Below, piece after piece: positions 1 through 59,246 of a stretch of DNA of 59,246 nucleotides. The stretch lies in contig QZWS01000004.1 of assembly GCA_004114245.1 (NCBI GenBank), positions 1 through 59,246 on the forward strand, in the 5' to 3' direction. The stretch is from Zoopage sp. CT-All (lineage: Eukaryota > Zoopagomycota > Zoopagomycetes > Zoopagales > Zoopagaceae). Numbering within the stretch: the stretch's first letter is position 1; every line of letters begins with the position of its first letter. Under the pieces are notes generated by a model. The model was given only the letters and a program-made list of their open reading frames with translations, had not been told where the DNA came from and did no database searches. Made by a program: the position numbers and the translations under genes.

Positions 1-2
1 AC

Positions 3-131
3 CCTTTGCTGTCTCCTGAGAAGAAGATCAAGTGCTCCAGATGTGGAGGTTTTATGGCAAAATTGTCTGCCAGAAAGCACTATGCCTTGCTACAGCACAT
101 GAAGATATTCAAAGAAAGAATCAAACAGTAG
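3..131 (+). pseudogene. C2H2-like zinc-finger fragment, probably transposon-derived
   Basis: An open frame enters from the left edge and stops at 129-131. It encodes one finger-like pattern, C-x2-C-x11-H-x5-H, between about 33 and 95. The stretch has essentially no CpG and continues into more CpG-free sequence with stops. This looks like the decayed tail of a coding region that begins outside the window. Zinc fingers of this kind are common in transposon proteins and in transcription factors, so origin is inference. Confidence 0.3.
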
Positions 132-734
132 GATGCCATATGCAATGTTTGTTGCCTTGACTAATGCAATGATTTCCTCCAAGCCAAGTGTTGTCATGCC
201 CAAGTTCAGAGGGACAACAGAATGCTAATTCAAACAAATGTGTATGAGTGGGTTGCCACTATGGGATGGCCAGGCAGCAGCGGAGGCTCACACACACAGG
301 CACCAGATGGTGAGAGGAGGCACGGACTAGTAGTCAGCTGTGCAAGAAGTTTTGTGGAAAAGAGAGAGGTGGTGAGGGGAATATAAAGGCAGGAGAATGT
401 AATATTCCATCAATGGGCAGCCAGGTTTTGGGGCGAGCGAGTTGAACTCCATAAGCAGCCCAGCGCAACAATACAAGACTAGTTGCATGATCGCCAGGGA
501 CATTCAGCAAACACTGGATCTGGCCCCAGGCTCATATATTGCAGCGCCATGCCGATGAACGGCGATCAGAACGGCGATCTTGGCATCCGCCCGAACCAGT
601 GTCGCACAAAGATCTTGCAGCTCGGATGAGTCACCATGCAGTGCAAAACAGTTTGTCAGCGATTCTCCCCTGCCGCCAAGCTTGCCACCCCCGCCCTGCC
701 CCAACCTATCTGCCGCAATAGAAACATACACACA
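132..734. other. Intergenic, CpG-poor on the left
   Basis: No gene is supported here. The first 350 bases continue the CpG-free, decayed-looking sequence of the left edge. From about 500 on, CpG returns, and this part probably holds the promoter and leader of the secreted-protein gene starting at 735. Confidence 0.5.
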
Positions 735-1382
735 ATGACACGCCTGCACAGCGCCTTCGTCGTCTTCGTCGCCGCCACCGTGCTGCTCGCCGCCACCACC
801 ATCTCTCCTGCATACGGCATCAACGTCGGCGGCGTCGCCTCGGAAACAAACACCCTGAAGCAGAGCAAATCCGGGTCCCTGAGACAAAGCAAATCCGGGT
901 CCGGGTCCGGGTCCGGGTCCCTGAAGCAAAGTAGATCCGGATCACTGAGGCTGAATGTCTCCAGAATGTCCATGAAGATGCAGGGGGTCACGCCGTCTGC
1001 CTCCGTCGAGGACATCAGGACCCACGATACTGGGAAGCGCTATCGCGACGCAGCCAACACCCCCGAGGCCTTGCGCATGGCTAGTGACGAGCTCAATTTC
1101 GCCTCAGAGTGCCTTAAATATTTGAAGGCATCGAGTGTTTTTATCCAGGAGTATCTGGAAGGTGATCCAAAAATGAGAGTCATGTGGGACGATGTTAGGC
1201 GAGCCATCGACAAGGCGGAGCGGTATTTGATGCATTCCAAGGCGGCTGCCGACATAGACTCCAGATTCGAACGCTTTTCTGCTAAGCGCAAATGGCGTCA
1301 GCTCCATGAGCGCCTGGGCAAGTTGGAGGCGCAGTATGCAGCCATCGGAGATGTCCTGGTTAGAAAGGCCAAGGAGTTGTGA
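735..1382 (+). CDS. Secreted protein with Ser-Gly/Lys-Gln-Ser repeats, function unknown
   Basis: A single-exon frame of 215 residues. I chose the ATG at 735 because it gives a clean signal peptide: MTRLHS, then a hydrophobic stretch ending near SPAYG at about residue 25. Residues 35-70 are a low-complexity block built from short LKQSKSGS/LRQSRSGS units and an SGSGSG run. The rest is charged and predicted helical by eye, with a Lys/Arg-rich end. I do not recognise a family. It is one of several small signal-peptide proteins in the first 12 kb of the window, which suggests a secretome-rich neighbourhood. A role at the cell surface or outside the cell is inferred only from the signal peptide. 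Confidence 0.65.
   Translation: MTRLHSAFVVFVAATVLLAATTISPAYGINVGGVASETNTLKQSKSGSLRQSKSGSGSGSGSLKQSRSGSLRLNVSRMSMKMQGVTPSASVEDIRTHDTGKRYRDAANTPEALRMASDELNFASECLKYLKASSVFIQEYLEGDPKMRVMWDDVRRAIDKAERYLMHSKAAADIDSRFERFSAKRKWRQLHERLGKLEAQYAAIGDVLVRKAKEL
894..920 (+). repeat. Hexamer tandem repeat (TCCGGG)n
   Basis: Four head-to-tail TCCGGG units plus a partial one lie inside the secreted-protein gene and encode the SGSGSG run. The repeat keeps the frame whatever the copy number, so the length of this linker may vary between strains. Confidence 0.85.
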
Positions 1383-1554
1383 TTCCACCGAGTGTATGTA
1401 GAATGCTGCACAATGCTCTTTCCTCCTTGCACACGTGGCCTGCGATTGTGTCCTGCTGATTCTGAGCATTGCTCTCGGTGTGTGCAGCCTCCGTCGCCGC
1501 AGTCTTGCCACGGCTGGCCGCAGTCCCGCCATTTGCTCTTCTGCCGCCCACAAC

Positions 1555-2271
1555 ATGGTCAGCGTGCTGTCCCGGCCGTTCGCTGCTGACGCATGGCTCT
1601 CAGGGCCGCGCAAAGAACACACGAAAGTACGCCGAGGTGAAGCGGCTGCTGAGCCCGAAGGACATGCGCCTGTAGGTCCCATCCCCGCGATGCATGCATC
1701 TGCCTCCCTCCACCGCACCCACCCGCCCACCATCCTTTCCCACCACCGTAGAAAGGACAATCAGGAGCGCGAGGCCAAGAAGAAGGCTGCGGCCGAACAG
1801 GCCCTCATCCACCACATCCCGCAGGTGGCCTCCTCCCTCTTCTTCAAATACAACGCGGCCCTCGGCCCGCCCTACCACGTCCTCGTCGACACCAACTTCA
1901 TCAACTTCTCGATACAGAACAAGCTCGAGCTGGTCAAATCCATGATGGACTGTCTGTACGCCAAGGCCGTGCCGTGCGTCACCGACTGCGTGATGGCCGA
2001 GCTGGAGAAGCTGGGCCCCAAGTACCGCATTGCGCTGCGGGTGGCGCGAGACCCGCGCTTCGAGCGGCTGCCGTGCTCGCACAAAGGCACCTATGCCGAC
2101 GACTGCCTAGTGCAGAGAGTGATGCAGCACAAATGCTACATCGTGGCGACCTGCGACCGCGATCTGAAGCGCAGGATCCGCAAGGTGCCTGGCGTGCCGA
2201 TCATGTACATCGCGCGGCATCAGTATACTATCGAGCGGATGCCCGAGGCGTACGGTGCGCCGAATATCTGA
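1555..2271 (+). CDS. FCF1: rRNA-processing endonuclease Fcf1/Utp24
   Basis: PIN-domain nuclease of the small-subunit processome, which cleaves pre-rRNA at the 5' end of 18S. Joining 1555-1557, 1604-1671 and 1752-2271 gives 196 residues, close to yeast Fcf1 (189). The N-terminus reads [20 protein letters not shown], the typical basic Fcf1 start. PIN acidic residues are visible in VDTNF, the [10 protein letters not shown] stretch, YADDC and ATCDRDL. The end, [11 protein letters not shown], is also family-typical. Exon 1 consists only of the ATG, followed directly by a GTCAGC donor. Without this splice the conserved start has no initiator. Intron 2 (80 nt) is longer than most here. Identity is secure. 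The one-codon first exon is inferred from frame and similarity. Confidence 0.93.
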
Positions 2272-2774
2272 GGGCGGGTGATGGAGCGCCGGATAAGCAT
2301 CCGGCCTTGACAGCATGTACCATCCCCTGGCAGAATCGCATGTTTCTGCATTCTCTCAATCACTGCCAGAACTGTAATCGCGACTGCGACTGCAGCTGCA
2401 ACCGCGTCTCGATAACCACTGAACAATGCTTGCAACGACGTTGTCGTGCCGTCCACCAGTAGCCCGTTGACCCGTACCATGTGCCAGGCGCAACGTCCAC
2501 CCTTCAATTATGCACCGACAAGCCCGCAGAAATACTCAGTCCATTGCTCCGGACATCTCACTGAAGAAACAATCGGTACATGCCAGCAGATATAAGCGCG
2601 CCGCCGACGCCCGTGAACCACCATCTCCCGGCCCTGCCGCCCACAGCCGGCATGCTCCTCCGCTGTCTGAGCATATACAAGCCCGCGACGGTGAACGCGG
2701 TGCCGCCGACGAGGCGGCAAGCGACACATCGATTCTCATTCATGCGGCCTGCCAACAGTCTCAGCCCTCCCCAA
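2272..2774. other. Intergenic between FCF1 and MAGO
   Basis: No coding exon is convincing here. A run of CTGCNAC-like triplets near 2375-2405 is the only local structure noticed. A longer reading frame of the MAGO gene extends upstream to 2580, but that extension has no similarity to the family. Confidence 0.5.
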
Positions 2775-3230
2775 ATGGCCAGCCCATCCACCGCAGACAA
2801 CTTCTACGTGCGCTACTACACCGGACACACCGGGCGATTTGGACACGAATTCCTCGAGTTTGAGTTCCTGCCGTCGGGCCGGCTGCGCTACGCCAACAAC
2901 ACGCAGTACCGGCGCGATGGGCTCCTGCGCAAGGAGCTCACCGTGTCCCCGCTCGTCATGCAGGAGCTGCATCGGCTGATCCAGGAGTCGGAGATCACGC
3001 GCGAGGACGACCGCAACTGGCCGGAGCGCAACGTGTTTGGGCGGCAGGAGCTGGAGGTGGTGCTGGGCGGCGAGCATGTGTCCTTCGAGACGGCCAAGAT
3101 CGGCTCCCTTGCCGATGTCCAGGACTCGGCGGATCCCGAGGGTCTGCGCGTCTTCTACTACTTGGTGCAGGATCTCAAGTGTCTGGTGTTTTCGCTGATT
3201 GGCCTGCACTTTAAGATCAAGCCTATTTGA
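2775..3230 (+). CDS. MAGO: Exon-junction complex protein Mago nashi
   Basis: Single-exon gene for a 151-residue protein (family usually about 146-150). It pairs with Y14/Tsunagi in the exon-junction complex on spliced mRNA. The start [20 protein letters not shown] matches the conserved Mago N-terminus, and the end [13 protein letters not shown] is the family hallmark. I chose the ATG at 2775 over an upstream in-frame ATG because it puts the conserved core right at the N-terminus. Retention of an EJC core protein agrees with the intron-rich gene structure of this window, since intron-poor yeasts have lost it. Confidence 0.96.
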
Positions 3231-3284
3231 GCACGCATCTCGTCCCATCTGCTTTCCTTCAGCCCCACCCCACAGCCACCCATC

Positions 3285-5231
3285 ATGACCCTACGACCCC
3301 CACATAGACAGGCCGAAAAGAGCCAATCATCAGCAGCAGATGCACCAGCAGGTGTTGGAGAGGACGCTGACGAGGCGTTCATTGGCGCCGAGGCGGCAGC
3401 AGAGTCGTGCCGCACCGCCAGCCTGCAGTCCGGAGACCACCAGGCTGCAGCGCTGGATTTGGTCTCACAGTTCGCAGTATCCGGCAGCGGGAGGGCAATG
3501 CCCGGCAGCGGAAGTGTGCTTGGCAATCTCCTTCGTCTGCAGTCCATGTCTGCCCACACGAGGGCTGCCGCTGATCAAAGGCGTCGTTCGTCGCGCAGGA
3601 AACAAAGCAAGCCAGCGTCCAGCGGCCGATCGCACCATTTTCGCACCCAAATATCGCGGAAGCATTCCTACCCTCCAAGCCGAGACCTAGTGCAACTTAA
3701 CGAGCGGCTGCAGCGAGTGGAAATGACGGCAAGGATGATGGCATCGGCCGCTGTGACAGCATCCGCGGCCTGCTCGCCGCAGGTGTCCGCGCGACATAGC
3801 TCCGAGGATTTGAGCGAGGATGCTCTTCGACGGCATCATCCTTGGGCCGAGAATTCGCCTGGACGAAGCGGGCTCTTGACGCCTTCATCCGCAACACGCA
3901 CCCCGTTCGGCCCCGCCGACCAGCTCCACATCGCCATGACAATCGCCGATTTGCTCCAAAAGCAGGACTACATCCTCCTGCTGGCCAAATCGATGGTCAT
4001 GTTTGGCGCACCCAGCCACCGACTCGATCGCAACTTATTCCAAGCATCGCTGCGCCTCGGACTCCAGTCCGACTTTCATAATTTCCCCGGCTTCACCATC
4101 ATATCATTCGGCGACCCAGAGACGCACACCAGCGAGACCAAGATACTTCGCGTTCTAGGAGGATACCATCTTGAGCGACTCGAAGTAGCAGACAACATTG
4201 CGCGTGCAGTGTCCACTGGCGAGTGCGCTCTGGCCGACGGGATAGTGGAGCTAGGTCTTCTTGTCGGCGTCAACTCCAGGCCCTACTGGAATACGCGATG
4301 GCAAATGCTTGGGTGGTTTCTCGCAAGCTTCAGCGCCACGCCGCTGGCATTCTCGGGAGGCTGGTTGGAAGCCGCAGTGGCCGCATGCCTCGGTCTTCTC
4401 ATTGGTGGAATGTCGTGGCTGGCAAGCCATCTCAATGCGTACGCAGATGTATTTGAGCTCACCGCTGCCTTGCTCTCGGCGCTCATCGCCAGTGCCCTCG
4501 GCTCCTATATCTGCTTTTGGCCGACCGTTCTCGGGGCCACCGTCAACCTACTCCCCGGTCTGTCTCTCACCATGGCCATGATGGAACTCGTTTCCAAGAA
4601 TATGGTCAGCGGCGCCGTAAGATTGACGGTTGCCCTCGCCATGGCCATGTTCCTCGGCGTTGGGCTAAACCTGGGCAATACGCTATGGCGTTCAGCGAGC
4701 TTCCAGGTCAACCCTCACTCGGCAGCAGTAAATCCCACCATCGTCATTGAAAACAAGTCCAGCTGCACGTCGTTGTCGGTCTGGTGGAATTTCCTTTTCT
4801 TTCCCGTGATGATGATGTCGTTCATAATCTACATGCAGGCGTCGCTTCGTCAAATTCCAGCCATCTTCTTCGTCGCGACCGTCGGCTATATCGTTTCCAT
4901 CCTAACAATGGAGCCATTCTGGGCAGCACCGCTCATGATTGGCCCGGCGCTTGCAGCGTTCGCGATCGGTCTGACGGCGAATCTGTACGCGCGCATCACA
5001 AGTCGCCTTGCCGTGGTATGCGTCATCCCCGCGGTGCTTATGCTGGTCCCTGGCAGCTTTGGCGTAAAGGGAAGCATAGCGTTCATGTCCAAATCGGATG
5101 GCATCCAAGGCCTAGGATTCGTCTTTGAGATGATGTATATTTCACTTGGGATAGCCATCGGCCTGTTCGTCGCAGCCCTTGTCGTCATGCCTATGGGAAA
5201 GCGGAGACGATCGGAGATGATGGTGGTGTAG
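3285..5231 (+). CDS. ThrE/Prm10-type multi-pass membrane exporter (DUF1212)
   Basis: Single-exon gene for 648 residues, starting 54 bp after the MAGO stop. Residues 1-200 are a polar, Ser/Ala-rich cytosolic extension. From about 210 the ThrE/DUF1212 domain begins (IADLLQKQDYILLLAKSMVM and an APSHRLDRNL segment), followed by two groups of about five hydrophobic helices each, the usual layout. The family contains the bacterial Thr/Ser exporter ThrE and yeast Prm10/YJL108c. The fungal substrate is not established. The start at 3285 is the first ATG of the frame, but the low-complexity N-terminus makes it uncertain. Confidence 0.85.
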   Translation: MTLRPPHRQAEKSQSSAADAPAGVGEDADEAFIGAEAAAESCRTASLQSGDHQAAALDLVSQFAVSGSGRAMPGSGSVLGNLLRLQSMSAHTRAAADQRRRSSRRKQSKPASSGRSHHFRTQISRKHSYPPSRDLVQLNERLQRVEMTARMMASAAVTASAACSPQVSARHSSEDLSEDALRRHHPWAENSPGRSGLLTPSSATRTPFGPADQLHIAMTIADLLQKQDYILLLAKSMVMFGAPSHRLDRNLFQASLRLGLQSDFHNFPGFTIISFGDPETHTSETKILRVLGGYHLERLEVADNIARAVSTGECALADGIVELGLLVGVNSRPYWNTRWQMLGWFLASFSATPLAFSGGWLEAAVAACLGLLIGGMSWLASHLNAYADVFELTAALLSALIASALGSYICFWPTVLGATVNLLPGLSLTMAMMELVSKNMVSGAVRLTVALAMAMFLGVGLNLGNTLWRSASFQVNPHSAAVNPTIVIENKSSCTSLSVWWNFLFFPVMMMSFIIYMQASLRQIPAIFFVATVGYIVSILTMEPFWAAPLMIGPALAAFAIGLTANLYARITSRLAVVCVIPAVLMLVPGSFGVKGSIAFMSKSDGIQGLGFVFEMMYISLGIAIGLFVAALVVMPMGKRRRSEMMVV

Positions 5232-5749
5232 CAATCCTTTTCACTGACGCATTGCATGAATAATATATTTATGGGTTGTACGTTTGCAGTGGCAGTAGGC
5301 AGGACAGTGGAATATATTATATGATGCAACAAGAAGCATAAGCACTAGGATGAGGCAGCAATGCTTTGGACTACATAGGAGTACTAGCAGCCACCCACAT
5401 GCATTCCAACAAATTGGTGCCTTCAATCGATGAGAATCCACACCCACCAGTGACATTGGTCTCCAGAGAAGGAATAAGTGCTAGCACTCTCATAGCCAGT
5501 GCTGCATATTGGTACAAGTACACTCAGCTACATCAACTGTCTCTCCCAGGACACGTGAACAAAGGGTCTTTAGCAACGACTTGCTTCCAGATTGCACTGG
5601 GCGGGGAGTGAGACAGTATTCGGGATGGAGACGCACCCATCACATGGCTGCTCAACTCTCCCAATCTGAACCACCCGCGAAAACCAGCCCGCCTGCGCCG
5701 AAACCGCCTTGCCGTACCCACCTCTTCCTTCCCCTGACTTGTCTGTACC
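5232..5749. other. Intergenic between the ThrE-like gene and the CTR gene
   Basis: CpG-poor in its first two thirds, with no supported exon. The last 150 bases are C-rich pyrimidine tracts of the kind seen in the leaders of other genes here. Confidence 0.5.
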
Positions 5750-6358
5750 ATGGGCCATGTCCACGGTGCCGTGCCATCTGCTCCCGCATTCCCCGCCTCG
5801 CTTCCCGACAGCGACAACACCACGCTGTCGTCCCCAGCACTCGCTTCGCTGGCCAGCACCACCGCTGCTTCGAACGCCGCATCCTCGCCCTCTGGGCCAT
5901 TCTTCTCGCCCGCCTTCCAAGGCCTCTATTTCCTCTTCTCCGCGTTCCCGCTCACGTCGCAGGCCCACCTCAACGTCGCCTGCTTCGTCGCATTCCTGAT
6001 ATGCGCTGTCGAGCGAGCGCTCACCTTTGTTCTCAACCGCCGGGCCTACTCCTCCGACGCAGCCGCATCCACCGGTATCCAGGATGCATGGATGCTGGCG
6101 CAGCGGGCTGTGCTGTACACCCTCCTCGTGTTTCTACGATACACATTGATGCTGCTCGCAATGACATTCAACATTGCACTGTTCGTCACCATTGTGCTGG
6201 GGCTGGGGTTGGCGCAGGCGGTGGTGGAGTGGCTGCAGCTGAGGGAGGCGCGTGCGCAGCGGCGGAATCGCAGTCTGGCGGCCGGGTCCGAAGCCGGCGG
6301 TGGCAAGTCCGGGGCCCGATTGGTCCTGACAGGGAATGGCGGAGACGGCTGCCATTGA
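5750..6358 (+). CDS. Ctr-family copper transporter
   Basis: Single-exon gene for 202 residues with three membrane segments at about 75-95, 125-145 and 147-170. The second carries the family's MxxxM copper-relay motif (MLLAM) and the third carries small-residue packing (LGLGLAQ). Ctr proteins are trimeric Cu(I) channels of the plasma or vacuolar membrane. The Met-rich extracellular motifs of high-affinity Ctr1 are absent from the N-terminus, which is Ala/Ser-rich instead. A low-affinity or vacuolar Ctr2-like role is therefore more likely, by inference. The tail is basic and Gly-rich without the CxC-type copper motif. Confidence 0.82.
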   Translation: MGHVHGAVPSAPAFPASLPDSDNTTLSSPALASLASTTAASNAASSPSGPFFSPAFQGLYFLFSAFPLTSQAHLNVACFVAFLICAVERALTFVLNRRAYSSDAAASTGIQDAWMLAQRAVLYTLLVFLRYTLMLLAMTFNIALFVTIVLGLGLAQAVVEWLQLREARAQRRNRSLAAGSEAGGGKSGARLVLTGNGGDGCH

Positions 6359-6553
6359 GGCGCAAACGACGCACGCTGGTCGTGCTCGCGCATCATCATT
6401 GGTCGCTGAGTCGAGAATGCAGTTGATCATGTAACATGGCAGCCACTGGACTTGGCCGTTTCAAGGCATAGTGTATTTACAGATTTTTCTTTCTCCGCTC
6501 AGCCAACAGCATCCATCCTGCGAGCATCTGCAACGCACCCTGGATATAGAAAC
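6359..6553. other. Short intergenic gap
   Basis: No gene or clear regulatory site recognised. Confidence 0.4.
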
Positions 6554-7252
6554 ATGTACCGCCTGATACGACTCTTCTTCTTCGGCGCATCCATACTCGC
6601 CACGTGTAGCCAGCAGCCTGAGACTCGTGTTGCAGCATCATTTCGTTGGCGAAGATCCCGCCCTCTACCCGCAGAACTTGTTGACCCGCAGTATCTTGTT
6701 GACCCGCAGTATCTTATTGACCCGCAGTATCTTGTCAACGTCTATAAGCTATGGGGGGTCCCTCAGCCACGGCCGGTCAGTAGTGCTTTGCCGGCCAAAA
6801 TTCCTATTCAAGCCCGCACAGCCAATCGCGTCGATACACCCGACGACACCCAAACATATTCGCACAAAGTTACACAGTTCCAGTACAAATTGCTTGTCGA
6901 TAACCTAGTTGAGCATCTAAACAAGAAGGCAAACCACAATGCACAAATGATGACCCACGATGTACTAATGGCAACCCTCGATATACAAATGGCGATACTT
7001 GTCAAGAAAAATGGCTCCAACGTCAGCATTGCGAATCATCCCTTACGGACCATGATTGGTATCGCCAACGTCTTCAAGGCCACTATTATTGAGTACCGCG
7101 TGCTAGTTGGGTGCGGGCACCGGGAGAGAGTGGCAACAAAAAACCGCCAGATAGAATTGAGCAATCACAAGCAGAATGCTGCCCAAGGCACGGCAATTAC
7201 GCCATTGCCTCGCTGCCTCATGGTGGTGTTTCCGGCAGCAAAAGTTGAGTGA
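6554..7252 (+). CDS. Secreted protein with VDPQYL tandem repeats, function unknown
   Basis: Single-exon frame of 232 residues from the ATG at 6554, which gives a short basic start MYRLIR, then a hydrophobic FFFGASILATC signal peptide. Around residues 43-60 there are three copies of a six-residue unit (VDPQYL, VDPQYL, IDPQYL) from an 18-bp tandem repeat. A predicted helical Lys/Asn/Met-rich region follows. No family is recognised. An upstream in-frame ATG at 6452 would bury the signal peptide, so I rejected it. CpG density is ordinary, unlike the decayed copies nearby, so the gene looks maintained. Confidence 0.6.
   Translation: MYRLIRLFFFGASILATCSQQPETRVAASFRWRRSRPLPAELVDPQYLVDPQYLIDPQYLVNVYKLWGVPQPRPVSSALPAKIPIQARTANRVDTPDDTQTYSHKVTQFQYKLLVDNLVEHLNKKANHNAQMMTHDVLMATLDIQMAILVKKNGSNVSIANHPLRTMIGIANVFKATIIEYRVLVGCGHRERVATKNRQIELSNHKQNAAQGTAITPLPRCLMVVFPAAKVE
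6680..6733 (+). repeat. 18-bp tandem repeat, three copies
   Basis: Units start at 6680, 6698 and 6716 and read RTTGACCCGCAGTATCTT. They encode VDPQYL/IDPQYL in the gene frame and are also open in the next frame. Near-identity at DNA level indicates recent slippage. Confidence 0.9.
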
Positions 7253-7766
7253 GGCTATACAGTGCCTATATTGCATCTCGGGTAAACCTTATGCCTTTGC
7301 CTTCCTTCAGCGGGATATAGGTAGGGTTGGATAGAAATATTCTACAAAATACATTGCGGATCAGCAATTGGACTTCTCACCACATTGTGGGAGAGATGGC
7401 TATTTAAATACAGCGGAATACAGAATGTATCTGCCAACAATCGCTAAGCAGCACAGAAGCCTGCAGCTTTAGCACCAGTAAGCCTATTTAACAATGCACC
7501 TCTAATAGCCTTCCTCTGTAATCAATTTAGAAAGCCAGTCACTCAATACTCTCAATCCATGGCTGCATACTCACCACCTCACTTTACATCTCATTGTCAT
7601 CAAGTCAAAAGACAGGGAATTACTTCGGATACAGTGATAATCGTTAAAAAATGGAAGTATTATATTTTGAGCTCTTGGGGTAAATTTCTCAATTGCTGAG
7701 CCAGAGATTACGATCCGCTCATTTTGGAACCAAGTTATTCTTCAGAAGACTCGACGCGTTCAATGT
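7253..7766. other. Convergent intergenic region, CpG-poor
   Basis: No gene seen. The segment from about 7640 is the 3' flank of the secreted-family gene at 7767 and has a diverged counterpart starting near 9411, downstream of the second copy. Confidence 0.6.
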
Positions 7767-9023
7767 CTACTTTGCCTTACCATTGACTGCAGAATATTTA
7801 AGCGAGAAGGTCGAAAATTGCCACTTTAGCCATTCGTTTACCATAAGCGTGCGGCCTGGCTCACTCAGTTGCAGCCAGTCTTGTGGAGGACGCAATCCAC
7901 GAAGAGCACAGTTGATGGCAGCAAAGACGAGTTGTTCTTGTGAAATATCCGCCGATTCGTCAAAAATGTGAGGGATATCTTGAATGATTCGCTTGCCAAA
8001 CATCTTCTTGTCGGCGGATGAAAGCTGCGGGTCAATGACACGTACTAGCCCTTGGACTATATCATAGAGGCTTGGTTGGCTAGAGCCAATGCTCTTCCGT
8101 GGATCGTACGGGGAGTTGGGATCATGATGCAGTATGCCAAGTTCGAGAAAACGCGACGACTTTACAGCTTTTTCATCAGCAAGATCGTTGAAGAGAGATA
8201 TTAGGACAGCATAGAGTGTGTTAACACCGCCAGTGATGCGTCCTCCAGCGATATTGTCATCCCAAAAACTGACCTTTGAAACAATGCCGCAGAGGCTAGC
8301 GGATAGAGCATGTCGGACATATTGGCCGTCGGTTTTGAAATGTGTTTCAATATGCGCGAGCATTTCAACAAGCCAAAAGAGATAGAACCTGGTCCAGCCA
8401 TCATCCACATTGAGTGTACCAAGCAGGTGTCCCGCGTGAATCTCGGCAAATTTTAAATACCAATGCGGATCATGTATCTCGCGCTTACCATTTGCTTTGA
8501 TGATCTCCTTCACAAAGTCCAATGGCGATATCTTAATCCAGTCCTTGATAGCGGTAGGCTTGTGTTCAATGACAGAAAACAGGAGACTCGAGCAATATTC
8601 GAGCTGGTTTGGGGCGATCTTGAAGCAGGACGGTAAATGGACGGGTTTCATGCCAAGGTTGGCATGTGTCTCTATAAACTGGTTGCGCACATGAATGAGT
8701 TTGACGGCTAACTCGTCGCGAACTTCGTTAAAGTTGCGAGCTACGCAGTCAATAGCAGCACGGCGAATGATTTTCTTTAACTGTTGGGTCGTCATTTTGC
8801 GAATGTTGAGGTATATAAGCACATTCGAAGGGACATCGAGGCCACCCTTGCGTTCAATGGGATTGCCCTTTACTGTGACATGATTGACAGCGGCTCGTGG
8901 CCGAGGGAGGGGGAGGGGTGGCGGCTGAGGGATGGAAAAACCGCTTGGTGCTGAGCCGGTAGATGCCGCAACACAGCTTGCGAGTGCCAGGGCAATAAGC
9001 GTGTAGGGCGTAATAGGAAGCAT
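7767..9023 (-). CDS. Secreted protein of a duplicated, apparently lineage-specific family (copy 1, intact)
   Basis: Single-exon gene for 418 residues with a clear signal peptide (MLPITPYTLIALALASCVAA). A Pro-rich linker (PPPLPLPRPR) follows, then a predicted helical body. Two further copies occur in the window: a broken one at 9600-11171 and a shorter one at 45423-46232. Shared motifs include TTQQ, CFKIAPN, a Cys-x-SLL segment, ISPLDFVK and NVDD. Two conserved Cys in the centre could form a disulphide. This copy is CpG-rich and uninterrupted to LKYSAVNGKAK, so it is the likely functional member. I do not recognise the fold. Secretion is inferred from the leader. Confidence 0.72.
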   Translation of the reverse strand: MLPITPYTLIALALASCVAASTGSAPSGFSIPQPPPLPLPRPRAAVNHVTVKGNPIERKGGLDVPSNVLIYLNIRKMTTQQLKKIIRRAAIDCVARNFNEVRDELAVKLIHVRNQFIETHANLGMKPVHLPSCFKIAPNQLEYCSSLLFSVIEHKPTAIKDWIKISPLDFVKEIIKANGKREIHDPHWYLKFAEIHAGHLLGTLNVDDGWTRFYLFWLVEMLAHIETHFKTDGQYVRHALSASLCGIVSKVSFWDDNIAGGRITGGVNTLYAVLISLFNDLADEKAVKSSRFLELGILHHDPNSPYDPRKSIGSSQPSLYDIVQGLVRVIDPQLSSADKKMFGKRIIQDIPHIFDESADISQEQLVFAAINCALRGLRPPQDWLQLSEPGRTLMVNEWLKWQFSTFSLKYSAVNGKAK

Positions 9024-9445
9024 CTATGCTGTCGTGTTTATCGTGTGCAGTTACGAGGTCCAAGTGGAGGCGTGAGAGGGGTGAGAAAAAGCGCTCTGTG
9101 GAGCATGAGAACACAGTTTTATGACCCAATGCACAGTCAACACAAGGTATCCCCTGTGCAGGCCATGATTAGAGAATTTGCGCAACACCATTCCAATAGC
9201 CATTCCTGTTGGAATTGGTGACCCAAGTCAGTGGGAGTGTGACATGTTGGCTACAGTGGTTTTCTTTTCACTGTGTTGACCAGCATGTCTACAGACTCTA
9301 CTGCAACCTAGGAGGGGTCCATGATCAGCAACCAACAATTCTGTTAGCTCTCCAATAAGTTATCAGAATGGCTTAAAATAATTTGTGCAGTATGTTCCAA
9401 TCATACATTTATTAAAAAAGGAAGCATTATATTTGGAGCTCTTGG

Positions 9446-9584
9446 TGTTACGACGGGATGCTCAAGAGAGTCAATGACAAAGAAGGATGTACTTGTGTTG
9501 ACCCGATGGAGAAAAAAGAGACTACCAAAGTTGGGCCCGGCTCAGCTTGCTATACTCCAGAGGCCATGTGGCCCAATTGTTACA
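9446..9584. mobile_element. Solo-LTR-like insertion (139 bp) with 5-bp target duplication
   Basis: Compared with copy 1 (GAGCTCTTGGGGTAAA near 7670), the second unit has 139 extra bases here. The insert begins TGTTACGACGGG and ends CCAATTGTTACA, so it has the TG...CA ends of a long terminal repeat. CTTGG occurs directly before it (9441-9445) and directly after it (9585-9589), as a 5-bp target-site duplication. It contains CpGs while the surrounding decayed gene has almost none, so insertion after the decay is likely. The short length suits a small LTR. No second copy was found in the window, so the element family is unknown. Confidence 0.6.
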
Positions 9585-9599
9585 CTTGGGGCAAATTCC

Positions 9600-11171
9600 T
9601 CAATTGCTAAGCAAGATTATCATCCACCCATTTTGGAACTGAATTCTTCTTTCTGAGAAGATGCAACACCTCCAATGCCAAGCCTTTGGTGCCATTCTCT
9701 GCAAAATATTTAAGCAATAAATGCCAAACCTGCCACTTCAGCCATTCTTTTATCATACTCACATGCTTTGGCTCGTCCATGTTCAGCTCATCTTGTGGGG
9801 GTATAAGGCCACAGAAGGCAAGGGAGGAGTCTCAGGATGTGGTGTAGTGCAGAGTAAGTCTTGTGGAACTTAATGTATCAGAAGAGAGACTGCTACTTTT
9901 CTACTACCACACCACACAGGGTGCTAAGATGTATTGGCCAGGTACTTGTGTTGGCTGGATGAAGAAAAGAGAGCCATCACTCTGTCTCTAGACTGCAGGC
10001 CTGATAGGGGGGTTCAATCCAAGAAGAGCACAGTAGATGGTAGTAAAAACGAGCTGCATTTGCAAGATATTCTTCAATTAGTTAAAAATGAGAGGTACTC
10101 CTTCAATGTAATTAGGAGACTAAAATGATCAGAATTCCCAAATGAGTTTCTTGCCAAACATTGCCCTGTTGGTAGATGAAAGCTGTGGGTCAATGACATA
10201 CACTAGCCCTTGGATGATATCATAAAGGCTTAATTGGCTAGAGCCAATGCTTTTCAGTGGATTGTACTAAGAGTTGGGATCATAATACAGCATGCCATAG
10301 TTGAGAAAATCTAATGATTTTATGCCTTGCTCATAGGTCAGATAGTTGAAGAGAGATGCCAGGATATGATTGAGTGTCCCAATACTGCCTCTGATGAGTC
10401 TCCAAGCTTGATCAGCAGAAAAACAAATGCCTTGTGAAATTGTACTGCAGAGGACAGTAGAAATGGCGTGTTAAACATGTCAACCATTGGTTTTGCAATG
10501 TGCTTCAATATATTTGAGTATATCAACAAGCCAAAGGAGTTGCTTTTTAGTCCAGCCATCATCCATGTTAATCTTGCAAAGCAGATAATCTGCATGAATC
10601 TTGGCAAAGTTTGAAATCCAATACAGATCACATACCCTGGCTTTGATAATCTCCTCCACAAGGTCCAATGGTGATATCAGAATCCAGTCGGACTTGATAA
10701 TGCCATGTTCAGCAACAGAAAACAGGAGACTTGAGTAACTTTTGGGACAAACTTGGAGCAGGATGATAAATAGATAGGCTTCATACTGTAGCCAGCATGC
10801 GCCTCTATAAACTGGTTGCGCATGCAGGCAAGTTTGACAATTAGCTCATCACAAACTTCCTTAAAGTCACAAGTTGCACAGTCATTAGCAGTACAGCTAA
10901 TGATTCCCACTAATTGCTGGGTTATATATGCATATAAGGTCATTCTTATGTTCATCTCCTCCTGATTGAATTTGTTCCAAGCTATGCTGGTCTGGTTGAT
11001 AGTATCAAGTGTCATGAATTTGGTCATATTTGGACAGTTTTTATAGATACCTGGGCATTGAAAGGGATTATCCATTGATGTACCATCATTGATGGGAAGA
11101 CTGCCAGCGGAGGCCATGACACAGCTTGCAAATGCCAGAACAGCAAGTGTGCAGGGTGCAATAGGAAGCAT
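9600..11171 (-). pseudogene. Decayed second copy of the secreted-protein family
   Basis: The start MLPIAPCTLAVLAFASCV is still recognisable as the family signal peptide. The frame runs 164 codons to about 10677, then breaks. Homology continues in another frame (10338-10661, with NMDDGW and DLVEEIIKA counterparts of copy 1) and on to about 9640 with further stops. Aligned to copy 1, most CG dinucleotides are TG or CA, as in CTGCGGG to CTGTGGG and ACACGTAC to ACATACAC. Fragments of a conserved block (NPFQ near residue 36) resemble copy 3 rather than copy 1. The copy is not functional as read. Confidence 0.85.
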
Positions 11172-11578
11172 CTATTCTATTGTTTTTGTTGTGTGCAATA
11201 AGGAGGTCCAGATGCAGAGGCAAGATGAGGCAGTATCCAACAGTAAAAAAAAGGAGATGTAATGAGATCTCATTTCACAGTCAACACAAGGTATGCCCTG
11301 CACAGGTCATGCATTGCATGTGATAACAATCACTAACCAGTTGTAGCAAGAGCATTTCTTAGAGCAACACATCCTGGCTAGTGTTGGGATATATACACAT
11401 TTATAAATATTCTATTTCCAATTGGAGATGAGATAGATATGGAAACCCTCTCAAACACCAAAAGCAGGCTTGGTGTAGAACATCCTAGCTACCTAGGCGC
11501 AGTAAACAGGGGTGGTTAGGATGCCCACCAGAGGATGGCAACTCTTGAACACGTGTTCCGTGAGCACATCTCGCAAGC
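11172..11578. other. Intergenic, CpG-poor, with promoter sequence shared with copy 3
   Basis: The stretch about 11325-11400 (CACTAACCAGTTG...CACATCCTGGCTAG) aligns with about 46390-46455 upstream of the third family copy. Copies 2 and 3 therefore share at least 230 bp of upstream DNA. From about 11490 the CpG content rises into the PRP28 leader. Confidence 0.55.
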
Positions 11579-13863
11579 ATGCGATCTGCGTCGACAACGG
11601 CTGCCAAAGTAATGCGCCATCCAACCGCGCCGATCTAACCAGAAGCAGCCAGTGTTCTTGAAAAAGGCCCAGCGGGAGCAGCTTGCTGCTGAGGAGAAAC
11701 AGCAAGAGGCGGATGCTGCTCGCCAGCGCGTGGAGGAGGAGGCCCGGCAGCGGCGGGAGTTTGAGCAGCGCGCGGTCAGCGAGCTCAGACGACGTGGGTA
11801 TAGCACATGAACATAAACAGCCCTGAGCATGGTCTGATTGGTAGGTCAGGAGGAGGAACGACATGTCCGGGATGGACGATATCGCCGCGACGCTCGGCAG
11901 CGACCGCGTCCAGATGAAACCGACGTTCGTGATTCAAAACACTCCAAGCCGGAAACAGCTGTAGAGTATGCTACGCATATAACACCAAGCGAGTTATCCG
12001 CCATCAAGGTATTTCTTCTCCACCTTGCAACACCAATGATACCGATCAAGCATCGATAGGCCTCGTTCCTGGGTGCCGGCGACGAAAGGGTCCGGAAGAT
12101 TCGGAAATCGAATGATCGAAAGGTGACCTTTGACTGGGACGCATCCGAAGATACCTCCGTCGACAGATTTGGCCTGGCGCCGCCGTCAACCCTGAAGACC
12201 GCTTTCGGAGGGCATACTGTGTTCGACGATGACATTGAGCGTCTTCCTGGCCGCAGGTCTGGGAACACTGGTCGGGCTGACGGGAAAAAGGACTCGTCGC
12301 GTCGTGGCGGCGGTGCAGACGATGCAATGGATGATAAGCACTGGACGGAGAAGTCGCTCGCGGACATGCGGGAGCGCGACTGGCGCATCATGCGAGAGGA
12401 TTTCCGTATTTCAACGCGCGGCGGCAAGATCCCGAATCCCATCCGCAGTTGGGTCGAGGCCGGTCTCCCGCCACGCATTCTTGAGGTGATCACCGATGTG
12501 GGGTACACGGATCCGACTCCGATTCAGCGGCAGGCGATTCCCATTGGCTTGCAGAATCGAGATATCGTTGGAATCGCCGAGACCGGGAGCGGCAAAACCG
12601 CAGCGTTTGTCATCCCCATGATCATGTACATCAGCGAACTGCCGCCACTGACGCCAGAGAATGCGACCATGGGGCCGTACGCGCTGATACTCGCACCCAC
12701 GCGCGAGCTTGCGCTGCAGATTGATCAGGAGACGCGGAGATTCGCGGACAGGATCGGGTATCGCTGTGTATCCATCATTGGCGGACATTCGCTTGCGGAA
12801 CAGTCGTTTCACATGCACCAGGGCGCGCATGTAATCGTCGCCACTCCGGGAAGACTTGTGGATTGTCTGGAGCGCAGGATCCTCGTGCTGGATCAGTGTG
12901 CCTACTTGGTGCTCGACGAGGCAGACAAGATGATTGATATGGGCTTCGAAGTTGCGCTGAACACTATTCTGGAGGCTCTTCCAGTGACCAACCTCAAACC
13001 AGAGGATGAGATAGAGAGTGTGGAGATGGCGACAGCGACAGCGACAACCAGAAAATATCGTCAGACGGTGATGTTCTCAGCGACCATGCCGCCCGCCTTG
13101 GAGCGAATCGCCAGAAAGTTGATCCAGTCATCTGCCACAGCGCTATGTACTCATGCTGGATAGATATTTGCGCAAACCAGTATCGGTGACAATCGGCTCT
13201 GCTGGTGAGGCGGTTGGGTCGGTGACACAGATCGTCGAGATGATTCACGAGGAACGCAGGCGTCAACAGCGCCTTGAGCAGATTCTCAGCGAATACAAGT
13301 ACCAACCACCGATCATCGTTTTTGTCAATCAAAAGGCGAGCGTGGATGCACTGGCAAGGTCGCTTGGGAAGCTAGGATTCAAGACCACTACATTGCATGG
13401 TGGCAAGAGCCAGGATCAGAGGTGAGATGCCAAGATATGCGCTTTAGCTCCATTGACATGATGCGCAGAGAGCATGCCCTGGCGCAGATTAAGCGGGGCG
13501 AGGCCGATATACTCGTTGCCACGGACGTTGCTGGTCGCGGAATTGATGTTAAAGATGTATCCCTTGTAGTGAACTTTGATATGGCCAAGAATATTGAAGG
13601 TCTGTCGCAGCACTTCCGCTCGTCTATCATTGACCATTGCAGACTACACGCACCGGATTGGCCGAACTGGGCGTGCTGGCAAAGCCGGCACAGCCATTAC
13701 CTTTCTCACGAACGCCGATACGGAGGTGATGTACGATCTGCGCAAGATGCTGCAGAGGTCGGGCTATGCGATTCCGCCCGAGTTGGAGAAGCATGAGGCA
13801 GCGCAAGCCAAGCCAGGAACGGTCAAAACAAAGCGGAAGCACGAGGAAACGTTATACCAGTAG
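11579..13863 (+). CDS. PRP28: DEAD-box splicing helicase Prp28 (DDX23)
   Basis: ATP-dependent RNA helicase of the U5/tri-snRNP that displaces U1 from the 5' splice site. Exons 11579-11608, 11643-11793, 11845-12008, 12060-13117, 13164-13421, 13469-13599 and 13643-13863 give 670 residues with consistent phase throughout. Landmarks in order: [14 protein letters not shown]...DWDASEDTS, the diagnostic DWRIMREDF and [12 protein letters not shown]-motif, [34 protein letters not shown] and [10 protein letters not shown]. The end [12 protein letters not shown] is family-typical. Exon 1 is only ten codons. Its acceptor could be 11642 or 11648, and the latter gives the more usual K-PVFLKK. Introns are 34-51 nt. 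The RS region of animal DDX23 is missing, as in yeast. Confidence 0.94.
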
Positions 13864-14167
13864 AAGATGTACATTGCCGTTCCCTGCATCCACCTGCTGA
13901 TTACCAACGGTGCATATGATCAGATGGAGTGGGTATGCCTAGATATGGAGCTAGTGAGGTCATGAGTCAAGCTTATGGCTGAAATTATTTGGCCAAATAT
14001 AGGCATCTTGAAATGTATATATTTGATTTGGCATTCACAGGATTAGAGAACAAGACTAGATGATGGAGTCTGAGGAAGTAGAAGGTGCCTAGGACTTGAA
14101 GTATGGAGAGAAAGGGGACAAGCAAGGACAGGCTGTGTAAAAAGGGTGTAATTTTGCAGTAAAAGAG

Positions 14168-14217
14168 GGCTACTTATTTTAGGCACCTGCCTTGATTAAG
14201 CACCTATTTTAAGCAGC
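14168..14217. repeat. Decayed hairpin related to the element at 45291
   Basis: CTACTTATTTTAGGCACC followed, after a short CTTGATTAA spacer, by GCACCTATTTTAAGCAGC forms an imperfect inverted repeat. It matches the perfect hairpin at 45291-45348, including the loop start (CTGCCT). The CpG of the 45-kb copy (GGCGCC) is CpA here (GGCACC). Confidence 0.6.
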
Positions 14218-14237
14218 TCTGCTCATAAGTATCTCTT

Positions 14238-14289
14238 CATCTTCCTATCCAACATCCTAATAATCTTGCCCATCACCAGTGTTCCAACA
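14238..14289 (+). repeat. Dispersed repeat, copy A
   Basis: About 52 bases from CATCTTCCTATCC to TGTTCCAACA match 26633-26686 at roughly four of five positions. Both copies end in TTCCAACA, which resembles the 3' end of a Copia-type LTR, but no matching TGTTGGAA start was found. Confidence 0.55.
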
Positions 14290-14595
14290 CTTCAATAGGT
14301 TATGAGCCCAATGCCCAATGATCCTCTACTGCATGCCATTCAATTACCTCTTGCACACTGCCCGCATGCAATGCTGGAGTGGCGCAGGAGGAGTGGCGCA
14401 GGAGCTGGGCATTGGTTGTCAAGTGACGGCCGATGATCGGTTGCTCCTCTCAAATGAGTGCCACGCAGAATGGGAAATCTGCTTACGAATCCGAACGACG
14501 TCACTTTAAATCAACGCTGCGTCCTGCCACGGCCTGCCCGCCGCTGCATGCCTCTCGCCCTACTCCCGCCCACATCCGCATTTGCTCACCTGGTC

Positions 14596-17526
14596 ATGCT
14601 CTCCGCCTTCTCGAAACACGCCACCCTGCTGCGGCGCTGCTACCCTACCCTGCCCAATGAGCCGCCGACGCGCCCGCGCGCCTCCGACCTCGCCTACCTC
14701 CGATTCTATCTCCAGTCTCGCCCAGAGAAGCTGCTCAAGGTTGGCGCGTGGCTCGAGCTGCGGGTCAAGGGCGATGTGTGGCGTGTGCGGGACGACGCCG
14801 TCGTGGTGTCGCTCGTCATCGCTGAAAATGCCGTGGAGGTGGCTGGGAGGAAGGATGTGCGATTCATTGCGACGTGTGTGATGCGCATGGTTGAGGATGT
14901 GGTGGGTGCGGTGCTGGCAGGGCATGGCAAGGCGCAGGGCGGATCCTTTGCGCGCATGGCGATATTCCAGCAGACTTGTCAGCTGGTGCTCCCTCGCCGA
15001 TGTCCATCGCCTGTGTATTGACTCCTCCGCTAGTTGGTGACGTTCTGTCGGGTGTTTGATGCGAGCACAGGATATGGCATTGATGTGGAGTTCTCCACAG
15101 TGTTCAACAACGTCGTGGCACTATTCGCTCAGCTCGCCGGCTCCTCCTCTATCGCGTAAATATTCGCACTGCTAATGACGATGACGCCATTGGATTTAGG
15201 ATCAAATTTATGACTATCAAGGTGCTGCTCAGCGTGATCACATCTGATGCTGCCAAATCCGTCGATGCCAAAATGTTTCTGCGCAAGGCGGTTCCGGCGC
15301 TCTTGGCGGCTGTGCCCTGGCATGCCACGAGCAAATTAAGATCGTAGGGCTTGATCTGCAGCTAGCACATTTGACACCGTTTGAAGGGCCGACGAGCAAG
15401 ACATTATCGTCGACAAAGCCATGCTTGCCCCAACAGATGGCTCTGATCTGACCGAGTTGCACTGCCACATCCTCTCCATACACGCCCTGTGGCTATTCCT
15501 CGCAGACTCTGGCGTCGTCAATGTCAAGCTCGTAACGGTGGCCGCCATTCGATATCTAGACGAGCTAGATGGCAAGCGCACAAAGGAATCTCTGCCTTTG
15601 GACGACGAGTTAGCCGCCGGATGGCGTGGCCATGCCCGTGAACTCTTCTCCTTCGTCTACTCCGCTGTGCAGAGACAAAGCCGTTTTGTCATTGTCATGG
15701 AAGTTCTATCGCAGCTCGAGCTCTGCAGGTTTCCTGGTGACAGTGACAAGCAATTCGGCCTGCTCGCTACAATCCGTGATCTGCAAGAAATGCCTGCCAG
15801 CGGCATCCTCGTTGATCCGCTTTCCCCAGAAAGTATCAGTGGCGCAGGGTCTTCCGCTGCCGGCATCGTTGCTTCGTCTTCGACGGCATATAAGGCTTTC
15901 TGCGGCGGGGTGAGTATTTTGGAGCTGCTTGATGTCCTCATCTCGCAGCTACTCCGCGTGATATCAGCAGATGCAATAGCAAACGAGTGCAAAGAGCCGC
16001 AGGCGTTGCTTCGCCATGCATTAATGGACTGCATAGCATCCCTTGGCTACCGAGCATACTACCCGGCTCAAGTAGCGGATGTCATGGAGGCACTGTCCCG
16101 GCGCATCGTTCTTCCTGGTGCTGCGATGATTGACGGCCAAACAGAGGCGACGGAAGTGCCCAGCGGCGTTACGGCTGATGTTAGGTCTGCAAATCGGAAA
16201 TCGGATCGTGCCACAGCGGCGCGAACGGTACTCAGTGCCGATAGCGATCAAGGCCGTTCGGTTATTCTTGACTGCATGCGGATGGTTCTTGAAGCGAGCC
16301 AAAGAGCAGAAGGCGATGGTGGTCAGAGCACCCGCTTTGCCGTTCCGACCGAGTCCGTAGACGTTTCCATGCATCTTATATGTGGCTCTGCAGGCCCATC
16401 GACACGGATATCTGCCCTGCTGTTGCTTCGGGCTTTTGCATCTAATGACACCAAGGTCAGTGCGGCGGCTCATGCAAAATTCGAGTCTGATCATACGCAG
16501 GCAACAAAGCACCTAACCGTGGATCATATTTCGTTCCGACAGCGAATTCATCGTGTTGTGTACACATGGCTTACCTGTCCAAGTGATAAAATCCCGACCG
16601 ACTACATCGCCAGCCAACAGCTTATGCGAATGCTTCTCAGTCGATTCAACGAGGATGAAGTCATGCGATCCATTCCCTTCTGTGGCTCCCTATTGCAGGA
16701 CGCCACGAGACTGGACAATCCCGAGCAGTGCTTGGCGTTGCAGACGTTTGTTCTCTCATACCTGGTGCCAGTCGGAAAGACGCTTGATAACTCGGCGGTT
16801 GCTGAGTTTGCGGCAAAGTCAATTGAAACATGCAGGACAATTGGTCAATGGCCCTTGTGGTGGCCTGCCGACATAGACTCGTGCGTATGCACGGCTGATT
16901 TCAGCAAGGCCAACACGACGACTGATCGACCAAAGGCAGCCTTTGAGACATCTGTGACGAAAAGACAGCTTGTTGATGTGCTTGCCGGCGACGCCAAGCT
17001 AGAGGCCACGTGTGCGGATGTCAGGTCCTTGCTGGAGCGCCCGTTTGCGAAAGATGCCTCGACTAGCGTGGCGCACAATAGTGCTTCGGCGTCGGACAGC
17101 GCCAATGAGACGCTGAAACTACGAATTCGGACGTCAAGGGTTCCCGAGGCAGCCAAATCTCGGCTTCCGGTTTCGTCTGTTTTCCGGACTCTAGTTGAAG
17201 ATGCCCCAATCGAGCTACCGACGCGCAAGTCGATTAAAGTGCATGATTTGCGAGCAGTGCTGGGCATGGCCAGTATGCTGCATCCACAGACGTTGAGCAG
17301 CGGCGATACCAGTGAGCCAAGTTCGAGCATCACGGCAGCCACCGAGGATGCCAACGGTGCCCATAACAATGATATTTTCCGCAAGATCGGAGCTATTCCG
17401 CGCAAGGCCAGGGTAAGAGCGAGTGCTGTGCATCGCGAGAGCTTCATATCACTGTAGGCGATTACTCAGCGCGAAACAAGCGATCTGCTGCGCAAACTCG
17501 GAACCAGCAATAGAAACGCAAGGTAA
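14596..17526 (+). CDS. EFR3: Efr3-type plasma-membrane scaffold of PI 4-kinase
   Basis: Efr3 anchors the Stt4 PI4-kinase complex (with Ypp1/TTC7) at the plasma membrane. Exons 14596-14985, 15034-15155, 15200-15343, 15387-17412 and 17458-17526 give 916 residues. The start MLSAFSKHATLLRRCYP, followed by YLRFYLQSRPEKLLKVGAWL, matches the fungal Efr3 N-terminus (a Cys-Tyr-Pro motif, then a helical repeat). The rest is armadillo-like helical sequence with long Ser/Thr-rich loops in the last third. Upstream in-frame ATGs at 14458 and 14473 precede the conserved start and were rejected. The N-terminal Cys could be palmitoylated, as in animal EFR3 (inference). The last exon rests on a good donor/acceptor pair only. 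Confidence 0.82.
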
Positions 17527-17685
17527 TTCCGTTCTAGCACGCGCTTCGCACGACTGTTCAATATTATAGGAGCACTGTATCATTAGTTCGTGCGCCGGAG
17601 ACGTGAGCATATACGGGTGAATATGTATGTTATAATGGACAAAGTGTTGGTACTCTACGTGAGAACAAGGCCACGGAGACTGAAC

Positions 17686-18282
17686 CTAACCCATTGCGTG
17701 GTCTGGCTCATCCAAATGCGACATAGCTGCACTCTGCTCCCTTGCAGACTCTTCCTCGGCGCGAGCAACACACTGGTTGACAACCTCAATGAGATGCTGA
17801 TTCTCCATGGCCGCGGCCACCCGCTCCTTGTCATTCAATTGCTTATTCACGGCCATTTCGGACTGATGAGTGCCTTCGCGCACGAATATATCAATCTGGG
17901 TGCAATTAGCACGCCCGCGACTACGAAATTAACGACAGCGCACCTTGAATCGCCGAGGCAGGGTGCGCATCAGCCGCACGCGGATGCACAGCCCGATCAG
18001 CGTTGCCATGCTGCAATGCGGAATCGTTGGCGTGAAATCCACCCGCACAACGCCCACAGTGTCGTCCACATACACATGCTCTTCCTGCGTCACATGCAGC
18101 TGCTCGAGCGTCATTGGGTGCTCGGGGTCGTTGATGGCGCGGATGAGGTCAAAGATCTCTGCGGCCGAGTAGGGGGTGAGCACATCGGAGGCAGGGCGAG
18201 CGAACCGCGGATGGGCGCGCGACTCGACGGCGTAGATGATCGGGTTGGCGTTGATGAGGCCCGAGGAGAGCGAGACGGACAT
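17686..18282 (-). CDS. CIA2: Cytosolic Fe-S assembly protein Cia2 (MIP18/FAM96)
   Basis: Targeting subunit that delivers Fe-S clusters to cytosolic and nuclear apoproteins together with Cia1 and Met18. Exons 17944-18282 and 17686-17895 (on the minus strand, split by a 48-nt intron) give 182 residues. Visible signatures are [32 protein letters not shown]-like [18 protein letters not shown] with the conserved Cys, and the C-terminal REGTHQSE...[16 protein letters not shown]. The ATG at 18282 was chosen. A longer frame begins with a non-ATG codon. The gene is convergent with EFR3, 159 bp between stops. Confidence 0.95.
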
Positions 18283-19025
18283 TGCGATGGAGAGCAATCA
18301 GATGTTTTTATTTTAGTGTGACTGTCAGCGACGGAGTCAGACTCAACAGCCTGGGACCTAACAGAATCCAGAAGAACAAAAATGTCATCAAGGTGATGAC
18401 ATGGTATTAGTAATCCAGTAGCATAAAGGAGAGCAAGCACAACTTGTCTCCTGACAAATACAGAAATTCTATACCCTGAAACTCAACAGTTGGCGCTTGG
18501 ACGAACGTGACATATCCTATGCGGAATGGCAAATCTAGACGATGCCTCTATTGTGGCTGTTGAATGTTTATACACCTTGATCCAGCACCAACCCGATCAT
18601 CCAATCATCCAATCATCCATCAAAAGAGAGAGCACTACAGCAACATCATCAGCATATTGAAAGCGCAAGACTCACAGCAGAGCAAGCACTTTGAGCCAGT
18701 TGAATTCGATGATTGCCAGCTTCTGCCAAATATGCAACTGTCAATGTCGTTGTTTGCGATTCGTCATTCACATCGCAAACCTAATCATGCAAATTAATCA
18801 AGTTGTTTTCATCAACGTATTCAAACCGTGAGCGATGGCCACTTGCAATGCATATTGGCATCGCACTTGCAGCCCGGTGCTGCCGATAGTGCTGCCAATG
18901 GCCGATCTTCTGATACTATGCAAGATTAAATAGTTCAAGTGCTGATCGGATACAAACCACTCTTATTCCATTGCACATATGCGGGGGAGTGCAAGACATC
19001 ATCGCGCAACGCTGGCAACACATAT
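18283..19025. other. Intergenic, CpG-poor
   Basis: 18400-18830 is nearly CpG-free, with a short tandem CCAATCATCCAATCATCCA. No exon is supported. The last 100 bases probably hold the 3' end of the deamidase-like gene. Confidence 0.5.
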
Positions 19026-19898
19026 TCAGATCTGGTGGCCAAAGTGGCTATTCCGTTCATACGCAGTAGGAAAACTGCATGGTTCCTCGGATTCTTCGGA
19101 AAACGCGCTGCAAATAGCAATGTATGCTGCACCCCGCATCAGCTCCACCCAGTGGTGTAGCAGAAGGGGAAAGTCCGGGCTGAGCGATGGATCCATGACA
19201 ACATATGCTGGAGGCGAGCCTTTCAAACCGTTCACGCTGACAACCAATGCAACATGAAAGTCCCATCTAGCGAATGCGGGTAAGCAAAACGCATTGCTGA
19301 CTGTTGATCGCGGAAGCATGGGAGCAATTAGCGGCCCTCCGGGTTTCTGGAAAGCATACACAGCTCGGGGCATTGTTGGCGATTGCATAATGCGCATTCT
19401 ATTAGCAGATGAAAGCTCATTTTGGGCCGCCTGATGCAGAGCTGCTTGTTTATCCCCGGGGAAATATGCGCGTTTCGATTCCACAAGCATATGAACTGCA
19501 CGACGCATGCGGGCATAACACCGGCCACTTTCAACGGCCCATGGTACGCAGCACATCACTTCGCAGAGCATTGTATTTGCCTTTACTTGGGAAGAGTACA
19601 TGTGCTGCACCGGGATGCTGGGGAAGTCGCGCAGGTATCGGTGGGCATCCAAGACCTTCCGCAGCGGCCATCTTGGGACAGTCTATAGTTACTAAGCAAT
19701 TGGTACTCAGGACATAACGATGCCAACTTTGAGCATTTCCGACGCTGTATCATCCCCTGCTGTAGTCTGCAGTGGCATCAAGTATTGGAAACGGGTAAAA
19801 ACAGGACATACAATGCCGCGGGCATAGTCAAGGATGGAGGCAGCCGGTACTTTCACACGCTGAGGTGAGAAATTAAGTGGATTTAGATACGAGGGCAT
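19026..19898 (-). CDS. Protein-glutaminase-like deamidase
   Basis: Exons 19719-19898 and 19026-19682 (36-nt intron, phase 0) give 278 residues. The C-terminal half resembles bacterial protein-glutaminase, a papain-like enzyme that deamidates glutamine in proteins. The candidate catalytic Cys lies in GRCYARMRRAV, the His in RWDFHVALVVSV and the Asp in YVVMDPSLSP, in the order and local context of the Cys-His-Asp triad of the Chryseobacterium enzyme. No signal peptide is visible, so either a 5' exon is missed or the protein is cytosolic. CpG is retained while both flanks are CpG-poor, which argues for selection. Similarity was recognised by eye and the N-terminal 100 residues match nothing I know. 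Horizontal origin is possible but unproven. Confidence 0.55.
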
Positions 19899-20304
19899 TG
19901 CAGCGTGATTGTTCCAGAGCGGGTCTATGGGTTCAGTGGTGGTTCACCTGGGAGTACAAAAAAACTACCAGCCATGCTGTGCACTTCGTCATTGTTGGAA
20001 GACAAGAAAATGCAGGATATGGATACTAAAGCTGGTTCCCACACTGCTCTGCTAAACCTCCCTACTGAGTGGGGTGTCACTGTGGACTTCCAAACTGTAA
20101 CCAAACATCGTGTATGCACACATCAAACAACCATGGAGGCTTCATGAGCTGGAACTTGGGCTCAAAAGGTTAAGTGTATTGCCATATTGTGGTTGCTATA
20201 CTAATAGATCAAGTAGGGAGAAAGAGCGAAAGAGAGGACCTTATGGTCAGTTGAAAAGGCTGGGTTGAGGGCTCAGCGAACAGCCAAGCTCAACAGCGCC
20301 CGCC
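19899..20304. other. Intergenic between the deamidase-like gene and the polybromo gene
   Basis: 19930-20250 is CpG-poor, with no supported exon. The last 60 bases carry the leader of the polybromo gene. Confidence 0.5.
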
Positions 20305-23300
20305 ATGCCCCCGCGCTCGCGTATCTACGCATCCACCAAGCGCAAGTCCTCGGTCGACGACTTGCGTGTGGACCAGGACGATGACGAGGCCGTTGTGGCC
20401 TCGACGCCGACCGTCGCTGCCTCCAAACGATCCAAAACGGACATCAATCTTGCCGCTGCCACAAGCAATGTCGACGCCGCGGGTGCCGCCCGCGAGAAGA
20501 TCATGGCCATCCTTGAAAGCATCAAAGCGGTGAAGGATGATGCCGGAAAGTCCTACTTCAAAATCTTCAACAGTCTCCCCCCGAGGCATCTCTACGCCGA
20601 TTACTATGATGTCATTACTCGGCCCATTGCTCTGAACATCATCCGGGTAAGGCCCGGCCGTGTTTAAAGTACATTACACCTTGCTAGGGTAAAGCGGATG
20701 CCGGTGAATACACATCGTTGCAGGAGTTTCGGGAAGACGTCGAGCTGATGGTCGCAAACGCGCGGCACTACAACGAGAAAGGCTCGGTCGTTTACGAAGA
20801 CGCTGGGAAGCTAATGGTATGACACGGACTACTACAAGAATGCGCTCATCGGGGTGTAGAAATTGGTCCAGGCGGGCATTACCACGGCAAAGCGCGAGCT
20901 TGCAGCCATGTCTCCGGCGACTCCCGCTAAACCCGCTGCACCCTTGTCGAAGCGAGAGAAGGCGTCTGCTGCCACTCCAGTTCCAAAATCTGCCCATACA
21001 CCAACACACGATGTGGATGCTGCAAGCTTTACACCAGTAGCGCCTCGGACGCTATCGTTGGAGGAGAAGATCCTCTCCGTTCTGGAGCAGGTAGAGGCCA
21101 CACCTACTTCCCCCACCGACAATTCACCGCGATACGCCATGTTTCGTGCGCTCCCAACCAAAGAACAACACTCTGACTACCTTCGCGTTATAACCTCGCC
21201 CATGTCGCTCGAGATGATTCGTGATCGTGCCCTCAACGGTGCCTATTCCTCACTGGACGATTTCAAGTCGGATATTGATTTGATTGTGGCAAATGCCAGG
21301 AACTACCATCGACCTTCAAGCGACCAGCACCATCTTGCGGTGGAAATGGGTCGTGCGGCGGCGGCACTGATCGCCACAGCTTCGCGTCGTCCACGCTCAT
21401 CCAAGGCAGCCGCATCTGCTCAAATTAGCGCAACAACCGGCGCAAATGCATCAGTTTCGGCGAAAAACAAAGGCCTTGCGACTGATGCCCCCGGCTCACC
21501 ATCTACGGTCGAGACTCCATCCAAGCCGCCCTCGTCGAAAAAGAAGCGCCGTGACCCCGACGACTTTGCCCGTGCTCCTGCCGTTTCGGCCCGACCGACC
21601 GAGCCCGAAGATCCTGCGTTTGTTAGGGCCAGCATCAAGGCTGTCCTCTTGGCGATCGATGACGCCATGGATGATGGGTACCTTGAAGCTTGACAGTCGC
21701 TTGCTGATTGTGGATAAATAGGAGCCAGCCATTCTACCAAGTTTTCCAGGAGCTGCCGCCTCGCGAGGATTACCCCGATTACTACCAGCTTATCAAGCGG
21801 CCGATTGCTCTTGACATAATCAAGGTTAGCGCGTCTTGGCTAGCATTTTCAAGTCTGCAATTATTCAGAGAAAATTTGAGGCGACCGAGTATACGAGCAT
21901 ATCCGAGTTCAAGGACGATATGTACCTTCTTGCTTTTAACGCACGCCGTTACAATGCACCCGGATCGCGCATATACGATGATGCAGACGAACTCAAGGTA
22001 GTGATGTCGATTTTTGTTTTGATGCGCGCGATGCAACGCTTTTTAGAAACTCATGAATAGGATTCTTGCTACGGAGCAGCGCAAGGCAAAGACAAAGGGC
22101 AAAGATGAGCCCGAAGAGGTAATGCGCATTTAATCTCAGTTGCATATCCACGTTGATGGTAGGAGTCCGATGCCGAAGAGACTCCGGAGCAGGTGTATGA
22201 AAAGAGCATCAGAATTCTAGAAGAGATCAACGCAGTCACGGACGACAAGTATGACATTTATTTAATGACACCCTGTTGACCATGCCATAGCGGCGATGCC
22301 TATTACGAAGCATTCCACGAGCTTCCGCCAGTCGACGATTTCCCAGACTATTACCAATTCATCAAGCGTCCGATTGCCCTCGCCAACATTCGTGTATGTG
22401 CGCTGCTGTGCAGTCAGCACTAGGCTCACGCTGCTGTAGGATAAGGTGGAGAAGAAACAGTATTCAGCGCTAGCAGAGTTTGTCGCTGACATCGACCTCA
22501 TGGTGACCAATGCGAAGCGGTACAATGAGCTGGAATCGGCCATTGTTATAAGTGCTCTCGAGCTTCAGGTGCGACCTGGTCGACCTGTTTCAACTTTTTA
22601 ACTCGTATTTCAGAGAATGGTTCACAAGATAGCGGGCATCAAGAAGCTACGACGGCGCCCTCCAGTGGAGTCCACGCCAACGACTCGCCCCATGCTCAAG
22701 CTCAAGATGTCTGAGCCGGCACTCAAATTGAAGCTAACGATGGCAGGCGAAGAAATGGAGCCGCCAACGGATGAAGGTTCGTTCATTGCATCATAGATCG
22801 CTCCTTAGCCTTCTTGCAGACTACGACAAAGCCTTCAAGACAATTTCCAATGCCAACTACAAAATTCTCGAGCAGCTCATTGTGAATCCGCATTTTGATC
22901 CAAATAAATTGCGCCCGGCTGCTTACGAGGGTGACAGTTTTACGTGCGGCCTGATCCACGCAGCCGCTCGTCGTGGACGTCCGCGTGGCATTACACTGCT
23001 GATGAGTCGTGGCGCGGACGCTGACCTCCGTGACACCTGGCATGGTGGCACGGCTCTTGCCTATGCGGCGTTCTTTGGGCATATCAACGTCGCGAAGCTG
23101 CTGATTGAGCAGTATAAAGCGGATCGATTCGCCACAAATTTACACGGACAGATTCCATGGGAATTTGTTGCAAACCGACGCGACCGTGAATGGATCCGAC
23201 TTTTGAAAGTAGGCTGTCGTTGATCTTGCATGCTCTGCTAACTTTCCAGCCTCCAAATGAACCAACACCCGAGCCAGAATCCGATGTTGATATGGAAGAT

Positions 23301-25328
23301 TACGAGAGCCAAGGCGAGCTGTCGGATCGTGATACAAGAAAACGCAAATCGTCAGGCGGACGAATGCGCGGTGGTGACGCTGACGATCATCCGGGTCCAA
23401 AGTACACCAAACGACTGACTTGGGCCGAATCGTATCGCTTGCGTCAGTTGAACAAGGGCATAAACGATTGGCTGCAGATCTTGATAGAGCACCGCGAACC
23501 TGAGTAACCAATGCTGTGCGTGAGATGTTGGCCTAATCACCATCTAGTGGCCGCGCCCCTGCGGAAGAGTTCATGGACTTGCACTACGACGAGGATGTGG
23601 AAAAACCGCTTTCGCTCAACTATATGCTGGAACACGTTGCTTACTACCGGTCACTCAAGGAATTCGAAGACGACGTGGCTCTCATGTTTTCCAACGTCAA
23701 GGCAATCTATGGCGCGGATTCTCAGATGGCTCTAGATGCCAGTGCCCTTCATGTTTGCTCCCATTCAGCAACTGGCGACGCACTGACGGGGAGTAGAAAA
23801 TTTTCTTGGACAGTCGACAGGAAATATATTCCAAGGGACCAAAGCTGGAGAAGCGGGTGCTTATGGCCTCATTAGCTGGCTTGGAGGCTGAACTTGAACT
23901 GCTTACACCGACGGAAGGACTTGACCGGCATGAAATATTCATTTTCGAAGACCAAGAGTATGGCGTTGGCGATTTTGTCTACGTTACTGAGAAGAAGGAC
24001 ATTGTAATGGTCGATCGCATGTTCACAGATCCCGAGTAAGATCCAATGCCCTCGTAGCCGCTGCTGATGTTTGAAAGTGGAATGCGCGAGGCATACCTTG
24101 TTGCACGACCGTTCTACTACCCATCTCAGGTGACGCGTTGCAAGCATATCTAGAAAAGGCTCACGATTTTAAAGATCAAGGCCGTTCGCGAGTCCGATCG
24201 CAAGCTTAGCGAGCAGGAAGTTTTCCGAGGGACCATGCTCAAGGAGTATAAGTTTACAGACATTGTCGGCCGCTGCCACGTTATGTTTCACAAAGACTAC
24301 CTCGTCAGTATGTTGCATTCCCTCGCATTTGTATGCTGCCATGCTGTAAAGGCTTCCCACAAGGATTTAACTACGAGGATATCTATGTATGCATTTGTCG
24401 GTTTGCCGAGACGGCCAAGAATCAGTTTCCGTATATTAGTAATTGGCGACAGGCGATTGCGATTGAAAAGATTGCGCGACCAGTAACAATGATTCAACGA
24501 CCCTCTCAAATCAAGTTGACTCGATTGGATGCCAGCGGCTTGCCGATTGGCTCCGGCATTGGCGTCTCGGGCGCAGCGCACAGCGACAATGACGACGGCA
24601 GTGAGATAGCGGAGAGGATGTCAAAAACTCCTGCGAAAAAGTATCGGCCGGTGAAAACGCCCGGACAGTACCTTCAGTCGCCGGAGGGCAGCATGGTTTA
24701 CTATCAGCCGGTGGAGTATGATTTCGTTACGCCGAGCCTGGCGACCATCGATCCATCAGAGCTGACGAACGCGATGGATATAGGGATGTCATCGGCTACA
24801 CCCGCGACCGAGATGGCAGCGGCGGCCACTGCAATGGCTCTCTCCGAGACCAAAATGGCTCCCTCGGTCCCGCGGCCTGCACACAAGCTGCCGCCACTGC
24901 TGCCCAAGGGCGCTAAAATCCTTCGCGCAATTATGATCGAAGACGTGGAGCGGACCAAGCTAAGCCTCACGCTGGCTGCTGAGCCTTCCAATTACAGTAT
25001 GGACGTGGACGCCAGAATATCTGCGCTGCGCATCCGGCCGGTAATAGACGACCTCCAGTATCGCTACGGCAGCCAACACCAGCCCTCGGATGCCAAGATA
25101 TATGTGTACCAGAACGCAGCTATCGTTCCAGCGGAAGCTGAAAACTCCGGAGTCTTCACCGCGCGACTTGCGCCGGGACTGAACCCTGTCGAGATATGGG
25201 TAACGTACAACACGCAGTCGGCACCGCCGGTTCCAGCAAGTACAGGCGAGAGATATACGCTGCGCGCGCAAGTGCCATCAGTGACGCAGGAGACTCAGCA
25301 GTATTCCTTGTTCATCGTGAGGCATTGA
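20305..25328 (+). CDS. Polybromo-type RSC/SWI-SNF subunit with ankyrin and BAH domains
   Basis: Seventeen exons, all phase-consistent, give 1440 residues: 20305-20646, 20688-20816, 20860-21677, 21722-21824, 21869-21997, 22047-22118, 22163-22248, 22291-22393, 22440-22568, 22614-22776, 22820-23208, 23250-23503, 23548-23752, 23797-24035, 24078-24129, 24175-24307 and 24352-25328. Bromodomains lie at about 60-165, 225-335, 410-515 and 540-655. Three have the acetyl-lysine NAxxYN-type motif (NARHYN, NARRYN, NAKRYN) and the second has NARNYH. An ankyrin block follows at about 690-820 (HAAARRGRPRGITLLMSRGA), then a degenerate bromodomain without the Asn motif (870-985) and a BAH domain (1010-1145). 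Yeast Rsc1/2 have two bromodomains plus BAH, and animal PB1 has six plus two BAH. The ankyrin insertion is unusual. Confidence 0.9.
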
Positions 25329-25409
25329 AGAGTGCGGCGACGGGATGCGAGATGGCTCTTGACGCGATAATATGTAGTAGCAAAGTCGCGAAGTACTCTG
25401 AATAATGCT

Positions 25410-25965
25410 TCATTCACCGCGGTATCGAAAACTATTCGAATTCGTCTCCTCAATCCACACCTCGTATAGCCTTGGACCATCGTCACCGAGGGGCACTTCA
25501 TCAGCTGTGAGTGTGGGTATTATTGGCTCCAGCAGATCCCACACATAGAGTGCAAGATTCTCCGTCGTACTAACAAGGGCGTGAATAAATCGCCACAACC
25601 TCGCCAAATGCCCACCTTGGCCGAGACTTGAAATACGCCACATCCATATCCAGATTCTTGTGATCCAGCACCGCAAGCACCCGCGCATGCACACACTGCT
25701 TCAAATCGGTGATGTTTACGACCATGCCGGACCCGACCTCGTCGACGGGTCCGCGAACAGTGACATGCAGGGTGTAGTTGTGGCCATGGAAGTGTGGGTG
25801 GTTGCACTTGCCGTACAGGGCGAGGTTCGCGGCGGAGGAGAGTGCGGGAGAGTGTAGGCGGTGCGCGGCGGAGAACGTTTCAGTGCGCGTGACATGGACG
25901 TATCTGCGGCGGGGGCGGGGGCACGATGCTGTGGGGGTCAGGGATTGCTGGTCAAAAGTCTCCAT
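25410..25965 (-). CDS. 6-pyruvoyl-tetrahydropterin synthase
   Basis: Second enzyme of tetrahydrobiopterin synthesis, converting dihydroneopterin triphosphate to 6-pyruvoyl-tetrahydropterin. Exons 25616-25965 and 25410-25569 give 169 residues. Zinc-binding His residues are seen in FSAAHRLH and HFHGHNY. The catalytic Cys is in YGKCNHPHFHGH, and the C-terminal YEVWIEET holds the substrate-anchoring Glu. The ENLALYVWDLL segment after the intron is family-typical. The pathway is missing from most yeasts and moulds but known from Mortierella and other basal fungi. The gene is convergent with the polybromo gene (81 bp between stops). Confidence 0.94.
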
Positions 25966-26229
25966 GATGCGATGTTGACGCGTGTCTGAGAAGTGACCCA
26001 CGTGGTCTGGATAAGTATTGGCCCTGATATGGATATAATCGACTTGAAGGGCGCGTTCAGTCCCAACAGATTGAAATGTTGTCAGTGGGGGCAGCAGAGC
26101 AGTGGAGCAGAAGGAAGTTTACTGGAAGGAGGTATTAAAATGGTGTGCATTAGGGTGCAAAGGTTGGAAATAGAAGAGATGTCAATTGGCTATTTACTTT
26201 TAATGCTATAATTATTATTCTGAAATATT

Positions 26230-26263
26230 ATATATTTCTATATATGAGTCTAAAGAGGAATAT
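26230..26263 (+). repeat. Dispersed short repeat, copy A
   Basis: TATATTTCTATATATGAGTC followed by TAAAGAGGAATATA matches 45379-45412 with few differences. It is probably a remnant of the same decayed mobile element. Confidence 0.5.
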
Positions 26264-26632
26264 AAACTGCTTGTGCTTTGCAATGGGGGAGATAGAAGTC
26301 TGCACCAAGTCCAATAGTGATGACAGAATACAGTTGGACTTGATAGCATCAGGATTGTGTCCAGTGACTAAAGCTAGGAGAGCAGAGTAAACTTTAGGTT
26401 GGTTAGAGGTAATCTTAGAATAGGGCAGTAAATGTGATAGCTAACTCAAAGGGAGAGTAAACCCAATAGGAGGAGGTAGTATAGAGAAAGGAAAGGAGAT
26501 AAGAGGGTTTATTATGGTCAATACTGGTGTTGACAAGATAAGGAGAAAAGAGACTATGACAGTAAATGGTGTTGAGATATGGCAATACTGTTGTAGTCAT
26601 ATGGTCTTGTATAAGAAAACTTTCCTCTGCTA

Positions 26633-26686
26633 CATCTTCCTAACCTACATCCTAATGATCTTGCCCAATTACCCTATATTCCAACA
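26633..26686 (+). repeat. Dispersed repeat, copy B
   Basis: Partner of 14238-14289. Both contain CATCCTAATNATCTTGCCCA and end TTCCAACA. Confidence 0.55.
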
Positions 26687-26945
26687 ACCAGGCCAATGCT
26701 TCAGCTGTTAGCAGGATCATAGGAAAGTAAACAATCCTAGTCTGTAATATCCTGCTGAGCCCACTTATACCTATCGCCCTAACTACCAACACCGACTTCC
26801 AACAGTCCGGGCATTACTATAAGCAGCACACCGTGGGATGTCGTCGGATTGACCAGGGACATATGTCTCCCTCGGCTGTGGCATGCAAAACGGCCAGGAC
26901 GGCCATTTTTCCTTCTTCGCCTCGATCAGCGTCCACGTCCTCACG

Positions 26946-28032
26946 ATGTCGCCCTCCACGTACCCTGATGTCGAGTCTCTGCGCAAGGTCATGCCGACCG
27001 TCATTCCTTCGGCGAATGAGTTCAAGTCGGTGGTGGTGTCGTCGGCGCTTGAGGCGAAATCCGCCATTGTGCCCTTCTCGACCCAGTACTTCCTGTCCTG
27101 TGCTGTTGGAGGAGGTGCGTGCCCCATGCCCCCCGTCTGCAATCTAATCCACGCGATTAGCCCTCTGCTGCGGCGTGACCCACTTTGGCGTAACGCCCCT
27201 GGATCTCGTCAAATGCCGTCGCCAGGTGAACCCGAGTATTTACTCTGGCGTCTTTGACGGCTGGCGCACCATCGTTCGCTCCGAGGGCTTCCGCGGCCTC
27301 TATGTTGGCGGCATCCCCACCGCCATCGGCTACCATCTCCAGGGCGCGTGCAAGTACGGCTTCTATGAGCTTTTCAAGAAGAAGTTCTCCGACATGGTTG
27401 GCGAGGACGCTGCGTACCGCAACCGCACCCTTCTCTACCTCTCGGCCTCTGCCTCCGCCGAGGTCATTGCCGACGTTGCGCTCTGCCCCATGGAGGCGCT
27501 CAAGGTTCGCATGCAAACATCCGTCACCCCCTTCGCCGGCGGATCGCCCCTTGCCGGATTCAACCATATCCTTAAGAACGAGGGCGTCGGCGGATTCTAC
27601 AAGGGCCTTGCGCCGCTGTGGCTGCGCCAGGTGCCCTACACCATGATGAAGTTCGCATCATTCGAGCGCACCGTCGAGACCATCTACAAGACCTTCCTTA
27701 CTCGCCCCCGCGCCGAGTACAACAAGGCCCAGCAGCTCGGTGTGTCGTTCGTCGGCGGCTACATCGCCGGTGTATTCTGCGCCGTCGTTTCGCACCCGGC
27801 CGATACCCTCGTGTCCAAGCTGAACAACGTCAAGGCCGCAGAGGGCGAGTCGACCGCGGCCCTCTCCGCGCGTCTGCTCAAGGAGCTCGGTCTCCGCGGT
27901 GTCTGGCGCGGCCTGAGCACCCGTATCGTCATGATCGGTACTCTGACCGCCCTGCAGTGGCTCATCTACGACTCGTACAAGGTCTACGTTGGTCTGCCGA
28001 CCACTGGTTCCGCCGAGCCGAAGAAGAACTAG
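26946..28032 (+). CDS. Mitochondrial phosphate carrier (SLC25A3; Mir1/Pic2 type)
   Basis: Inner-membrane carrier importing phosphate (Pic2 also imports copper). Exons 26946-27114 and 27161-28032 give 346 residues with three mitochondrial-carrier repeats. The first signature is PLDLVKCRRQ after CGVTHFGVT, the second is PMEALKVRMQ and the third is HPADTLVSKLN. The segment GWRTIVRSEGFRGLYVGGIP and the QWLIYDSYKV end are typical of phosphate carriers. The N-terminus carries a short extension as in Pic2. Codon use is strongly biased to C-ending codons, which suggests high expression. A frame opening upstream at 26883 lacks similarity. The ATG at 26946 sits in a good context. Confidence 0.93.
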
Positions 28033-28159
28033 ACTGTTGTCGGTGTGTGGTGCGACGTGGTGCGACGTGCTGCGGGTTTCAAAGTCTAGTATGTCTATTG
28101 ACACCCTATCGGATTATAAAAACATCCATCTGGATGCACTTATGCGTATACACACACGC

Positions 28160-30746
<2,587 letters not shown>

Positions 30747-30909
30747 CGGAGAAAGTGATGGCGAGGATCCGTTGACGGCAGGCGGCGGGTACTGCGGCGC
30801 AAGCAGGGGTTCGCGATGGTCCATCAATCTGGGACCGTTGCGTGTGCAGATGTGCAGTTGCAACTGCCACGTCAGCACTGGCCCTGTCAACATCGCGTGA
30901 AGGGTCGCC
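30747..30909. promoter_or_regulatory. Divergent promoter of SEC18 and the GART gene
   Basis: 163 bp separate the two start codons, which point away from each other, so both promoters must fit here. No TATA-like box is visible. Confidence 0.55.
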
Positions 30910-31542
30910 ATGTCCATGACGCAGACCGCGCTACCCGCCGCACCTGCATCGCTCTGTGTCCTCGTCTCGGGAAACGGCAGCAATCTTCAGGCGATCCTCG
31001 ATGCATGTGCCTCGGGCCAGCTCAATGCGCGCGTCAGCCTGGTCATCTCCAATCGGTCCTCCGCCTTTGCGCTCCAGCGCGCCGCCACCGCTGGCGTTCC
31101 CACCACCATCCTTACCCTCAAATCATACAGGGATAAGGGAAGAACGCGCGCTCAATATGACGAGGATCTCGCAACAACGGTGTTGAACACCGGCGCGCAG
31201 CTGATCGTGCTCGCCGGATTCATGCACGTTCTCTCGGCCGATTTTCTGCGTGCATGCCCCCGGGTCATCAACCTGCATCCTGCGCTTCCCGGAGCTTTTC
31301 CCGGCACCCATGCGATTCAGCGCGCGCATGATGCATTCCATAAGGGTGAAATTGCAGAAACGGGGATTATGGTGCATTGGGTGGTCCCCGAAGTGGATGC
31401 TGGACGCGTGATTGCACAGGAGGCGGTATCGATGTATAAGGATGAATCGCTGGAAGAGTTGGAGATGCGAATACACGGAGTGGAGCATCGGCTGATAGTG
31501 GAAGGCATAGCCAAGGCGCTGGCTGAACTTGATTCTGCGTAA
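30910..31542 (+). CDS. ADE8: Phosphoribosylglycinamide formyltransferase (monofunctional)
   Basis: Third step of purine synthesis, transferring a formyl group from 10-formyl-THF to GAR. Single exon, 210 residues (yeast Ade8: 214). The phosphate-binding VLVSGNGSNLQAI, the catalytic Asn/His region VINLHPALPGAFPGTHA and the Asp of VVPEVDAGRVI are all present, together with VLAGFMHVLS. A second ATG two codons downstream (30916) is equally possible. It is a stand-alone enzyme, as in fungi and bacteria, not the animal trifunctional fusion. Confidence 0.95.
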   Translation: MSMTQTALPAAPASLCVLVSGNGSNLQAILDACASGQLNARVSLVISNRSSAFALQRAATAGVPTTILTLKSYRDKGRTRAQYDEDLATTVLNTGAQLIVLAGFMHVLSADFLRACPRVINLHPALPGAFPGTHAIQRAHDAFHKGEIAETGIMVHWVVPEVDAGRVIAQEAVSMYKDESLEELEMRIHGVEHRLIVEGIAKALAELDSA

Positions 31543-31932
31543 TAGTGGAGAGGAGAGTGCTTTACAGCAAGCGGCTTGGATGCGTACAAATTGTGTTGCG
31601 AAAGACCGCACTTGCAGTGAACATGGGATGTGCCATACAGACTGTAAACTGATTCAGTCATTTATCCATGCTCAAGGCTGCATATGCTATTGATGATGTA
31701 GACATTACTGGCAATCTATTTACTGACTTCTTATCCTCTACAATATGACTAAATGGGCATATCACTGTAGCATTGACTCCTAATAGCCTTGCTTGATTGT
31801 CGTGCTTAAATATATGCTGCTCTCTTTTATAATCATATTCACTTTTACCCATCAACTATAGCATTATGCACTCCAGGACACTCATGGCATCTTTCAACAG
31901 ATATTGTACTAATCATGGAAAGTCTGGCAACA
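31543..31932. other. Convergent intergenic region, CpG-poor
   Basis: No gene seen. 31660-31900 is CpG-poor and AT-rich. Confidence 0.55.
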
Positions 31933-33037
31933 TCAACCATCGGATTCCTCATCGTCGTCCTCCATGAACGCACCCGCCGTTCCATCCTCGCCATAATCTC
32001 CAGGCAGGTTGCTATATCGCCCCGAGGATGCCGAATGCCCAACAAACCCACTCCACCCGTTCGAGCTGGCACGCGCCTTGCCCATCACCTTTTCTGCCAT
32101 GTCTCGCATCCGATACCCAATTTCGCGAAACACATTGGCATGGGGGATTTGGTCCCAGCCTTGGGTGTTGAGCATGAATCGCCGGAAGAGTATCGCAAGG
32201 GCAAAATACACCGCAAGGAGGATCAGCAGACTAGTTGGATATAAGCATACAGAGCGCTATAGGGACATGACGACAGACACTTTAAAAATCACTTCAAGGA
32301 CATAGAGCGTTCCAGAGCCGAGTCCAGCAGAACCGGTGCCAGATGTAGGGCACGCATATGGCGTGCGCCACTCAAACATGTAGAAACAGTTTGACTCCTC
32401 CGTAATAAACCGCGGGGGATTCTACAATACAATGAGATGATCTTGGTGTGGCAGTTCCAGTACGTCATTAGGCACAGTCTTGTCGCACGTGAAGGACACC
32501 ACTGTCGATCGCTTGTATGTGCCGCCACCGGGACAATCATCGCCATTGCTAAATCGGATCATGAGCTTATCGCCGCGGAAGAACGGCTTTCGATCCAACC
32601 GTCTACGCGCAACAGTAATGAGAATAAAAGCGCTTGGATGAGAGCGAACCCCACGATGCGCCCATTATTAACTCCCATCTCCTGGTACACCCCAATCCCG
32701 AACGGATCGCGTAGCCCGGTCTTGTCGTAGAGGATCTCGCGACACATGTTGAGGTAGAACGTAGCACTCGACTGCAGATCCTTCACCTTCCAGTCCTCAC
32801 TACTCACACCACACTCTGATCAGCAGTTTGCATAGATAGTCATCTCGAATACCCAGAGTTCTTGATCAGCGGTCGGAGATCATAGAGCAGCTTTGTGTTG
32901 GGCGAGGTGACGGTGCATGGCTCGTCCGTGGGAGGCTCGGGGGCGGGGGACGACGCGCGGACATGTCCTGGTCGGTGCGGCGACGCCAGCACTAGCACCG
33001 CCAAAGCAGCCTGAATCGTGAACCTCATCGTCAGCAT
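31933..33037 (-). CDS. Cation-dependent mannose-6-phosphate-receptor-like sorting receptor
   Basis: Type I membrane protein of about 309 residues. Exons on the minus strand: 32853-33037, 32650-32802, 32464-32602, 32293-32421 and 31933-32256. A signal peptide (RFTIQAALAVLVLA) is followed by an MRH-type lumenal domain. In it CTVTSPNTKLLYDLRPLI, NMCREIL, GVYQEMG, GRLDRKPF, VVSFTCD and NCFYMFEWRTPYAC follow the order of the M6P-receptor domain, with its Cys residues. Then come one membrane helix (LLILLAVYFALAILF), the family's GWDQIPHANVF and an acidic-cluster tail (FMEDDDEESDG). Likely role: cargo sorting between Golgi and endosome, like yeast Mrl1. The exon-2 acceptor and the intron before the membrane helix each have two workable positions. 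Confidence 0.85.
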
Positions 33038-33217
33038 CGGCCTGTTGTGTCCGTGGATGGCAACGGGGCTTGCTGGGTTGGCTTTTCTGTATTGCTCCAG
33101 CTCTGCTCAGCCCCAGTAGCCGACGAACCTGCGTCTTGCGCCGCCGCCTCCGCCGAATCGCCGCCATCTGCGTCCCTACCCTCCGTTCACAGCTCACCCT
33201 TAACCTCTTTGTATTCA

Positions 33218-33803
33218 ATGGTGCGTCGCGGGCTAGGGCGGGATGGCATCTTGCTGTGTTGACGTTTCCAACGCGCTCGACATCCGCTGGGATCTTCCCG
33301 CCCGCCCCCCTTCCTCCACATGCACCGTGCTTACACTGCATTCCTTACCACTGTAGGCCCGTGGAAAGCATGAACCTGGCACGACAGGGGCGAAATCTGG
33401 CACTTCGTCCACCGCAACTGGCATCCGCCGCGGCTCCTCCACGGCGGTCACCCGCGCAGCTCGCGCCGGCCTTCAATTCCCCGTCGGTCGTATCCACCGT
33501 TACATGAAGACGAAGCAGCAGTCGATGATGCGTGTGGGTGGCTCAGCCGCTGTCTACTGTGCTGCCATCCTCGAGTATCTATGCGCCGAGGTGCTTGAGC
33601 TAGCGGGAAATGCCTGCAAGGACCTCAAGATGAAGCGTATTACACCCCGGCATTTACAGCTTGCGATTCGCGGCGACGATGAGCTGGATTCGCTCGTGCG
33701 CGCGACGATTGCTGGTGGTGGTGTGATGCCGAACATTCACAAGAGCTTGTTAATGAAGCCCAAGCACGGCGACCGTAAGAAGGGCGCCGGAGAGGACGAC
33801 TGA
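33218..33803 (+). CDS. HTZ1: Histone variant H2A.Z
   Basis: Exons 33218-33220 and 33357-33803 give 149 residues. The histone fold starts [16 protein letters not shown] and includes [18 protein letters not shown]. The H2A.Z-specific [26 protein letters not shown] and [14 protein letters not shown] (with the extended acidic patch) separate it from canonical H2A. The tail ([15 protein letters not shown]...) is longer than usual. Exon 1 is the ATG alone, followed by a GTGCGT donor and a 136-nt intron, the longest in the window. The start is 180 bp from that of the divergent receptor gene. Confidence 0.92.
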
Positions 33804-34079
33804 TTGACGCATGGGTGTGGTTGTAACATTGCTTGCTTGAGTTGCAGAATTTGGTGTGTTCGTATTACCTTTGGCAGTCCCGGTCACATCTCCAGCGTAG
33901 GCTTCTCAAGCATGCTAGTCCATATATCTTGGTGTTCTTCATTTGCTAAAACACATTCAGTCAGTTAGCAATGGCATATTCTGCGGCGCATTGAAAACAG
34001 TGCTCCAGTGTAGCTTGTATAAATACAAAACTGCTCCCTGTTACTGACGCCTGGACTTGCAAGTATCTGCTGTGGTCGA

Positions 34080-35670
34080 TTAGAAAAGTCGCCACAGCGA
34101 CGATTCCGGTTGGTGGTACTTGAATTTCGCATACAGTCGGCACATCGGCACCATTGCAGCCAACACCACCAGCCACACAAGATATAACTCCCAGAGGTGC
34201 GTACCCGTGTACCCTGGGATGTGTGGTACGATAAATTCCCCAATGAACTCGCACACATATGTGTGTACGATGAAGAAGAATAAAGCGCTTCGACCGAGAT
34301 CGAGCAGCGGGGTACAGACCAGGCTCCATAAAAACCGGCCGACCGTTGACTTGACCAGACCAACGGATGAAGGGACGCGATAGAGTGCTGCAAATACGAT
34401 GTGATTGAGCGACATGGTCAGAGACGAGTAGGCAAGAGTGGGCGGGTATTTGACAACGTTAAAGGCATGAATGAACGAGCCGGTGAACGGGTGCTGACCG
34501 ATCGGGGTGGGTGGAAACATGAGATTACCAAAGCCAGCGCTCAGACGTATCAGCGCGAATATGGCGAATAAAATAACCCCGAGGAGCACATTGAGCTTGA
34601 CAAGCTGTCGACGTCGAAATCCTTTCGTTAGCCGGGCATAGGCGACTCCGTAGAGGGTGAATGGGAGCCAACCTATGGCAGGATAAATGACCGCCACGCG
34701 GTGGGTCGTCGCTGTTAGAGGTAAGCTAGCGATAAATGGGGAGATTGAGAGGGTACCCGTATGAAAGAGCAGCGCTTCGATAAGTGAGATATTCTCTTGT
34801 GGATAATTAGATGGCGGCGTGAAATATTCAATACCGGCAAGCAGAGCGATGGCAAGCAAGGCAACCGTCGCATCGGCCGCATCACTTTGACGGTACCATG
34901 ACGGTGGTACCTCGGGTGCAGCCTCATCCAAGGAGACGGCCGAGGAAGCATGGGAGCTTGGAAAGTATTTCCCGAACAAAACCACGATGAAGGACGCAAG
35001 AATCAGGCTTACAGCTAGCGCATACAGCACCAGCAACAGGACGTCAACTTTGCCTTACAGCAACTAAGCTCGTCACGGTCAAGATCAAAAGACGCACCTT
35101 CAGTCCACTGAAGATCAATAAACAGCGCCATATTCGTGACTGATAGCGATAATAAGAGCAGCACAAGGCCACGCACGACTAGAAACTTGAGAATTTCGGT
35201 GCGCGTCCACGGATTTCGAGTGCGATTTAGGCGCGAGTCGTGTAAATAGACGATGCTCATGCCCATCAGGAAAAAGAATCCCGGGGCACTGAGAATAATA
35301 TATGTAACCAAGCTGCCGATTTAAATGGCCTGCCATGGATGGGTAACGAGCCGTGTTAGAAACAGCGGAACAGAATCGTTGAACGTTGGCAAGTGAAACC
35401 ATGTTTCGTGCGCCACATAGACTTTATACGTCGCATATCTTGTGTCTAAAGTGGATTACCGGATCCTATCATCGCGAACGGGAGATGCTAGTCTTACGGT
35501 CGATGGCCATGAGGGCCATAAGCAGACCGCGGAACAGGTCCACCGCGATGATTCGACTGCGGCCAGCTGGAGGCTGCTGCTCCCCACCGCATGAATGCTA
35601 ATCGGCGTGATATGACGTGGCAGCCTACGGTTGGCCGCTGAATAAGCGGCGTCGTTTCCTGTATATCCAT
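34080..35670 (-). CDS. DUF1624/HGSNAT-like membrane acyltransferase
   Basis: Exons 35629-35670, 35498-35597, 35364-35445, 35098-35312 and 34080-35047 give 468 residues with about ten hydrophobic helices. The start MDIQETTPLIQRPT is followed by the family's RIIAVDLFRGLLMALMAIDH, then TYIILSAPGFFFLMGMS and YPAIGWLPFTLYGVA, which are typical of DUF1624 and heparan-glucosaminide N-acetyltransferase relatives. These transfer acetyl groups across membranes. The fungal substrate is unknown. The join at 35312/35364 is the least certain. It is divergent from DRS1, with 69 bp between start codons. Confidence 0.82.
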
Positions 35671-35739
35671 GGTGGCACTGGGCCAGCCGCTGTGACTCTG
35701 TCGGCAACTTTTTTGTTTTGTACTGCAGCTATCATCACC
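35671..35739. promoter_or_regulatory. 69-bp bidirectional promoter
   Basis: Only 69 bases separate the start codons of the acyltransferase (minus) and DRS1 (plus). A TTTTTTGTTTTG tract and a TACTGCAG acceptor-like site near 35722-35728 are the only visible signals. A 5'-UTR intron in either gene could enlarge the real control region. Confidence 0.5.
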
Positions 35740-38120
35740 ATGAAGCCCAAGACGAGCGGACGACCGATCGATATCGTCATGACGATCAACGACGAGGACG
35801 ATTGCTTCGAGGGCATGGTGCACGAGGACGACGTGGTAGAGACCGAAAAGGCACCGCCGCGGCCCGTGGTATGCTCACTCCTTGCGCCCCCTCTCGCTCA
35901 TCTCCGCAGTCCAACGCCGCAAGCTTCAAAGACGTCGGGAAGAAGCGATCGGCATCCTCTAGAAGCGAGGGCGGTGTCATGAATGCCAAGTTTCAGTTCG
36001 ACGACTTGTCCACGCCGTCGGTTACGACCGAAATCTGGGATTTCACGTCAACGCGCGCGGCGCTGAGGAGCGAGAATAAGCCGCAGTATACATCAATTGA
36101 CGAAATAATCAGGAAAAACATGTCTGAAAAGCGTGCGGATGATAGTGATGTTGAGGAAGAGGCCTTGCCAGAGGAGCACAACTCTGAAACCGACAGCAAC
36201 AGCGACGGCACGGTGAGCGATGGTGGCGACGATTTCTCGCAACTTGCCGATCGTGTCCGCAGACAGGATGGCATTCAGATCACAGGAAGCGACGACGAGG
36301 CTAGCGAGGAAGACGCTGCCGAGGCCCAGCGCAAGGCAGAGTACTTTGCGCCGGCTGAAGACTCGATGCACCTCGAGCAGTCGTCCTTCGCGAATATGAA
36401 CCTCTCCCGGCCAATCCTGCGCGCCCTCACTCAGGTCGGATTCACCCAGCCAACGCTTATTCAGGCCAAGGCCATCCCGGTTGCGCTTCTTGGTCGCGAC
36501 GTGTGTGGTGGCGCTGTGACAGGTTCAGGCAAAACAGCTGCCTTCATTGTTCCCATCATCGAGCGACTGCTTTACCGTCCCAGACAGGAGCCTATGACGC
36601 GCGTGCTTATTCTCTGTCCGACGCGCGAATTGGCTATTCAATGCCATTCAGTGGCGACCAAGCTGGCCTCCTTTACGGATATTCGGTTCTGCCTCTGCGT
36701 CGGCGGTCTTGGCTTAAAGTCGCAGGAGGCGGAGCTCAGGCTGCGCCCCGACGTCGTCATCGCCACCCCAGGCCGTCTGATTGATCACTTGCGCAATTCG
36801 CGTGCGCTGTCGCTCCACGAGCTCGACATCCTCGTGATGGACGAGGCTGATCGTATGCTCGAGGACGGTTTCAAGGACGAGCTGACCGAGATCGTGCGCC
36901 AATGCCCGCACAAGCGGCAAACCATGCTCTTTTCCGCAACAATGACCGACAACGTTGACGAGCTGATTCGTCTCTCGCTGAATAAGCCAGTCCGCCTGCT
37001 TGTCGACAGCACCAAGGCAACGGCCGAAGGCCTCACGCAGGAATTCATTCGTATCCGTGGCCACCGCGAGAATGACCGAACCGCATACCTGATCGCGCTT
37101 TGCTCGCGTACGTTCCGAACACGATGCATCGTGTTCTTCCGATCCAAAGCTGCGGCGCACAATATGAAGATCACCTTTGGCCTGCTTGGCTTGAAAGCAG
37201 CCGAGATCCACGGCAATCTATCTCAAGAGCAGCGTTTGGCGGCGCTTGAAGACTTCCGCGATGGCCGCGTCGACTTTATGATGGCAACCGACTTGGCCGC
37301 GCGCGGTCTCGACATTAAGGGAATCGACACGGTCGTCAACTATAAAATGCCCACCACATACACGCAGTACCTCCATCGCATCGGCCGTACCGCACGTGCC
37401 GGCCGCGCAGGGCGTTCGATCTCACTTGCTGGCGAAGACGATCGCAAGGTACTAAAGCAGGCCATTAAGAATTCGCCTGCTCGCCTCATACAGCACCGCG
37501 TCATCCCCGCAGAGGTACTTGAAAAGTGCTGCCAAAAGGCCCGAGATCTGCAGCCGCGAATGGAGCAAGTGCTCGAGGATGAAAAGGAGGATCGCGTAAT
37601 GCGACAGGCCGAGATGGAACTGCGCAAGGGCCAGAACGTCATGAAGTACAAGGACGAGATTGCATCGCGCCCCGCACGCACGTGGTTTATTTCGCAGAGC
37701 GAGAAGAAGACGGGGCGAAGCGTCGCCATTGCTGGGGATCCTGCAGCAAAAAAGGCCGCCGAAGGAAAGCGACAGCTGTCCACGACGGCGGGAATGTCGC
37801 GCAAGAAACGCCGCCGCTTCGAGCATGCAGAGGAAGATCGGGCTGCACAGAAGGAGACGATGGCTGCCGTCCGATCCGCGAAGAGGGCTAAACAAGCAAC
37901 GAAGATGACCACGGAGCGGCCGATGGCTGCGCAGAAGCCAAAGAACGGCAGTGGCGGATTTGGATCGGATTTGGCGGATGCGGGCAATTGCGGAGCAGGG
38001 CCCAAAAGCGCAGCAGCACGCGCCCGAAACCTTGTCAAGGCCAAGCAAGAAAAGCTGCAGAAGAAGAAATCTGCAGGGGGGATCAAGGGCAAGCAAGGCA
38101 CGTCTAAGCGCAGGAGATAG
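35740..38120 (+). CDS. DRS1: DEAD-box ribosome-biogenesis helicase Drs1 (DDX27)
   Basis: Nucleolar RNA helicase of 60S assembly. Exons 35740-35868 and 35910-38120 give 779 residues. An acidic N-terminal region (VMTINDEDD and several Glu/Asp/Ser blocks) precedes SFANMNLSRPILRALTQVGF. Motifs: [45 protein letters not shown] and HRIGRTARAGRAG. The FKDELTEIVRQCPHKRQTML stretch matches Drs1 rather than other DEAD-box proteins. The C-terminus is Lys/Arg-rich with KKKRRRFEH-type clusters, suited to nucleolar targeting. Confidence 0.93.
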
Positions 38121-38759
38121 AAATGCATTGATACTGTTAATGGGCAAGTGCTGCAGGGCAATGTGGTGTCTAGTGCACTACAAGTGATTAGTAAGAGCTG
38201 CCCTTTGCCGCCTTCTACCCTGCTGGCAGTGACAACACAAGCTTTTGCCAGCTGTCCACAGCAAAATGACATGGTGGTCCACCAGCAGCCCGGAGCTACG
38301 CAACCGATTCGCTCCCCACTGCACCCCGCACCGGCCATATCGACGGTCGAAGGCACTCTGCTGAGTCATCCTCCCTGAAGCGTTATCTCCAGTTCAACGG
38401 ACCACGTGCGCATGCTTCCGTCAGCACACGCGGCCCGCCGCCGCAGTCCGGAACGGAGCAGGCGGATCCACGCGATGACATGTCGCGCAGCTTGAGCCCA
38501 GGCCGTCTGGCATCCACACCATGCTCGCGCTCCCGCCAGGCTGGCGGTCACAGATGGCAGCCGAAGCCATCCGAGCTTATCTATTATGGTTCAGTTGAGT
38601 ATATGAGCTGCAATTCAGGTGGTGCTTTGGAATTGTGGGTTTCTCGCTGCCGAATTGGCTTGCCGCTGTGCAGTGGCGTTGCTTTATGCCGCACGATCTC
38701 GACCAACAAGCATAAATGGCATATTGTTCGGATGATCCAAGACACTATATTAGGCGCCG
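38121..38759. other. Intergenic with an unexplained CpG-rich, coding-like island
   Basis: Between DRS1 and ARG1 (tail to tail). 38270-38590 is as CpG-rich as the genes. On the plus strand one frame stays open from about 38270 to 38836 and reads as disordered Ser/Pro/Arg-rich protein, but it has no early ATG and runs into the ARG1 3' end. I do not call a gene. Confidence 0.35.
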
Positions 38760-40040
38760 TTACTGTCGGAAGCTACCGCCTTGCTGCACGACCGATGCGC
38801 CCCATTTCTTCAGCCGAATGGCCTGCACGCGGATAAACCCTTCGCTGTCCTGCGGTGCCAGTCCCCCGAGCACATCCATGGAGCTCTCCTCCATGTTGTA
38901 CAGCTGCTCGTTGCTCTCGCGGCCCTCGATCCACAGCCCGCCCTTGTACAGCTTGCACTTGACGGAGCCATTGACGGTGCGCTGTGACTCGGCGATGGAG
39001 GAGGTGATGAAGGCACACTCGGGGGAGAAGTAGAGGCCGTTGTAGAGGATGCGCGAGAAGGCGGGCGTGACGAAATCGTCGCGCAGGCGGCGCACCTCGC
39101 GGTCCATGGTCAGGCCTTCGAGGTCCATGTGGGCGGCGCGGAGCAGCGTGCCCGCCGGCGTCTCATAGCACCCGCGCGACTTGATGCCAATGAAGCGGTT
39201 CTCGACAATGTCGATGCGGCCGACGCCGTTGCGGCGGGCGACAGCGTTGAGGTAGAGGAAGAGGTCGAGGGGGTCGGTGACGACCGTGTCGTCGTTGAGA
39301 TTGTGCACGCGCACGGGAACGCCCTGCTTGAACTCGATCTTGATTCGCTCGGGGGTGTCCGGCGCCTTCTCGGGATCGACGGTCAGCTTCCACATGTCGA
39401 TGGGCGGGGTGATGGCCGGGTCCTCGAGGATGCCGGCCTCGTACGAGATATGGAACATGTTCTCGTCGGTGGACCACGGCTTGGCAGCGGTCTGCACCAC
39501 GGGGATGGCCTTTTGCGCGGCATAGGCGAGGAGATCGGCGCGGCCCTGGAACCGGTTGTAGAACTCGGCCACGCGCCACGGCGCAATGACCTGGATGGTC
39601 GAATCGAGGGCGTAGTAGGCCAGCTCGAAGCGCACCTGGTCATTGCCCTTGCCGGTGCAGCCGTGCGAGACGTGGGTGCAGCCATGCAGCCTGGCCAGCT
39701 CCATTTGCCGGCGCGCAATCACGGGGCGCGCGAGCGAGGTGCCGAGGAGGTACACGTTCTCGTAGGTGCAGTTAGCCTGGACCGCGGGGTAGATGAATTC
39801 CTGGACAAACTCGCGCTTGAGGTCCTCGATAAAGACGCGGGATGCGCCGATGGCGAGGGCCTTGGCGCGGGCGGCCTCAAAGTCCTCCTCCTGGCCCACG
39901 TCGGCGAGGTAGGCCATGACCTCGTAGCCCTGGTCGATGAGCCAGACGAGGATGCAGGAGGTGTCGAGGCCGCCAGAGTAGGCAAGCAGGACGCGGCCCT
40001 TGGTGGCGGGGGTGGCGGAGGTTACGGCTGCGGCGGACAT
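38760..40040 (-). CDS. ARG1: Argininosuccinate synthase
   Basis: Joins citrulline and aspartate with ATP in arginine synthesis. Uninterrupted frame of 426 residues from MSAAAVTSATPATKGR. The PP-loop is AYSGGLDTSCILVWL. VSHGCTGKGNDQVRFE and the KPWSTDENMFHISYE-type segment bind citrulline and aspartate. An ATG nine codons upstream (40067) is possible but less likely. The reverse strand has a 314-codon open frame, a by-product of the extreme GC3 bias. Such bias and the lack of introns suggest high expression. Confidence 0.97.
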   Translation of the reverse strand: MSAAAVTSATPATKGRVLLAYSGGLDTSCILVWLIDQGYEVMAYLADVGQEEDFEAARAKALAIGASRVFIEDLKREFVQEFIYPAVQANCTYENVYLLGTSLARPVIARRQMELARLHGCTHVSHGCTGKGNDQVRFELAYYALDSTIQVIAPWRVAEFYNRFQGRADLLAYAAQKAIPVVQTAAKPWSTDENMFHISYEAGILEDPAITPPIDMWKLTVDPEKAPDTPERIKIEFKQGVPVRVHNLNDDTVVTDPLDLFLYLNAVARRNGVGRIDIVENRFIGIKSRGCYETPAGTLLRAAHMDLEGLTMDREVRRLRDDFVTPAFSRILYNGLYFSPECAFITSSIAESQRTVNGSVKCKLYKGGLWIEGRESNEQLYNMEESSMDVLGGLAPQDSEGFIRVQAIRLKKWGASVVQQGGSFRQ

Positions 40041-40460
40041 GGCAAGGCTGAGTGCGGCGGTGGGCAAAGCTGAGTAAAGTGATGTTGTGGATTTGTCCGA
40101 GATAAATTGCAGCAGAGATATCTGCGATCTATACCACGTGACCTTGGACTAGGCCTAATTTGGGCTGGAAGCAGAGTCCTATTGACAGTTCTAAAGCTAT
40201 AAGCCTCCAGCCACCAAGAGAGGCTGTATGGTTAATATGAAAGTGGCAATAAGGATTTAATTGGAGTGATTGCTCAATCCAGCCTTAATTATCTTTCTAC
40301 AATAAGGCACACATACTGTACAGGTCATCAATTTGCAGCATTCTGTTGAGGACAGTGGCAGTTTCTGAGCATTGTCCAAACTGTATGTCTGCCACTATCC
40401 AAACCACACCATTGCAATGCAAGGATATTCATGTGCCCAGTGCACTCCATTCTCACCGCT
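40041..40460. other. Intergenic, CpG-poor
   Basis: 40140-40420 has little CpG and no supported exon. The ARG1 promoter should lie at its left end. TGACTC-type Gcn4 sites were looked for and none was seen. Confidence 0.5.
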
Positions 40461-41185
40461 CTAAACGCCCTTTCTGCTCTCCCCGTCGCGGCCCTCAGCC
40501 TTCCGCTCCAGCTCGTTGAACCGGTCCATCAAACGCATATACTCCTCGTTCTGCCGCTCAGCTTGCCCGCGAACCATCTCCAGATCCCTTCCCCGAAACC
40601 GCGCCTCGGCCAGCTCGGCCTCCTTGGCGTCCAGCTCGGCCTGGAGCACGGCCACCCTGTCCTCCCACTTGCCGGACTCCGTGCTGCTGGAGCCAAGGAC
40701 CTGCTCTTGCTCGAGAATGGCATCCTCCATCTCGTTGAATCGCACCAGCATTGCATGAAGCCGGGTCAGCACGAGCGAGAGGAACAGCGTGAATCCGGTC
40801 AGGTACACATTCCGCTGGGAATAAAACATGCGCGATAGCGTGTCGTTGACCATCCCGCCGACGTTCCCAGTCACATGGTGATGCTGATGCTGTCCGCCAT
40901 CGCCGCCATGTAGCTCCTCGTTGAGCCGCCACGCCCGGTTCGCGGCGTCAATGAATAGCACCGCAACAAAGATGATGGTGATGCGGATATAGTATTCAAT
41001 GTTCTTTGCGGCCGTCGTGGTCAGCGCCTTGATGATGGGCTTCCGCAGCGGCGGCGGCAGGGGAAGCTACCGATGCATGAGACGCCGCACGCAGCCATAG
41101 GCCGGGAGCGTCTTACCAGGAGGAACAGCGTTGTTGCCATTTCGACGACGAGCAGCACAAAGACGAGTTGGTAGTGCAGCGCCAT
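40461..41185 (-). CDS. BAP31/Yet-family endoplasmic-reticulum membrane protein
   Basis: Exons 41117-41185 and 40461-41066 give 224 residues. Three membrane segments (LVFVLLVVEMATTLFLL; ITIIFVAVLFIDA; YLTGFTLFLSLVLTRL) are followed by a coiled coil of about 80 residues rich in Glu, Gln and Lys. The FYSQRNVYLTGFTLFLSLVL segment is the BAP31 signature (human FRAQRNLYIAGFSLLLS). These proteins act as ER export and quality-control receptors. A His-rich insertion (GGDGGQHQHHHVTGN) in the second loop is unusual. The C-terminus lacks the KKXX-type retrieval motif of animal BAP31 and ends ESRKGV. Confidence 0.9.
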
Positions 41186-41239
41186 GGCGGAGGCTGGTCG
41201 ATGAGAGAATCCATCGGTCAATTTTCCCAACCCTCTGCC
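41186..41239. promoter_or_regulatory. 54-bp bidirectional promoter
   Basis: Start codons of the BAP31-like gene (minus) and PEX11 (plus) are separated by 54 bases. No TATA-like box is visible. Confidence 0.5.
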
Positions 41240-42030
41240 ATGGACCTCCGCAAGCTCACCGCCCTTGTCTCGAGCCAGTCCGGCAGCGACAAGGCCCTGA
41301 TGGTAAGCAATCTCCATATAAGACATCTCACGGAGCATTGTTCTGGCAGCTGGTGCAGTATGTGTCCAAGTTTGCGGCAAACTCGTCCATTCTCGCCTCC
41401 CCCCTGCAGCCCCAGCTGCGCCTTCTCGCCGCAACCATCGGCGACGCTCGTATCCTAGCGCGCTACAACGGCCTGCTACAGCTCTACTCATACGCACAAA
41501 CTCTGCCATTGGACCTGTCCTCGCTGAAATCCTCAAATGGAGAACAAATCGACGCCATCCTTGAATGGGCGCAGACGCTTGCGTTGGCGGCGTATTATCC
41601 ACTAGAACACGCCGCGTACCTCATGTGGCACGAAATACTTCCGCCGTCTATCCGCCTCTCGATCCGTGGGAAGACTTTGGGGGCGTGGGACGGCGACGCG
41701 GTGTCAAGATTCAGCTGTCGCTTCTGGGCTGCGTATGTCGTGCTGCGACTCTACGCGCTGTTCCGGCAGCGCACTCGCCTTGCACAAGCTATAGCTCAAA
41801 AGCAACATCGGGTGGCGACGGCAACGGATAATGCTGGGACGTCGCGGCAAGTGCTGAAGAAATCGTTGGCGTCCGTCAACACCTCGCTGCTGGTCGAGCT
41901 CTGCTACCTTCCGCTCACCGTGCACTGGTCCCGCAAGCAGCCGTTTGTGTCCGAGGCGACGGTTGGCATGCTCGGTGCCCTTGCGGCTTGGATTCAACTG
42001 CGGAGTGTGTGGCAAGGGTTACAGCAGTAA
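41240..42030 (+). CDS. PEX11: Peroxisome-division protein Pex11
   Basis: Peroxisomal membrane protein that elongates and tubulates the organelle before fission. Exons 41240-41302 and 41350-42030 give 247 residues. After a short N-terminus, LVQYVSKFAAN and the amphipathic helix region match Pex11. The central and C-terminal hydrophobic helices (RFWAAYVVLRLYALF; LVELCYLPLTVHW) are the membrane segments. Its stop (42030) is 77 bp before the end of the YPK gene on the other strand. Confidence 0.85.
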
Positions 42031-42107
42031 CGCAATTGCTTAGTATTTGTCGCCCAAATCATATCAACACATCACATGCTTCTCCAAAGCAAAAGCTGGC
42101 ATTTCCA

Positions 42108-43775
42108 CTATTTCCTGCCCACACTCTGGTTCATGCTACTGGCAAGACTCAATGGACCGCCCTCGCTGGCGTTGTATGTAAAGCCCTTGAACTGGTTTTG
42201 CACCGTTTCCGACAGATGACTGTCGTCTACGACAGAGTCCAGTGGCATCTCGCTGGTGAACTCCTCGTCGAAATTGGACGTGTCCATGGCGGACTTGACG
42301 TTGGGCTTGAAGGGCGGCTGATACTTCTTCATCAGCAGCTTGCCCCAGTCGATCTCGGCGAAGAAGGGGTGGTTCTTGATTTCCTCGGCGCCGTTGATAC
42401 CCAGTCGTCGGGACGGATCGCGGGTAAGCAGGCCAGAGAGGACGGAGCGTGCCGCGAGACCAATATCCTCGGGGAACCGCAGCTCGTCCTGCAGAATACG
42501 GCGATACATCTCGTTGGTGTTGTCATCGTAGAACGGCGGCAGCCCGGTGAGCATCTCGTACAGCAGCACGCCGAGCGTCCACCAGTCGACGACCTTGCTG
42601 TATCCCTGGCCGTAGAGCAGCTCGGGGGCGAGGTACTCGGGCGTGCCGCAGAACGTATTGGTCGTCTCCTGCGCAGTCATGTTGAGCTTGCAGAGCCCAA
42701 AATCGCAGAGCGCGATATGCCCGTTGTAGTCGAGCAGGATGTTTTCTGGCTTAAGATCGCGATAAATGATATCATACTTGTGCAGGCACTCGAGGGCGCA
42801 GAGCAGCTCGGCGGCGTAGAACCGAGACCGGCGCTCATCAAAGCGGCCCTCGCGCTGCAAGTGGTGGAAGAGTTCGCCGCCGTTGACAAACGCCAAGACG
42901 AGGTAGAGCTTTTCGGGGGTCTGGAAGCTGAATTTCAGCGGAACGATAAAGGGATGATTGATGCGGGCGAGTACGGTGCGCTCCGCCAGCGTGTGATGCA
43001 CTTCGCTGCGCGCGACAATTTTTGACTTGCGGATGATCTTCATGGCGTAAATCCTGCCCGTGTCGCGCTTTCGCACCTGCATGACCTTGCCGAAGGAGCC
43101 CTTGCCGATGACCTTGAGCAGGTCGAATGCGTCAATGGTAAGCGGCACATTCTGCTGGGGCATTTTAAAGCAGAGCTGCACACGCATATGGCCCTGGCCG
43201 CCCGTGAGCTGGTACCAGTCGTCCTGGACCTTTTGGTCGACGAACTGGGGCAGGATCTTGATGACACCGAGGAATACGTCCTGTGATGCGGCGCCCGCTC
43301 CGGCCGGGGCACTGGTGACGGATGCACCTGCTGCTGGAGCAGGCGCCATGATCGCGGGGGGCTGCACGGCCGCACCTGTTGAAGCCGCATTCGCCGCAGG
43401 CGCCGCATCGCCTGCGGCCGCCGCCATCGACAGCGGACTCGTGCGCATGTAGAGCGAAATGAGCACCTCGCACTCGCGACTCACATCAAAATTAGCCCGA
43501 TACTTCCACACCGGATTATTGAGATCCCCGCCGAGCGCATCAATCTGCAGCTCGTTGCGGTCGAATTCGAGAACGACGTAGGGCAGCCACCAGGCCTTTC
43601 CTGCAGCGGCGCCGATGGCCGCTGCGGTGTTCTTCTGGATGTTGTACTGCACCTGCTGCAGTGCGAGGTGCGGGATTGCGAGGTTGCGAGCCTCGACAAT
43701 GCGGATGAGTAGAAGGCCGGCGCGCGGCGGGGTTGGCGGATCGGGCGATGGAGAAGCAGCGGAGGCGGCGGACAT
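42108..43775 (-). CDS. YPK1: AGC kinase of the Ypk1/Gad8 (SGK) group with N-terminal C2 domain
   Basis: TORC2-activated kinase controlling membrane lipid balance. Uninterrupted frame of 555 residues. Residues 18-220 form a C2 domain (LLLIRIVEARNL, LPYVVLEFDRNEL, NPVWKYRANF, DVFLGVIKILPQF, DDWYQLTGG), with an Ala/Pro loop in the middle. The kinase has GKGSFGKVMQV, the HRD-motif variant YRDLKPENILLD, DFGLCK, the T-loop [12 protein letters not shown] and APE. MDTSNFDEEFTSEMPLDSVV and the hydrophobic motif QFKGFTY match Ypk1 rather than Sch9. The reverse strand has a 345-codon open frame, which is not a gene. Confidence 0.93.
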   Translation of the reverse strand: MSAASAASPSPDPPTPPRAGLLLIRIVEARNLAIPHLALQQVQYNIQKNTAAAIGAAAGKAWWLPYVVLEFDRNELQIDALGGDLNNPVWKYRANFDVSRECEVLISLYMRTSPLSMAAAAGDAAPAANAASTGAAVQPPAIMAPAPAAGASVTSAPAGAGAASQDVFLGVIKILPQFVDQKVQDDWYQLTGGQGHMRVQLCFKMPQQNVPLTIDAFDLLKVIGKGSFGKVMQVRKRDTGRIYAMKIIRKSKIVARSEVHHTLAERTVLARINHPFIVPLKFSFQTPEKLYLVLAFVNGGELFHHLQREGRFDERRSRFYAAELLCALECLHKYDIIYRDLKPENILLDYNGHIALCDFGLCKLNMTAQETTNTFCGTPEYLAPELLYGQGYSKVVDWWTLGVLLYEMLTGLPPFYDDNTNEMYRRILQDELRFPEDIGLAARSVLSGLLTRDPSRRLGINGAEEIKNHPFFAEIDWGKLLMKKYQPPFKPNVKSAMDTSNFDEEFTSEMPLDSVVDDSHLSETVQNQFKGFTYNASEGGPLSLASSMNQSVGRK

Positions 43776-44122
43776 GGTGGCAGGGGGGGTGGCGGGATAG
43801 GCAAAGCTGATGCAGCCATCGTCTCATGGTTATGAAATGCAATTGGCCAGCGTGGCTTGGTGGGCACCCATGTGCGTGTCTTTGTCAGCTCTCGCGCGCA
43901 TCATCGGCTACACTTCCAAGGACGATTCGGCTCGGGGGGAGCCTGCGCGACCTTGGTCAGGGCGACCAGGGTGCGGCACGCTGCCCAGGACTGAGCGAGA
44001 TGGACCAGCGATACGGTTTACGCGACTGATAAAGCAAACATCAGATCAGAATGCCTTGGTTTCGACATCTTGCCCAGTGCTATGCGTCAGACTCGAACCC
44101 TGGAACACAGCATGTCATTTCC
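43776..44122. other. Intergenic, CpG-rich
   Basis: The YPK promoter and the 3' flank of the aldo/keto reductase. No exon or RNA gene is supported. Confidence 0.5.
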
Positions 44123-45179
44123 TCAATTCAAGCGAAAGTAAGGCGGGCACGCGCCACGGATCGTCTCCCACGCCGCATCCATCGCGGCCACAACCGACGC
44201 GCTCAGCCCTTGCTTGCACGCAACCGCACGAAGATTCTCCTCAGCTTGTGCATACGACGACGCACCTAGCACGACACCGTCTCCAGCACTGGCATCCAAT
44301 TTCGAGTGATGCATCATCCAACGCAGCGACGCGTCCACCAGCGTAACCCCTTCCTTCTCGCACGCCTCCTGAATGCTTTGAATCGCGCAAAAATATGCAT
44401 CATTCCAGTATCGCTGGCGGTACCGCACGCCCTCGGTGGTGCGGGAATCAAACCGTACGCCGTCGACGCCGGATTCCGCAGCCTCTACGGTGCGTGCCCG
44501 CAGCCACTTCCCAGTGAGGAGACCGCCCGCCAGCGGGTTGTACGCATAGAACCGAATTCCAAAGTGCCTCAAGCATGGCAAGAGCTCGGTCTCCACTGCA
44601 CGCGTGATGGGGTTGTACATGCCTTGGTATACGGTCGGGAGCACCCAGTTGTTGCGCACGCAGATGTGGTACATGTCCGCGACCTGCCACGCCGTATAAT
44701 TGGACAGTCCAAACTCGGTGAATCGCCCCGCCTTGTGGAACTCGTCCACCACCCGCAGTGTCTCCTCAAACGGTGTACCCGCGTCCGGCGCATGCAGATA
44801 AAATATATCCACATGATTCGTTTCCAGCGCCGTGAGGGAGGCATTGAACGAATCGCGCAATGGTCCTGGGGCGTGGTCGCCGACCTTGAACGGGTATGCC
44901 TTTGTCGCGAGCGTAAAACGCGGTAATCCCGCAGCCATGTCCTCGGGCGAGTTGAGCTTCACCTCTGCCAGCATCTTTTCTGTGAGTCCGCCGCAGTACA
45001 TCCGCGCCGTGTCCAGGTCGGTATGCCCGTAGGCGCGGAAGAGATTCAACACGCGGCGCACCTCGCTGACCTCGCGGATACGAGCGCTCGCCCCTTCCTT
45101 CGCAAACGGCATGGTCCTGGACAATGGGGTTAGCGTGTTTGCATGGCACTTTTAAAACGTGCCCGAGGATGACGCGCAT
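44123..45179 (-). CDS. Aldo/keto reductase, aflatoxin-aldehyde-reductase (AKR7) type
   Basis: NADPH-dependent carbonyl reductase with a TIM barrel. Exons 45163-45179 and 44123-45116 give 336 residues. The start reads MRVILGTMPFAKEG, the family's first strand, only if the 46-nt intron uses a GC donor (GG|GCACGT) and a CCAG acceptor. Catalytic Asp and Tyr are in DLDTARMY. Lys is in TLATKAYPF and His in IFYLHAPD. Later landmarks are FGLSNYTAWQV, the YNPLAGGLLTGKW stretch and LGASSYAQAEENL. If the GC-AG intron is wrong, translation would start at an internal ATG and lose the first strand. Confidence 0.9.
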
Positions 45180-45290
45180 GGTGGCTTGCTGGAGATGGAG
45201 TGCTGTGGGAATACCACGGGATTTTACAAGGATTGTGACGGTGTTGGCGGATCGGACTGCCACCAATGCAGACTTGAGGGTTACACAGGG

Positions 45291-45348
45291 TGCTTATTTT
45301 AGGCGCCTGCCTCAATTATTCAAAAGAGCCAAGCGCCTAAAATAAGCA
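45291..45348. repeat. Perfect 16-bp inverted repeat (hairpin), possible MITE or transposon end
   Basis: TGCTTATTTTAGGCGC at 45291-45306 and its exact complement at 45333-45348 flank a 26-nt loop. With one bulge the pairing extends outward through CAGGG/CCCTG. A decayed relative lies at 14168-14217. The hairpin sits between the aldo/keto reductase promoter and the broken end of the third secreted-family copy. Confidence 0.75.
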
Positions 45349-45378
45349 TCCCTGGGGATATATGATTGAATAATCAAC

Positions 45379-45412
45379 TATATTTCTATAACTGATTCTA
45401 AAGAGGAGTAGA
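45379..45412 (+). repeat. Dispersed short repeat, copy B
   Basis: Partner of 26230-26263. It shares TATATTTCTATA and TCTAAAGAGGA. Confidence 0.5.
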
Positions 45413-45422
45413 GTGGCCTAGC

Positions 45423-46232
45423 TATTCCCATAATGCCTCATATAATCTAACGCAAACTTGAGAGAACAGGCATGGCGTATTGAACGTGTCAAGCAAGTCA
45501 GTTGTCGGTTTTGCGATTTGCTTCAAGATACTCAAATATTTCAGAATATAAAAGGAGTTCGTCCTCAGACCAGCTGTCATCCACGTTAATCTCGCGAAAC
45601 AGGTAATCTCCACGATTCTTGGCGTGTTCTAAATACCATTTCGAGTTCACATTTCGCTTAGCTGCATTTGTGCTAATAATATTCTTCACAAAGTCCAATG
45701 GCGATATCAGAATCCAGTCGGACTTGATGACATTAGAACTGCTTTTAGCAACATGATCCAGGAGACTAAAGCAAAATCCGCGGTAGTTGGGGGCAATCTT
45801 GAAACATGGCGGTAAGTGGATGGGATCCATGTTGAAGCCGGCGCAGGCCTTTATAAACTGGTCGCGCACTAGGATGAAGTCATCAACTAGCTTTTTGCAA
45901 ACGTCATCATAGCTTTGAGTCGTCAAAGGGTTATTAGCAGCCTTTTGAATGATTTTCACTAATTGTTGTTGGGTCGTCTTTGCATATAGGATTGGCATCG
46001 AAGTGAGTGCATTCAAAGCCTTGTCGGTCCGGCCGAATCTAGCGAGTGTACGCAGTTCCAAGTATTTGGCTATCTTTGGAACAACGTCGCTGAAATCCGG
46101 GTGCTGAAAGGGATTGTACTTTAATGCGCCATCATAGTCGGTAGGATGACCGTCAGGCACTAAGCGGGTGGATGCTGCGACACAGCTTGCGAGTGCCAGG
46201 GCAATAAGGGTGCAGGGTGTAATAGGGTGCAT
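45423..46232 (-). CDS. Secreted-family protein, copy 3, C-terminally truncated; F-box-like segment
   Basis: A frame of 244 residues runs from 46232 to a stop at about 45498. The signal peptide (MHPITPCTLIALALASCVAA) and body (TTQQQLVKII, PCFKIAPN, ISPLDFVK, EINVDD) match copy 1. Beyond the stop, homology to copy 1 goes on to about 45423 with more stops, then ends. Full-length copy 1 has about 170 further residues. Residues 40-80 (NPFQHPDFSDVVPKIAKYLE, then LRTLARFGRTDKALNAL) look like an F-box helix set. Copy 1 lacks this and copy 2 keeps a degraded form. CpG is partly retained, so the short form may still be made. It is either a truncated gene or a recent pseudogene. Confidence 0.55.
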
Positions 46233-47415
46233 CTATTATATTGTGCTTATCGTGTGCAGTTAAGAGGTCCAGGCGTGGAGGCGTGGAGGCGTTGGACGTG
46301 GATGGCAAACTGGTTCGTGAAGGAAGAGTGGCCACGCGGCTCTTAGCCCAACCTCCCAACATGAATTGCAGATGAGGCAGATGTGGCGCTATTCACCAAC
46401 TCAGTTGGAATCAAGAGTGCTTCTTAAGGTAGCACATTCTAGCCAATATTGTATGAGTGTTGGATTATATAGGTATTTATCATATTTTTAAATTACTAAA
46501 AGCAGTTTAGCTTCTTAATAGATTTCTAGATTGTATTGCTACTAGGTTAATTAGTAAGCATGCAATTTGTATTAATATAGCTACACTCTATCCAATGAAA
46601 GCAGCAGGAACTAGTCATTTAAATATATATATAGCTACAAGTATAACATCCATTATATTTTCCAATTTAAGAATCCTATAGAATATTATATTAGCAATAT
46701 TTCAGTATAAAAAGACAGCAATACTCATATTTGTAATAAGAAAAATATGTCTACAACCTTCCATCTGAGATCTAATCACACAACCATCTAATCCTCCCTT
46801 CAGACATCATAATAAGTCTCCTTTAAGTCTCTTATAGTACAGTATATTTCCTATTCTTCTATATAATACAATGCATAAAGACCTTAAAATACTCCAGCCT
46901 AATAGTACTGGCATCAATACTTAAATTAAGGAGTATAAATATGGCTTACTAGTGACCAAGCTAACAGTGCACATTATGCTCAAACTGCTCAATGCCTGAT
47001 ATGTCTATGCATACAGCACCTACATTAAGTAGCCCATATAATAGTATACAAGTGCCAACACTTGCATCTGCCCAAGGAACACCACACCCTTGACTACCAT
47101 CTGGGGCAGTCCCCTTGCGCACTATATCCCAGACCACGACCAGCAGCAACCCTCCCACCTCAAAACACCTCCAAGCCGTCAAATCCACACGCAATCACAC
47201 GAATGTCCAGCATCCGCGGCCTCCCTGGCTGATGGCAACCGCGGTCAACTTATCAGGCGGCAATGGTTGTAGGCGTAATTTTGCTACCCCCGCCACCTGC
47301 CCCCTCTCGCGCGAGCAGCCGCCCCCGTTGCCGTCGCCGTGCCTATTTCCCGCCCCCTTTCCACCCCATTCTCGCCCTGTGTTGCATGCTCTTTGGCACA
47401 CAGTCATCTGCATCC
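46233..47415. other. AT-rich CpG-free block, then CpG-rich PKA leader
   Basis: 46233-46460 is family promoter sequence shared with copies 1 and 2. 46460-47080 is very AT-rich with no CpG and no exon. It is probably decayed mobile DNA. From 47110 the sequence is C-rich and CpG-rich, the likely promoter and leader of the PKA gene. Confidence 0.6.
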
Positions 47416-50365
47416 ATGGATAGTCGAACTGCGCGCTCGGTGCTGCGCATTCAGCACGATCCCACTGCTGCCAGCCCGCAAAATGCTTCGCGGTCGCCAT
47501 CGAGGACCCGGTCGCGGGCGTCTTCGTTCTATGCCTCGGACGATGACAGCGTGAGCGTAGGGAGTGGAGCGGATCGTGTAAAGAGAGCGGTGAAGATCGA
47601 TCACCCGGCGCATTCGACCGACAGCTGGCGGAAACCAATGCTGCAGCCGCCGCCACAGCCTCAGCCGCCTTCGCAGCATGCCAATGATGCCCGGAAATTC
47701 GATCAAATAACCGTGGCGGTGGATCCGTGCGCAACGCTGAATCCGCCGGCTGCTTCCGCAGGGATCGATGAGAGCGGCAGCGAGCCCGCGTATCCGGCAA
47801 GCATGCAGCCGCAGACGCAATCAACGCCGGTGATTGTCACCACAGCGCCTACCACCGGCGCGGCTCGCCAAGTATCGCGGCTGAATTCTGCATTTATTGT
47901 GACGCCCGAGGAAGCAGCCTTTTCCGATGCAAGTCTGCCGGTCTCGCCCTGTATGCCGCCGTGTAAGGCTCCCGCTTCAGTCGTGTCGCCGCTTGCTTCG
48001 CCCACTCAGCGTCCCATGCTTTCCACGCAATCAGTACCCTATCAGCCCCCCCAGTTCCGCCCCCGTGCTCAAACGCACAATGTGGCCGCAACACTGTCCA
48101 ATGATGCGCCCACCGGTGCACTCTCCCCCACAGACCTCAAGTCGCCCGGGTTTGGTTCGACATCCACCGGGACACGGTATAGGCCGCCGCATGCTCGGAT
48201 GCAGCTTAATCTGGCGCTGAACTCGCCCGCATTGAATCACCTCTCGCACACGCTCGGAGGTACCTCGGGAGGCGTCTCGGGAGAATCCTCGCCCTCTTCG
48301 TTCGTGTCCATGCCGTCGCCGGCTTTTCTTAATTCCCACTCGTCGTATAGTGTATCCGGCTCGGCTGTGCCTGGTCAGCAGCAGCCATCATCGGCATCGT
48401 CAAACGGAACCATGGGCGCATCGTTGGCTTCTCTCACCGCACTGACCTCGCCGTCCTTCAACCCCACACCGCTCCACCAGCAGTCAACCACACAACAGCT
48501 GCAGCATGTGCTGTTGCAAGGCCATCGGTTCTACCGGCCACCCGCATCGCCACAGCCCAACCAACTGCAGCATAGCATGTCCACGGGACCTGCAGCAATC
48601 GCTGCGGCCACATCCGTTGCGGCCAATTTTGAGCAGCAGCAGCAAGCTGGACAGAGTCGCTCGCGCGCAGAGACCATCACAACGGGCATTCCGGTTACGC
48701 GTGCCCCACTGACGGTCAACTGGTGGGAAACGCCGGTCACATCGTCCTCCTACGACAACTTTCCTTCGCCTGCCCAGCCCCTGTCTACTGCAGCAGCCCG
48801 GATTCAAACGCAGCGTAGCATGCATCAGTCGCACGTATCGCTTCACGTACATGAGCGATCAGGGAGCAATGCCCTCGACGATGAAGCAGGTGCCCCAGCT
48901 CGTATCACTGCGATGTTTCGTTCCCCAACGATGCCAACAAAGAGTGACCAACAGATGATTCGTCCTGTGCCCGTCAAGCCGCTCTCGGTCACTGCCGCCG
49001 CAGCCGCAGCGTTATCTCGTCCTTCCGAAGACTCTGTCATGTCCGATACGGTACAGACAACAGCGTTCCCTATTGCAACGACGGCCATCAAGCGCCCGGT
49101 GCCATTCAATGCTGCCGCCGTCACATCGATCCTTTCACAGTTCGATGCCCACTCGGAAAGCTCACCGCGTGGTAGCATCGCATCAATCGTGTCGGCATCA
49201 AATTCCATGAACGACGGGGAATCCAGCAGCGCTGCTGTCAAGAGCAGGCCCGACCTAGCGACTCCATCCACTCTTCGCGAGAAGTACATGCTTAAAATTC
49301 CCCAGCGAAAGCGGCCACGACAGCTTCGGGATTTCGAGATGCTTGACACCCTAGGCACCGGTACATTTGGACGCGTTTATCTTTGCCGCGAGCGTTTCGG
49401 CCGACAGGATGAATTCTTTGCACTCAAAGTACTTCGCAAAGTCGATGTCGTTCGGCTGAAGCAGGTCGAGCACATCAACTCGGAGAAGGAAATCCTTGCT
49501 CAAGTTGAGCATCCTTTCATCGTCAATATGTAAGAGCAAAGTGCGCTGTTCGGCGGCTGACTCTACGTTTTAGGCATGCCACATTCCAGGATGACATTAA
49601 TTTATACATGATGATGGAGTACATCATCGGTGGAGAGCTGTTCTCGCATCTTCGAAGAGCTGGTCGATTCACAAACGAGGTGACGCGGTTCTTTGCGGCA
49701 GAGATCGTGCTTGCGCTGGAATATCTGCACTCCAAAGACATTGTCTATCGTGACCTGAAACCAGAAAGTAGGGCATCGGACATTGCGCTTTGAAACTGAT
49801 TTGCTGGCTAGACCTACTCCTGGACAATACTGGGCACATCAAGATCACAGACTTTGGCTTTGCCAAGCTCGTGCAGGATCGAACGTGGACGCTGTGCGGA
49901 ACGCCAGAGTATCTCGCGCCAGAGATTATCCAGTCCAAAGGCCACGGGAAGGCGGTGGATTGGTGGGCATTGGGTATTCTCACGTTCGAGATGCTTGCGG
50001 GCTATCCACCGTTCTTTGACGACAACCCTTTCGGTATCTATGAGAAGATCCTCAGCGGTCGTCTACAGTTCCCAGCCCACTTCAACCTGCACGCCAAAGA
50101 TTTGATTCGTCGATTTTTGACAGCAGATCGATCGCAGCGGCTCGGCAATATGAAGGGCGGAGCGGCGGATGTCAAGGAACACAAGTGGTTCCGCGGCGTC
50201 GATTGGGAAGGTCTTGAGCAACGCACCGTCAAGGCCCCGATTCAGCCCAAATACCGGCATCCGGGAGATACTGGTAACTTTGAAAAGTATCCGCCCGAAC
50301 GCGGCGACATTGGTGGAGGCGATACTGGGTCGGATCCATACCGGCGTTTGTTCAAAAATTTCTAG
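47416..50365 (+). CDS. cAMP-dependent protein kinase catalytic subunit with very long N-terminus
   Basis: Exons 47416-49529, 49574-49767 and 49812-50365 give 953 residues (or ten more if the ATG at 47386 is used). The kinase starts near 640: [52 protein letters not shown] and [20 protein letters not shown], ending in the FKNF tail typical of PKA-C. Yeast Tpk proteins have N-termini of only 50-100 residues. Here about 630 residues are Ser/Pro/Gln/Ala-rich, with QQQQ runs and many Ser/Thr-Pro sites, probably regulatory and disordered. It is released from Bcy1 by cAMP (known for the family). Confidence 0.92.
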
Positions 50366-50730
50366 TGTAACAATGGTCGGTCCATTGCTCCCTTCATTTC
50401 AACAGTGATTCGGGTTCGTTTGTCAATTGGCTCTGTATATCTTTTGCCCTTCGCATTGCGGGTATTCTTGGTTGGAGTGAGTGTCGTCGAGTATGCCTGG
50501 ATTGGTCGGCGAATGAGCAGGATTAGTGTACTGGATTCAACAATTTATCCTCGACCCAGCCTACATATTGATCTGGCTGCAACTCACCTGGCATATACTG
50601 ATCCATGTTCGGATGTGGCCCAAATGGGCTGCCCATGTGATCGCCCATCATTCTCGTCAACATTCAGTGCTCTACCGCTCGCCCGCTCGAGCGACCCCTC
50701 GCATCGCTCTTGATATTGTGCGACTAGTCT
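50366..50730. other. Intergenic between the PKA gene and GDE1
   Basis: An open frame with scattered ATGs crosses this region, but it has no similarity to anything, and the GDE1 start is fixed by its SPX domain. Probably the GDE1 promoter. Confidence 0.5.
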
Positions 50731-53700
50731 ATGAAGTTTGGCAAGTACTTGCTGCGGAATCAGGCCAGGGACTGGTCAAGGTGCGTCGACGTCCCCACTC
50801 TGCCTTGATCGAATTGCCCTTGTGTGCCAGGCACTACGTCGCCTACAAGCACCTGAAACAGCTGATAAAGGCATCAGCACATTCGCTCAAGTTGAAGGCC
50901 GTCTCAATCGACGATGTCATCGCATCTTTTGTGTTCGAGCTCGACCGCGAACTCGAAAAGGCCTGCACGTTTTATACCCATCAACGCACCGAGATCGAGC
51001 GTCAATGGCTTGCAGTGTCCGAAAAGCATCGCCGTCTATATGGAGCAAGTAATTTCGGTTTGTTGGCCGTGGATTCGGCCGTGACGAATGATTCCCTTGC
51101 TCGAGTGTACCATAGTGAACCGATCGCGGAAACGGCGCTCGCCTTTGAAGTCGTGCTTAAGGAGCTGCGTGACTCCATCCGCGATACGATTCGATTCGCA
51201 GATATGAACCTGTCTGCGCTAGAGAAAATCCTTAAAAAGTACAGTGTTTCTCATTTCAAACGACTATTGATCGCTTAGATTTGACAAGAAACTCGGTCTC
51301 GATATCAAGCAGTCATATCTCTCATCCAAAGTCTGCATTTCGTCAATAGCGTCCAATTCGCCACTCGCCGCTTTGCGCCAGGATGTTTTTGCTCTGCTCG
51401 TCAACGTTCGGCAGCAGAAGGATAGGGCCGAGGCAATAATCAACAGCGCCCCCGAAAGCTGCGAGGACGTGTCGCTTCCATTCACTCGCACAGAGTTTGA
51501 CCGCCTCATATTAGCCATCGAGGAGGATGACGCCGAAGCCCTTCGATCGGGGTACTTGGCGAGAATAAGGCCGTTTTTGGAAGGCTCGGATGAGCTCGCA
51601 CAGGCTTTGACGGCACTTCTCCGCCGGGCGTTAACTCGACGCTCTCTGTCGTGTTGTAAATGGTTGGTGCAGCACAACGCGGGCAGTACTCCATCGTTGA
51701 CGGATGTGAACGACCAAACTCTGCTGCATAAAATGGCCATGCGCGGCGGAGTCGTTTCACTTGAAAATTCATGCCCATCCTCCTCAAAGGTGAGGCAGCC
51801 TCAGATAGTTGCTGCGGATTTGGCGTCACCAGAAGACTCGGAGCTGATCGAGCTGTTTCTTGCAAATTTATCTGGAGATGTCGACCCACATATTCCGGAT
51901 CTGCATGGTCGTCGTCCACTTCACTATGCCGCCATGAATAACTTTTCCAAACTGTGCAACGTTTTACTCCACGATCTGATGTCGCGTCCGGCCTCTGCTC
52001 ATCTTCGGCACCTCTTTTCACCCCTTTGGTGCGATAAAAACGGCTATACACCTCTAATGCACGCAGCTTCTCGAGGAATGCTCGATGTCGTTCGAGCGTT
52101 TGTTGCTTTTGGACCCCTTCTCAACGTTGATCAAGTCGTTGAGCACGCACTAATCGGTAAGCCCCAGATTGCCAAGGCTTTTGCAATTTAACATATATAG
52201 CAGGGAATACGCCGCAGATACCTGGAAGCGACCAGCTTCGAAGAACGACACTCTTGCACTTGGCCTGTCGAAGTGGCTATGCACATGTTGTCGCCTACCT
52301 TCTCATTCATGGTGCGGATCCAAACTTGATCTGTGAAAACAACGATACTGCGCTCACTGTCGCTATCCGCTATCGTCATGCAAATTGTATCAGAGAGCTT
52401 TTAAGCACGGCTGATAGCGATGATATGGGCACGATTGAAGGCGTACCACAGAGAGTTGCTGTCGACACAAATATGGCTGACAAGCGAGATGGAATCACAC
52501 CTCTTATTTTCAGCGGTACGGCAGCAGTAGACCTGTCATTAGCATGTATTCATACTCTCTGGTAGTCAACGAGACTTTCCTTGATGCCGTTCATGAACTG
52601 TTGATTGCTGGAGCAGACACCACGGCTATCGATGCCAATGGATGGACTGCCTTCGAATACGCTGTCTACAATGGCTCACAGGAGATCATCGATTTGCTGA
52701 AGAAGCATGTTCATCCGATGAAAGAAATCGACATTATACCCGATCGGCACTTACCCTCAGCGTCACCTAGCTCTGGCTCATCAGGATTCTCGCCTGCGAC
52801 TACTGAAGGCGCTGCAATTCGTCGAACCTCTACTACCGAGCCGCCTCAGCGTGCATATGGTCACCGCTTTCTCGAAGGTCACATCTGTGTGCAGATCTTG
52901 CTTGGGGGCACCGACTCCCGTGTAAACGACACTCCGATAACTTTGACCGATGATGAGCAAGCCACGTCCTTGCGGATATACCTGCAGAGCATGCCCACCG
53001 AGGCCTATGTTGTCCAACTTCCCTATCGAGATTTTTCTGAGGATATTCGCTTCACAGTGAATGATAGCGAAGCTGAAGTGGTCATTTGCTTTGATCTTGC
53101 ATTCACGTATGAAGCTCGCATTCGCGGCGGCTCGGTTTTGGCGAGAGGCCTTGCGATACTGCCTCTTGCAAAACCTACAGTCAAGTCCAGCAGCATTACA
53201 GTCGTGCCACTGCTTGCGGCAACCTCGCTGTCGCTCATGGGCCAACTTTGTTTTGAAAGTGTCGTCGTTCGCCCCTTCTACCACGCAAATATGAACATTG
53301 GAGCACGCAGCACGTATTGGAGATCGTATTCGACAAAGGTATGCGATGCACAGTGTTCACTGTCTCTCAAATACATCAGGTCATCGGCCATCGTGGACTG
53401 GGCGCGAATCGATCAGGATTGGAGGGATCACGACTGCAGCTGAGTGAGAATACGGTGCTCTCGTTCGTTACCGCAGCATCCTTGGGAGCCGAATACGTCG
53501 AATTTGGTACTGATAGATCGATTTATTTGCATCGCGCTGATGTCTGCCAGATGTCCAACTTACTCGTGATTTTACACCGGTAATCTACCACGACTGGAAC
53601 GTCTCGGAAACAGGACTGGACATCAGCGTTGCTGACCTTTCCTTGGAGCAATTTCTTGCGCTTCGTCCTTGTAATGTCAAATCTGCTTCGTCAAAAATTA

Positions 53701-54425
53701 GCAGAGGTCTGGACAGAGCCACGTCAAAAACAACTATTCGCAAGGTTTACCAGGAGGCCAAGGAGCGTGAGGCCAGTGCCCACAAAGTATTCGAAAACAC
53801 CCTGCCCAAGTCCAAGGACTATGGCATGATTAAATCGCCGTTTACAACACTTACTGAGACTCTCCAACGCGTGCCTGTGCACGTTGGGTTCAATGTCGAG
53901 GTCAAGTTCCCACAAATTGAGGAAATAGAGGCACATCAGCTTCGACCGTTGGACCTCAACAAGTCCATCGACAGCATTCTTGACTGCGTCTACACACACG
54001 CGGGAGAGCGCAACATTGTTTTCAGCAGCTTTCATCCAGAAGCGTGTATGATGCTGGCATTGAAGCAGCCCAATTATCCAGTGCTATTTCTTACGGACGG
54101 CGGCACAATCGCGACCGTGGACATTCGCTGTGCTTCCCTCAGAGCAAGTGTGGAATTTGCCAAACGCATAGATCTTCTCGGCATCGTGACAGAATGCCAA
54201 CCGATCCTTGACGCACCAGGTCTGGTCAAGGGGATCAAGGCGCAAGGGTTGCTTGTGCTCACGTATGGTCGAGGCAACAACCTGGTCAAGAACGTCCATA
54301 TTCAGCGGGCTGCTGGAGTGGATGCTGTTATTGTGGTTAGTGCCCTTTGCCATCCATAGGCTAGTCTCACATTTTCACCGCAGGATTCCGTTTTGGCGGT
54401 GCGGAAAGGGCTGCAGTCAGCATAG
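50731..54425 (+). CDS. GDE1: SPX-ankyrin-GDPD glycerophosphodiesterase Gde1
   Basis: Cytosolic enzyme hydrolysing glycerophosphocholine. Its SPX domain senses inositol pyrophosphates and phosphate. Exons 50731-50780, 50831-51238, 51279-52156, 52201-52515, 52566-53338, 53380-53506, 53551-54335 and 54384-54425 give 1125 residues (yeast 1223). SPX: MKFGKYLLRNQARDWS, YVAYKHLKQLIK and LEKILKKFDKKLG. Ankyrin repeats fill about 300-640 (LHLACRSGYAHVVAYLLIHG). The GDPD domain has the catalytic VIGHRGLGAN, then SENT, EYVEFDVQLTRD, VIYHDWN and VEVKFP. Pho81 shares this layout but has a degenerate GDPD, while the residues here look intact. It is convergent with ATP3. Confidence 0.92.
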
Positions 54426-54540
54426 TGGGCGAAATCGTGCATGATGATAACCACGATAGATTTCATTTTTAACCCGCAAGCGTGCACTGTGGGGCAACGC
54501 CAGTACTGCCATCCCCAACAAACCAGGATCCACGATGCGC

Positions 54541-55523
54541 TCAGAGAGCAGATGCACCAGTGATGATATCGATAAGTTCATTGGTGATGACCGCCTGGCG
54601 ACCACGATTGTAGGTGAGCGTCAGCCTGTCGATCATCTCGCCGGCGTTCTTGGTAGCGTTTTCCATAGCCGTACGCTTGGCGGCCATCTCGGACGCGTGT
54701 CCCTCGCTCATCGCCCAAAACACGCTATTGGCGAAAGTAAACTCGGCAAAGTTCTCCAGCACGTCCTCGTCGACCTCGTACTGTGCAAATTTGGGCGAGT
54801 TCTTAAACGCCTCGATCGAAAAGACTGGCTGCTTCACGGCCTCGTAGGCTATCATGGACTGGAAGCGATTGAAGATAACCTCTGCTCGGTCAAACGCAAC
54901 GCCCTCGGAGGCAATGGTGTCTGCAACCGCACAGGCCTCGGCAAATGTCGGGATCGCTTTGCCAATCTGATTGAACGAAAGCGACACATTATCTTTGATT
55001 TCACGCGCGATCTGCGCCTTGGCCTTGTCCCCAAGCACCACGACCTGCGATTGCGGATACTCTTCGCGATGGGTGCGCTTTGTGACTTTGGATACGGACG
55101 AGTGGATGCCGCCGCAGAGGCCACGGTCGGAGGAGACGGTGATAAGTACGGTGCGCTGGCCGGCGGACGCTGCGTCGCCGGAGAAGGCCGCCTCGGTCTC
55201 GGCCTGCTTGTACACGTCGGTCGAGCTCTGGCCATACACGCGCGCCACCTCCATATTGCGCTGCGCACGGGTTAGCTTGGTTGCAGCAATCATTTTCATC
55301 GACTTGGTGATCTTGGCGATATTGGAGACGGATTTAAGGCGCAGCTGGACTAGCGCAGGGGATCAGCGGGATATAGGCAAAGGGGCGCAGTACTTTCGCG
55401 CAACGTCGCCATGTCGCGCTGCTTCACAGAAATCCTGCAATTTATTATATATGAGAATTTTCAAGTAGTTAGGGCCTACGATTGCGCGGCAGAGACGGCC
55501 GGACGAGAGGCGATGCGCAGCAT
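54541..55523 (-). CDS. ATP3: Mitochondrial ATP synthase subunit gamma
   Basis: Central stalk of F1. Exons 55480-55523, 55394-55434 and 54541-55349 give 297 residues. A mitochondrial presequence (MLRIASRPAVSAAQ) leads into MATLREIQLRLKSVSNIAKI and TKSMKMIAATKL. ITVSSDRGLCGG and the C-terminal KNAGEMIDRLTLTYNRGRQA and ITNELIDIITGA helix are family hallmarks. A 41-nt second exon bridges the presequence and the mature protein. Start codons of this gene and the ferredoxin gene are 51 bp apart. Confidence 0.95.
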
Positions 55524-55574
55524 GATGGCGGCTTCGAGGTGAAAAGGCAGACTGCTGCAATTTTTAGCCAGGCA
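55524..55574. promoter_or_regulatory. 51-bp bidirectional promoter of two mitochondrial genes
   Basis: ATP3 (minus) and the ferredoxin gene (plus) start 51 bp apart, with GCAATTTTTAGCCAGGCA in the middle. A shared control region for two mitochondrial proteins is plausible (inference). Confidence 0.5.
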
Positions 55575-56323
55575 ATGCTGCCCTCGAGAGGAATGTTCGC
55601 GATGCGCCAGTCGACGACCGCGATTCGACAGAGATTGGCACGAGGCGGACCAAATGTGCCGGTGCCGCTTGGAGGTGCCAGCAGAAGATACATGGAGAGG
55701 GCACGGCTGCTGGATCCAGCCAAGGCCGCTTCTCTCCGCGGCTTGTCCACGACTCCAGGTAGACCAATGATCTATTCCATCTTCTGACGACCGGCAAAGC
55801 TTCTAGGCATGGATCGGTATCCAAGAGCGGGTGGGCTAATCGCGCTCGTTATACGTTCTTACGCTGAAGTCCAGGCCCATAACCGTCAAATTCATCACGC
55901 CCGAGGGGAAGACGATCACCTGCATGGCATCCGAAGGCGATTCGCTTCTTGACATTGCTCATGCAAACGATGTTGAGCTTGAGGGTGCATGTGAGGGCTC
56001 GCTGGCTTGTTCGACATGCCATGTTATTCTTGAATCGGATGTCTACGATCGATTGGAAGAGCCCGGCGACGAAGAGAATGATATGCTTGATCTCGCCTTT
56101 GGGCTGACAGACACGTTGGTCTATTGCGCAATGTTGTACCGTGTAACTCGGACTGTATAGATCGCGATTGGGCTGTCAGGTCAAAATGACTGCTGATCTA
56201 GACGGTCTTATCGCCCAGATTCCCTCGGCTACGCGTAATATGGCTGTTGACGGTGTGTCCCACGCTTGTAGTATGTATTGAAGCTTATGATGTTGATTAG
56301 GATACAAGCCGAAGCCGCATTAA
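55575..56323 (+). CDS. YAH1: Mitochondrial [2Fe-2S] ferredoxin (adrenodoxin type)
   Basis: Electron donor for Fe-S cluster synthesis and heme A formation. Exons 55575-55758, 55800-55816, 55870-56114, 56161-56252 and 56301-56323 give 186 residues. An Arg-rich mitochondrial leader (RQSTTAIRQRLARGG; LSTTP) precedes RPITVKFITPEGKTITC. The cluster Cys are in CEGSLACSTCHVI and LGCQVKM, and the acidic partner-binding helix is EPGDEENDMLDLAFGLTDTS. The end NMAVDGYKPKPH is typical. Exon 2 is a 17-nt microexon and is the least certain join. The other joins follow conserved sequence. Confidence 0.92.
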
Positions 56324-57072
56324 GAAGTCCCTTGAATATGCAATTCATTATCTTGAAGTGCGCACCATTCTAGTTTGTTGATCCAGTAGTACTGTGTGCT
56401 TGCAGTATTAGTGCATGTCTATTATGCGATATGATTGCAGCAAGTCTACAGCAGCTGCCTGCCAAATGAATGAAGCTAGATTGACAAGCATCCACTCATG
56501 GTTCGTGGGCTGGGAGCTATATGTCACTGGTGATACTGAGCAAGTACTGCTGATGGAGTTTGTGGCAATGCTGGCAATGCATGACTTTGTATTGAATAGT
56601 AGTTGAATTCACTTGAATATATAGGCTATGTAGCATTTTATTGTCCAGTATTGATGGGGTTGAATTGTTCCAATCAATTATATAATCACTTTGAATACAC
56701 TTTTAAAACATTACTAGCTTACCAAGGTAAGTATGAGCTGCTTTTGAAATATACTTTCTAGTAGTAACTTTCAGTGAATGACCACTCTTGACGCATATCC
56801 AAACAAAGCAGATCACTTCAATGGAAATAACTCAATATGTTAATTGGGACATACTTACAATAGTTGAATGTGACATGTAGGTGTGCATCGAGGTATACTG
56901 CTAATGATTCAGTTATCCAGAATGCTAGCAGTTACCAGTTGAACTGGAAATCAGTAAACGATAGAATGGGGATTTCAAATACTAGAGGTGCTCAACACGA
57001 ATATAGATATGGTCTAGGGGGATGCATTCCGCCGAAGCTTCGGCAAAATATTTACAGAACACTTCTGCTTAC
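56324..57072. other. AT-rich, CpG-poor intergenic block
   Basis: No exon supported. Nearly CpG-free between about 56330 and 56860. It ends at the 3' side of the minus-strand CBM19-like gene. Confidence 0.55.
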
Positions 57073-57582
57073 TCATACCTCCTCGGGCGATGCAGTGCGG
57101 CGCTGCAGGTAGCCGTTGTAGCTCCTGTGGCCGTAGTTGCCGCTGCTCGAATAGCCGTAGTTGTTCGAGCCATGGTACCCGTCGTTGTAGCTATTGTGGT
57201 TGTTGTATCCGCTATAGCTGTTGTATCCAGGGTTGTACGAGTACGATGAATAGCTGGGCGACGCGGACCGACGCTCGAGATACGCCTTGTTGTCCGACTT
57301 GTAGCCGCCATCGTAGCTATCGCCGCTGCTTTGGTACGATTTGCTGTAGTCGTTCACGCACGGCGACCAGCCATACTGTTGCCAGACGGAGATGTCGCAC
57401 CTGGTTCCCGATGGGCACTGGAACGGCACCCAGCCAGCGTTGTCGCACTTGGAAAATCCGTAGTCCGAATCGCAGCGGTAGGTGTCAAGGAAGCCGCAAG
57501 ACGACTCGGGGCGGCGGTTGGGCGTGGCCGAGGTCAGACCGACAGCAGCAAAGACAAGGGCAAGGGCGGCGAAGGAACGCAT
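57073..57582 (-). CDS. Secreted CBM19-like Cys-rich protein with Tyr/Ser/Asn/Gly repeats (left copy)
   Basis: Single-exon gene for 169 residues. Signal peptide MRSFAALALVFAAVGLTSA, then a 45-residue Cys domain (CGFLDTYRCDSDYGFSKCD, then GWVPFQCPSGTRCD). Its spacing resembles CBM19 chitin-binding modules (CS..G...C..G.W....CP.GT.C). The rest is low complexity, rich in Tyr, Ser, Asn and Gly (YNSYSGYNNHNSYNDGYHG), with RRSASP and RRTASP motifs. A cell-wall-associated, possibly chitin-binding protein is likely by inference. The right copy faces away and is nearly identical. Confidence 0.75.
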   Translation of the reverse strand: MRSFAALALVFAAVGLTSATPNRRPESSCGFLDTYRCDSDYGFSKCDNAGWVPFQCPSGTRCDISVWQQYGWSPCVNDYSKSYQSSGDSYDGGYKSDNKAYLERRSASPSYSSYSYNPGYNSYSGYNNHNSYNDGYHGSNNYGYSSSGNYGHRSYNGYLQRRTASPEEV

Positions 57583-57743
57583 GGTGTATATGAAGCGGTG
57601 CTAAAAAGCAGAAGTGTAGAGAAGTGCTGGAAGAAGCTCGGAAGCAGATGCAGAAGGTGAGGAGGAAAGATGGCGGTGAGGAGTTGGCGGCGACTATTTG
57701 AAGGATTTCCCAGGGCTAAAAATAGCACGCGATGTTTTTTCAA

Positions 57744-58506
57744 CCAAGTGCTTCGTCTTGTGTTGGCTGCACGAAGGCAGGATTGTGCATTTAACATATT
57801 TCTGGTCTTAATAGACTGCAGGGGCATATCTTGGGCTATTTCTCATGCCATGTATGCTGAATGTAGTGTGTGAATATTCACTTTTAAGCAGCAACAAGCC
57901 TGTTTTGAGCCAATTTGCACAAGTTTATTTTGGATATGTGACCCTATTTGATATCAGTAAGCTAATACTATAGGCTTGAACTTTTATTTATAATTATTAT
58001 ATGGAATGCTTTAGAAAGTTTAAAATTGTGATGTTAAGACAGTAGAGGCAAGATTGATGGAAGTCAATATATTTCCACTACAACACAGGAAAGAAAAGAG
58101 TCATATTTTAATCTGCTCATGATAAAAATAGTATAAAAAGAAATATATGTATGATAAGTCTATCAAATAAATATCTTGTTCTACAGGATCACTCTCCCAT
58201 ATGATATCTAAAGTCCAGCATGAGTTATATTTATATTGCATTAGATACTTTAATACTTAAAAAGTAATCATTGTGGTGTTGAGGCAGCAGGGAGTAGGAT
58301 TGATCAAAGTTAATATATTTCCACTGCAACACAGAGAAGAAAGAGGCATTCCTAATCTAAATATGGCAGTGGCTACTGGGAAACATGAGGAGCATGACTA
58401 GCCTACTCTAAATTAGCTACAAAAATGCCAGATAAATAATACTAGTAGTATCATTTATAATATCTATGCGAGTGTTGTACCGTGCTACTCACGCTGTCCA
58501 CTGATC
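57744..58506. other. CpG-free spacer with two diverged direct repeats
   Basis: About 58027-58100 and 58271-58345 share TTGTGRTGTTRAGRCAG and AATATATTTCCACTRCAACA. No exon. The block sits between the divergent promoters of the two CBM19-like genes. Confidence 0.6.
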
Positions 58507-58665
58507 GAAAACATCGCGTGCTATTTTTAGCCCTGGGAAACCCTTCAAATAGTCGCCGCCAACTCCTCCACCGCCATCTTCCTCTCCTCACCTTCCGCAT
58601 CTGCTTCCGAGCTTCTTCCAGCACTTCACTACACTTCTGCTTTTTAGCACCGTTTCATATACACC

Positions 58666-59246
58666 ATGCGTTCCTTCGCCGCCATTGCCCTTATCTTTGC
58701 CGCTGTCGGCCTGACCTCGGCCACGCCCAAGCCTTACGAGGCGTCTTGCGGCTCCCTTGACACCTACCGCTGCGATTCCGGTTACAGCTTTTCCAAGTGC
58801 GACTACTCTGGTTGGGTACCGTTCCAGTGCCCATCGGGAACCAAGTGCGATATCTCCGTCTGGCAGCAGTATGGCTGGTCGCCGTGCGTGAACGACTACG
58901 GAAACTCGTACCAAAGCAGCGGTGATAGCTACAATGGCGGCTACAAGGCGGACAACTATGGTGGCTACAAGGCGGACAATAGTGGCTACAAGGCGAATAG
59001 CTACGATGGCGGCTACAAGTCGGACAACAAGGCGTATCTCGAGCGTCGGTCCGCGTCGCCCAGCTATTCATCGTACTCGTACTCGTACAACCCTGGATAC
59101 AACAGCTATAGCGGATACAACAACCACAATAGCTACAACGACGGGTACCATGGCTCGAACAACTACGGCTATTCGAGCAGCGGCAACTACGGCCACAGGA
59201 GCTACAACGGCTACCTGCAGCGCCGCACTGCATCGCCCGAGGAGGT
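58666..59246 (+). CDS. Secreted CBM19-like protein (right copy, cut by the window end)
   Basis: Signal peptide MRSFAAIALIFAAVGLTSA, then the same Cys domain (CGSLDTYRCDSGYSFSKCD, WVPFQCPSGTKCD) as the left copy. The repeat region is longer, with tandem GGYKADN, GYKADN and GYKANS units. The window ends two bases into the codon just before where the left copy stops, so probably only the last codons are missing. Confidence 0.75.
   Translation, partial: MRSFAAIALIFAAVGLTSATPKPYEASCGSLDTYRCDSGYSFSKCDYSGWVPFQCPSGTKCDISVWQQYGWSPCVNDYGNSYQSSGDSYNGGYKADNYGGYKADNSGYKANSYDGGYKSDNKAYLERRSASPSYSSYSYSYNPGYNSYSGYNNHNSYNDGYHGSNNYGYSSSGNYGHRSYNGYLQRRTASPEE

Follow-up and report, generated by a model that had tools for sequence, protein, structure and literature searches.

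Sequence comparison supports the conclusion that a fungal genome, that of Zoopage sp. CT-All, encodes a protein-glutaminase (PG)-like catalytic domain with an aligned Cys-His-Asp triad. The assignment is drawn from a Pfam match, a profile search of the PDB, a triad that is invariant across fungal and bacterial sequences and a fold comparison, the last of which is not independent of the others. The gene lies on the minus strand of what we call the window, the whole stretch of 59,246 nucleotides that was analyzed (contig QZWS01000004.1 of assembly GCA_004114245.1). Enzymes that turn glutamine into glutamate in whole proteins are known chiefly as secreted enzymes and effectors of bacteria, in keeping with PMC10318531 and PMC3498931. 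We favor the reading, and consider it rather likely, that the window gene belongs to a rapidly evolving family of fungal PG-like enzymes (PF18626) that would act on particular intracellular proteins.

Predicted catalytic exon and assignment to the PG family

The motifs GRCYARM, WDFHVALVV and VMDPSLSP, which the preliminary description had likened to the Cys-His-Asp triad of bacterial PG, all fall within the single 218-codon minus-strand frame that we call exon 3 (Table 1). The likeness holds. In the profile check against Gln-deamidase families, PF18626 (Gln_deamidase_2) is the sole Pfam match at E ≤1 for window exon 3, with 35.6 bits for a longer query and 35.9 bits for a shorter one against a curated cut-off of 25 bits; the match spans the His-Asp part of the domain (profile positions 64-106 of 106). 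Five further copies of the same subfamily, A, score 32.0-42.1 bits against that cut-off.

As a single sequence, the window exon finds 8z3i, a protein glutaminase, as its best match among PDB chains at E 0.21, and antiporter chains follow at E 0.58. A profile of six subfamily A copies (A1), built without any bacterial sequence, recovers five PG sequences (E 0.00027-0.0014), with all other matches at 0.37 or above; the Cys block by itself is weak in this search (1.4-4.5 bits). In the reverse direction, the 120 listed database PGs described below were made into a profile; in a search space of 177635 sequences, it matches three of the six fungal exons at E <0.01 (C30, 9e-6; C406a, 6e-5; C283, 0.0003). 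The other three lie above that value: the window copy at 0.019, C406b at 0.058 and C279 at 0.082. Taken by itself, then, the window sequence resembles bacterial PG at a borderline level, and the case is made by the family.

The available text of two papers gives the PG triad as Cys42/His83/Asp103 in 2zk9 (PMC3498931) and, in precursor numbering, as Cys156/His197/Asp217 (PMC4214742). From this triad, placed by means of PDB chain numbers, the predicted catalytic residues of the window copy are C55, H143 and D164. All three are invariant in 19 of 19 rows of one alignment (six fungal and 13 bacterial rows) and in 66 of 66 rows of another, which holds the window copy and 65 PF18626 rows (13 from the 80 named bacterial loci and 52, mostly without a name, from the 120 listed proteins of the database). 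The smaller alignment has C55, R58, W140, H143, D164, P165 and W178 as its only invariant columns; in the larger one, these are C55, R58, K78, L90, W140, H143, V144, D164, P165 and W178.

The same fold and triad might, via the divergent Cys-His insert, serve another acyl chemistry, be it transglutaminase-like, N-terminal-glutamine amidohydrolase-like or protease-like. The sequence searches, however, find PG only, PF18626 in Pfam and a sole PDB family under E 0.37. Two predicted models of the domain (mean pLDDT 55-57) point the same way, with Z scores to PG above those to NTAQ1 by 3-4, a comparison that is circular since PG sequences were present in the input alignment of the models. We therefore consider a different chemistry unlikely.

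Exon 3 is under purifying selection, yet it is changing fast. Compared with four other copies over 177-216 codons, the window exon has a dN/dS of 0.38-0.53; against C30, its synonymous sites are saturated. Ten exon 3 pairs without C30 give 0.33-0.55, and the five pairs with C30 are saturated or nearly so (a simple Nei-Gojobori count with no tree, over the six subfamily A copies other than C397). The window values indicate that the frame is more than chance, and by conservation the gene is real. It had been suggested that selection after arrival had kept CpG in the gene between depleted flanks. The dN/dS values bear out the selection, not the part concerning CpG and arrival: the observed/expected CpG ratio is 0.85 in the gene and 0.31 and 0.58 in the flanks, and such a contrast is ordinary here. 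Window bins of 300 nt that are mostly in long frames have a ratio of 1.09 ± 0.18 (n=111), and in bins mostly outside long frames it is lower and more variable (0.70 ± 0.44, n=52). CpG as a sign of arrival was thus rejected, the difference between gene and flank being the usual one between frame and non-frame in the window.

Gene plan and the tail of the window copy

Splice sites were inferred from the alignment of family copies, C30 being covered in exon 3 only and C397 having no gene model. The result is a six-exon plan with short introns in most resolved copies (Table 1). There are exceptions at intron 1, which is absent in C406b, and in C283, which has GG for GT at this intron and whose exon 1 frame stops early. 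Intron 5 starts with GTGAGT in C252 (the window copy), C406a and C406b, and with GTGGAA in C279, in which the end of exon 6 differs as well; neither is set in C283. Homology of the window to other copies reaches down to about 18614, past the earlier-noted end at 19026.

Table 1. Features of the window copy and their positions in the window. The position of the Cys55 codon is arithmetic from the start of exon 3.
Feature	Positions	Strand	Basis
Exon 1, ATG MPSYLNPLNFSP...ARGI, 29 codons	19812..19898	-	start and frame kept in C279 and C406a
Intron 1, 45 nt, GTATGT..CAG (inferred)	19767..19811	-	reading through gives a stop in C279 and C406a; common frame resumes after
Exon 2, 13 codons, TTAGDDTASEMLK	19728..19766	-	same open phase shared by C252, C406a, C283 and C279
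Intron 2, 45 nt, GTTGGC..TAG (inferred)	19683..19727	-	5′ GTT(T/G)G(C/T) and 3′ TAG in five copies
Exon 3 open frame, PG catalytic domain (predicted), 218 codons	19029..19682	-	
Cys55 codon, predicted nucleophile (GRC-YAR)	19518..19520	-	aligned with Cys42 of 2zk9
His143 codon (WDF-H-VALVV)	19254..19256	-	aligned with His83 of 2zk9
Asp164 codon (VM-D-PSLSP)	19191..19193	-	aligned with Asp103 of 2zk9
Stop codon of the window copy	19026..19028	-	C406a, C406b and C279 stay in frame past here
Intron 3 homologue, 78 nt	18880..18957	-	alignment of copies
Exon 4 homologue (APGCxCDxxxHCK)	18827..18879	-	alignment of copies
Intron 4 homologue, 46 nt	18781..18826	-	alignment of copies
Exon 5 homologue (VCDxxDxS..LTVxYLxxAGxH), 35 open codons	18676..18780	-	alignment of copies
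Intron 5 homologue, 41 nt	18635..18675	-	alignment of copies
Exon 6 homologue (CSLF stop)	18620..18634	-	CSIF stop in C406a and C406b

The single 36-nt intron of the preliminary description is probably wrong. It keeps the frame, but its 5′ splice site differs from the one common to five copies, and as the best model it has been displaced by the two 45-nt introns obtained from the alignment of copies (introns 1 and 2 in Table 1).

By hydropathy, exon 1 contains no signal peptide or hydrophobic signal stretch, its best 11-residue value being 0.84 in the window copy and 1.01 and 1.17 in two others, and this argues against a simple secreted enzyme. Nor is a pro-region visible in the roughly 42 residues that precede the catalytic exon, though a further exon may lie upstream. 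The characterized secreted PGs are pre-pro enzymes with a signal peptide and a pro-region of 108-118 residues, according to the available text of PMC9396377, a layout not found in the window gene with its short N-terminal part.

Toward the end of exon 3, downstream of the triad, the window copy departs from the frame of the family, and the tail of C279 matches window positions 18941-19033 in another frame. The downstream exons of the window copy are nevertheless still open: for exons 4 and 5 together, its comparison with three copies gives a pS of 0.44-0.56 and a pN of 0.24-0.30. All six pairs fall at pN 0.21-0.30 and pS 0.32-0.56; the two values are closest for C283 with C279 (pS 0.32, pN 0.27). 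With these exons open and pN lower than pS, the frame break would be either young or an assembly error. The window copy may have lost its C-terminal tail; it is one member of the family, with the triad intact and the tail in doubt.

The break also raises the question of whether the family is in decay, so that the window copy and several others would be non-functional relics and a present activity would need no explanation. Besides its defects in exon 1 and intron 1, C283 carries one in-frame TGA in exon 3; C397 is degenerate, with 40% identity over part of its length and with stops; and some pairs at exons 4 and 5, such as that of C283 with C279, have little excess of pS over pN. On the other hand, the exon 3 frames of C406a, C406b, C279 and C30 are open and contain the triad, and the dN/dS of the ten pairs without C30 speaks against relics, as do the open downstream exons of the window copy and the chance that its break is an artifact of assembly. 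We regard general decay as quite improbable.

Members of the family within and outside the genome

The gene had been described as isolated. It is not: DNA, family and protein searches of the 8.62 Mb assembly (419 contigs; counts for large families are lower bounds) revealed seven clear loci, which form subfamily A (C252, C406a, C406b, C279, C30, C283 and C397), and four more distant ones, subfamily B, of which three are tandem copies on C73 and one is cut by the end of C375. C406a and C406b are a head-to-head pair, 88% identical over 1192 aligned bases. This pair lies at about 11.6-13.7 kb of its contig (L005, about 1600-3700) with the start regions facing each other, and the two genes could share a promoter region.

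Subfamily B was reached from a weak match on C73 (E 0.03) that was reused as a query, and its link back to subfamily A has an E of only 0.001-0.005. In its members, one frame contains LPWC..GC(M/T)..(R/Q)A, and the frame beyond a putative intron contains (F/Y)-H-V-A-P-V and FDPAL. All three C73 copies have the Cys, the His and the Asp, the arginine that follows the Cys being replaced by Q in one of them. PF18626 is the best family for all three B exons scanned, but at 18.4-20.3 bits, below the 25-bit cut-off. Two B copies have an identical 210-base run amid divergence, pointing to an exchange or a gene conversion that was recent. The tandem triple occupies positions 4061-8754 of L124 on C73. 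No exact telomere repeat was found; the family may be subtelomeric.

Outside the genome, neither a single-sequence search of 5.8 billion proteins (45 candidates) nor a six-copy profile search of the same set (3037 candidates) gave anything at E ≤0.01, with a method that depends on words of five residues in common. When six fungal and five bacterial rows were combined in one profile, 231 proteins matched at E ≤1; all 120 of those listed have PF18626, and the few that carry an organism name are bacterial. On these 120 listed proteins the fungal-only profile does not exceed 25.5 bits, and no intermediate between fungal and bacterial sequences appears among them. A scan of a genome collection of bacteria and archaea only matched 83 places, of which 80 were kept, all bacterial by title: most belong to Chryseobacterium, and the rest are some other Bacteroidota and a single Limnohabitans bin. 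In all 13 of these loci that were read out, the domain follows a long N-terminal part, as in the pre-pro enzyme of PMC9396377. There was no relative among viral contigs with A1 and A2 as queries. The expectation that such domains are mainly bacterial is consistent with these results, in that the named relatives are bacterial, but it is weakly tested by a genome collection without eukaryotes and database matches of which few are named. No fungal PG family is mentioned in the titles and abstract openings surveyed, a body of literature with subscription journals mostly outside its coverage.

The bacterial relatives could also point to contamination, or to a piece of bacterial DNA wrongly assembled into the contig, though the genome collection that gave part of them contains no eukaryotes. 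Against this, copies on separate contigs (C252, C406 and C279) have a common intron plan, the gene sits between eukaryotic genes, and the window frame is just 16-25% identical to bacterial PG. Contamination is scarcely credible and close to refuted. A tree at such low identity (16-25%) would be no test of transfer.

Among the eukaryotic families encoded in the window are PEX11, a bromodomain and a GDE1-like C2 domain (Pfam; 20 long frames scanned). The window also encodes an ATP synthase gamma chain with best scores to 5lqx and 5fl7, which we take to be yeast entries from Ogataea and Yarrowia; the entries close behind are presumably animal. Ankyrin, GDE1-like C2 and glycerophosphodiester phosphodiesterase pieces stand in a row at 51271-54356 and are probably one intron-bearing GDE1-like gene. 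The long frames adjoining the PG-like gene (15385-17454 and 17587-18318) have no Pfam match at E ≤0.001. No Rfam family reached its gathering score in the window. The searches gave no exact 18S motif, and there was no IFT57 match in the genome, a weak test in which genes are matched exon by exon. From the ATP synthase scores and the lack of an IFT57 match, one might guess at a fungus without flagella that perhaps branched early.

Proposed activity

The closest characterized enzymes are the PG of Chryseobacterium proteolyticum (2zk9, 2ksv and 3a54; PF18626), with 18-19% identity to the fungal domain in structural alignment, and the protein glutaminase of Flavobacterium sp. 316 (8z3i), with 18%. 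Unlike both, the fungal family has no visible Sec signal or pro-region, and it has a longer Cys-His insert, introns, extra C-terminal exons and several genes. NTAQ1 (4w79 and 8jjg) is, from the available text of PMC4214742, likewise a eukaryotic enzyme with a Cys-His-Asp triad and a related fold that hydrolyzes a glutamine amide. The substrate-specific glutamine deamidases of the SseI/PMT type have the same fold class and triad order, and PMT is a model of a deamidase with a narrow target (available text of PMC3498931). PF18626 itself sits in a cluster composed mostly of deamidases and transglutaminases, described as toxic virulence factors in the available text of PMC10318531.

The order helix-Cys, strand-His, strand-Asp is that of thiol amidases. 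The likeliest reaction is hydrolysis of glutamine amides in proteins. In the proposed mechanism, Cys55, activated by His143 and Asp164, would attack the side-chain amide of a glutamine within a protein; ammonia would leave, and water would then hydrolyze the thioester to give glutamate. Given the absence of a Sec signal and a pro-region, the longer Cys-His insert and the extra C-terminal exons, particular intracellular proteins are a more fitting target than extracellular digestive deamidation, and the fast turnover of the family, together with the lack of a signal peptide and pro-region, likewise argues for a specific target inside a cell and against broad deamidation outside it. The fungal PG variant is probably a substrate-specific deamidase. 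Its targets would be inside a cell, either the fungus's own proteins or, after non-classical export, those of a host or prey.

It is tempting to go further and to propose that a bacterial-type PG has been turned into an expanding, gene-converting arsenal of eleven loci in two subfamilies, intracellular or non-classically exported, that edits specific proteins of hosts, prey or competitors. We offer this only tentatively and consider it more doubtful than not.

With a diverse fungal family of this kind, eukaryotes would offer a new source of protein deamidases, and a ready comparison of subfamilies A and B for what sets the choice of substrate. The family would also illustrate the way in which an enzyme of this type can give up its secreted pre-pro layout while acquiring introns and tails.
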